Below are positions 1 to 41,364 of a DNA stretch of 41,364 nt, piece by piece. The position numbers and the translations under genes are program-made. This DNA is from Opitutus sp. GAS368 (GTDB lineage: Bacteria; Verrucomicrobiota; Verrucomicrobiia; Opitutales; UBA953): the NCBI GenBank assembly GCA_943330755.2, contig CALQIY020000006.1, positions 1 to 41,364 of the forward strand, read 5' to 3'. The notes beneath the pieces were generated by a model, which saw only the letters and a program-made list of their open reading frames with translations, was not told the origin of the DNA and did no database searches. How positions within the stretch are numbered: position 1 is the first letter of the stretch; each line of letters begins with the position of its first letter.

Positions 1-96
1 CCAGCCGGTCGGTTGCGGATCGGCGGGCGGGTGCGGGTACTCGAGGGCCAGCGCCGAAGCGGCGCCAAGGCAAAGGGCGACGAAGGAGGGATGCAT
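1..96 (-). CDS. N-terminal fragment of an exported protein, product unknown
   Basis: An open frame begins at the ATG at 96 and runs off the window edge, giving 32 residues. It starts with a probable Sec signal peptide (MHPSFVALCLGAASALA) followed by a proline-rich stretch (EYPHPPADPQPTGW). The start is preceded on the coding strand by a C-rich tract (CGCACCCCGC), as at several other exported genes here. It lies 70 nt downstream of the NTF2-like gene on the same strand and may belong to that transcription unit. The fragment is too short to assign a family. Confidence 0.6.
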   Translation of the reverse strand, partial: MHPSFVALCLGAASALALEYPHPPADPQPTGW

Positions 97-136
97 GCGG
101 GGTGCGAAGACTTCTAGTAACTTATCCCTGCCCGCC

Positions 137-157
137 AATCCCCAATCCCCAATCCCC
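137..157. repeat. Heptamer tandem repeat (AATCCCC x3), G-run motif on minus strand
   Basis: Three perfect copies of AATCCCC lie at 137-143, 144-150 and 151-157. On the minus strand, which is the coding strand of the flanking genes, this gives three GGGG runs separated by ATT, and a further GGG at 131-133. That pattern fits the loose definition of an intramolecular G-quadruplex. It lies between the NTF2-like gene and the start of the edge-truncated gene, so it would be in the leader of the latter. A role is inference only. Confidence 0.6.
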
Positions 158-166
158 TGACTATCC

Positions 167-628
167 TTATTTAGCCGGGGTGGCGGGCGGGATCTTGCAG
201 GACTGCCAGGCGAGGAATTTCCATTGGCCCTTTTCCAAGCGCCAGACGGCGAGGTAACTGATGCCGGTGGTCATGCTGACGCCGTCCACGATGGCTTGGA
301 CTTCCAGTCGGCCGGCCATGGTGGCGACGTCCGGGGCAGGGAACTTGAAGGTCCGCTCGGTATACTTATAGCTCACATACTTGGCTTCGCCTCCGAGCAA
401 GGACGCCGTGAGGGAGGCCTTGGTGTCGACCTTACCATTGGAATGGGCGTACCGGAGGTCGTCCGAGAGGACGGTGTCGAGGGTAGCCTTGTTGGGTTTC
501 AGCATCGCCGCTACCCGGGCGTCATCGGCGGCCGCGAGGGCGGTGCTGTTCGGCTCTTCGTAGGTTTCGGCGTAGGTGAAAGCGCCAAACGTCAAGGCGA
601 CGAGCAGGGAGAGGAAGCGGATCGTCAT
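167..628 (-). CDS. Secreted NTF2-like (DUF4440-type) protein
   Basis: The protein has 153 residues: a Sec signal peptide (MTIRFLSLLVALTFGAFTYA) and then a single small domain. Its layout fits the NTF2-like/DUF4440 fold: an N-terminal helix with DDARVAAMLKPNKATLDTVLSDD, then a strand with LRYAHSNGKVDTKAS, and a C-terminal strand rich in aromatics (ISYLAVWRLEKGQWKFLAW). Members of this fold bind small ligands or are simple enzymes; no substrate can be read here. I prefer the ATG at 628 over a TTG six bases upstream. It follows the sulfatase gene by 11 nt (5 nt if the TTG is used), so it is probably the last gene of the operon starting at 5337. The protein ends in PATPAK. Confidence 0.75.
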   Translation of the reverse strand: MTIRFLSLLVALTFGAFTYAETYEEPNSTALAAADDARVAAMLKPNKATLDTVLSDDLRYAHSNGKVDTKASLTASLLGGEAKYVSYKYTERTFKFPAPDVATMAGRLEVQAIVDGVSMTTGISYLAVWRLEKGQWKFLAWQSCKIPPATPAK

Positions 629-639
629 GGGCAAGGTTC

Positions 640-2442
640 TTAGCGGATTTCCAGTTGGGTCAAGGTCCCGCGGAAGGGTTCAGGCTGGGCGTATTTCGCC
701 GCTGGGTTGGCGGCGTCATGTCCCACGCAGAAATCCTCCGCCGGTTGCTTGCCGATCAGTCCGGTCCCCTTGGCGGCGACTTCGGGTTGGTCGTCCAACT
801 GCAGCAGGAGTTTGCCATCTTTGGTCAGGCCCGCACGGACCCGGTGGGGTTGGCCATCGGTTGGCGCCGGCAAGGAGACCTCGCTGTTGTCGTCGGTGGC
901 GCGGCGGATCGAGAAGGTCAGCTTGCCCTCGCGGATATGCAGCGCATAGCCGACTTGCACGCCGCCGTGGGCGACCAAAACCGTGTTGGCTTGGGTGGTG
1001 GCAAACGTGCAGCTGAGCGTGAAGGCGCGTCCTCCGACCTGCGGGGCGGCCGCGGCTTTAAGTTGGGCGCCCGGCTTGAGGTCGGACAATTTCACCGGCG
1101 ACTTGCTCGGGGTCTCCCCGGCGGTCGGCTCGTCGCTGAGTTTCCCGATGGGTCGCTTGTGGGCCTCGATTTCCGCCAGGCGTTCGGCGGCTTCCTTCGT
1201 GAGTCGGGCGACGATGTCGGCATGTTGCCCGGCCCGGTTGGTGAGCTCGGCAGGGTCGTCGACCAGGTTATAGAGGGCGGGGGCGGTCCGGACCGGCTCG
1301 CCTTTACGTTTCGCGGGGTCGAGCAGGAACAACTTCCAAGGTCCCTGTCGGATGGCTTCCAGCTTCTGGGCTGCGGTGAAGTAGAGGTGCGTGTCGCGCA
1401 CGGGTGCGGCGTTGGGGTCGGCCAACAAGGGCCCGAGGTCGCGTCCGTCCAGGATGCGGTCCTTCGATGGGGCCGTGCCGAAGACCGTGGCCAGCGTCGG
1501 CAGGACATCGATGTTGCCGGCGATGCGGTCGCACGTCGTGCCGGCGGGGATGCGTCCCGGCCAGCGCATGAGGCAAGGTTCGCGGACGCCGCCTTCGAGG
1601 TTGGTCGTCTTGTTGCCCGAGAACGGCGGGGCCGCACGGCCGGCGGGGCCGTTGTCGGAGGTGAAGATCACGAGCGTGTTTTCATCCAAGAGCTGCTCGC
1701 GCAGGGTGGCCATGATTTGGCCGACCGACCAATCGATCTCTTCGATCGCATCGCCGATGGGGCCTTGCGCGCTCTTGCCCTTGAAGCCTTCCGAGGCCGC
1801 CAACGGGTCGTGGATCATCGTGTAGGGCAGGTAGAGGAAGAAAGGCTTGGCGCGTTTGGCGCGCAGGAACTTGACCGCCTCCTCCGTGTAGCGACGCGTC
1901 AGCTGCGCTTGGTCTGGCTCGGTCTCGATGACCTGTTCCCCGCGGTAGAGCGGGAGCGGTGGGTAGCCCGCGCGGCTCTGCTTCATGTCATTGCTGTAGG
2001 GGAGCCCGAAGTAGTGGTCGAAGCCCTGACGCGTCGGCATGAATTCCGGGAAGTGTCCGAGGTGCCACTTGCCGATCATCATGGTTTCGTAGCCACGTGA
2101 CTTGGCGACTTCGGCGACGGTCACCTCGTCGGGGTGAAGGCCGATCCGGTTCGAGGGGAAGAGCACGCCGGGCATGCTGACGCGGGCGCTGTAGCTGCCG
2201 GTCAGCAGGCTCGCCCGGGACATGGAGCAGACGGGCGTGGCGTAGAAGTGCGTGAAACGCATGCCCTCTTGGGCGAAGCGGTCGAGGTGGGGCGTGCGGA
2301 GGGCTTTGTTGCCGAAAGGTCCGATGTCGGCGTAGCCCATGTCGTCCACGAAAAGGACGATGACGTTCGTCGGCTTCGGCGTGGCGGCCGAGGCGGCGAG
2401 GGTGGCGCAGCAAAGCGCCCAGAAGAGGGAGAGTCGTCGCAT
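640..2442 (-). CDS. Exported sulfatase with C-terminal lectin-like domain
   Basis: This is a sulfatase of the alkaline-phosphatase superfamily, about 600 residues, with a Sec signal peptide (first 20 residues). Family marks are the N-terminal metal site (VDDMGY, residues 32-37), the GKWHLGH motif (124-130) and TSDNG further on. The segment that should carry the formylglycine cysteine reads CSMSR (72-76); the usual CxPxR has Pro or Ala where this has Met, so maturation may be altered. After about residue 450 comes an extra region of some 150 residues resembling a LamG/ConA jelly-roll, a likely glycan-binding module. The ATG at 2442 gives the best signal peptide. A GTG at 2460 overlaps the stop of the upstream protease gene (GTGA) and could allow translational coupling. 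Substrate unknown. Confidence 0.88.
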   Translation of the reverse strand: MRRLSLFWALCCATLAASAATPKPTNVIVLFVDDMGYADIGPFGNKALRTPHLDRFAQEGMRFTHFYATPVCSMSRASLLTGSYSARVSMPGVLFPSNRIGLHPDEVTVAEVAKSRGYETMMIGKWHLGHFPEFMPTRQGFDHYFGLPYSNDMKQSRAGYPPLPLYRGEQVIETEPDQAQLTRRYTEEAVKFLRAKRAKPFFLYLPYTMIHDPLAASEGFKGKSAQGPIGDAIEEIDWSVGQIMATLREQLLDENTLVIFTSDNGPAGRAAPPFSGNKTTNLEGGVREPCLMRWPGRIPAGTTCDRIAGNIDVLPTLATVFGTAPSKDRILDGRDLGPLLADPNAAPVRDTHLYFTAAQKLEAIRQGPWKLFLLDPAKRKGEPVRTAPALYNLVDDPAELTNRAGQHADIVARLTKEAAERLAEIEAHKRPIGKLSDEPTAGETPSKSPVKLSDLKPGAQLKAAAAPQVGGRAFTLSCTFATTQANTVLVAHGGVQVGYALHIREGKLTFSIRRATDDNSEVSLPAPTDGQPHRVRAGLTKDGKLLLQLDDQPEVAAKGTGLIGKQPAEDFCVGHDAANPAAKYAQPEPFRGTLTQLEIR

Positions 2443-2456
2443 GTCGGTCAGCTGGA

Positions 2457-3227
2457 TCACTGTTTCGCGGCCAGCTCGATGGCTTCGAGCAAGTAGCGGC
2501 CGTGGATGAAGGTGCCCATGTTCAGGGGGTGCTTGACCGTGGTCGTCGTCATTTCAGTCGTGACCTTCTCATCATGGTTCAGGCGTTGGAAACACATGCC
2601 TACGATGAGCGGTTTGCCTTTCGGGTCAGCGATGACCCCGGGGCCGCCGCTGTCACCGGCGGACGCGGGAAAGTCGGCTTGGAAGGTGGGATAGGCTTCC
2701 GAGGAGAGGAGCGGCGGTTGGGCGAAGACCGCTTGACGGACCACGGGGAAACCTTGGCGGATGGATTCGACGCCGCGTGGGAACGTGAAGAGCAGCAAGG
2801 GCGAGCCCACGGAGGGCTGGGCCGCCTTGAGGCGTTCGTCGTTGGCGATGGCGCTGGTGGGCAGGGTGGCGAACGTGCCAGTCGGAGGCGTGGCGAGGCG
2901 GAGCACGGCGAGGTCGAACTTCGGGTGCTTCACCCAAGTCGGTTTGCCGTCGATGCGCGTCACGACCTTGAAGTCATTGCGCTTGTAGGAACCATCGGGC
3001 TGCGGTTCGCGCAGGACCAGCTGGCAGTAGTCGCCCTTGGATCCTTCCAGCTGGTGCTGCGTCGTCACGAGGTAGACCGCGGTGTCGGGGGCCGGTCGGC
3101 GGTAGAGCGAGCACGTGCCGCTCAAGGCCGAGTTATAGAGCTTGAACGTCGCCGCATAGGCTTCGTCAGCGTAGTTTGCATGGCCGACGGTGGCGGCGAG
3201 CAGCAGGGCGAGCAGGGGGCGGAACAT
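2457..3227 (-). CDS. Secreted trypsin-like serine protease
   Basis: The protein has 256 residues and a signal peptide (MFRPLLALLLAATVGHA). The catalytic triad can be placed as His58 (TTQHQL), Asp105 (KFDLAVLRL) and Ser193 in ASAGDSGGPGV, with spacing close to chymotrypsin-fold proteases. The His context differs from the usual TAAHC, but the GDSGGP block is canonical. The frame stays open upstream of 3227, but that part overlaps the spermidine-synthase-like gene and looks like its shadow, so the ATG at 3227 is chosen; it lies 4 nt after that gene's stop. It is followed by the sulfatase with possible overlap. No PDZ domain or transmembrane anchor is seen, so it is probably free in the periplasm or secreted. 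Confidence 0.85.
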   Translation of the reverse strand: MFRPLLALLLAATVGHANYADEAYAATFKLYNSALSGTCSLYRRPAPDTAVYLVTTQHQLEGSKGDYCQLVLREPQPDGSYKRNDFKVVTRIDGKPTWVKHPKFDLAVLRLATPPTGTFATLPTSAIANDERLKAAQPSVGSPLLLFTFPRGVESIRQGFPVVRQAVFAQPPLLSSEAYPTFQADFPASAGDSGGPGVIADPKGKPLIVGMCFQRLNHDEKVTTEMTTTTVKHPLNMGTFIHGRYLLEAIELAAKQ

Positions 3228-3231
3228 GGAT

Positions 3232-5337
3232 TTAGAGATTTTGGAGCCAGGCGATGAAGGAGTCCTCCTCGGCCACGAGGATGTGCAGGAGGTCGCTGCG
3301 TTCGTCGGTCCAGGGGCCGATGCCAGCGGCGGGCGGCTTGGGCACCGTGCCGTGTTTGGCGAGGCTCGTCTGGCGCAACGTCGCCGGGTCGTCGGAGAGC
3401 AGGATCCAGTCGGACGAGTAGGCGTCCTCCGCATCCGCGGCCTCGGGGACTTCCCCGGAGTTATTGAAGTAGAGGGCGCTCAGTTTGCCGTGTTCCGCCG
3501 CCCGCATCACGACCGGTTCAAGGTCGAGGTAGCGGTTGGAGATGTGGACTGCGATGACCCCGCCGGGGCGCAGGTGTTTGCGGTAAGTGGCGAAGGCTTC
3601 GAGGGTCAGCAGGTGCACCGGGATGGCGTCGCTGCTGAAGGCGTCGAGGACGATGACGTCGTAGTTCTGCGGCGGCAGCTTCTCGAGGGTCAGGCGGGCG
3701 TCGCCCATGCGGAGCTCGATCTGGGCTTGGCTATCGCGGAGGTAATGGAAGTTCCCTTGGGCGAGGCGGACGACGTTGTCGTTGATTTCGTAGAAGTGAA
3801 ACGCGTCGCCCTTGCGTCCCCATGCGGCGAGCGTGCCGGTGCCGAGGCCGACCGCCGCGACCTTGCGCCCGTGGACGGGGCTCGGGGTGGCGAGGATGCG
3901 GCCGACCCCGCTGCCCGCCGTATAATAGGTGGTCGGCGTGGTCCGTAGTCCCGGCGCGAGGTATTGCATGCCATGGATGGTGCCACCGTGGAGCAGGGTG
4001 AGTTTATGTCGTTGCGGGTCTTCCGGCGCTTCCTCGGTGATTTTGAGCACGCCATAGAAGTCGCGGACGGTCAGTTTGGTGTAGCTCAACGAAGCTGCCG
4101 CCGTCTGGAAGAGGCCGATCCCGTAGGCTGCCACGATGAGCAGCAACGGCACCCACGCCCACCGACCGGCGCCGCGGCGGAGGAAAGCCGTGCCTTCACT
4201 GGCCAAGACGGCCAGCACCAAGGCGACCACGAGGAAGAGCCCCACGTGCAGTTCGAAGTAATGGGGGAAGATCATCGGGGCGAGCAGGGCCACGAAGATG
4301 CCGCCGGCGGCGCCCCCGGCGGAGAGCGAGAGGTAATAACCCGTGAGGCGATTGGCTTCGGGTCGGAGGCGGTAGACTTCCCCGTGGCAGACCATGCAAC
4401 CGACGAACAGCGTGCCGAGGTAGAGGCTGCCTTCGCCGGCCATGCTGGGGAAATTCGCGGCCTCATGGAGTTTCCAGAGCACGGTGCCAAGCAATGCCAC
4501 CAACGCCGGCCACCATAGCCAGCGTTGATACCAGCGCGGGCTATCGAAGCTGATGATGAAGGACAGCAGATACAATCCCAGCGGCAGCACCCACAAAAAG
4601 GGGACGACCGCGATGTCTTGGCAGAGTTTGTTGGTGATCGCGAGGAGCAGGACGACTCCGCAGGCCGGCAGGGCCAGCCAAAGGCAGCGGTGCATCCACG
4701 CAGGCGATCGGGCGGGCGCGGCTTGGCTGGCCGCCTGCGCATCGACCGTGGCCTCGCCGCGGCACCAGACCGCCCAGCCGCACCAAGCGGCGAGCGCGGC
4801 GTAGCCCGCGAGGCCGACCGACCAGCCGAGGGATTGGGCTTGGCGCGTGAGGTGCGGTTCGATGCCGAAGGGATAAGCAAAGAGCGCGAGCAGTGAGCCG
4901 ATGTTCGACAGCGCGTAGAGACGGTAGGGCGAGACGCCGGGGTGGCTGCGGCTGAACCATGCCTGCAGGAGCGGGCCGGTGGCGGCGAGCACGAGGTAGG
5001 GCAGCCCGATGCAGGCAAGGAGAAGCCAGAGGATGTGGCCGGTCGGTTGGGCGTTCCCGACGGGTTTCCACTGTTCCCCTGGGGCGATCGGGAGGAAGCA
5101 GACGGCTAGGACGAGCAGCGCCAAGTGCAGCAGCACCTGTTGCCGCGGACGGAGCCACGTGATGCTGCAGTGGGCGTAGGCGTAGCCCGCGAGGAGCATG
5201 ACCTGGAAGAACAGCATGCAGGCGGTCCAGACCGCCGGCCCGCCGCCAAACCAAGGCAGGATGAAACGCGCGATGAGCGGTTGGACGAGGAACAGGAGGA
5301 ACGCGCCCCAGAAGATGGTTAGGCCGAAGGCAAGCAT
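3232..5337 (-). CDS. Membrane-bound spermidine synthase-like protein
   Basis: The 701-residue protein has two parts. Residues 1-415 are hydrophobic with about ten or more membrane segments. Residues 420-701 are a SpeE-like methyltransferase-fold domain: GLGTGTLA (497-504) is the nucleotide-binding loop, Glu517 follows, MGDAR is near 545, and LDAFSSDAIPVHLLT (564-578) matches the polyamine synthase active-site block. Such fused proteins are widespread, but few have been tested, and aminopropyl transfer should not be assumed. The gene probably leads the operon with the protease, sulfatase and NTF2-like genes. The start abuts an unusual run of C tracts on the coding strand. Confidence 0.85.
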   Translation of the reverse strand: MLAFGLTIFWGAFLLFLVQPLIARFILPWFGGGPAVWTACMLFFQVMLLAGYAYAHCSITWLRPRQQVLLHLALLVLAVCFLPIAPGEQWKPVGNAQPTGHILWLLLACIGLPYLVLAATGPLLQAWFSRSHPGVSPYRLYALSNIGSLLALFAYPFGIEPHLTRQAQSLGWSVGLAGYAALAAWCGWAVWCRGEATVDAQAASQAAPARSPAWMHRCLWLALPACGVVLLLAITNKLCQDIAVVPFLWVLPLGLYLLSFIISFDSPRWYQRWLWWPALVALLGTVLWKLHEAANFPSMAGEGSLYLGTLFVGCMVCHGEVYRLRPEANRLTGYYLSLSAGGAAGGIFVALLAPMIFPHYFELHVGLFLVVALVLAVLASEGTAFLRRGAGRWAWVPLLLIVAAYGIGLFQTAAASLSYTKLTVRDFYGVLKITEEAPEDPQRHKLTLLHGGTIHGMQYLAPGLRTTPTTYYTAGSGVGRILATPSPVHGRKVAAVGLGTGTLAAWGRKGDAFHFYEINDNVVRLAQGNFHYLRDSQAQIELRMGDARLTLEKLPPQNYDVIVLDAFSSDAIPVHLLTLEAFATYRKHLRPGGVIAVHISNRYLDLEPVVMRAAEHGKLSALYFNNSGEVPEAADAEDAYSSDWILLSDDPATLRQTSLAKHGTVPKPPAAGIGPWTDERSDLLHILVAEEDSFIAWLQNL

Positions 5338-5365
5338 GGGTGGGGCGGGGAAGGGGTGGGGTGGG
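5338..5365 (+). repeat. Six consecutive G-runs next to a start codon
   Basis: Directly beyond the ATG at 5337, the plus strand carries G-runs at 5338-5340, 5342-5345, 5347-5350, 5353-5356, 5358-5361 and 5363-5365, separated by 1-2 nt. This is a strong G-quadruplex pattern on the template strand; the mRNA leader would be C-rich (CCCACCCC type). Effects on transcription or translation are inference. Confidence 0.6.
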
Positions 5366-5388
5366 TTAAATCAAGCCAAAGCGGGACC

Positions 5389-5415
5389 AAGGGCGAGGCA
5401 AATGCCCTCACCCTT
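5389..5415 (-). terminator. Possible terminator hairpin after the Gfo/Idh/MocA gene
   Basis: An imperfect inverted repeat pairs AAGGGCGAGGC (5389-5399) with GCCCTCACCCTT (5404-5415), with one bulge, one mismatch and an AAAT loop. It lies downstream of the minus-strand gene ending at 5456 and upstream of the next start at 5337. There is no clear T-run, so intrinsic termination is uncertain. Confidence 0.3.
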
Positions 5416-5455
5416 GAACCCCTGTCGACCCGCGAAGGTTGCGGTCCAGTCGCCC

Positions 5456-6820
<1,365 letters not shown>

Positions 6821-6885
6821 GGTGGGGTGGGGTCATTCTTAAACACCCGCCACGGTCAACGGTTCCTACCGCCGCCGCTTTTGGG

Positions 6886-8154
6886 CTATTCTTCGACGCG
6901 GGCTTCGCGGGCCGCATCGCCTGCCCAGATCAGCACGAAACAGCCGATGGCCGCGTAGCAGATGGCCGAGCCCAAGAGCACGTGCCGCAGGCTGAAGAGG
7001 TCCGTCATCCAGCCCATCGCCAACGCGGCGAACGGCAGGATACCGAAGAAACTGAGTCCCGCCACCGCGGAGACGCGGCCCCGCAGCTCGGCGGGCGAGC
7101 GTTCCTGGACGATCGTATTGGCCAGCCCGACCAGCGTCGAGACCCCCACGGCCAAGGTAATCAACGAACCTCCGGCCCAGAACAGGTCATGGGCCTGGCT
7201 GAGGCTGAGGAGGGAGCCCACCGCCAAGACCATGCCGACGGGAATCGCCCAGCGCCGGGCCCGTTGGGCCATGGCCATGATCCCGAGGGAGCCAGAGACG
7301 GAGCCTAACCCCGAGCAGAGCATCAGCAGGCCCATCTGTTCGGGCGAAGCCCCGAGGTCTTTCTTGGCGTAGAGCGGCAGCAGGACGATGATGACCGGGA
7401 AGACAAACAAGGTGTTGGTGGCCAGTAAAGCGACCATCGCCAAACTGGGTTTGTCCTGGCGCACATGGCGGAAACCTTCGCCGGCACCACCCTGGCGTTT
7501 TTGTTCCTCTTCCGGCGTGCCTTGGGGACGTCGCGGTAAGGTCGCCAAGGCCGCCATGAGGGCCAGGAACGAGGCCGCGTTCAGGTAGAAGGCCCATTCG
7601 GCGCCGAAGCGACCGACGAGGTAGCCGGCGGCGGCGGGGCCGACCAGGCGGGTCGCATGGAAGACCGCGCGGTCGATGGAGATGGCGCGGGCTACGTGCT
7701 CCTTGGCGACGAGTTCGGGGACGATCGCGGCGGCCGCGGGCATCTCGTAAGAACTAGATACGCCCAGCAGGGCCGCGGCGACGATGAGATGCCACGCCTG
7801 CAGGGCGTTGGTGGCCACGAGGTAGCCAATCGCCAAGGCGAATCCAATCTGGGCGATTTGGCAGGCTTGCAGGATGAAACGTTTGTCATGCCGGTCCGCG
7901 CAGGCGCCGCCGATCCGGAAGAGGAGCAACATGACCACGCCGCTCGCGAGGTGGGGAGCGGCCTGAAGGATGCCTTCAAAGCGTTGGAGGCCATCGCGGA
8001 CCACCACTTCGGTCATGACCCAGCCCAAGGCCATGCCTTGCATCCAGGTGCCGGTCATCGAGATGCCCTCGCCGACCATGTAGCGCACAAATGCCGGCGG
8101 CGGGAACTTCGCCGGAGTCGCCGGGGATTCGGTCTGTTCGGCAGCGTCGGGCAT
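6886..8154 (-). CDS. MFS transporter (MFS_3, exporter-like)
   Basis: The protein has 422 residues with about twelve predicted membrane segments and no signal peptide. The order of segments and motifs such as GGACADRHDKRF (the loop between segments 2 and 3) and RGRVSAVAGLSFFG in the second half point to the MFS_3 group, which includes enterobactin-exporter-like proteins. The substrate is unknown. The next gene downstream is the exported Gfo/Idh/MocA oxidoreductase, so sugar-derived substrates are possible, but that is inference. No Shine-Dalgarno sequence is visible before the ATG at 8154. Confidence 0.85.
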   Translation of the reverse strand: MPDAAEQTESPATPAKFPPPAFVRYMVGEGISMTGTWMQGMALGWVMTEVVVRDGLQRFEGILQAAPHLASGVVMLLLFRIGGACADRHDKRFILQACQIAQIGFALAIGYLVATNALQAWHLIVAAALLGVSSSYEMPAAAAIVPELVAKEHVARAISIDRAVFHATRLVGPAAAGYLVGRFGAEWAFYLNAASFLALMAALATLPRRPQGTPEEEQKRQGGAGEGFRHVRQDKPSLAMVALLATNTLFVFPVIIVLLPLYAKKDLGASPEQMGLLMLCSGLGSVSGSLGIMAMAQRARRWAIPVGMVLAVGSLLSLSQAHDLFWAGGSLITLAVGVSTLVGLANTIVQERSPAELRGRVSAVAGLSFFGILPFAALAMGWMTDLFSLRHVLLGSAICYAAIGCFVLIWAGDAAREARVEE

Positions 8155-8219
8155 CGCCCGGAAAATGAGGACTATGTCCGAAAGTGCAAAGGGAAAGGGG
8201 GGCGATGCAGCTGCGCCGA

Positions 8220-8244
8220 GGGTTGAGGGTGTCGGGTTGAGGGT
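8220..8244. repeat. Short direct repeat GGGTTGAGGGT x2
   Basis: Two identical 11-mers lie at 8220-8230 and 8234-8244, in the 234-nt gap between the SGNH esterase and MFS genes. The gap also holds two palindromic repeats (8253-8279 and 8315-8341). It contains no credible gene. Confidence 0.5.
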
Positions 8245-8252
8245 TGCGGAAG

Positions 8253-8279
8253 TGGTAGGGGCGCGACGGCGTCACGTCC
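8253..8279 (+). repeat. REP-like palindrome, GTAGGGGCG family (copy 1)
   Basis: A hairpin with arms GGGCGCGAC (8259-8267) and GTCACGTCC (8271-8279), loop GGC, 8 of 9 positions pairing including one G-T. It starts with TGGTAGGGGCG. A second, sequence-diverged copy with the same boundary word is on the opposite strand at 15426-15450, and the single C-A mismatch falls at the same stem position in both when each is read on the plus strand. Confidence 0.5.
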
Positions 8280-8314
8280 GTTCGCCGATCGACGTGCGTC
8301 CTCTCTGCATCGGG

Positions 8315-8341
8315 TAGGGTTGGCACTGCGTGCCAACCTAG
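8315..8341 (+). repeat. REP-like palindrome, TAGG-GCACTGCGTGC-CCTAG family (copy 1)
   Basis: A perfect 9-bp hairpin: GGTTGGCAC (8318-8326), loop TGC, GTGCCAACC (8330-8338), followed by TAG and then GCATCTGAACA. A second copy at 15294-15321 keeps the flanks and the CACTGCGTG centre while stem bases change in a paired way. It lies between the SGNH esterase and MFS genes. Confidence 0.65.
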
Positions 8342-8388
8342 CCGCATCTGAACAATAGGGGACACGTTGCCCCCTTGCCCCCTCTGCC

Positions 8389-9141
8389 TTACTTTCCCTT
8401 GAAGGCCGCTTCGGTCGCCTTCCAGGCCTCGTCGACGGCCGGACGGAGCACCTTGGCGATTTCCTTGTAGCCGAGTTCGCTGGGGTGGAGGTTGTCCTTG
8501 AGGTAGTGACCTTCCTTGCCTTCGCCGTTGGCTTGATTGAGGGCGGGGTTGATGTCGACGAACCAGGTGTTCTTTTCCTGTTTCGCCAAGGCGGCGAGGT
8601 CGCGGTTGAACTGGTCGAGGTCAACCCACTTGGCCTTGCGCGACGGGGCACGGGTGGTGGCCATGAAGACCACGGCGGTGTCGGGATTCGCCTTGCGCAG
8701 GCGAGCGAGGTATTCCCGGATGCGCTGGATGGGGGCTTCGGGCGGATCGCCGGCGTTGATGTCGTTGCCACCGCAGTGGAAGACCACCACGCGCGGGTGG
8801 TAGGGCAGGGTGATGCGGTCCATGTAGCCGAGGACCTCGGTGGTGTAAGAGCCGCCGAAGCCGCGGTTGATGGTCGGGTAGGGCTTCATTTCTTCGGCGA
8901 CGTTTTTCCACATCCGCAGCGAGCTGGCGCCGCTGAGCAGGAGCGCGTGTTGCGGCGGTGGGTTGGCCTTGTCCTGCTTCTCGAAGGCTTCGATGTCCTT
9001 GGCCATGCGCAGGGGCTGCTCGGCGAGCGGCTTGCGGACGGCGGCCTTCTCGGCGGGCTTGGCGGCGGCCTTTTCGGTGGGCTTGGGGGCGTCCGCGCCG
9101 AAGAGCGCGGCGGCAAGGAGGAGGGGGAGGAAGACGCGCAT
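8389..9141 (-). CDS. Exported SGNH/GDSL-type esterase
   Basis: A secreted hydrolase of 250 residues. After the signal peptide (to about residue 16) comes a Lys/Ala/Glu-rich linker with EKAA repeats (20-36). The catalytic blocks are LLLSGASSLRMW (block I, serine around 73), NRGFGGS (block II), GGND (124-127, block III) and DNLHP (Asp216, His219, block V). Block I has GASS where classical GDSL enzymes have GDS, but a GSSS-like form is usual in this branch. Likely role: removal of acyl groups, for example from carbohydrates; substrate unknown. The start is preceded by ACCCCTCCCCACC and diverges from the DUF5069 gene. Confidence 0.88.
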   Translation of the reverse strand: MRVFLPLLLAAALFGADAPKPTEKAAAKPAEKAAVRKPLAEQPLRMAKDIEAFEKQDKANPPPQHALLLSGASSLRMWKNVAEEMKPYPTINRGFGGSYTTEVLGYMDRITLPYHPRVVVFHCGGNDINAGDPPEAPIQRIREYLARLRKANPDTAVVFMATTRAPSRKAKWVDLDQFNRDLAALAKQEKNTWFVDINPALNQANGEGKEGHYLKDNLHPSELGYKEIAKVLRPAVDEAWKATEAAFKGK

Positions 9142-9250
9142 GGTGGGGAGGGGTGACCATGATGCAGGGGATACGCTGAGGACTGTAAAGGGGGAAACAT
9201 CGCCGGCGTTGTCCCCTTGCCAAAGGGTCCGCTGTTTCTACTTTGCGGGC

Positions 9251-9697
9251 ATGCCCAACGTCCCTGGTCTCCGCAGCCCCTATGAAGCCGTCCGTGGCTT
9301 CGTCTACCTTCCCCGGATGCTCGATAAACTCCGCCTGCATGCCCGGGGCGCGTTGCACCCCGACTTCGTCAACAACCTCGGCAAGGCCTTCGATGACCGT
9401 TGCTGCCAATACCTCGGCATCAAGTACGACGAACTGCGCATCTGGGTCCTGGGTAATCCGGCCGTCACCGACGAGGAAGTCATGGTTTGGGCCGAAGCCC
9501 GTGGCCGCAAGTTGAGCACGAATGACATCGAGATCTGGAATGGCTTCATGACCAAGCGGGGTTGGCGCGACGAGGCCAACGAGGTGCTCCTCCGCCGCCT
9601 CAAGGAGAACGCCCTCGGGCCCGAGGCGGGCGTCGACACCATGTTCGACTACATCGAGGTCGATGAGGGTCGCCCGGCCCGCCGCCAGGCGCTCTGA
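9251..9697 (+). CDS. DUF5069 family protein
   Basis: A cytoplasmic protein of 148 residues with no signal peptide or membrane segment. The sequence from LRSPYEAVRGFVYLPRMLDK to the C-terminus matches the DUF5069 pattern: a conserved LRSP entry, an R-hAxG segment and a cytosolic alpha-helical layout. This family has no known function and is common in Opitutae-type Verrucomicrobiota. The frame is open further upstream, but that part overlaps the divergent esterase gene; ATG 9251 fits the start of the conserved domain. No clear ribosome binding site is visible (CTTTGCGGGC before ATG). Confidence 0.78.
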   Translation: MPNVPGLRSPYEAVRGFVYLPRMLDKLRLHARGALHPDFVNNLGKAFDDRCCQYLGIKYDELRIWVLGNPAVTDEEVMVWAEARGRKLSTNDIEIWNGFMTKRGWRDEANEVLLRRLKENALGPEAGVDTMFDYIEVDEGRPARRQAL

Positions 9698-9846
9698 GTC
9701 GTGGTTGGGGATTGAGTCGGGGCGGGCGATTCGTATAAATCATTGGAGTCGACTGGTCTGCCTTGGGCGGAATGGTTGCCTCCCTCCTCGCGTGCTCGCC
9801 CCTTGTTTCATCCTTACGTCCGCTCCGGACCACGCCGTTACGGCTA

Positions 9847-9855
9847 GAGAGGTGG
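9847..9855 (+). promoter_or_regulatory. Shine-Dalgarno-like site of the first small membrane gene
   Basis: GAGAGGTGG lies 4 nt before the ATG at 9860. It is one of only two convincing purine-rich sites at a gene start in the window (the other precedes thiL), and it decides the start of this gene. Confidence 0.6.
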
Positions 9856-9859
9856 CCGT

Positions 9860-10351
9860 ATGGTGACGTTGGACGTCATTTTGGCGGATGCCGCCGTCGA
9901 GGCGGTCAAGGCCGTCAAGGACCCGAATGCGGTCACGAACAATTTCCAAGGTGCGATCCTCGCCTTCAAGAAAGGCGGTTGGATTGTCTCCCTCATCGGC
10001 GCGGCCGCGATGGTCGGCCGCCTCTTGATCGACGACGCCGCCGACGCGAACTGGCGCCGATCCGCGAAGCACATCCTGGCGGCCGCTCTCTTCGCCATCA
10101 TCGCCTTCTTCGTGACCTACCAGTGGGAGATGTCCGCGATCAACAAGGCCATCATCCAAGGCCTGACGGGAGCGCTGGCCCCCGAGCTCGTCGACTGGAT
10201 CTCCGCCAACATCAAGGCCAAGCTCGGCATCAAGGACAAGAAGTCCAAAGGCCGCGGTCGGAAACGCTCCTCGGGCCGGAAGCGCTCGAAGCCCAGGAAT
10301 CCGGACGCCGCGGTCCCGGCGCCGAAGCCATCCCGACGCAAGCCGCGCTGA
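9860..10351 (+). CDS. Small two-helix membrane protein with basic tail, unrecognised
   Basis: The protein has 163 residues and no signal peptide. Two hydrophobic helices are visible: about 39-56 (GGWIVSLIGAAAMVGRLL) and about 70-88 (ILAAALFAIIAFFVTYQW). A segment with GLTGALAPELVDWI follows, then from about residue 120 a strongly basic, Lys/Arg/Ser/Pro-rich tail (KKSKGRGRKRSSGRKRSK and onward). The overall plan recalls small holin-like proteins, but I cannot assign a family. The tail could bind nucleic acid or acidic lipid. It lies 28 nt upstream of a second small membrane protein gene and probably forms a two-gene unit with it. Confidence 0.7.
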   Translation: MVTLDVILADAAVEAVKAVKDPNAVTNNFQGAILAFKKGGWIVSLIGAAAMVGRLLIDDAADANWRRSAKHILAAALFAIIAFFVTYQWEMSAINKAIIQGLTGALAPELVDWISANIKAKLGIKDKKSKGRGRKRSSGRKRSKPRNPDAAVPAPKPSRRKPR

Positions 10352-10362
10352 ACCCCTTTAAT

Positions 10363-10383
10363 ATGAAACCCACCCAACTATGA
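10363..10383 (+). other. Possible minicistron MKPTQL overlapping the next start
   Basis: ATG at 10363 opens six codons (MKPTQL) that end in TGA at 10381-10383. The stop overlaps the ATG at 10380 (ATGA). The downstream gene has no Shine-Dalgarno site of its own, so re-initiation from this minicistron is conceivable. It may also be chance. Confidence 0.25.
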
Positions 10384-10832
10384 GTGCCACCCGTTCCCGA
10401 CGTCGAACCGCCAAGACGGGCCTGGTCCAGGCCGAAGCCGGCATCGTCGGCATGACCGTCGTGACCTTGCTCGTCTCCCTCGCTGGCCTATGGTTCAGTC
10501 ACGAGCTCAAGGACACCACCGAGCGCGTCCGCGGCGCCACCGTCAACATCCAGTCCTCCGTCGATGCGTACAAGAAGGCCATGAAGTCGACCGAGACGGC
10601 GGTGGTCCTCATCACGGACGAGGGTACGAAGTCGGACAACAAGAAGGTCGAAGAGACCGCCAACAAGGCCGTGGCCGCGCTCATCAATGCCGAACGCGAC
10701 ACCAAGGACTGCATCACGCTGCTCGATCAGGTGCTGAAGCTTCTGGCCACCTACGAGACGACCACGGTCACGTTCGCGGGTTGTTCGCTGATTTTCGCCC
10801 TCTTCGTCATCATCCGCCAATTCAAGCTCTAG
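10380..10832 (+). CDS. Small membrane protein with coiled loop between two helices, unrecognised
   Basis: The protein has 150 residues. It begins with a basic N-terminus (SATRSRRRTAK), then a first membrane helix (about 22-40, IVGMTVVTLLVSLAGLWF). A mainly helical hydrophilic region of about 85 residues follows (40-125), likely to form a coiled coil, and a second helix (about 128-145, VTFAGCSLIFALFVII) ends in RQFKL. By the positive-inside rule both ends face the cytoplasm and the helical domain faces the periplasm. I recognise no family. It follows the other small membrane gene and converges with thiL (16 nt between stops). Together they may form a membrane pair of unknown job. Confidence 0.7.
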   Translation: MSATRSRRRTAKTGLVQAEAGIVGMTVVTLLVSLAGLWFSHELKDTTERVRGATVNIQSSVDAYKKAMKSTETAVVLITDEGTKSDNKKVEETANKAVAALINAERDTKDCITLLDQVLKLLATYETTTVTFAGCSLIFALFVIIRQFKL

Positions 10833-10848
10833 CGGCCGAGCCCGCGGC

Positions 10849-11811
10849 TTAGCCGAAGTGGCTGAAGCCTTGGGCCTTGATGGGCTGCTGGTCGGCGGCG
10901 TCGCAAAGCCTGCCGCTGCCCTTGGCAAGGGTACCGATCGCGGTCAGCGGGGTGTTCGGGAAGGTTTTGGTGAACGTCGCCGCCAGGAAGTCGGCTTGGT
11001 CGGCGCTTACGGTGAAGAGCAGCTCATAATCCTCGCCGTCTTGGAGGGCGTGTTCGCGGGCGGGCTTGCCGTCCTGACGCGCGAGCTTGGTGGCGGCCTC
11101 GGAGATGGGTAATTGCGGCAGGTTCACGAGGCCATCGAGCTTCGGGCCGAGCAGGCCAGGGAGATCCTTGGCGAGGCCGTCCGAGAGGTCGGTGCACGCG
11201 GTGACGGCACCTTGGGCGCAGAGCCATTCGCCTTCCGCGAGCCGCGCCTGGAAGTTGAGGTGGTGTCCGTAGATCGAGCCACCCAGGTGCCCGGTGACGA
11301 AGAGCACGTCGCCGGCTTGGGCGGTGCGACGGGTGAGGATGCGGTAGGCGAAGCCTTGGACTGCGAGCGTGGCGCTGAAAGTGCCGGGAGCGGTGCGGCA
11401 GACATCGCCGCCGACGACCTTCAGGCCGGCGCGCGCGGCCGCGCGGCCGGCGCCATAGGCGAAGTCTTCCAGCCATTGGGCGTCGACATCCGGCCCCATG
11501 AGGATCGAAAGCAGCGCGTCGCCCGGGGTCGCCCCGGCGGCGGCGAGGTCGCTGAGGTTGCGTTGGATGAGTTTGGCGCCGGCCTTCTCACCGGAGCAAG
11601 AGAGGTCGAAGTGCCGACCGAAGACGACGGAGTCGATGGTGGCGACGCGGAAGGGGCGCTCCTGGCTGGCAGGGAGGATCGCGCAGTCGCCGCCCGGGCC
11701 TGCGGGGAAGGGAGGGCAGGCGTCGGCCAGCGTGGTGACGAAGCGCTGGATGATCTCCCCTTCGGTCAACTTGCCGACGCTGAGTTCGCTTTGCTTCGTG
11801 AAGACGCCCAT
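10849..11811 (-). CDS. thiL: Thiamine-monophosphate kinase
   Basis: ThiL phosphorylates thiamine monophosphate to thiamine diphosphate in the cytoplasm, the last step of cofactor synthesis. The protein has 320 residues, normal for the family. Features of the AIRS/PurM-type fold are visible: GPGGDCAIL and TIDSVVFGRHFDL near the N-terminus, NLSDLAAAGATPGDALLSILM (metal and ATP site), VVGGDVCR, TDLSDGLAKDL and HALQDGEDYELLFTV. The start has an upstream AAGGA, one of the few good ribosome binding sites here. It is the last gene of the pyrB, pyrC-like, CPBP, thiL series, 69 nt after the CPBP gene. Confidence 0.93.
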   Translation of the reverse strand: MGVFTKQSELSVGKLTEGEIIQRFVTTLADACPPFPAGPGGDCAILPASQERPFRVATIDSVVFGRHFDLSCSGEKAGAKLIQRNLSDLAAAGATPGDALLSILMGPDVDAQWLEDFAYGAGRAAARAGLKVVGGDVCRTAPGTFSATLAVQGFAYRILTRRTAQAGDVLFVTGHLGGSIYGHHLNFQARLAEGEWLCAQGAVTACTDLSDGLAKDLPGLLGPKLDGLVNLPQLPISEAATKLARQDGKPAREHALQDGEDYELLFTVSADQADFLAATFTKTFPNTPLTAIGTLAKGSGRLCDAADQQPIKAQGFSHFG

Positions 11812-11880
11812 GGTGCGTCCTTCATGGAGGCATTTCCCGCCCTTCGCAACCCTCCGCTCAAGGAAACGCGTGGTCCGCGC

Positions 11881-12813
11881 TTAGAACTGCGTCGCCGCGT
11901 TCGGTGCGATGTTCAACCAGATGAAAGTCACGAAGTTGAAGAGCATGTGGACGCCGATGCAGGTCAGCAGTCCGTAGCGGTCACGGAAGATGCACTGGAC
12001 GGCGCCGAACGCCGCGAGGGGGAGGAAGGCCGAGAGACTGCCGTGGATGAGGCCGAAGACCACGCCCGTCAGGACGATGGCGTAGCCGCGGGGCAGCCAG
12101 CCTTTGAGCAGCGGGTAGAGGGCGCCGCGGAAGGCGAGTTCCTCGGCGATGGGGGCGCCGATGACGATGGACAGGCCGAAGAACAGGATGGGTGACCAAG
12201 GTCCCGACCAATCGTAGTCCACGACCATTTTGACCACGACCTGGGGTTCTTCGGGCAACGCCTGTCCCTGCAATTCGCAAAAATAGTAGAAGAGTTTCCA
12301 AATCAGCCCGGCGGCGATCGTAAGCGTGATGATCGCCAGGTAGGACTTGAGCCAAGTGCTCACGCGGAAGGCCCGTCCGGCCAAGCGGATTTCCTCCATG
12401 CCATCCGTCGGTTCCGCGGGGGCGGCTTCGCCGGACGAGCTCGCGGTGGGGGCCCAATGGATGGTGCCGGGGGCGGCCAAGGTGAAGGTGATGAGCGTCA
12501 GCGTGGTCAGGCCTTGGCCAGTCAAGCTGGTGATGGCTTGGGTGAGCATGCCCGTTCCGAAGAGGCTACCCGTGAGGCCGAGGATCAGGCCTGCCCCGGC
12601 CATGCTGACGAGGAAGAAGATGACGGGGGCGGGCGACAGGAGGAACGTCACGACCTGCACCACCCAGGCCGGCAGGCCGGAGCTGAAGAGCTTCCGCGGG
12701 TGATCCACCGCGGGATGGGCGAGGCCCCGCGTCAAGTACCAAGCCCCCGCCAGCGCGGTGAGCAGCGACCAGACGATGAAGAGGTGATCGCGCCAGCCGA
12801 GCGACGTTTCCAT
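11881..12813 (-). CDS. CPBP family intramembrane glutamic endopeptidase
   Basis: A multi-spanning membrane protein of 310 residues with about eight hydrophobic segments. The CPBP (Abi/CAAX protease) motifs are present in order: EELAFRG (224-230) with the catalytic Glu pair and Arg, FGLIHGS (254-260, His257), and HMLFNF (289-294). Members cleave within the membrane or process C-termini, and several contribute to bacteriocin immunity; the target here is unknown. A long hydrophilic insertion (about 115-150) lies between the first and second halves. The ATG at 12811-12813 abuts the stop of the dihydroorotase-like gene, so the two are probably co-translated. Confidence 0.88.
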   Translation of the reverse strand: METSLGWRDHLFIVWSLLTALAGAWYLTRGLAHPAVDHPRKLFSSGLPAWVVQVVTFLLSPAPVIFFLVSMAGAGLILGLTGSLFGTGMLTQAITSLTGQGLTTLTLITFTLAAPGTIHWAPTASSSGEAAPAEPTDGMEEIRLAGRAFRVSTWLKSYLAIITLTIAAGLIWKLFYYFCELQGQALPEEPQVVVKMVVDYDWSGPWSPILFFGLSIVIGAPIAEELAFRGALYPLLKGWLPRGYAIVLTGVVFGLIHGSLSAFLPLAAFGAVQCIFRDRYGLLTCIGVHMLFNFVTFIWLNIAPNAATQF

Positions 12814-14124
12814 TTACTTAGCCGGCTGGCCGTCCTTGGTGATGAGCTGACCGCCGACGAACGTCGAGCGGATGCGCCCCTTGAGCGTGCGTCCGAGGAG
12901 CGGGTTGTTGCCGGACTTCGACAGCAAGGTCTTGGCCGAAGGCTTCCACGTGGCCTTCGGGTCGATGAGCACGACGTCGGCGAGGCCGCCGATGCGGAGC
13001 GTGCCGGCGTCGAGGCCGAGCGCGCGGGCCGGGCCGCAGGTCAAGCGCTGCAGCAGGAGGTTCAAATCGGCGTGACCGTCGGCCACGATGGCTTCGTAGG
13101 CGGCGGAGAACGCCGTTTCGAGCGTCGCGGCGCCGAACGGAGCGAGGTCAAACTCGCAGTCCTTTTCCGTGGCCGTGCAGGGCGAGTGGTCGGAACAGAT
13201 CGCGTCGAGCGTGCCGTCGACGAGCGCCGCGATGAGCGCTTGGCGGTCGGCTTCTTCGCGCAAGGGCGGGTTGAGCTTGAGGCGCGTGTCGTACTGGGCG
13301 AGCGCGGCGTCGGTGAGCAGCAGGTGGAGCGCGGAGACCTCGGCGGTGACGGAGGCCTGGGCGGCCTTGGCGCGGCGGACGATTTCGGCGGAACCACCGG
13401 AGGACAGGTGCTGCAGGTGGATGCGGGCCTTGGTCAGGCCGGCGAGGACGCAGTCGCTCGAGACGACGATTTCTTCGGCGGCGCGGGGGTAGCCGCGGAG
13501 GCCGAGACGGAGGGACCAGGCGCCTTCATGCATCTGGGCGCCATCGGTCATGCTGCTGTCTTGGCAATGGTCGAGGACGACGAGGCCGAACATCGCGGCA
13601 TACTCGAGCGCGCGTCGCATGATCTCGTTGTTCTGCACGCCGGAGGTGGTGTCGGTCACCGCGACAACGCCCGCCTTCTTGAGCGAGCCAATCGGTGCGA
13701 GGGCCTTGCCTTCATGGCCCTTGGTCAAGGTGCCCGCGGGCAGCACGCGGACGGACGCGTCGCGGGCGCAGAGTTCGCGGATGAGTTGGATCGTGCCGAC
13801 GTTGTCCGCGGCCGGGAGGCAGTCGGGCATCGTCACGACGGACGTGAAGCCACCGGCGGCGGCGGCCAAGGTGCCGGCCCGGATGCTTTCGCGGGCACCG
13901 CGACCTGGTTCACCGAGACGGCAGTTGAGGTCGACGAAGCCAGGGGCGAGGATGAGGCCGGCGGCGTCGATGACCTGGGCGCGGGCTTGGTCGGACTTCG
14001 AGAGCTTGTCGACGAAGCGACCATCCTTGGCGAAGACCTCGCCGCGGGCGTCGTCGCGGCCGACCGACGGGTCGATCACGCGGGCGCCGCGGATCCAGAG
14101 TGGGGTGTGTTCGGCGGTGTTCAT
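12814..14124 (-). CDS. Dihydroorotase homologue lacking the first zinc His pair (PyrC'-like)
   Basis: A 436-residue amidohydrolase-fold protein of the dihydroorotase family, encoded directly after pyrB with a 4-nt overlap. The fold is intact: PGFVDLN near 61-67, LDHCQDSS (184-191), HLQHLSSGGSAEIVRRAK (236-253), LKLNPPLREE (282-291) and SDHSP (311-315, Asp312). The usual DxHxH zinc-binding site reads D65-L-N-C-R69, so both His ligands are lost, and the HH of the later block reads LH. In established cases, such as the PyrC' protein of pseudomonads, such a homologue is inactive and holds the ATCase complex together. A similar structural role is inferred here; an active pyrC would then lie elsewhere. 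Confidence 0.88.
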   Translation of the reverse strand: MNTAEHTPLWIRGARVIDPSVGRDDARGEVFAKDGRFVDKLSKSDQARAQVIDAAGLILAPGFVDLNCRLGEPGRGARESIRAGTLAAAAGGFTSVVTMPDCLPAADNVGTIQLIRELCARDASVRVLPAGTLTKGHEGKALAPIGSLKKAGVVAVTDTTSGVQNNEIMRRALEYAAMFGLVVLDHCQDSSMTDGAQMHEGAWSLRLGLRGYPRAAEEIVVSSDCVLAGLTKARIHLQHLSSGGSAEIVRRAKAAQASVTAEVSALHLLLTDAALAQYDTRLKLNPPLREEADRQALIAALVDGTLDAICSDHSPCTATEKDCEFDLAPFGAATLETAFSAAYEAIVADGHADLNLLLQRLTCGPARALGLDAGTLRIGGLADVVLIDPKATWKPSAKTLLSKSGNNPLLGRTLKGRIRSTFVGGQLITKDGQPAK

Positions 14125-15062
14125 CGGGCGATGGCTCCGGTGCAGAGGTGAAGGACGGCCATGCGGACGGCGACGCCGTTGCGGACCTGCTCGAGGATGA
14201 CCGAGCGGGGTCCGTCGGCGACTTCGCTTTCGACTTCGACGCCGCGGTTGATCGGGCCGGGGTGCATGACGATGGCCTCGGGCTTGAGCCAGGCGGCGCG
14301 TTCGGCGTTGAGGCCGAACTGCGACGTGTATTCACCGAGCGAGGGGAAGTGGGTCGTCGTCTGGCGCTCGTGCTGGATGCGCAAGAGCATCACGGCATCG
14401 GCACCAGAGAGGGCCTTCTTGAGGTCGTGGACGATGCGGACCTGTGGGTAGGCCTCCTTGAGCGTGGCCGGGACGAGCGTGGCAGGGCCGGCGAGGGTGA
14501 CCTCGGCACCGAGCTTGGTCAGACAGAGGATGTTCGAGCGGGCGACGCGGCTGAAGAGGATGTCGCCGAGGATGGTGACCTTGAGTCCCTGGATCTTGCC
14601 GAAGCGCTGGCGGATGGTGAAAGCGTCAAGCAGGGCTTGCGTGGGGTGCTCATGGGCGCCGTCGCCGGCGTTGACCACCGAGATGTCGAGGGCATTGCCG
14701 AGGTAGCGGGCGGCCCCGGCCGAGGAGTGGCGCATGACGATGGCATCCACACCCATGGCGCGGATGTTCAGGGCCGTGTCGCGGAGGGTCTCGCCCTTCA
14801 CCAGGGACGAGGCGGTGGTGTTGATGGAGACGACTTCGGCGCCGAGCTTCTTGGCGGAGATCTCGAAGGCCGTGCGGGTGCGCGTGCTGGGCTCGAGGAA
14901 GAGGTTCACGACGGTCCGACCACGCATCAGGTCGAGCCCCTTGCCGGGCGCGAGGGCGGGCAGGAAGCGGTCGGCCTGACGGAAAAGGAGTTCGATCTCG
15001 GCTCGGGAGAGTTCCTCGATGCCCGTGAGGTCTTTTTTCGTCCAGGATTCTTGTTTGGCCAT
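14121..15062 (-). CDS. pyrB: Aspartate carbamoyltransferase catalytic subunit
   Basis: PyrB joins carbamoyl phosphate and aspartate in the second step of pyrimidine synthesis, in the cytoplasm. The protein has 313 residues, standard for the family. The carbamoyl-phosphate site STRTRT (59-64), the SSLVKGE loop (85-91) and HEHPTQALLDAF (137-148) are all intact. It overlaps the dihydroorotase-like gene by 4 nt (ATGA), as in pyrB-pyrC' operons of other bacteria. No pyrI gene is nearby. The 436-nt region upstream carries many palindromes but no recognisable pyrimidine control element. Confidence 0.95.
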   Translation of the reverse strand: MAKQESWTKKDLTGIEELSRAEIELLFRQADRFLPALAPGKGLDLMRGRTVVNLFLEPSTRTRTAFEISAKKLGAEVVSINTTASSLVKGETLRDTALNIRAMGVDAIVMRHSSAGAARYLGNALDISVVNAGDGAHEHPTQALLDAFTIRQRFGKIQGLKVTILGDILFSRVARSNILCLTKLGAEVTLAGPATLVPATLKEAYPQVRIVHDLKKALSGADAVMLLRIQHERQTTTHFPSLGEYTSQFGLNAERAAWLKPEAIVMHPGPINRGVEVESEVADGPRSVILEQVRNGVAVRMAVLHLCTGAIAR

Positions 15063-15293
15063 GCTGGGTAGGTGCGTGGCCCCAACGAAGTTAGGACCAT
15101 TGGGAAAGTGGGGAGGGGGAGGGGGTTGGCAAGTGCATTAACTCAAAGGGAGGCCGGGAACCGGAGAGGGAGAGCCGGAAAAGGGGGTTCAGTGCAAAGA
15201 TGAGCGCGGCTGAAGGCCGCGAGGGGACAAGTTGACATGGTGACATGGGGGCATGGGGTTGTGTCGCCGCTTTGCGGCGTGGCATTGTTTGAG

Positions 15294-15321
15294 GTAGGGA
15301 CAGCACTGCGTGCTGTCCTAG
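15294..15321 (+). repeat. REP-like palindrome, TAGG-GCACTGCGTGC-CCTAG family (copy 2)
   Basis: A perfect 9-bp hairpin with arms GGACAGCAC (15298-15306) and GTGCTGTCC (15310-15318), loop TGC, flanked by GGTAG and TAG and followed by GCATCTTAACA. Compared with the copy at 8315-8341 the centre and flanks are the same, while the stem bases TTGG/CCAA become ACAG/CTGT, changing on both arms together. Confidence 0.65.
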
Positions 15322-15425
15322 TTGCATCTTAACAGCGGGGATAGCGGATGGAGGGGATGGGGGATGATGCAGCGCAAAGGTACGAAACGGCCTACGGCCT
15401 GTGCAGACGTGCAAAAGTTTGCGGA

Positions 15426-15450
15426 GGGCGCGGCGAAGCCACGCCCCTAC
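15426..15450 (-). repeat. REP-like palindrome, GTAGGGGCG family (copy 2)
   Basis: Arms GGGCGCGGC (15426-15434) and GCCACGCCC (15438-15446), loop GAA, then CTAC. Read on the minus strand it begins GTAGGGGCGTGGC, the same boundary word as at 8253-8279, and the odd pair becomes a G-T wobble. Confidence 0.5.
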
Positions 15451-15498
15451 CTGTGATTCCCCTTGTCCCCGTGTCCCCTTGCCAACTTGTCCCCTAAC

Positions 15499-16290
15499 TT
15501 ACAGTCCCTTCAACTCCCTGACCTTCGCGCCGATGGCGGCGGCGGCTTCGGAGCGCTTGTCCTTGTGCGCGGCGATGACGTTGACGAGGGCGCTGCCCAC
15601 GACGACGCCATCGGCGACTTTACCGACGGCCTGGACGTGCGCGGCGCTCGAGATGCCGAAACCGACGCAGATGGGCAGGGCGGTGTGCTTGCGGATCTCG
15701 GCCACGGCCGAGGAGAGGTTGGTGGCGAGTTCGGAGCGTTCACCGGTGACGCCTTCGCGCGAAACGTAGTAGATGAAGCCCGACGCGTGCTTCGCAATGA
15801 GGGCGATGCGGGCCGGCGGGGTGGTCGGGGCCACGATGAAGACGTTCGCCAAGCCGTGCTTGCGGCAGGCGGCGATGAGGTCGCCGGCTTCTTCGGGCGG
15901 GCAGTCGAGCACGAGCAGCCCGTCGCCACCCGCGGCCTTGACCTTGGCGCAGTAGGCTTCGACGCCGAACGAGAAGAGCAGGTTGTAGTAGCAGTACAGG
16001 ACGATTGGCTTGTCCGTCGCGGCCCGCGTGGCAGCCATGATCTCCAACAGGTGGTCGAAGGTCATCCCCGATTCCAGGGCGCGTTGGGAGGCCAGCTGGT
16101 TCGTCAGGCCGTCGGCCAAGGGGTCGGAGAAGGGCACGCCCACTTCGAGCACATCGGCGCCGGCTTCGGCCAAGGACTTCAGGATGGCCTTGGAGGTTGC
16201 GACGTCGGGGTCGCCGGCGCATACGTAGCTGACGAAGGCCGGGCGGCCTTCGGCTTTGCAGCGGGCGAACGTCTGGGCGAGTCGGTCCAT
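15499..16290 (-). CDS. trpA: Tryptophan synthase alpha chain
   Basis: TrpA splits indole-3-glycerol phosphate into indole and glyceraldehyde 3-phosphate and passes indole to TrpB. The protein has 263 residues, typical of the family. The catalytic residues fall at their standard places, Glu49 (LEVGVPFSDP) and Asp60 (LADG), and the phosphate-binding GFGISS segment is present near the C-terminus. The frame is open upstream of 16290, but that part lacks family similarity; ATG 16290 gives the normal N-terminus (MDRLAQTFARCKAEGRPAFV). It stands alone here: trpB is not adjacent on either side. Confidence 0.95.
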   Translation of the reverse strand: MDRLAQTFARCKAEGRPAFVSYVCAGDPDVATSKAILKSLAEAGADVLEVGVPFSDPLADGLTNQLASQRALESGMTFDHLLEIMAATRAATDKPIVLYCYYNLLFSFGVEAYCAKVKAAGGDGLLVLDCPPEEAGDLIAACRKHGLANVFIVAPTTPPARIALIAKHASGFIYYVSREGVTGERSELATNLSSAVAEIRKHTALPICVGFGISSAAHVQAVGKVADGVVVGSALVNVIAAHKDKRSEAAAAIGAKVRELKGL

Positions 16291-16405
16291 GGGAGCCGTC
16301 AAACAAGACGCCTTTGGGCCGGAGGGCAAGGCGAGACGCCGTTTGCGCCGATCCCCCAAGGTTTCTCCGCTTTCCACCGCCCCCGCCGCCGTTTAGGGTC
16401 GGACC

Positions 16406-16750
16406 ATGAACCTCCAGCTCGTCCTCAAGTTCCTTCTCTCCGCAGCCGTCATCACGGGCGCCTCCGAGCTCGCCAAGCGCAACGTCTCGCTCGGCGCCCT
16501 CTTATGCGCGCTCCCGTTGACGAGCCTCTTGGTGATGATCTGGACATACGTCGAGACGGGTGACCAGGCGAAGGTCATCTCGCTGAACTGGTCGATCCTC
16601 GCCTACACCATCCCCTCGTTCGTCCTCTTCTTGGCCTTTCCGGTTTGCCTCCGTTGCGGGCTGAACTTCTGGCTCTCGCTCGTGCTTGCCTGCGCCGTCA
16701 CGGCCTTGACCTACAAGGCCTGCCAGCCGCTCCTCGATAAGGTCGCCTGA
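16406..16750 (+). CDS. DUF3147 family membrane protein
   Basis: A small integral membrane protein of 114 residues with about four membrane segments: 4-22, 28-47, 62-82 and 86-105. The opening NLQLVLKFLLSAAVITGASELAKRN and the LGALLCALPLTSLL segment match the DUF3147 pattern. The function is not known. It diverges from trpA and is followed by the tRNA-Leu gene on the same strand. Confidence 0.8.
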   Translation: MNLQLVLKFLLSAAVITGASELAKRNVSLGALLCALPLTSLLVMIWTYVETGDQAKVISLNWSILAYTIPSFVLFLAFPVCLRCGLNFWLSLVLACAVTALTYKACQPLLDKVA

Positions 16751-16799
16751 TTTTCTCGGATTGCCAAACGGGTGGCGGTGGCAAGTGTCCTGCCTGCCT

Positions 16800-16880
16800 G
16801 CCCAAGTGGTGGAACGGTATACACATCAGACTTAAAATCTGCCGCCGAAAGGCTTACCGGTTCGAGTCCGGTCTTGGGTA
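16800..16880 (+). tRNA. tRNA-Leu (anticodon UAA)
   Basis: An 81-nt class II tRNA. Acceptor arms GCCCAAG (16800-16806) and CTTGGGT (16873-16879) pair, with a G-U at the end, and A is the discriminator; CCA is not encoded. The anticodon loop CTTAAAA places TAA at 16833-16835. The long variable arm GCC-GAAA-GGC is as expected for leucine, and the T arm ACCGG/CCGGT holds TTCGAGT. The top pair of the anticodon stem is mismatched (T16826/C16842). It reads UUA codons, which are rare in this GC-rich DNA. Confidence 0.95.
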
Positions 16881-16898
16881 CGGCGCTCTTTCCGGCGC

Positions 16899-17603
16899 TC
16901 AGCGCTTCAGCGAGAACGGGTTGAAGTCCGTATGCTCGTCGTAGGCATCGACGCCTTCGGCTTGCTTCAGTTTCGCGCAGACGATGGTCGTGACGGGGGT
17001 CATGACGGCTTCGACGAGGACCTTGAAGAGCCAGTTGACGGTCATCACGGCGAGGAGCGTCGCGGGGCTCCAGAGGCCGAGGAACGCGAGGGGGTAGAAG
17101 ATCAGGCTGTCGACGCCTTGCCCGACGACGGTCGAGCCGATGAACCGGGCCCAGGGATGCCGTCCGCCCATGCGCACCTTCATCTTGGCGAGGACGTACG
17201 AGTTGAGGAAGTCGCCGACGCAGAAGGCCACGATGGAACCGAGCGCAATCCGCCAACCGCCACCGAAGCAGGTCTCGAGCGCCGGTTGGAGCTGCGCGCT
17301 GAAGGGTTCGTTCGGGCTAGCCGGCAACGCCAGGATCACCCAGGTCATGACCGTGGCGAAGAGCAGCGCGCCGAAGCCCGCCCAGATGACGCGGCGAGCC
17401 AAGGCGTAGCCATAGACCTCGGTGAGGATGTCGCCGAAGATGTAGGACAGCGGGAAGAAGAGGTTTCCGGCGCCGAACTGCGTCGGTCCCAGCAGGGGCA
17501 GGTCCAGCATGACGACCTTGGCTGGGCCGATGAGGTTCGAGCAGAGCAGCACGGCGACGAAGGCCCCTAGGATGAGGTCGTAGTAGCGGAAACTGCGCGT
17601 CAT
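16899..17603 (-). CDS. Queuosine precursor transporter (YhhQ family)
   Basis: An integral membrane protein of 234 residues with about six segments. It matches the YhhQ/COG1738 family of vitamin-precursor transporters that import preQ0/preQ1-type bases for queuosine synthesis. Diagnostic stretches include LDLPLLGPTQFGAGNLFFPLSYIFGDILTEVYGY and, in the second half, RIALGSIVAFCVGDFLNSY and GSTVVGQGVDSLIFYPLAF. The family is well supported; which base it carries here is not readable. It converges with the tRNA-Leu gene. A 195-nt leader precedes it, discussed under findings. Confidence 0.92.
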   Translation of the reverse strand: MTRSFRYYDLILGAFVAVLLCSNLIGPAKVVMLDLPLLGPTQFGAGNLFFPLSYIFGDILTEVYGYALARRVIWAGFGALLFATVMTWVILALPASPNEPFSAQLQPALETCFGGGWRIALGSIVAFCVGDFLNSYVLAKMKVRMGGRHPWARFIGSTVVGQGVDSLIFYPLAFLGLWSPATLLAVMTVNWLFKVLVEAVMTPVTTIVCAKLKQAEGVDAYDEHTDFNPFSLKR

Positions 17604-17798
17604 GGTCGGGATTTAGACGGTAACCCCCATAAATGCCAGCCGTTGCGATGATTTTTTGAGGCAATCGCCTTTGGGTGGGTTGGTGTGGTGTTGTCGGCAC
17701 ATGACGGTGAAAGGTGACTGCCCCTTTGGCTGGTTCCTGCTTTCTGTTGGGCATCTTGATGTTTGAGTCCTTGCGGTAAACTGCGATGAAGGCCTGCG

Positions 17799-18326
17799 AT
17801 GGAACACCCCAAGCCGAAACTCATTGTCATGTCGGGCTTGCCTGGTTGTGGCAAAAGTACGCTCGCCCGGCCGCTGGCCCGGGAGTTTTCAGCCTCACTC
17901 CTGTCGGTTGACCCCATCGAGTCGGCGATGCTCGTGGCTGGTCTTCCGAAAAGTTTTGAGACGGGCTATGCAGCGTATCTGGTGGCGGAAACGTTGGCCT
18001 CCGAGCTGCTCGGGCTTGGCCTGTCCGTCGTGGTCGACGCGGTGAACGCAGAGGAAGAAGGGAAGGCTCTCTGGCGGCGGCTGGCCGAACGGTACGGTGT
18101 AACCTTGGTTGTGATTGAGATGAAACTGGCGGACGTCGGGCTACACCGGGCGAGGGTCGAGGCGCGTGTGAGGGGACTGCCGGGTTTCTCTGAAGTGAGC
18201 TGGGAGCGGGTCGAAGTTCGTCGGAAGGCGTCTACCTCGTGGCGTGAGCCATCCCTGACGCTGGATGCCGTTAACCCTCCGGCGGAGAACTTAAAACAGG
18301 CAATCCAGCATATCCGCGCGGCTTAA
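17799..18326 (+). CDS. Small P-loop kinase-like ATPase
   Basis: A cytoplasmic protein of 175 residues. The Walker A motif GLPGCGKST is at 13-21; SVDPIES follows where such kinases have a DxI/E element, and LSVVVDAVNAEEE resembles the Walker B/substrate strand. An Arg-rich lid region (LHRARVEARVRG) is near 120-135. The shape fits the AAA_33/zeta-toxin-like group of small-molecule kinases. The substrate is not readable. It has no partner gene on its strand: the queuosine transporter diverges from it and the SGNH esterase converges with it. Confidence 0.78.
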   Translation: MEHPKPKLIVMSGLPGCGKSTLARPLAREFSASLLSVDPIESAMLVAGLPKSFETGYAAYLVAETLASELLGLGLSVVVDAVNAEEEGKALWRRLAERYGVTLVVIEMKLADVGLHRARVEARVRGLPGFSEVSWERVEVRRKASTSWREPSLTLDAVNPPAENLKQAIQHIRAA

Positions 18327-18352
18327 GCGGGGGCGGGCGTTAGTCGTAAAGA

Positions 18353-19033
18353 CTATTTCCAGTATTCCCGGACGACCCGTTCCCACTCATCGGCCAGGAG
18401 TTGGTGGCCGCGGTAAGTGGGGTGGACGGTGTCCCAGACCCAATAGTCATCGGCAGTCTTGGTCGCGGCGTCGTCGAAGAGTTTCTGTAGTCGCACTAAA
18501 GCGGCCCCGTGCTTCTGGGCGAGTTTGGCGACGATGGCTTGGCGGGCGACGATGCCCTCGGGGACAGGCTTGCCGGGATGGCGGACGAAGGGTTCCAGCA
18601 GCACCAACTTGAGCTTGGGGTTCTGGGCGCGAGCGTCGGTCAGGAGCTTGTCGTAAGTCGCTTCGTAGGCCTCTAGCGCCACGTTCCGGCTCTGGTCGTT
18701 CACGCCGATCATGATCGAAAGGAGGGTGGGCTTGAGCGCGAGGGTGTCTTTGGCCCAGCGCTTCTCCAGGTCGAGCACGGTGTTGCCGCTCACCCCGCGG
18801 TTATAGAAATCCAGTTTCCGTTCGGGGAAGGCCGCTCCATGGCGGGCCGCGATGATGAACGCGTACCCATGACCAAGGATGTGGTTCTGGTCGGCCGAGC
18901 GCCCGCGATTGCCGTCGGTGATGGAGTCGCCTTGGAAGAGGACGCGCTCATTTGGCCCAAAGGCCGGGATGGGTTCGACCGCCGCCAGCACGAGGGCGTA
19001 GAGGCAGGCGAGAACCGAGAGGGACTTCTTCAT
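18353..19033 (-). CDS. Exported SGNH/GDSL-type esterase
   Basis: A secreted hydrolase of 226 residues with a signal peptide (first 18 or so residues). All four blocks are canonical: LFQGDSITDGNRG (Ser37), NRGVSGN, IGVND (109-113) and DTVHP (Asp201, His204). The GDSI/GVND style is shared with carbohydrate acetyl esterases, so deacylation of a glycan is likely. It starts 4 nt after the DUF1552 gene and is probably the last gene of the ten-gene exported cluster that begins at 32979. Confidence 0.9.
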   Translation of the reverse strand: MKKSLSVLACLYALVLAAVEPIPAFGPNERVLFQGDSITDGNRGRSADQNHILGHGYAFIIAARHGAAFPERKLDFYNRGVSGNTVLDLEKRWAKDTLALKPTLLSIMIGVNDQSRNVALEAYEATYDKLLTDARAQNPKLKLVLLEPFVRHPGKPVPEGIVARQAIVAKLAQKHGAALVRLQKLFDDAATKTADDYWVWDTVHPTYRGHQLLADEWERVVREYWK

Positions 19034-19037
19034 CGAA

Positions 19038-20408
19038 TTAACCCAACTGCAGGACGCCCGTGCTGTCGCCGAATTGCGTCTTCTTCACGCCCATGCGCTG
19101 AAGCAGGGCGAGGTGCAGGTTGCACATCGGGGTCTTCTTCGGGGAGATGATTCGACGGCCCGAGCGGATCGTCCCGGCGCCGCCGCCCGCCAAGATCAAC
19201 GGGAGGTCGTCGATGTCGTGTTTATTGCCATCGCGGATGGAGCAGCCGAAGAGGATCTGGCTGTTCTCGAGGACGTTGGTCTCGCCTTCCTTGAGCGACT
19301 GCAGGCGTTCGCAGAGGTAGGCGAACTGCGCGATGTTCCACTCGATGATCTTGCTGTATTGGAGCAGGTTGTCCGGGTTGTTCTCGTGGTGCGAGATGCC
19401 GTGCCAGTAGGTCTTGACGCCGTCGAGGAAGTCGAAGCGACGACCGGACTGCGCATCGCCGATCATGAACGTGCTGATGCGGGTGGAGTCGGACCAGAAG
19501 GCGAGCGCGAGGATGTCGAGCATCTGCTTCACGTGCTCGCGGTGGTCGGTCGGGATGCCCGGGCCGGGGCGGGGAAGGTCGTAGCGGCCGGCGTTGATCC
19601 AGCGCTTCTGCGGCTTCAGCGTGTTCTCGAGGCGCTTCTCGACGGCGCGGACCGACTCCATGTATTCGTCGAGCTTCACGCGGTCGGCCGAGCTGATCTT
19701 GCCCTTGATGAGCCACGCATCCTCGCTGACCGCATCGAGGACGCTGAGGTCGTCGCGTTGGAGGGCGTTGGTGACGGCGGCTTGGTTGGGGTTGAAGCCC
19801 GAGACGACAGGCGCGGCGGAGGCCGTGCGGAAGAGGCGGTCGAAGGCGAGCTGGGGAACGATCTCCTTCGGGACGGGGGTGTGCGGGTCGCGCCACGACA
19901 GGTGCGATCCGTAGAGCATGGCGAAACCACCGCCGGCGTTGTCGACGCCCGACCGCGTGGGCTCGAGGCCGAGTTCGAAGCTCGGGAGCGGCGTCTGATT
20001 GCCCACCTCGGCCGCCATGACCTGGTCGGCGGAGATGCCCCCGACGTCGATGTCGCTGCCGGCGTTGCGCTTCACGAAGCCGCCGTGCAACCAGGCGGGC
20101 ACCTTGGGCCAGTGGCCGTTACGTCCCGCCGTCCGCTGGTTGGTCAGGTTTTCCAGGAGGATGATTTTATCCTTAACGTTTTTAAAAGCCTGGAGCGAAG
20201 GGGAGAGCTCGAACTGCTCGGCATTGCCCGCGGGGCGCCAGCGCTTCTCATGCACCCCGTTGGGCATGAAGAAGAACGCGGAGCGCAGGGGAGGCTTGGC
20301 GAGGCGTTGTTCAGCCTTCGCCTGCGGTACCATGGCTTCCATGAGCGGCAAAGCCAGCGCGGCGCCGCAACCGCGGAGCATCGTTCGTCTGGAAATGGGG
20401 CGGAACAT
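19038..20408 (-). CDS. Tat-exported DUF1552 protein
   Basis: A protein of 456 residues with a clear twin-arginine signal (SRRTMLRGCGAALALPLMEAM). The mature part matches DUF1552: FFMPNGVHEKRWRPAG near residue 46, NLTNQRTAGRNGHWPK, SADQVMAAEVGNQTPLPSFELGLEP and the C-terminal FMIGDAQSGRRFD and GNKHDIDDLPLILAGG segments. The function of the family is unknown; it is found in PVC bacteria and myxobacteria next to DUF1592 proteins, as here. It lies 56 nt downstream of the DUF1592 gene. Its start is preceded by CTTCCCC. Confidence 0.92.
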   Translation of the reverse strand: MFRPISRRTMLRGCGAALALPLMEAMVPQAKAEQRLAKPPLRSAFFFMPNGVHEKRWRPAGNAEQFELSPSLQAFKNVKDKIILLENLTNQRTAGRNGHWPKVPAWLHGGFVKRNAGSDIDVGGISADQVMAAEVGNQTPLPSFELGLEPTRSGVDNAGGGFAMLYGSHLSWRDPHTPVPKEIVPQLAFDRLFRTASAAPVVSGFNPNQAAVTNALQRDDLSVLDAVSEDAWLIKGKISSADRVKLDEYMESVRAVEKRLENTLKPQKRWINAGRYDLPRPGPGIPTDHREHVKQMLDILALAFWSDSTRISTFMIGDAQSGRRFDFLDGVKTYWHGISHHENNPDNLLQYSKIIEWNIAQFAYLCERLQSLKEGETNVLENSQILFGCSIRDGNKHDIDDLPLILAGGGAGTIRSGRRIISPKKTPMCNLHLALLQRMGVKKTQFGDSTGVLQLG

Positions 20409-20464
20409 GGGGAAGCGGGTTTACGTTGATGGCAGGCTTAGGGAAGGCAAAGCCGAAGCATCGG

Positions 20465-22765
20465 TTATTTGGCCGGTTTTTCGGCTTTGACGGGCTTGTG
20501 GGTTTTGGTCCCAAGCTCGGCCAATGCGTTGCGGTTACGGAAGGGGGTGCTGAGGATGACCTCCTCCAAGAGCGTCTGGGCCTTGAAGTCGTTGGCTTCG
20601 AGCCGGTCGACGATGGCTTCGATGGTGCCGTCATCACGGTCACCCAAACTACGGCCGAGGGCATACCCCAGCATCTTGTTGGTGGTCTGCCGGGCGAAGT
20701 CTCGTTTCCGCTCGAGGATGAGTTTCTTGAAGCCAGCGATGCCATCGAAGGCCTTGCCTTCGGCGGTCTTGCCCGAGGCGTCGATGGGCTTGCCCTTTTC
20801 GTCCACGTCCCGCCACCGGCCGATGCGGTCATAATGCTCGAACGAGAAGCCGATCGGGTCGATGACGTTGTGGCAGGCCGCGCAAGTGGGGTCGGCGCGG
20901 TGCAACGCGAGCTTATCGCGCAGGGAGAGCTGGGACTTGTTCTTGCCGCCGGCGTTATCGAGCGAGGGGATGTTCGGCGGCGGGGCGGGGACGGGCGTGC
21001 CGAGCAGCGTGCCGAGCACCCACGATCCACGGAGCACGGGGCTGGTGCGAGTTCCCGGCGAGGTCAGCATCTGCACGGCACCGAGACCGAGGACACCGCC
21101 GCGCCGGCCGTCGGTGATGTCCACTCGGCGGAAGGCGTTCCCCTCGACGCCCGTGATGCCGTAATACTTGGCGAGGCGTGCGTTCAGGAACGTATAGTCG
21201 GCCGAAATGAGCTCCAGCAGGCTGCGGTTTTCTTTGATGAGGTAGTTCGTCAGCGCGAGGGTTTCGGCCCGGAGGTCATCGCCGATCTCTTTCGTGTAGA
21301 TGCCTTTGGAGTCCTTGGCTTCGGGCGTGGCGGGAACGGTTTCGCCGACGGCCTTGGTGCCGAGCCACTGCTCGGTGAAGCCCTTCAGGAAGGATGCCGA
21401 CTTCGGGTCGGCCAGCATGCGCTTGAGTTGGGCCTTGAGGGTCGTCGGGTTGTTCAGTTGGCCGGCATCCGCCAGCGCGTTGAGTTCGGCGTCGGGCGTC
21501 GTGTTCCACAGGAAGAACGACAGGCGGACGGCCAGTTCATGGTCCGTCACGGGCTTGATGCCGGACTCCGCGTGGTCCTTTTCGATCCGGAAGAGGAAGC
21601 GGGAGGAGACGAGCACGGCTTTCAGCGCGAGCTTCATGGACGTCTCGAAGTTCTCTCCGCGGGCGGCGGAGCGATCGAAGAGGGCGAGGTTCTTTTCGAT
21701 GTCGGCCGCGGTCACCGGGGTGCGGTAGGCCAGCCGGGTGAACTTGAGGAGCAGCACGGCGGCGGCTTGGCGTTTTTCCGCGGCGCTCTTGCCGGCCAAG
21801 GAGGCGGTGCTGACCTCACCCAGCAGCCGACGATTGGCTTCCTGGCGCTCGGGGGTGATTTCCTTCGGTTTGTCGGCCAGATGGATTTCGGTGACCTCCG
21901 CCTCGCCTTGCGTGGAGGCCAGGGTGAGGCGATGCGAGCCGCGGAAGAGCTGCAGTTGGATTTGGGTCGGTTTGGCGTTGTCGACCGTGAAGCGCTGGGC
22001 GGCGATGCCGTCGACCTTCAGTTCGAGCATCGCCGGTTGGGCCTGCGTGGAGCGGGCCGACACCGTCACCGTGTGGGGGGCCGACATCGTCACCGGAAAG
22101 AAGATGGACGCTTCGGTGCCGGGTTTGAGCTGGGCGGAGGCCCCGCCTTCGAAGTCGGCCGGCTTGAAGCTGCGTTTGGTCGCGGGGACGATGATGGCTT
22201 CATCGAGGATGGCCTCAGCCGCGTCCAGGTAGCGCTCCATCAGGATGACCGGCAGGTAGAGCGTCTCGCCATTGTTGTCAAAGCCCTCACCGCCACCGCC
22301 GTCGGACGGGAACGTCTGTGAGAACTTCATTTTGAGCCCCAAGAGGTCGCGGATGGTGTTGTCGTATTCCAGGCGATTGAGGCGACGGGCGGTCACGGCA
22401 CCCGCGTAGGGCCCCATCTCCTTGGCCGATTCGCGGAGCACCCGCTCCAGCCAGTCGGCGACCTTGCGGCGGTCTTCCTCGCTCGGTTGCTCCTCTTTGG
22501 CGGGCGGCATCGTGCGGTTGCGCAATTGCGCGACCGTGCTGCGCAGGTTGCCGCGCTGCGCATGGATTTGGGACAACTCCTTGACCGACAGGAAATCCAC
22601 TTCCTTGCCGGCCTTGTGGCATTCCTGGCAGAAGGAGGTCAGGATGGGGCGGATCTCCGATTTATAATAAGCCGCGTCCTGCTCGGAAATCGCGGTCAGG
22701 CTCGCGGCGGCTCCGAGGAGCAGCGCGGCGCTGAAAATCCGGGATGGAGCGAGACTCACGGTCAC
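20465..22765 (-). CDS. Exported DUF1592-family c-type cytochrome protein
   Basis: A 766-residue exported protein with two c-type haem motifs: CQECH (46-50), followed by MPPAKEE near 86, and CAACH in the C-terminal part with NVIDPIGF behind it. Between them is the usual DUF1587-DUF1595-DUF1592-DUF1588-DUF1585 series: NRLEYDNTIRDLLG near 125, VRLSFFLWNTTPD near 400, RRGGVLGLG and SPVLRGSWVLGTLLG near 580. A region of about 100 residues near 210-310 looks like a carbohydrate-binding beta domain. The role is unknown; electron transfer is plausible. GTG start, 3 nt after the sulfatase stop; it precedes the Tat-exported DUF1552 gene. Confidence 0.92.
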   Translation of the reverse strand: MTVSLAPSRIFSAALLLGAAASLTAISEQDAAYYKSEIRPILTSFCQECHKAGKEVDFLSVKELSQIHAQRGNLRSTVAQLRNRTMPPAKEEQPSEEDRRKVADWLERVLRESAKEMGPYAGAVTARRLNRLEYDNTIRDLLGLKMKFSQTFPSDGGGGEGFDNNGETLYLPVILMERYLDAAEAILDEAIIVPATKRSFKPADFEGGASAQLKPGTEASIFFPVTMSAPHTVTVSARSTQAQPAMLELKVDGIAAQRFTVDNAKPTQIQLQLFRGSHRLTLASTQGEAEVTEIHLADKPKEITPERQEANRRLLGEVSTASLAGKSAAEKRQAAAVLLLKFTRLAYRTPVTAADIEKNLALFDRSAARGENFETSMKLALKAVLVSSRFLFRIEKDHAESGIKPVTDHELAVRLSFFLWNTTPDAELNALADAGQLNNPTTLKAQLKRMLADPKSASFLKGFTEQWLGTKAVGETVPATPEAKDSKGIYTKEIGDDLRAETLALTNYLIKENRSLLELISADYTFLNARLAKYYGITGVEGNAFRRVDITDGRRGGVLGLGAVQMLTSPGTRTSPVLRGSWVLGTLLGTPVPAPPPNIPSLDNAGGKNKSQLSLRDKLALHRADPTCAACHNVIDPIGFSFEHYDRIGRWRDVDEKGKPIDASGKTAEGKAFDGIAGFKKLILERKRDFARQTTNKMLGYALGRSLGDRDDGTIEAIVDRLEANDFKAQTLLEEVILSTPFRNRNALAELGTKTHKPVKAEKPAK

Positions 22766-22768
22766 AGG

Positions 22769-24391
22769 TCACTTCGCTTTCTTCACCGCCGCCTTAGCCT
22801 TGGCTCGCGGTTGCGTATCCTGGGTCAGTTGGGCGAGGGCGATGGTGTCATCGGTCTGCTTCTGCCAGAGGGCCGACAGTTCCTTGACCTTATCGGGCAT
22901 CTTGGCCGCAAGGTCGTTCTGCTCGGCGCGGTCGGTGCGGAGGTCGTAGAGGCTCCAAGGTTGGTCCTTGGCCGCCACCAGTTTCCAGTCGCCGACGCGG
23001 ATGGCCTTGTTGCCTTCATGCAGCCACCAGAGGCTCTCGCGTTCGATCGCGATGTCCTTGGCGAAAGCCGGCACGAGGCTCTTGCCGGGGGCGGCGGGGA
23101 TCGGCTGGCCTTGCCATTCCTTCGGCTTGGTCGTGCCCGTCAGTTCCAGCAGGGTGGGGACGATGTCGACGATGTGGGCGGGCGTTTCCCGGAGCTCGCC
23201 GTGGGCGGCGATGCCCGCGGGCCAGTGTGCGATGAGCGGCGTGCTGATGCCGCCCTCGTGCACCCAGGTCTTATGGAGGCGGTGCGGCGTGTTGCAGGCG
23301 CTGGAGAAGCCGGGCCCGAGGCAGAGGTAGCTGGCGGCGCTGCCCATCGGGGCCTGCGGGTCATGGCCACCGTCGCGCACCATGATCTCGGCGCTCGCGC
23401 CATTGTCGGAGGCGAAGAGGATGAGCGTATTCTCGTACACGCCCATGGCCTTGAGTTGGGCGATGAGCCGACCGATGTCTTGGTCCATGCGGTCGACCAT
23501 CGCGGCATGGATGGCCATCTTCGTGGCCTGGAAGCGACGTTGTTCGGCGGTCAATTCGGACCAAGGCAATGGCCGGTTGATCTCGCCCGCGCCCAGCTTC
23601 TCGATCGCGGCGGGGAAGGCATACGGCGGCCCCACCTCGCGCTCGAGGGGCGATAGCGTCGTCTTGGTCAGCCCCATCTTCTGTTGGCGGGCGAAGCGGG
23701 CGGCGCGCATGGCCTCCCAGCCGTCGAGGTACTTGTCGCGGTACTTGGCGATATCCTCGGGGAGCGCGTGGAGGGGGAAGTGCGGGGCGATATAGGCCAC
23801 GTAATGGAAGAACGGCTTATCCTTGTGGTTGGCGGCATGGTCCTTCAGGCAATCGAGCGCGTGGTCCGTCGTCGCCGTCGTCGCGTAGTAGTCCTTCTCG
23901 TCGGCAGGGACTTTGACCGGAACGTCATCGATCGAATTGCCGCGGGCGGTGAAGAAGTTCCCTTGGTTCTGCATGTTCAGCGAACGGTCGAAGCCGGCGG
24001 GGATGATCTTGCCGTCGATGTGCCACTTGCCGCTGTGGTAGTTGCGGTAGCCCGCGGTACGGAGGAACTCCGGGAGTAAGCGGGCCCAGGACTGCCGGAC
24101 CCCTTGGGCGCCGCCGCCGAGGCTCGGCAAGGCGTCGCGATGGATCTGTTGGGCGTAGTAACCGGAGAGCAGGGCGCTGCGCGAAGGCCAGCAACGAGCC
24201 GTGTTGTAGAATTGGGTGAAGCGCAGCCCTTGCTGGGCGAGCGCGTCGAGGTTCGGCGTCGCGATCTCACCACCGTAGCTGCCGATGTCCGAGTAGCCGA
24301 GGTCGTCCGCGAGGATGAGGACGACGTTGGGGCGCTGGGGGGCGGCCAGGGCCGTGAGGGTGGCGAACAACAGGGTCAGCAGGGGGCGCAT
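22769..24391 (-). CDS. Exported sulfatase (arylsulfatase family)
   Basis: A sulfatase of 540 residues with a Sec signal peptide (MRPLLTLLFATLTALA). The formylglycine site is canonical, CWPSR (67-71), and SGKWHIDGK (120-128) carries the Lys and His expected there. ADDLGYSD (28-35) and ASDNGASAE give the metal site. It should hydrolyse a sulfate ester after maturation by a formylglycine-generating enzyme, which is not in this window. The C-terminus is a Lys/Ala-rich tail (AKAKAAVKKAK). Its start is preceded by CTCACCCC. It leads the DUF1592-DUF1552-SGNH end of the cluster. Confidence 0.93.
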   Translation of the reverse strand: MRPLLTLLFATLTALAAPQRPNVVLILADDLGYSDIGSYGGEIATPNLDALAQQGLRFTQFYNTARCWPSRSALLSGYYAQQIHRDALPSLGGGAQGVRQSWARLLPEFLRTAGYRNYHSGKWHIDGKIIPAGFDRSLNMQNQGNFFTARGNSIDDVPVKVPADEKDYYATTATTDHALDCLKDHAANHKDKPFFHYVAYIAPHFPLHALPEDIAKYRDKYLDGWEAMRAARFARQQKMGLTKTTLSPLEREVGPPYAFPAAIEKLGAGEINRPLPWSELTAEQRRFQATKMAIHAAMVDRMDQDIGRLIAQLKAMGVYENTLILFASDNGASAEIMVRDGGHDPQAPMGSAASYLCLGPGFSSACNTPHRLHKTWVHEGGISTPLIAHWPAGIAAHGELRETPAHIVDIVPTLLELTGTTKPKEWQGQPIPAAPGKSLVPAFAKDIAIERESLWWLHEGNKAIRVGDWKLVAAKDQPWSLYDLRTDRAEQNDLAAKMPDKVKELSALWQKQTDDTIALAQLTQDTQPRAKAKAAVKKAK

Positions 24392-24441
24392 GGGGTGAGC
24401 ACAGATTCAGGCGAAACCCCAGCCGGTGCAAAGACGGAAAT

Positions 24442-24473
24442 GGGGTCAGACCCCATTAATGGAGTCTGACCCC
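24442..24473. repeat. Long palindrome GGGGTCAGACCCC / GGAGTCTGACCCC
   Basis: Arms 24442-24454 and 24461-24473 pair at 12 of 13 positions, and the ATTAAT between them can pair further. The left arm is itself a palindrome (GGGGTC-A-GACCCC). It sits in the 104-nt gap between the DUF1080 gene and the second sulfatase. Similar words occur near REP-associated transposase elements in many bacteria; this family link is from memory and not tested. It may be a dispersed repeat or act as a processing or termination site inside the operon. Confidence 0.6.
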
Positions 24474-24495
24474 GCTGGCCCGGTTGGTCCGGCGA

Positions 24496-25284
24496 TTACT
24501 TCGTGGCCGGGGCCTTCTTGGCGGGTGCGGTCTTGCCCTGGGCGCTGACGACCTTGGGCTTGTCGATTTTCTTCGACCCGGCGGGGAGGGTGGCCTCGTC
24601 GAAGGGAAGGACGGCGCTGTCCGTCAGGACCTTGAGTAGGACCTGCTTCACGTAGGTCTTATGGGGGTTGCCGGCATGGAGTTGGATGGCGATGAGGCCT
24701 TCGAGTGCCCGAGCCTTCTCGTCATGGTCGATGAAGACCGAAGTCGTCTGGCCGTTGACCTTGTGCTCGAGGCGGTTGCCGCGCGCGATGACCGTGAACT
24801 CGTTGTATTGGGAGATGTCGACCTGCACGCGCGGGCGTTCGCCGACCTGCCAGCGCTGGCCGGTCGGGTCCATGACCACGTCGACGCCGTTGTAGCCGAA
24901 GATGCCGCGGCCGCGTTCCTCGTAAGTCATCGCCGTATGGACGTCGGTCGGGTGGACGTCGCATTGGTAGCCGAGGATCGTCCAGGGCGTCACCTCGGGC
25001 AGGCGGCGGCTGCGGTATTGGATGCCGGAGTTGTTGTCGCCGACCACCTTGACCGTCGCGCGGAGTTCGAAGTCCTTGGCCTTGCCGTTCCAGATGAGGA
25101 ACGAATTCGTCTTCGGTTTACCGACCACGCTCGTGCCGACGATCACGCCATCCGCGACGGCCCAGAGCCCCGGCTCGCCGTCCCAGCCGGAGAGGTCCTT
25201 GCCGTTGAAGAGGGGCGTGAAGCCGTCCTGGGCGAAGGTCGGCGTGGCCAGTTGCAGCAGGAGGAAGGCGAGGAGGAGGCGCAT
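24496..25284 (-). CDS. Exported DUF1080 (3-keto-disaccharide hydrolase-like) protein
   Basis: A secreted protein of 262 residues with a signal peptide (MRLLLAFLLLQLATPTFA). The DUF1080 marks are plain: FTPLFNGKDLSGWDG (22-36), then the beta-rich core with NNSGIQYRSR and GYQCDVHP, and QYNEFTVIARGNRLEHKVNG. The fold is ConA/LamG-like, and several members are known or suspected 3-keto-glycoside hydrolases. The last 30 residues form a Lys/Pro/Ala tail (TAPAKKAPATK). It begins 5 nt after the SMP-30-like gene and probably shares its transcript. Confidence 0.9.
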   Translation of the reverse strand: MRLLLAFLLLQLATPTFAQDGFTPLFNGKDLSGWDGEPGLWAVADGVIVGTSVVGKPKTNSFLIWNGKAKDFELRATVKVVGDNNSGIQYRSRRLPEVTPWTILGYQCDVHPTDVHTAMTYEERGRGIFGYNGVDVVMDPTGQRWQVGERPRVQVDISQYNEFTVIARGNRLEHKVNGQTTSVFIDHDEKARALEGLIAIQLHAGNPHKTYVKQVLLKVLTDSAVLPFDEATLPAGSKKIDKPKVVSAQGKTAPAKKAPATK

Positions 25285-25289
25285 CGAGG

Positions 25290-26195
25290 TCAGAGCGCGA
25301 TGAAGACCAGTTCGCCAGCCTTGCTGTCGGGGATGATCAGCTGGCCATGGGCCTCATCGACGTAGATGTCGGCGGCGGCCTTTAGTCCGAGCCCTTCGGA
25401 GAGGACATTGCCTTCCGGTTTGCCGCGTTCATAGCGCGTCACTTTGCCGAACATCACTTCCGAGATGTAGAAGTTGCCCTTGGAATCGTGGACGATGCCG
25501 TCGCCGGAGCGGTGGCCCTTGGCGATCGCCTTCCACTTGCCCTTGTTCCATTCGAGCACGTCGCCGCTAAAGAACTCGGCGATGCGGATGCGGCCGTCCT
25601 TGAGCACGTCGACGCCGTTGGGGTTGAGCATGCGCGCGTCGGGGGCGATGACCGCGGTCACCTTGCCGGCGAGGGTGATGCGGTAGACGCGGGCGACGAC
25701 TTTGATTTCCTTGGCTTGGGCGCTGTTGCGGGCCCAAAGTTTGCCCTCGCTATCGCGCATCTTGGCGACGTCGCCCATGTCGGTCACGAGCACGCTTTTC
25801 CCCGAAGGCTCGACCTCGACATCATTGAGGAAAGCCGGCGGGAAGGGGAAGTCCTTCGGGCCAGCCAAGACGGTCTTCTTGCCTTGGGCGTCGATCTGCC
25901 AGACCGTATCGAAATCCGCGGTGATGAGTTTGCCGCCCGCGAAGACGATGCCCTTGGGGTCGTTGAGGCCGGTGGTGAGGTCGGTCACCACTTCGCCCTT
26001 AATGCGGACGACCTTGCCGTCGCCATCGCCCGCCTTGCGGGACGGTCCCATGACCGAGACGAACAGGTCTCCGTCGAAACCGCGCGTGACGCTTTCGGGG
26101 TTGGCGCCGACCGTGAGTTTGCGCGGGAGCGGGAGTTCGTTTTGGCAACCGACGAGGGCGAGGGCGGCGGTCAGCAGGGTGAGCGTGGTTTTCAT
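25290..26195 (-). CDS. SMP-30/NHL-like beta-propeller lipoprotein
   Basis: A protein of 301 residues whose N-terminus (TLLTAALALVGC) has a lipobox LVGC with Cys17, so it should be a membrane-anchored lipoprotein. The rest is a beta-propeller of the SMP-30/gluconolactonase type, with repeated segments such as GFDGDLFVSVMG, LNDPKGIVFAGGKLITAD and MLNPNGVDVLKDGRIRIAEF. It may bind or hydrolyse a sugar lactone; the metal ligands cannot be confirmed by eye. It lies 14 nt after a sulfatase gene and 5 nt before the DUF1080 gene. Confidence 0.82.
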   Translation of the reverse strand: MKTTLTLLTAALALVGCQNELPLPRKLTVGANPESVTRGFDGDLFVSVMGPSRKAGDGDGKVVRIKGEVVTDLTTGLNDPKGIVFAGGKLITADFDTVWQIDAQGKKTVLAGPKDFPFPPAFLNDVEVEPSGKSVLVTDMGDVAKMRDSEGKLWARNSAQAKEIKVVARVYRITLAGKVTAVIAPDARMLNPNGVDVLKDGRIRIAEFFSGDVLEWNKGKWKAIAKGHRSGDGIVHDSKGNFYISEVMFGKVTRYERGKPEGNVLSEGLGLKAAADIYVDEAHGQLIIPDSKAGELVFIAL

Positions 26196-26209
26196 GGAAA
26201 GGGTTAGGT

Positions 26210-27733
26210 TTACTTTGCTGGAGCGGTCGCGGTTTCTTTGCTGCTGGCGGTGAAGCGGCGGACTTTGACGTCGTTCTTCTGCGGCGTTCCGGGCGTTGAG
26301 CGACCGGCCGTGATGATTTTTTCGAGCTGGGCTTTCATGGCCGTGACGCGGCTGGCTTGGCTGTCGGCCAGGTTCTTGGTTTCGCCGAGGTCGGTGCCCA
26401 GGTCATAGAGCTGGGCCGGTTGCGTGGCGATGTACTTCCAGTTGCCAAGACGGAGGCTCGGGGTGCCGGCGGCGGCGCAACTCACCGCGTGCTCGCGGGT
26501 TGGTTGCTTGGAACCTTTGAGCAGGGGCAGGAAGCTGAAACTGTCTTCGCCGGCTTCGGGCGGAAGGGCGGTGCCCCAGATTTCCGCCAAGGTGGCGATG
26601 ACGTCGGCGTGGTGGACGAGTTGGTCGCAAGTCGAACCCGCGGTCACCTGATTGGGCCAGCGCACGATGAACGGTTCCCGGTGACCGCCTTCGAAGGCGG
26701 AACTCTTGTAGCCACGGAGCGGGCCGCTTGGGAAGTGGCCCTGTTGCTCGAGCTCTTTGACGCCGACGTAGCTGGCGAAACCGTTATCGCTGGTGAACAA
26801 CACGAGCGTGTTGCCGGCGGCGCCGCTTTTTTCGAGGGCAGCCAGGACTTGGCCGACCGCCGCATCCGTTTCCATGATGAGGTCGGCCGCGGCGTTGTTC
26901 AGCCCGCTCTTGCCCTTCCACGCCGCGTTGACGGCCAAGGGCGTATGTGGGGTCGTCAGCGGGAGGTAGAGCAGGAAAGGTTCGGGCTTCCGGGCGGCGT
27001 CTTCGATGAAGGTGCACGCCCGTGCGGTCAGCGCAGGCAAGATGCGTTCCAGATTCCACTCCGGCAAGGCGGGACCAGGTAGGCTGGCCAGGTTGCTGCC
27101 GAGCAAGGCTTTGGGCAAGGGTTGGTCGGGGACTCCAATGGTCTGGTCGTTCTCAATGAAGCAGAAGGGCGGCCAATTGGGAACGTCCGTTCCAAAGTAG
27201 GTATCGAAGCCGCGGGTCGTCGGCCCGCCCGGGATCTTTTGCGTGAAGACCTTTCTCCACGCGGCCTTATCGGCTTCGGGGGCGGTGCGGTCGGCTTCCT
27301 TGTAGTTACGGAAGAGAGCCTTGTCGCCTTCGCCGATCGGCCAATCCCAGCCCAAGTGCCATTTGCCGATGGCCGCGGTCCGGTAGCCCTGGCGTTTGGC
27401 CAAACCCGGGACCGTCAGGCGGTCGGCGGCGATGAGCGGTTCCCCGAAGACGCCCACGATGCCGGACTGCAGGCGCGTGCGCCAGTGGTAGCGTCCGGTC
27501 AGCAACGTGTAACGAGAAGGCGAGCAGACCCCCGACGACGAGTGTCCGTCGGTGAACCGCATGCCTTCGGCGGCCAGGCGGTCAAGGTGCGGTGTCGCGA
27601 TTTTCCCGCGGCTGGGATTGTAGGCGCGCACATCCCCATAGCCGAGGTCGTCGGCAAGGACGATGACGATGTTCGGCGGTCGGTCGGCGGCGAGCAGGGC
27701 GACCGGGAGCAGCAGGCAGAGCAAGGCGCGCAT
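26210..27733 (-). CDS. Exported sulfatase (arylsulfatase family)
   Basis: A sulfatase of 507 residues with a signal peptide (MRALLCLLLPVALLA). It has ADDLGYGD (27-34), a canonical formylglycine site CSPSR (70-74) in SSGVCSPSRYTLLTGRYHWR, GKWHLGW (123-129), and TSDNGFAS for the metal. It should cleave a sulfate ester in the periplasm after maturation. It differs clearly from the sulfatase at 22769, so the two probably act on different linkages. The tail ends in TAPAK. It starts 6 nt after the FG-GAP gene. Confidence 0.94.
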   Translation of the reverse strand: MRALLCLLLPVALLAADRPPNIVIVLADDLGYGDVRAYNPSRGKIATPHLDRLAAEGMRFTDGHSSSGVCSPSRYTLLTGRYHWRTRLQSGIVGVFGEPLIAADRLTVPGLAKRQGYRTAAIGKWHLGWDWPIGEGDKALFRNYKEADRTAPEADKAAWRKVFTQKIPGGPTTRGFDTYFGTDVPNWPPFCFIENDQTIGVPDQPLPKALLGSNLASLPGPALPEWNLERILPALTARACTFIEDAARKPEPFLLYLPLTTPHTPLAVNAAWKGKSGLNNAAADLIMETDAAVGQVLAALEKSGAAGNTLVLFTSDNGFASYVGVKELEQQGHFPSGPLRGYKSSAFEGGHREPFIVRWPNQVTAGSTCDQLVHHADVIATLAEIWGTALPPEAGEDSFSFLPLLKGSKQPTREHAVSCAAAGTPSLRLGNWKYIATQPAQLYDLGTDLGETKNLADSQASRVTAMKAQLEKIITAGRSTPGTPQKNDVKVRRFTASSKETATAPAK

Positions 27734-27739
27734 GGGCGA

Positions 27740-28984
27740 TCACGGCTGCTGGAAGACGAACACGCCGTGCTTGTTGGCGGTGACGATGGCGGGCTTGCCC
27801 TTGGGGCGGAGCGGGCCGGTCCAGAATTGCGTGCCGATGCCGCTGTCGCGGTCGACCTGGTGCGTCACGTAACTTGCGCCGCCCTTGCCGTCGCGCTGCA
27901 GTTCGAACCAATAGACGACGGGGTCGGCCATGGGCTCGTCGTCGGCCTTGGGGCCGTGGGCCCAGCGGCGCTTGCCCGTGACGATGTCGAGGAGGCCATC
28001 GCCGTTGACGTCGGCGAGCTGGATCGCGTGGAGCTGGCTGAAGACCACGCCTTGCGGGTTTTCCGCGGGCGTGGCGCCCATGATCTTGCGCTCGGTGAAG
28101 GAGCCATCCGCGTTCTGTTCGAACCAGGAGAGCCCGTAGCCGTGGGCCTTGAGGCTCGTGATGACGTCGTTGCGCCCGTCGCCATTGACGTCCTGGACGT
28201 ACATCTGCGCACCGCCTTGGCCGAACTTCGCCGGGTGGAAGGCCCAGTCGGAGTCCTTCGTGGTGTCCTTCGGTTGCTCATACCAGCCGTCCTTTTCAAG
28301 GATGTCGACGCGCCCGTCCCCGTTCACGTCGCCCGCGCCGTAGCCATGCGTGTACTTGAAGATCTTCTGGTCGTTCGCGGGTGACTTCGGGGTGATCGGG
28401 CGGAAGCGCGCCTTGCCGAGCGGGTTGTTCCAGTCGATCTCCGCGTAGCCGAACTGGCCGCCGGATTTCCCGCCCTTGGCGTTCTTCGCCTTCACCAGAT
28501 CGCTCGAATGCACGAGGAGTTCGGGCTTACCGTCGCCGTTGATGTCGCAGAGGCTGGGTGACTCCCCGTCAGCTACATCAAAAATATTGTGTTGGGCCCA
28601 GTCGCCGCCCTTGCCGGCGGGATTGACGAAGAGGTAGGCTGGTTCGCCCGGCAGACCGTAGACGAGCAGGTCGGGCCAACCATCGCCGGTGAAGTCGTAG
28701 GCGAACTGGATGAAGTAGTCGGAGTAACCCGTCGCAGGGTTGTAGGGAGTCTTGCTTGGACCGCCGGCGTTCTGGCGCTCAGGGGTGTAGGTGACCTTCT
28801 CCTTGAAGTCCGGCCCCAGCCAGATGAAGCGGCCGGCGGCGACATCGAGCTGGCCGTCGTGGTTGAAGTCGGCGACCGCGCAGCCTTCGGCCACGAAGTC
28901 CTTCGTGATGGTTTGCTTGGTGAAGGAGACCTCAGCGGCCGCGACGGACGCGGTCACGGTGAGCAAGGTGAGCAATGGGCGCAT
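27740..28984 (-). CDS. Exported FG-GAP/VCBS repeat protein
   Basis: A protein of 414 residues with a signal peptide (MRPLLTLLTVTASVAAA). It holds at least six calcium-binding DxNxDG-type repeats: DFNHDGQLD (39-47), DFTGDGWPD, DINGDGKPE, DVNGDGRVD, DVNGDGRND and DVNGDGLLD. These build a beta-propeller of the integrin-alpha/FG-GAP type, which usually binds glycans or other proteins. No catalytic motif is seen. The start is preceded by GCCCCACCCCACCC. It lies 67 nt downstream of the DUF1501 gene. Confidence 0.9.
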   Translation of the reverse strand: MRPLLTLLTVTASVAAAEVSFTKQTITKDFVAEGCAVADFNHDGQLDVAAGRFIWLGPDFKEKVTYTPERQNAGGPSKTPYNPATGYSDYFIQFAYDFTGDGWPDLLVYGLPGEPAYLFVNPAGKGGDWAQHNIFDVADGESPSLCDINGDGKPELLVHSSDLVKAKNAKGGKSGGQFGYAEIDWNNPLGKARFRPITPKSPANDQKIFKYTHGYGAGDVNGDGRVDILEKDGWYEQPKDTTKDSDWAFHPAKFGQGGAQMYVQDVNGDGRNDVITSLKAHGYGLSWFEQNADGSFTERKIMGATPAENPQGVVFSQLHAIQLADVNGDGLLDIVTGKRRWAHGPKADDEPMADPVVYWFELQRDGKGGASYVTHQVDRDSGIGTQFWTGPLRPKGKPAIVTANKHGVFVFQQP

Positions 28985-28995
28985 GGGTGGGGTGG

Positions 28996-29016
28996 GGCTT
29001 GCCTTTGAGACAAGCC
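28996..29016 (-). terminator. Small hairpin between DUF1501 and FG-GAP genes
   Basis: GGCTTG (28996-29001) and CAAGCC (29011-29016) form a 6-bp stem with a 9-nt loop in the 67-nt gap. No T-run follows on the minus strand. It could weaken read-through or be an mRNA processing site; support is thin. Confidence 0.2.
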
Positions 29017-29051
29017 TTCAGCCCTTCGGTTGCGAGGCAAATGGAGCCCCG

Positions 29052-30521
29052 TTAGGCCAGGACTGACTTCACCACGTGGCCATGGACGTCCGTCAGGCGG
29101 AAATCACGGCCTTGGAAGCGGTAGGTCAGCCGTTCGTGGTCGAAGCCCAGCAAGTGCAGGATCGTCGCCTGGAGGTCGTGGACGTGGACCTTGTCCTTCA
29201 CCCCGGCGAAGCCCATCTCATCGGTCTCGCCAAAAGAGAAGCCGCCTTTGACGCCACCACCGGCCAGCATGACGGTGAAGCAATCGGGATAGTGGTCGCG
29301 GCCGAGGACGGCGCCACCGGCCGTGCGTCCTTCACGGAAGGGTGTGCGCCCGAATTCACCGCCCCAGACGATGAGCGTATCATCGAGGAGGCCGCGTTCT
29401 TTGAGGTCCTTGATCAAGGCCGCCGCGGGCTTGTCCGTCTTCGCCATCTTCTTGGTCAGGCCATCCCGGATATCTTCGGCGGGGTTCGTGCCGTGGAAGT
29501 CCCAACCCCAGTCGAAGAGGTGGACGAAGCGCACGCCCTTTTCGACGAGCCGCCGTGCGAGCAGGCAGTTGTTGGCGAAGCTCGCCTCGCCGGGTTTGGC
29601 GCCGTAGGCCTCGAGGGTCGCGGCGGATTCGCGCGAGATGTCCATCACCTCCGGCACGCTGGTCTGCATGCGGAAGGCGAGTTCATACTGGGCGATGCGC
29701 GTGACCGTCTCGGCGTGGCCCAGTTCGTTTTGTTGGCGCTGGTTCAGGTCTTTAAGCGCGTCGAGCGTGGCGCGGCGCAGGTCGCGCGTCATGCCGGGTG
29801 GATCGTTGGCGAAGAGCACGGGGTCGCCCTTGCTGCGGCATTGCACGCCCTGGAAGACCGAGGGCAGGAAGCCGCTGCCCCAGCAGCCTTGCCCGCCGCT
29901 GGGCTGGGTGCCGCTGGAGATCAAGGTCACGAAGCCAGGCAGGTCCTGGTTCTCGGTGCCGAGGCCGTAGGTGGCCCATGAGCCCAACGATGGGCGGCCC
30001 TGACGGATGTGGCCCGTGAAGAGGAGCAGTTCGGCGGGCGCGTGGTTGAATTGATCCGTATGCATCGCCCGCAGGAGCGTCACGTCGTCGGCGACCGTGT
30101 GGAAGTTGGGGACGGCATCGCTCATCCACAGGCCACCTTTGCCGTACTGCTTGAAGGTGCGCGGCGAACCCATGAGCTTCGGTACGCCGCTCGTGAAGGC
30201 GAAGGTACGTCCCTTCAGGAATGAATCCGGGCAGGGTTTGCCGTTCTGCTCCACGAGGGCCGGCTTGGGATCGAAGATGTCGAGGTTGGGCGGGCCGCCC
30301 GACATGTGCAGGTAAATGACCCGTTTGGCGCGTGCCTTGAGCGGTGGTCGTTTCGGGGCGAGCGGGTGGTCGGCGTCGGCGGTCGCCGCGAAGGCGTTGC
30401 CTTGCAACGCTTGCAGGGCGATGGCGCCCAAGCTGAACTGCCCCGCGCTGCTGAGGAAGTGCCGACGGGTTTGCAGGCGAAGCTGCTCGGCGCGGACGGG
30501 ATGCAAGGAAGGAGGGTTCAT
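29052..30521 (-). CDS. Tat-exported DUF1501 protein
   Basis: A protein of 489 residues with a twin-arginine signal (TRRHFLSSAGQFSLGAIAL, RR at 19-20). DUF1501 marks: HMSGGPPNLDIFDPKP near residue 72, the segment WMSDAVPNFHTVADDVTLLRAMHTDQFNHAPAE, RRLVEKGVRFVHLFDWGWDFH, and WGGEFGRTPF. The family shares the alkaline-phosphatase/sulfatase fold, but its reaction is unknown. The start lies 4 nt after the stop of the cytochrome gene, the arrangement seen for such pairs throughout Planctomycetota and Verrucomicrobiota. Confidence 0.95.
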   Translation of the reverse strand: MNPPSLHPVRAEQLRLQTRRHFLSSAGQFSLGAIALQALQGNAFAATADADHPLAPKRPPLKARAKRVIYLHMSGGPPNLDIFDPKPALVEQNGKPCPDSFLKGRTFAFTSGVPKLMGSPRTFKQYGKGGLWMSDAVPNFHTVADDVTLLRAMHTDQFNHAPAELLLFTGHIRQGRPSLGSWATYGLGTENQDLPGFVTLISSGTQPSGGQGCWGSGFLPSVFQGVQCRSKGDPVLFANDPPGMTRDLRRATLDALKDLNQRQQNELGHAETVTRIAQYELAFRMQTSVPEVMDISRESAATLEAYGAKPGEASFANNCLLARRLVEKGVRFVHLFDWGWDFHGTNPAEDIRDGLTKKMAKTDKPAAALIKDLKERGLLDDTLIVWGGEFGRTPFREGRTAGGAVLGRDHYPDCFTVMLAGGGVKGGFSFGETDEMGFAGVKDKVHVHDLQATILHLLGFDHERLTYRFQGRDFRLTDVHGHVVKSVLA

Positions 30522-30525
30522 CGGA

Positions 30526-32979
30526 TTAGCGGCGCATCAGGAATTCATCGAGGTTCATGACCACGCCGGCGACGGCCGTCCAAGCGGCCAACTCGGCGAG
30601 GTCGGCGCCCTTGTCGGCCGGACCGAGCGGCTGCGTCGCCATTTTGGCGGCGAGGGCGGGGTCTTTGCGATAGGTGGCGAGGGAGCGTTGCAGCAAGGTC
30701 TCCAAGGCCTTGAGCTCATGGGCGTCGGCGGCGCGCGCCACGCAGAGTCGGAAGGCGTATTGGAGCCGTCCGGTCGTGTCCGCCGGGCCCTCCTTCAGCA
30801 AGCGCCGCGCCAAGCCTTGGCTGGCTTCGACGAAGACCGGGTCGTTCAACGTCACGAAGGCCTGCAGGGGCGTGTTGGAGCGATCGCGGCGGAGCGTGCA
30901 GGTCTCGCGGTTCGGGGCGTCGAACGTGGCGAAGCTCGGGTACGGGCTGTTCCGGCGGGTGTCGGTGTAGACGCTGCGACGATGGGCATCTTCACCCGCG
31001 CTGGTGGTCCAATCGTTGCTGCCACCGAACGCGGCACTGAGGCCGGAGGCGGGGCGCATCGGGCGGACGGGGGCGCCGTACATCTTGGTGCTGAGCAGGC
31101 CGGCGACGGCGAGGGCTTGGTCGCGGAGGAGTTCGCCCGGCGGGCGGAAGCGCGGGCCGCGGGCTACCAGTCGATTGTCGGGATCGCGCTCATTGAGGGC
31201 CGGGTTACTGGCGGAGGACTGGCGATAGGCGCGACTGGTGAACATCAAGCGCAGCATGTGTTTGGTATCCCAGCCGCTGCGGACGTATTCACCCGCGAGC
31301 CAATCGAGGAGCTCGGGGTGGACGGGAAGGTCGCCTTGGCTGCCGAACTCCTCGCTGGTGCGGACGATGCCGACGCCAAACACCGTTTCCCACAGACGGT
31401 TGACTTGGACGCGCGCGGTGAGTGGGTTCTGTGGGCTGAGGAGCCATTCGGCGAAAGCGAGGCGATTGAGCGGGGCTTTGGACGGGGCCGCGTGCCAGGC
31501 CACGGGAACGCCGGGCGTGACTTCATCGCCCAGGGCCTGCCAATTGCCTCGCAGTTGCACGAAGGTCTTGCGTTGTTTGCTTCCGGGTAACTCCTCCATC
31601 ACGGGCACGGTCGGTGGTTTGAGTTCCGCCAACTGCTTGCGGAGTTGGGCGGCGGTCTCGCGTTCCATCTTGGTTTCCGGGGCCACGTTGCGGACGTAGT
31701 AATCCTGGAGCTGCTTGAGTTGGGCCGCGGTGCGTTTGTCTTTCGGCAAGGCGAACAAGGCGGCCACTTTCTTTTCCGGAATGGTGGCCTTGGTGCTTAG
31801 CCATGCGTCGAAACCGGTCAGCCAGGCGGCTTTGGTTTGCGCCAAGGCGGCGTCCGCTTGGGTCAGGCGTTGTTGGAGGGCGGTGCGCGCGGCCTTCTGT
31901 TCGGCCGTGAGGACTTCCATCGTGGGGCGTTCGTCGCCCTTGTCCGAGTCGGCGGTCTGGTTGAGCAGGGCGTAGGAGCGGAAGTACTCGGTGATCGTGA
32001 TCGGGTCGTACTTGTGGGTGTGGCACTGGGCGCACGCCATGGTCGTGCCCATCCAGACGGCGTAGGTCGTGTTGACGCGGTCAATGACGGCGGCGGTGCG
32101 GTACTCTTCGTCGTTCGTGCCCCCTTCGTTCTGGGTCATCGTATTGCGGTGGAAGGCCGTGGCGATCAGCTGGTCTTGCGTCGGGGTCGGCAGGAGGTCG
32201 CCGGCGAGCTGCTCGATGGAGAACCGGTCGAAACGTTGGTTGGCGTTGAAGGCGCGGATGACCCAGTCGCGGTAGGGCCAGATGGTCCGTCCAGGGTCGC
32301 TGGGGTAGCCGGCGCTGTCGGCGTAGCGCGCCAGGTCGAGCCAGCCCCGCGCCCAATGCTCTCCGAAGGTGGGCTGGGCCAGGTAGTAGTCGACGAGTTC
32401 AGTTGGGGTCGCTTGCGCGAGGCGAGTCAGCTCGGCGGGGGTCGGCGGCAAGCCCGTGAGGTCGAGCGCGGTGCGCCGAATCAAGAGGCTGCGGTCGGCC
32501 ACGGGCGCGAAGCTGAGTTTCTCCTTCTTCAGTCGTTCGAGCAGGAACGCGTCGATCGGGTTGGCTTCACCGTTGCTCGGGACCTTCACCGTCGCCACGG
32601 GCTCATAGGACCAATGTTTTCCCCAGCGGGCCCCTTGGCGGATCCACGTCTTCAGCAGGGCCACTTGGTCGGGACTGATGACCTTGTGCTGCTTCGGGGG
32701 CGGCATCACGTCGTCCGGGTCCTTGGATTCGATGCGTTGGATGATCGAGCTCAGCTCCGGCTTGCCTGGGACGATGGCGATGTCGCCCTCGCGGTTGGAT
32801 TTGGCCGAGGCCTCCTCGTCGAGCCGTAGCTTGGCTTTCCGGGCTTTGTCGTCGGGGCCGTGGCAAGCGATGCAGTTCTCGGAAAGGATCGGACGGATCT
32901 GGCGGCTGAAGCTAATCGGTTCCTCCGCCTGGGCCCAGGGGAGCACCAGGATGGTGAGGATGGCGGTACGCAGGCGCAT
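30526..32979 (-). CDS. Exported PSCyt1-DUF1549-DUF1553 cytochrome protein
   Basis: An 817-residue exported protein of the Planctomycete cytochrome C family. PSCyt1 has CIACH (36-40) and MPPPKQH (92-98). DUF1549 spans about 140-350 with IRRTALDLTGLPPTP, ARGWLDLARYADSAGY and a second haem-type motif CAQCH (316-320). DUF1553 covers roughly 530-790, with NPLTARVQVNRLW and RRSVYTDTRRNSPYPS. Electron transfer linked to the DUF1501 partner is often proposed but not shown. This gene probably starts the ten-gene cluster; its leader has CCCCATCTACCCC before ATG and diverges from the deacetylase. Confidence 0.95.
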   Translation of the reverse strand: MRLRTAILTILVLPWAQAEEPISFSRQIRPILSENCIACHGPDDKARKAKLRLDEEASAKSNREGDIAIVPGKPELSSIIQRIESKDPDDVMPPPKQHKVISPDQVALLKTWIRQGARWGKHWSYEPVATVKVPSNGEANPIDAFLLERLKKEKLSFAPVADRSLLIRRTALDLTGLPPTPAELTRLAQATPTELVDYYLAQPTFGEHWARGWLDLARYADSAGYPSDPGRTIWPYRDWVIRAFNANQRFDRFSIEQLAGDLLPTPTQDQLIATAFHRNTMTQNEGGTNDEEYRTAAVIDRVNTTYAVWMGTTMACAQCHTHKYDPITITEYFRSYALLNQTADSDKGDERPTMEVLTAEQKAARTALQQRLTQADAALAQTKAAWLTGFDAWLSTKATIPEKKVAALFALPKDKRTAAQLKQLQDYYVRNVAPETKMERETAAQLRKQLAELKPPTVPVMEELPGSKQRKTFVQLRGNWQALGDEVTPGVPVAWHAAPSKAPLNRLAFAEWLLSPQNPLTARVQVNRLWETVFGVGIVRTSEEFGSQGDLPVHPELLDWLAGEYVRSGWDTKHMLRLMFTSRAYRQSSASNPALNERDPDNRLVARGPRFRPPGELLRDQALAVAGLLSTKMYGAPVRPMRPASGLSAAFGGSNDWTTSAGEDAHRRSVYTDTRRNSPYPSFATFDAPNRETCTLRRDRSNTPLQAFVTLNDPVFVEASQGLARRLLKEGPADTTGRLQYAFRLCVARAADAHELKALETLLQRSLATYRKDPALAAKMATQPLGPADKGADLAELAAWTAVAGVVMNLDEFLMRR

Positions 32980-33010
32980 AAAGGGGTAGATGGGGTCTGG
33001 ATAGGTTTAG

Positions 33011-33047
33011 TTCCGCCCGGCTTACTGCAAATCCATTCCGCCCGGCT
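33011..33047. promoter_or_regulatory. 12-bp direct repeat in a divergent promoter region
   Basis: TTCCGCCCGGCT occurs at 33011-33022 and again at 33036-33047, 25 bp apart, in the 116-nt gap between the divergent cytochrome and deacetylase genes. A 25-bp phase (between two and two and a half helical turns) fits tandem binding of a regulator, which could then control both the deacetylase and the long cluster. No regulator gene is present in the window. Confidence 0.45.
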
Positions 33048-33095
33048 ATCCGGCTTGTCGAGGGTCGGTTGCGCGGGCTAAATGGTGATATCCCC

Positions 33096-33857
33096 ATGCG
33101 CCTCCCCACGCTTTGCCTGTCACTTTTATTCGCCTTTACGGGGGTCCTGCCTGCGGCCGAGGCCCCGACGGTCCCGAAGGCCCCCGACGGCTTGGTCGTG
33201 TTGACTTTCGATGACTCGGTGGCCAGTCATGCGACCTTCGTGGCACCGCTCTTGAAGAAGCATGGTTTCGGGGCCACTTTCTACATCACGGAAGGCTTTG
33301 AATTCTTGAAGGATAAGGAGCATTACCTGACCTGGGAGCAGATCAAGGCGCTGCATGTCGCCGGGTTCGAGATCGGCAACCACACCAAGGCGCATAAAGC
33401 GGTGAGTGGCCAGAAGCCGGCGGATATCGCGGCGGACCTGGAGCACATCGAGAAGCGCTGCAGCGAAAACGGCATTCCCGTCCCGACGACGTTTTCCTAT
33501 CCCGGGTATGCGACCAGTCCGGCGGCGAGCGAGGTGCTGCGTTCGCGCGGGTACCTTTTGGCCCGGGCCGGCGGCGCCCGCGTCTTTGATCCCGCGCAGG
33601 ACGATCCGCTGACCTTGCCGCAGGCCTTCGACAGCAAGCCCGACAGCACCCTGGAGCAGTTCAAGGCCGCCATCGCCCAGGCGCGCGACGGCAAGATCGC
33701 GGTGCTTACTTTTCACGGGGTGCCCGACATCAAGCATCCGTGGGTCAATACCGACCCGGTGAAGTTCGAGGCCTACATGCAGGTGCTGAAGGACGCGGGC
33801 TGCAAGGTCGTCGCCCTGCGTGATATCGCCCGCTACCTTCCGCCGCCCAAGAAGTAG
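33096..33857 (+). CDS. Exported polysaccharide deacetylase (NodB domain)
   Basis: A secreted protein of 253 residues with a signal peptide (MRLPTLCLSLLFAFTGVLPA). The carbohydrate esterase 4 (NodB) motifs are in place: TFDD (37-40) with the catalytic Asp, NHTKAH (95-100) with the two zinc His residues, and FSYPGY (133-138). It should remove N- or O-acetyl groups from a polysaccharide. A TTG 27 bases upstream is in frame, but the ATG at 33096 gives a proper signal peptide. It diverges from the ten-gene cluster and may share control with it. Its stop converges with that of the FAD oxidoreductase (10 nt apart). Confidence 0.92.
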   Translation: MRLPTLCLSLLFAFTGVLPAAEAPTVPKAPDGLVVLTFDDSVASHATFVAPLLKKHGFGATFYITEGFEFLKDKEHYLTWEQIKALHVAGFEIGNHTKAHKAVSGQKPADIAADLEHIEKRCSENGIPVPTTFSYPGYATSPAASEVLRSRGYLLARAGGARVFDPAQDDPLTLPQAFDSKPDSTLEQFKAAIAQARDGKIAVLTFHGVPDIKHPWVNTDPVKFEAYMQVLKDAGCKVVALRDIARYLPPPKK

Positions 33858-33867
33858 CAGCTCGCCA

Positions 33868-35937
33868 TCAGCGCGGCTTGGGCGCGGTCGTGCCGGTCGG
33901 GCGCAATTGGAAAGCGTCAAGAATCACGAAGCCGACCGTACCGTCGTTGGAGAGCGTCAGCGTGTAGTCGACGCCCGGGCGGAGTCTGAATTGGCCCAGC
34001 GGGCGGAAGGATTCACCCGCGGGCAGCGGCTGGGTCTGGTCGACCGTCAGGCGATGTTCGACGCCACCCCCGGCGATCGTGATGGGCAGTCGGGTGGTGC
34101 GTGTCGCGTGGGCGGAGTAAGCCATGCCGAGCTCGTAGTCGTCTTCCGTCGGAACCTTGAAGCGGAAGGTCGCGCGGCATTTGCCATCCGAACGCTGCTC
34201 GTCGTGGACGTAGCCCTTGCCGATGTGGGGTTTGAAATTCGTGGAAGGGGTCCACGCACCTTCAAGCTCGGCGACTTGGTCGTCGAGGATGAGCCCTGCC
34301 GGGGAGGTGGCCGGTGGCTTCTCGGCTGCTTTCGGGGCGGCCTTGCGGATGGGTGGGGTCGGGAGTTCGACGGTCTGGCCTTGGGCGAGTAACCGAGTGC
34401 GGAGCTCGGGGTAAGGTAGGTCTTGCACGTTGAGGCCGCGCTTGGCGGAGAGGGCCGCGGCCACGCCCGCCCCTTGGCCAATCGCCATCCATGCTCCCTC
34501 GATGCGCAGCGAGGACATCGCGACGTGGGTGCTGCCGAGGGCGACGGGGACGAGGAGATTGCCGCATTGCTCGGGCCTTGGCAGGATGGCGCGATAAGGA
34601 ACCTGGTAGGCGTAGCCGACGCCGGTGCCCGGGACGCGGACCGGCAAGATGGTGCCCTCGTTGACGACGCCACCGCCTTTGAGGGCCACGCGCTGGCAAT
34701 CGTGCGAATCGATCGGGAAGGAGGAGATGGCGATGGGGTCGTCTTTCGCTGGCGAATCGATGATGTCCTTCTGGCTCAGGATGTAGAGCCCATGGAGCCG
34801 ACGGGATTCGCGGACGTAGAGGGCCGGCGGGAAGTGCGCCGTCGCCGCGAACTCGTCCTTACAGAAGCCGAGGGAGGCGTAGTCGGCGCGGGTCTTGGCG
34901 GGCACGGCCGGGTCGGTCCGCAGGAAGTGCAGGAACTCGAGGGTGTATTGCTTATGCGCCTCCCAGAGGCGGGCGCGTTCCGCGGCGTCGGCCGCATGCC
35001 AAGTGTTGCTGCCGCCGACCAGGCCGAGGGAGACCTGTCCGTAGATGGAGTTATTGCCATCCAGCTTTTTCCCGGGCAGCGGATAGAGGTCGAACCCGAT
35101 GCCACGCACGCCGGCCTTGAGCGCGCGCCGGGCGAGTTCGAACTTGGCGGAATCGTAGTTCGCCGGTTGGGGGATCGGCACGAGGTTCGCCGGGTCGCGG
35201 GTGAGGCAGAGCCGGAAGCTGAACGTCATCACGTTGCGGTCGCCCGCCTCTTCGGCGCCGGCATCGACGCCGGTAACCAGCGGGAGCGGTCGGCCCGTGG
35301 CGTCGAAACCATCGATGGCCATCGTCGGTTTGGGGTAGCGTTTGCCGGCCAGGGCTTCGCCGTAGTCCGCGCGGCCTTCCCGACCGATGACCCAAGAGAC
35401 GCCGGCGCCAGCCATGAGGTCGCCCTCGTAGGTTCCGTCGATGTAGGTCTTGGCGGTAAACGCGCCTTGGGAGGTGCGGAGACCGGCGATCCGCGTTCCG
35501 GTCATTTGCACGCTGGTCAGCTGGCAGTCGGTGACGACCGTGACACCCGCTTCCTGGAGCATGGCTTGGGTGACGCGCAGCGCCACGTGTGGCTCGAAGA
35601 CCCAGCGGATGCCGGCGGTCTTGTCCTTCGGGTCATAGGGCACGGGCTCTCCGCGATCGACATAGTCCTTCGCGATGCGGCGATGCCATTCCTCGAATAA
35701 GCCGGTGAGCGACTCGCGGCGCATCTGGTTGGAGTCGCAATGGCTCAGCCCGCCCGTGCTCAGTCCGCCGACGTGGCTCGTCGGCTCAAGCAGGATGACC
35801 TGCGCCCCCTCCCGGGCCGCCGCGATGGCCGCGCAGAATCCGCCGGGAGTCGCGCCGTACACGATGACCTCCGCTTCCTTGGCGCCCACGGGAAGGGCGA
35901 CGAGCAGCAGGGTCAAGGTGAGGAGGGTGCGGAACAT
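33868..35937 (-). CDS. Exported FAD-dependent oxidoreductase with C-terminal golvesin/xanthan-lyase-like domain
   Basis: A 689-residue exported protein. After the signal peptide comes an FAD-binding site: EVIVYGATPGGFCAAIAAAREG (about 23-44) and LLEPTSHVGGLSTGGLSHCD, typical of the FAD_oxidored family of PVC bacteria. The substrate is not known; carbohydrate oxidation is a reasonable guess. From about residue 560 a separate beta-rich domain follows (GKGYVHDEQRSDGK, FRFKVPTEDDYELGMAYSAH and the closing GFVILDAFQL), matching the golvesin/xanthan-lyase C-terminal type, a likely binding module. It is the last gene of the four-gene operon and starts 3 nt after its neighbour. Confidence 0.9.
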   Translation of the reverse strand: MFRTLLTLTLLLVALPVGAKEAEVIVYGATPGGFCAAIAAAREGAQVILLEPTSHVGGLSTGGLSHCDSNQMRRESLTGLFEEWHRRIAKDYVDRGEPVPYDPKDKTAGIRWVFEPHVALRVTQAMLQEAGVTVVTDCQLTSVQMTGTRIAGLRTSQGAFTAKTYIDGTYEGDLMAGAGVSWVIGREGRADYGEALAGKRYPKPTMAIDGFDATGRPLPLVTGVDAGAEEAGDRNVMTFSFRLCLTRDPANLVPIPQPANYDSAKFELARRALKAGVRGIGFDLYPLPGKKLDGNNSIYGQVSLGLVGGSNTWHAADAAERARLWEAHKQYTLEFLHFLRTDPAVPAKTRADYASLGFCKDEFAATAHFPPALYVRESRRLHGLYILSQKDIIDSPAKDDPIAISSFPIDSHDCQRVALKGGGVVNEGTILPVRVPGTGVGYAYQVPYRAILPRPEQCGNLLVPVALGSTHVAMSSLRIEGAWMAIGQGAGVAAALSAKRGLNVQDLPYPELRTRLLAQGQTVELPTPPIRKAAPKAAEKPPATSPAGLILDDQVAELEGAWTPSTNFKPHIGKGYVHDEQRSDGKCRATFRFKVPTEDDYELGMAYSAHATRTTRLPITIAGGGVEHRLTVDQTQPLPAGESFRPLGQFRLRPGVDYTLTLSNDGTVGFVILDAFQLRPTGTTAPKPR

Positions 35938-35940
35938 CGT

Positions 35941-36702
35941 TTATTTAACCTTATAGATCTTCACGTCGTCGATCCAGACGGTCGAGCCGATGAGGAAACT
36001 GAACCAGCGTTTTGTCGGGTGGGCGAAGCCCTCGGAGCGATGCCGCGCGACCACTTTGCCATCCAATGAACAGCGCAGCTCATCGCCTTCGGTGACGAGC
36101 GTCAGTTCGTGCCATTCCGTGTCGGCCTTGAAGGGGACGGTCGCTTGCTTGCCCTTCAGCAGGGCTTCCAGCGTGGGTGAGGGCTTGGCCTTGTTGGCGG
36201 TGGCTTCCGCCCGCTGCTTGCGGATGGCGACGTTCATTTCACCCGTTTTGCTGTCCTTGAGGGTGAGGGTCGACTGAGATAGGATCGCGTAGCAGAGGTG
36301 GCCGGCGTGGATGTCCTTCACCTCGCGGTCGACGAAGCCGAGCTGCAGGCCTTCGCTTTTGTTTAGTCCGGGGAACTTGAAACGAATGCTGACCCCGCCG
36401 TCCGTGAAGCCCGCGTCGTGGTGGATGTGGGCGGCATGGCCGGCCTCCTTGGTGGCGCTGGCGACCTTCAGGATCCCGCCGTCGAGGTCGGCCTGCTTGA
36501 GCTGCGGCACGCGTTCGGCGGTGGCGCTCTCCCAGCCGTTGCCGATGGCCTTGAGCCCATTGCCCGTCTCCTCGCGCTCGAAGCCGTCGTGGAAGAGCAG
36601 GGCGCCCTTGGACTGCAGCCAGGCGGTATCGTTGGGCGGCGGGGTAGGCTCGGCGGCGACTGCGAACAGGCCGCTGCAAATTAGGGCAAGCAGGGTGCGC
36701 AT
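35941..36702 (-). CDS. Exported ConA-like (DUF1080-related) protein
   Basis: A secreted protein of 253 residues with a signal peptide (MRTLLALICSGLFAVAA). The rest is beta-rich: LLFHDGFEREETGNGLKAIGNGWES, GVSIRFKFPGL, GLQLGFVDREVKDIHAGH and EWHELTLVTEGDELRCSLDGKVVARH. The layout fits a DUF1080/LamG-like jelly-roll, which in such operons usually binds or processes glycans. No catalytic residues can be named. It lies 3 nt after the DUF1501 gene and 3 nt before the FAD oxidoreductase, so all four genes are probably co-transcribed. Confidence 0.8.
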   Translation of the reverse strand: MRTLLALICSGLFAVAAEPTPPPNDTAWLQSKGALLFHDGFEREETGNGLKAIGNGWESATAERVPQLKQADLDGGILKVASATKEAGHAAHIHHDAGFTDGGVSIRFKFPGLNKSEGLQLGFVDREVKDIHAGHLCYAILSQSTLTLKDSKTGEMNVAIRKQRAEATANKAKPSPTLEALLKGKQATVPFKADTEWHELTLVTEGDELRCSLDGKVVARHRSEGFAHPTKRWFSFLIGSTVWIDDVKIYKVK

Positions 36703-36705
36703 CCC

Positions 36706-38151
36706 TTACTGAATCAACGCCTTCACGATCTTCGTCGGCAAGACGCCCACCAGCTTCTGGTCGAGGCCTTGATACTTGTACGTGAAGCGTTCGTGGTCGT
36801 AGCCCAGCAGGTGGAGCACCGTCGCATGGAAGTCCCGGATCGGCAGTGGATCCTTGACGATGTTGTAGCTGAATTCATCGGTCTCCCCGTAGATTTGGCC
36901 GCCGCGGGCGCCACCGCCGGCCATCCACATCGAGAAGCAACGGGGGTGGTGGTCGCGGCCGTAGTTGTCCTTCGTGAGGCCGCCTTGGCTATAGATGGTG
37001 CGGCCGAATTCTCCGCCCCAGATGATGAGGGTGTCGTCGAACATCCCGCGTTGCTTGAGGTCTTCGATCAGCGCGTGACAGGGCTGGTCGACGTCCTTGC
37101 ACTGACTGGGCATGCGGCCGTTGACGTTCGAATGGTGGTCCCAGTTGTTGTGGTAGATCTGGACGAAGCGCACGCCGCGTTCGACGAGCCGGCGCGCCAT
37201 GAGGACGCTGTTGGCGAAGCTGCCGCGCTTGCGGGCTTCTTCGCCGTAGAGCTTGAAGATGTGCTCGGGTTCCTTGGTGAGGTCGGTGAGTTCCGGGACG
37301 CTCGCCTGCATGCGGAAGGCCATCTCGTACTGCTTGATGCGCGTGTGCGTTTCGGGGTCGCCCACGGCTTCGTAGTTGAGCCGGTTGAGTTGGTTGATGC
37401 CGTCGATGGTCTGCTTGCGCAGGTCGTTGGGGACGCCGGGCGGGTTGTTGATGAAGAGGATGGGGTCGCCCTTGCTGCGGAAGGAGACGCCCGCGTGTTC
37501 GCCCGGCAGGTAGCCGCTGGACCAGAGGCGGCTGGAGATGGCCTGTTCTTGGTCGCGGTTCGTCGGCGTCGCGATGAGCACGACGAAGGAGGGCAGGTTG
37601 TCGTTGGTGGAACCCAAGCCATAGGAAGCCCAGGCGCCCAGGCAGGGACGGCCCGTGATCTGGTTGCCGGTCTGCATCGCGCAGATGGCGGGTTCGTGGT
37701 TGATGGCCTCGGTGTTGAGCGAGCGCATCCAGCAGATGTCGTCGGCGTTCTTGGCGAGGTTGGGCAACAGCTCGGTGTTCATCCAGAGCCCGCACTTGCC
37801 GGCTTGGCTGAACTTATACTTGGACGGGGCGATCGGGAAGCGCGTCTGGCCGCTCGTCATCGTGGTGAGGCGCTGGCCGTTGCGGATGCTCGCCGGCAGG
37901 TCCTTGTCGAACATCGCTTGCATCTCCGGTTTGTAGTCGAAGAGGTCCATCTGGGACGGCCCGCCGACCATGTGGAGGTAGATGACGCGCTTGGCCTTCG
38001 GGAGGTGTTGCGTGCTGATCGCGCCCGGGGCGGCGTGGGCGAGGGAGCGACCGAACAGGCTGGTCAAGGCGGCGGCGCCGAGGGCGTTGGCGCCTTGGCC
38101 GAGGAAGCGGCGGCGGGTCTGGAGGCTATTCCATTCGTGAAGGATCGACAT
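36706..38151 (-). CDS. Tat-exported DUF1501 protein
   Basis: A protein of 481 residues with a twin-arginine signal (TRRRFLGQGANALGAAAL, Arg at 13-15). DUF1501 marks: HMVGGPSQMDLFDYKPE near 60, WMNTELLPNLAKNADDICWMRSLNTEAINHEPA, RRLVERGVRFVQIYHNNWDHH, and WGGEFGRTIYSQ. It is clearly homologous to the protein at 29052, yet diverged enough to be an old paralogue. It begins 5 nt after its cytochrome partner and has AATCCCC before ATG. Confidence 0.95.
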   Translation of the reverse strand: MSILHEWNSLQTRRRFLGQGANALGAAALTSLFGRSLAHAAPGAISTQHLPKAKRVIYLHMVGGPSQMDLFDYKPEMQAMFDKDLPASIRNGQRLTTMTSGQTRFPIAPSKYKFSQAGKCGLWMNTELLPNLAKNADDICWMRSLNTEAINHEPAICAMQTGNQITGRPCLGAWASYGLGSTNDNLPSFVVLIATPTNRDQEQAISSRLWSSGYLPGEHAGVSFRSKGDPILFINNPPGVPNDLRKQTIDGINQLNRLNYEAVGDPETHTRIKQYEMAFRMQASVPELTDLTKEPEHIFKLYGEEARKRGSFANSVLMARRLVERGVRFVQIYHNNWDHHSNVNGRMPSQCKDVDQPCHALIEDLKQRGMFDDTLIIWGGEFGRTIYSQGGLTKDNYGRDHHPRCFSMWMAGGGARGGQIYGETDEFSYNIVKDPLPIRDFHATVLHLLGYDHERFTYKYQGLDQKLVGVLPTKIVKALIQ

Positions 38152-38156
38152 GGGGA

Positions 38157-41100
38157 TTATTTATTGAGGACTTCGTCCAGGTTGAGGAGTTGGCTGCAGA
38201 GCATGGTCCAAGCGGCGAGCTCGGGCTTGGGCAGGGCGGGGTCGGCGGGCGAGTCGCCGACCTTCAGGAGCGCGTCGGCGTCGGCGGGTTGCGTGGTGTA
38301 ATGCTTGCGCAGGTTGGCCAAGCTGCCCCGGACGATGGTGAGTTCGGCGTCCTTGAGCGGACGGGCGAGCAGGCGTTCGGCGGCGAATTGGAAGCGACGG
38401 TCGTCTTCCTTGCTGGCGGTCAGCGTCCGCTGGGCGAGTTGACGCGACGCCTCGATGTACTGGGGGTCGTTCAAGACCACCAAGGCCTGCAAGGGAGTGT
38501 TGGTACGGTCGCGGCGAACGCAGCTGACCTCGCGCGAGGGAGCGTTGAAGAGTTCGAGGCTGGCGGGCGGAGCCATCCGGCGCCAGTAGTTGTAGAGCGA
38601 GCGGCGGTAGAGGTTCTCGCCCTTGTCGGGGCGGTAGACCTGGATGCCGACGCCGACGACCTCCCAGATGTTCTCCGGCTGGTATGGCTTGGTTCCCGGT
38701 CCACCCATGCGGGGTGAGAGCGTCCCGCTGGCGGCGAGCGCTTGGTCGCGGATCATCTCGGCATCCATGCGGAAGCGTGGGCCGCGACTAAAGAGGCTGT
38801 TGTCGCGGTCCTTCTCGACCTTCACGGCCGTCTGCACGGCTGCTTGGCGGTAGGTGGCCGACGTCAACGCCAGGCGGTAGAAGGCCTTTACATCCCAACC
38901 GGAGCGGCGGAATTCGACGGCCAGCCAGTCGAGGAGCTCCGGGTGGGTGGGCAACGCGCCCATGATGCCGAAGTCTTCGGAGGTCTTGACCAGCCCTTGG
39001 CCGAAGAGCTCTTGCCACATGCGATTGACGGTCACGCGGGCGGTGAGGGTGTTCTGTTCGCTGACCAGCCAGCGCGCGAGGCCGAGGCGGTTCTTGGGCG
39101 CGTCGGCGGGTAGCTTGCCCAAGGCGGCGGGAACTTCGGCGGCGACCTGTTCGCCCTTCTTGTCGTACTCGCCGCGGAGGAGGATGTGCGCCGTCGGCAT
39201 CATGTCCTTGCGCTCTTCCTGGATGTGCGTGAGCGGGCTGCGGTCCTTGATGGCCTTGAGTTCCGCCTCGAGCTGCTGTTGGCGGGCGGCGGCGACTTGG
39301 ACGTCCGCGCGGCTGACTCCGACGTAGTATTCCAGGAACTTCTCCTTGGTCTTCGGGGTGGGCTTGCCGGCGAGCAGGGCCCGCAGGTCGTCGACCTTCG
39401 CGAGGACGTTGGCTTCGGTGCCCGTGAGCGAGCGGTCGTAGAAGCGGAGCTCTTGGGCGGCCCCGGTGAAGAATTCGCTGGCGCTGCGTTGGCCCAGACG
39501 GGTCGGCGTCTTGGCTTGGCTGGAAGTCGTCAGGGTGTTGATCTCGAGCTTCAGCGGCGCCATCACGCCATCGACATAGAGTCTGATGCCTTCGGCCTTG
39601 CCGCTGCCATCGTAGGTGACGAGGACGTGCTGCCAGGTGTCCTTCTTGGCGAGCGCTTTGGTCGTCGTGACCTTGATGGCGTCATTGGGCCATTGGCTGA
39701 TCAGATAGAAACCGTAGTTGGCGTTGGCGAGGAAGAGCGACCAGCCTTGGGCGGCCTTGGGGTCATCCATGCGGGCGACGAGGGCTTGCGCGCCCATCAC
39801 GGCGGAAGGGCGGAACCAGCCGCCGACGGAGAACGGCTTCTTCGTGTCGAAGTTGCCGACCTCACCGAGATTGAGGTTGGAGCCTTTCTTGAGCGCGACG
39901 GCGCTGCCGTGGCGGCCTTCCTTGAGCCACGTCGGGGCGGCACCGTGGGCCTTGGTCTGCGCCGGGATGCCGGCCCCTTCGTTCAGCGCGAAACGACCGA
40001 GCAGCCCTTGGGTCGGGATATCCTTGTCGAGGTCCGCGGGCTTGAGCTTGGCGAACCAACCATCGAAGTCCTTGCTGGCCGCGTTGCGGAGGTCGCCCGC
40101 TTGTTTCTTGGCGGCTTCGATCTCGGCCGGGAGCGCCTTCCAGCGCGGACGGTCGGCATCGGCCGGCAGGTAGATCACGGGACCGCGGCCATCCTTCACG
40201 TTGCCGTCGAGGCCGGGCTGGGTCGTGTTGCGGAAGAAGGCGGAGAGCGCGTAGAAGTCCTTCGCCGTGAACGGGTCGAACTTGTGGTCGTGGCACTGCG
40301 CGCAATTGGTGGTCAGGCCCAGGTAGACCCAGCCGATCGTCTGCACGCGGTCGGCGGCATAGTTGGCGAGGTTCTCCTCGACGATGGTGCCGCCTTCATT
40401 GGTCGTGGCGTTGCAGCGCTGCAGACCGGTGGCGATCAACTGCGACTCCGTCGGATTGGGCAGGAGGTCGCCGGCCAACTGCTCGACCGTGAAGGCATCG
40501 AACGGCTGGTTCGCGTTGAAGGCTTTGACGACCCAATCGCGGTAGGGCCACATCTCTCGCGGGTTGTCGAAGTGCAGGCCGTGGGAGTCGGCGTAGCGCG
40601 CCGCGTCGAGCCAATAGCGGGCGCGGTGCTCGCCGTAAGCGGGCGTCGCCATCAGTTCGTCCACCAAGGCGCGCACCTGCGCATCTTGCAGGTGGGTGCC
40701 GTCCTTGGGGAGATACTTGGCGAGGAGTTCAGGCGCTGGCGGCAGGCCGGTGATATCGAGGGCGAGGCGGCGGATGAGCGTGCGGGCATCGGCCTCGGCG
40801 GCGGGGGTGAGCCCGGCGGCCTTGAGCTTGGCCAGGACGAAGGTGTCGATGGGGTTCTTGGCCCAGCCCGTCTGATCCACGGGCGGCGTGACCGCGACGG
40901 GCGGGAGGAGGGACCAGTGCGGCTGCCAAGGGGCGCCTTGTTCAATCCACGCCTTGATCTTCGCCACTTGCGCGGGCTTCAGCGCCTTGTGCGTCTCGGG
41001 CGGAGGCATGACCTCGTCTTCGTCCTTGGAGATGATGCGCTGGAAGAGCGTGCTCTTGTCGGGTTGGCCCTTGATGATGGTCGGGGGCTCTTCCTTGCCG

Positions 41101-41300
41101 TCCTTGTCCTTGCGCGCGGCGAAGAAACCGGCCTCGGTGTCGAGACGCAGGCCGGCCTTGCGCGTGCCGGGGTCGGGGCCGTGGCAATGGAAGCAGGCGT
41201 CGGCGAGCACCGGGCGGATGTCGCGGTTGAACTCCACGGGGTCCGCGGCGGAAGCCGCCGTGGCGAGAAGGGGGAGCAGGGCAAGGGTCGGTCGAAGCAT
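38157..41300 (-). CDS. Exported PSCyt1-DUF1549-LamG-DUF1553 cytochrome protein
   Basis: A 1047-residue exported protein. PSCyt1: CFHCH (36-40) and MPPPETH (98-104). DUF1549: IRRLALDITGLPPAP, RYWLDAARYADSHG and a second haem-type motif CAQCH (333-337). A LamG/ConA-like domain is inserted at about 434-645 (LGRFALNEGAG, FSVGGWFRP, QHVLVTYDGSG, GIRLYVDGV, AQELRFYDRSL). DUF1553 completes the chain. The insertion makes it about 230 residues longer than the homologue at 30526 and suggests direct glycan binding. The frame extends 18 codons upstream of 41300, but ATG 41300 gives the signal peptide. It leads the four-gene operon. Confidence 0.95.
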   Translation of the reverse strand: MLRPTLALLPLLATAASAADPVEFNRDIRPVLADACFHCHGPDPGTRKAGLRLDTEAGFFAARKDKDGKEEPPTIIKGQPDKSTLFQRIISKDEDEVMPPPETHKALKPAQVAKIKAWIEQGAPWQPHWSLLPPVAVTPPVDQTGWAKNPIDTFVLAKLKAAGLTPAAEADARTLIRRLALDITGLPPAPELLAKYLPKDGTHLQDAQVRALVDELMATPAYGEHRARYWLDAARYADSHGLHFDNPREMWPYRDWVVKAFNANQPFDAFTVEQLAGDLLPNPTESQLIATGLQRCNATTNEGGTIVEENLANYAADRVQTIGWVYLGLTTNCAQCHDHKFDPFTAKDFYALSAFFRNTTQPGLDGNVKDGRGPVIYLPADADRPRWKALPAEIEAAKKQAGDLRNAASKDFDGWFAKLKPADLDKDIPTQGLLGRFALNEGAGIPAQTKAHGAAPTWLKEGRHGSAVALKKGSNLNLGEVGNFDTKKPFSVGGWFRPSAVMGAQALVARMDDPKAAQGWSLFLANANYGFYLISQWPNDAIKVTTTKALAKKDTWQHVLVTYDGSGKAEGIRLYVDGVMAPLKLEINTLTTSSQAKTPTRLGQRSASEFFTGAAQELRFYDRSLTGTEANVLAKVDDLRALLAGKPTPKTKEKFLEYYVGVSRADVQVAAARQQQLEAELKAIKDRSPLTHIQEERKDMMPTAHILLRGEYDKKGEQVAAEVPAALGKLPADAPKNRLGLARWLVSEQNTLTARVTVNRMWQELFGQGLVKTSEDFGIMGALPTHPELLDWLAVEFRRSGWDVKAFYRLALTSATYRQAAVQTAVKVEKDRDNSLFSRGPRFRMDAEMIRDQALAASGTLSPRMGGPGTKPYQPENIWEVVGVGIQVYRPDKGENLYRRSLYNYWRRMAPPASLELFNAPSREVSCVRRDRTNTPLQALVVLNDPQYIEASRQLAQRTLTASKEDDRRFQFAAERLLARPLKDAELTIVRGSLANLRKHYTTQPADADALLKVGDSPADPALPKPELAAWTMLCSQLLNLDEVLNK

Positions 41301-41325
41301 GGGCGGGGTGCCGTTTCTAATATCA

Positions 41326-41354
41326 GTTGTATGATTAAAGACCGGAAAGACCAA
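41326..41354 (-). promoter_or_regulatory. Candidate sigma-70-type promoter of the 41300 operon
   Basis: Read on the minus strand, TTGGTC (41354-41349) and TACAAC (41331-41326) are separated by 17 nt and lie 26 nt or more upstream of ATG 41300. The -35 box keeps TTG and the -10 box keeps TA. This is the best promoter-like pair I found; the match is moderate. Confidence 0.4.
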
Positions 41355-41364
41355 CCCCTTGTTC

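Follow-up and report, generated by a model that had tools for sequence, protein, structure and literature searches.

Two small genes for membrane proteins, P1 and P2, lie among housekeeping genes in the window, which is the whole 41,364-nucleotide stretch of Opitutus sp. GAS368 DNA analysed here. They raise the question of what these proteins are related to and what such a pair may do for its host.

A two-gene unit among housekeeping genes

The preliminary description had read the locus as two adjacent plus-strand open reading frames for proteins of 163 and 150 residues, and its coordinates, strand and lengths are exact. The locus is laid out as follows:

9712–9739, + strand: candidate promoter of the pair (TTGAGT, 16 nt, TATAAA), proposed from the sequence
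9849–9854, + strand: Shine–Dalgarno site of P1, GAGGTG, the sole 6-base match to the anti-Shine–Dalgarno sequence among the 28 window genes checked
9860–10351, + strand: P1 gene, encoding a 163-aa holin-like inner-membrane protein with a basic C-terminal tail
10380–10832, + strand: P2 gene, encoding a 150-aa bitopic helical-hairpin membrane protein

The two genes are separated by 28 bp and share the plus strand in a region that is mostly minus-strand. A DUF5069 gene (about 9248–9697, + strand; PF16798, E 6e-32) lies upstream of P1. On the 3' side of P2, the opposite strand encodes ThiL (10849–11811), a CAAX-type protease, PyrC and PyrB; these names derive from the sequences themselves, with additional search support for the protease. 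The core-gene setting noted earlier is thereby confirmed, with housekeeping genes on both sides and none of them related to the pair. Likewise, the Shine–Dalgarno site of P1, described as strong, is the best of the 28 examined, and AGG-type sites precede most P1 orthologues. The TTGAG motif of the candidate promoter recurs in almost all orthologue leaders when these are aligned. An automatic scan for consensus promoters did not list the TTGAGT-16-TATAAA site, because TATAAA lacks the final T. The P1 leader contains no RNA element detectable with Rfam.

Distribution and selection

P1 and P2 are found in an identical set of 35 out of 55 genomes of the genus, and neither ever occurs alone. The genus comprises metagenome-assembled genomes and other assemblies of freshwater Opitutales (Verrucomicrobiota), e.g. 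UBA953, UBA957, UBA7397 and BS6/BS8/BS10. First searches detected neither protein in 40 genomes from elsewhere in the order, family-level profile searches returned the same 35 carriers and none of 24 genomes from four sister genera, and a class-wide search of 384 genomes with a P1 profile yielded members of the genus only. Relatives in other genera can thus be rejected for the family, order and class samples, whether sought with single sequences or with profiles. The pairing does not extend across PVC genomes; co-occurrence and gene order are confined to one genus. Within the genus, the order DUF5069, P1, P2 and, convergently, ThiL is constant in all 20 loci read. Perfect co-occurrence, fixed order and loss as a pair strongly support the conserved two-gene unit suggested by the preliminary description.

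Both are real genes under purifying selection. Amino-acid identity to other clades of the genus is 69–77% for P2 and 71–77% for the P1 core, third codon positions are heavily diverged and dN is well below dS. Moreover, conservation of P2 equals or exceeds that of the adjacent ThiL in most of these loci. Limited to a few terms, our literature search gave no previous description of such a pair for Verrucomicrobiota. The locus is a good candidate for something undescribed, as had been proposed: a genus-level pair that is dispensable yet selected.

History of the locus

In ten members of the genus a clean empty site is found, where the DUF5069 gene directly adjoins that for ThiL. Eight empty loci had sufficient data for a tree of five flanking proteins, in which they occupy four places, and the alternative of a single loss, with all empty sites in one clade, was rejected (AU test, p=0.00013). 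Since the empty sites do not form one clade, the pair has probably been lost or exchanged whole on several occasions, although the backbone of the flanking-protein tree is weakly supported and the exact number of losses uncertain. The pair was probably gained once and present early in the genus. Several losses, or recombinational replacements by an empty allele, probably followed, one of them in a lineage with small genomes (1.3–1.5 Mb). Overall, P1 and P2 look like vertically inherited chromosomal genes.

Four non-carriers (G002, G013, G019 and G036, 75–92% complete) differ from the others in that these searches found neither a close homologue of DUF5069 nor any match to ThiL; either assembly of the region failed in each of them or the deletion is genuine. 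Next to the pair, local rearrangements are seen. Two loci (L038, L040) carry an MFS transporter gene beside an SGNH hydrolase on the strand opposite to that in other members of the genus, and tandem SGNH copies are found in several relatives (L034, L042, L043 and L126–L128, listed with L038 and L040). At another locus (L045, genome G016, 8748–10030) the PyrC match is broken into two pieces at 9851, which points to a frameshift in the dihydroorotase gene or an assembly error.

The window's own assembly (G000) holds a second version of the region on another contig (C68, locus L031, 1–5524), with genes for ThiL, P2, P1, DUF5069, SGNH and MFS at 47–82% protein identity to the window copies. A paralogous copy in the same genome was rejected on the grounds of these same neighbours at such identities, which instead make DNA of another species in the bin the most likely source. 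Two species of the genus are probably mixed in this bin. In addition, a record titled Polynucleobacter meluiroseus (CALPIW020000055.1, L059) holds an Opitutales P1/P2 locus and appears to be mislabelled.

P1 weakly resembles holins of superfamily III

Two membrane helices had been ascribed to each protein. This stands for P2, whereas P1 has, in addition to two clear hydrophobic segments (residues 31–61 and 66–95), a less hydrophobic third helix (93–121). Its N-terminus is amphipathic and weakly hydrophobic. P1 is thus predicted to have two or three membrane helices, and the following features were delineated:

9980–10039, + strand: first transmembrane (TM) helix of P1, residues 41–60, with the almost invariant GGWIVxLIGAAAMVGRLL
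10052–10123, + strand: second TM helix of P1, residues 65–88
10136–10204, + strand: third, semi-amphipathic helix of P1, residues 93–115, INKAIxQGLxGALAPELVDW
10232–10348, + strand: Lys/Arg-rich tail of P1, presumably disordered and cytoplasmic

By the positive-inside rule, the charges of P1 (RRSAKH between TM1 and TM2, and the basic tail) would fit an N-out, C-in arrangement of three helices, like that of class I holins. The AlphaFold model of P1 is poor (pLDDT 51) and has no Foldseek match in the viral set, and neither P1 nor P2 has a sequence match in the PDB.

In an HMM scan of 13 P1 members, PHROG 6384 and PHROG 785 each matched 12 (best 4.4e-5 and 4.2e-4, respectively), PHROG 9752 matched nine, and PF16083 (Phage_holin_3_3, LydA) matched all 13 weakly, at best with E 5.2e-4. 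P1 never reaches the Pfam gathering score for PF16083 (28.4 bits; the window protein scores 16.9), whereas the true holins L166, BcepSauron and Mcat8 exceed it at 32.6–55.8 bits. The match is carried by TM2 and the third helix, and these are also the regions that hhalign aligns with TM2–TM3 of known PF16083 holins (E 7e-4 for a single comparison, probability 25–27%). No holin family was matched by reversed P1 sequences, in which composition and hydrophobic pattern are preserved. Across 240 genomes of the phylum, PHROG 6384 gave seven matches, two of which are P1; another overlaps an aminotransferase frame, which places the noise level at about 5e-4. Within the genus, the same profile matched P1 in 24 of the 35 carriers (best 3.5e-6) and in none of the 20 non-carriers. 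The P1 of the window is among the weaker matches and went unmatched in this genus-wide scan. Away from the P1 locus, PHROG 6384 also matched a 183-codon frame at 6e-5 (G032:C265:11283–11507), and three further, weaker matches were recorded in the genus.

By the reversed control and the contrast between carriers and non-carriers, the similarity of P1 to holin superfamily III is more specific than composition explains. Holins have TM helices and a basic C-terminus (PMC9025707), and P1 displays this layout, with its two or three TM helices and basic C-terminus. We consider P1 to be probably a remote relative of superfamily III, short of proven membership. The earlier statement that no family could be assigned thus gives way for P1, which has a weak but specific link, and stands for P2. 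Holins of the LydA type (PF16083; PHROG 6384/785), such as that of Burkholderia phage BcepSauron (QBQ74665.1), share with P1 a small size, two to three short TM helices and a C-terminus that is basic, and their TM2–TM3 can be aligned with those of P1, with Gly in the same place. P1 differs from them in scoring below the curated cut-off, in its much longer basic tail, in having no adjoining endolysin, in its chromosomal, vertical inheritance and in its obligate partner P2.

The weakness of the holin scores, with an hhalign probability of about 25%, could also mean that the match reflects a composition shared by short TM proteins. P1 and P2 would then form a small membrane channel, a transporter or a stress sensor, with the P2 hairpin as sensor and P1 as effector, and without descent from holins. 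BioY and other membrane families indeed match P1 members at 0.006–0.05. The reversed-sequence control argues against this reading, as does the contrast between carriers and non-carriers with the whole holin profile, and we regard it as rather improbable.

The basic tail of P1

The long basic tail reported for P1 is borne out: beyond residue 124 there are 39 residues, of which 18 are Lys or Arg and two are acidic. Among orthologues the tail varies from 22 to 106 residues and is always strongly basic, with a net charge per residue of +0.28 to +0.51. In a subclade with long tails (L056–L077) a low-complexity K/A/P stretch is followed by a conserved C-terminal end of the DDGQxxLNL type, possibly a docking peptide. 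The tail is long for a holin, which counts against the holin reading.

The main alternative builds on this tail. According to it, P1 would be only an anchor whose K/R/A/P tail, similar to that of histone H1, binds DNA, RNA or anionic lipid, while the hairpin of P2 serves as a periplasmic scaffold towards the envelope, and no pore is formed. Orthologue tails match low-complexity basic tails, namely, those of HC2 (0.0056), the Rv3852 family (0.019) and a Val-tRNA ligase (6.8e-5), and both vertical inheritance and the fixed locus would suit a role in cell biology. However, these matches are compositional. Furthermore, the tail is the least conserved part of P1, whereas the membrane helices are nearly invariant, suggesting a function in the membrane, and the repeated loss of the pair shows that it is dispensable. 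We therefore hold such a tether or envelope organiser to be unlikely, if the foremost of the alternatives.

P2 is an orphan family with a predicted periplasmic hairpin

P2 displays two clear hydrophobic segments (residues ~13–43 and 125–150) with about 80 residues between them, and its features are:

10440–10505, + strand: first TM helix of P2, residues 21–42, in a nearly invariant GIVGMxVVTLLVSLAGLWFSHEL
10506–10751, + strand: predicted periplasmic helical hairpin of P2, residues 43–124, with its turn at a conserved SDNK
10752–10820, + strand: second TM helix of P2, residues 125–147

Both termini are short and basic, so that by the positive-inside rule both ends should be cytoplasmic and the hairpin periplasmic. 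This agrees with the helical, probably periplasmic region that had been described between the two helices. AlphaFold predicts a helical hairpin with helices 13–74 and 88–149, in a model too poor to rely on (pLDDT 56), and comparison of this model with PDB structures returned only generic long-helix hairpins at the level expected by chance. No Pfam, NCBIfam, PADLOC or PDB relative was found, and P2 represents a conserved family that has no known relatives.

The Rz-like spanin family PHROG 5151 matches eight of 12 P2 members weakly (best 4.6e-4). Rz-like i-spanins (PHROG 5151, 89) share with P2 an N-terminal TM helix followed by a periplasmic helical region; P2 differs in a second TM helix leading back into the inner membrane and in having no o-spanin. 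Reversed P2 sequences gave chance matches to other families down to 0.009. A spanin identity was rejected, because the matches are near noise after this control and the second TM helix contradicts it; with two strong TM segments and no lipobox, P2 has the make-up of neither an i-spanin nor a u-spanin. The pair resembles LydA–LydB of phage P1, where a holin of the same superfamily also comes with a regulator of its own. No TM domain is predicted for LydB (PMC9025707), and P2, with two, is set apart from the description of LydB by topology; an antiholin of the LydB type was likewise rejected.

Phage, secretion and defence contexts

Neither IMG/VR nor GenBank phages contain relatives of the pair, and a phage origin by direct homology was rejected. 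P1 has housekeeping neighbours in all loci, rather than the phage genes or endolysin that would accompany a holin, and no endolysin, spanin pair, phage gene or defence island was found at the locus. PF00959 lysozyme is absent from all carriers. The genus' only PF00959 phage lysozyme (E 1.6e-44; G043:C128:35406–35792), possibly of a prophage, is found in a genome without the pair.

The holin match of P1 and the spanin matches of P2 could together be read as the remnant of a lysis cassette, of a phage or of a type 10 secretion system (T10SS), with the endolysin encoded elsewhere. T10SS are clusters of holin, endolysin and spanins that are known outside phages (PMC10847048), and the P1 locus is comparable in that a holin-type protein occupies a fixed chromosomal position in bacteria. 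By contrast, the interval between DUF5069 and ThiL contains P1 and P2 alone, with no holin/endolysin/spanin cluster and no i-/o-spanin pair, and a T10SS was rejected. The C-terminal second TM helix of P2, the absence of an outer-membrane lipoprotein, the chance level reached by reversed P2 and the lack of a neighbouring endolysin or of PF00959 in carriers further speak against a remnant, which we judge highly improbable. Vertical inheritance in a single housekeeping locus is in any case unusual for a lysis module, and this counts against the holin reading too.

Membrane effectors are common in defence, and the pair might act in abortive infection, with P1 damaging the membrane and P2 restraining it until phage attack. 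The presence/absence polymorphism at one site and loss as a unit would be consistent with this. Conversely, PADLOC gave no family above noise (the best match, at 0.0015, was Csx1 TM+CARF over the TM part), there is neither a sensor or nuclease domain nor a defence island, and the site is the same throughout the genus, with a strictly vertical signal. A defence role is thus very unlikely. Among the three roles suggested in the preliminary description, the holin-like pair fares best because of the weak but specific link of P1 to superfamily III, the membrane defence effector is without a PADLOC match above noise or a defence island, and the envelope organiser keeps the place given to it above.

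A putative membrane lesion or channel with its own regulator

In both proteins the TM helices are nearly invariant, as opposed to the freely varying tail, which points to a function within the membrane and to contact between P1 and P2. We tentatively favour the view that they form a vertically inherited two-component membrane unit, a lesion or channel with its regulator, that descends from a phage holin system or has converged on one. More doubtful is the specific version in which the pair is domesticated and genus-specific: P1 would be a holin-derived lesion or export channel bearing the polycationic tail, P2, a hitherto undescribed bitopic protein with a periplasmic hairpin, would gate it, and the unit would serve the cell rather than a phage, having been lost or swapped whole time and again at its single site.

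The topology, transcription as an operon, direct contact, lesion formation, gating and physiological role that follow are our inferences. P1 would be an inner-membrane holin similar to class I, with its N-terminus outside, three helices and the basic tail in the cytoplasm. It might oligomerise via its nearly invariant Gly/Ala-rich helices and, when triggered, form a membrane lesion or channel, while the polycationic tail, by binding anionic lipid or nucleic acid, could tune the timing or location of triggering. P2, produced from the same operon, would be anchored by its two nearly invariant TM helices with the 80-residue hairpin facing the periplasm, and may bind P1 in the membrane through TM–TM contacts, keeping it closed or gating it according to the state of the envelope. 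The outcome would be regulated permeabilisation, namely, self-lysis and release or small-scale export.

If P1 is a domesticated holin, uncultured lake bacteria would possess a cellular, vertically inherited system for disrupting membranes in the manner of holins, with a membrane-anchored regulator of its own and no adjacent endolysin, adding one more case to the few known non-phage holins. The unit would moreover be naturally polymorphic, so that its benefit could be sought by comparing carriers with their empty-site relatives.
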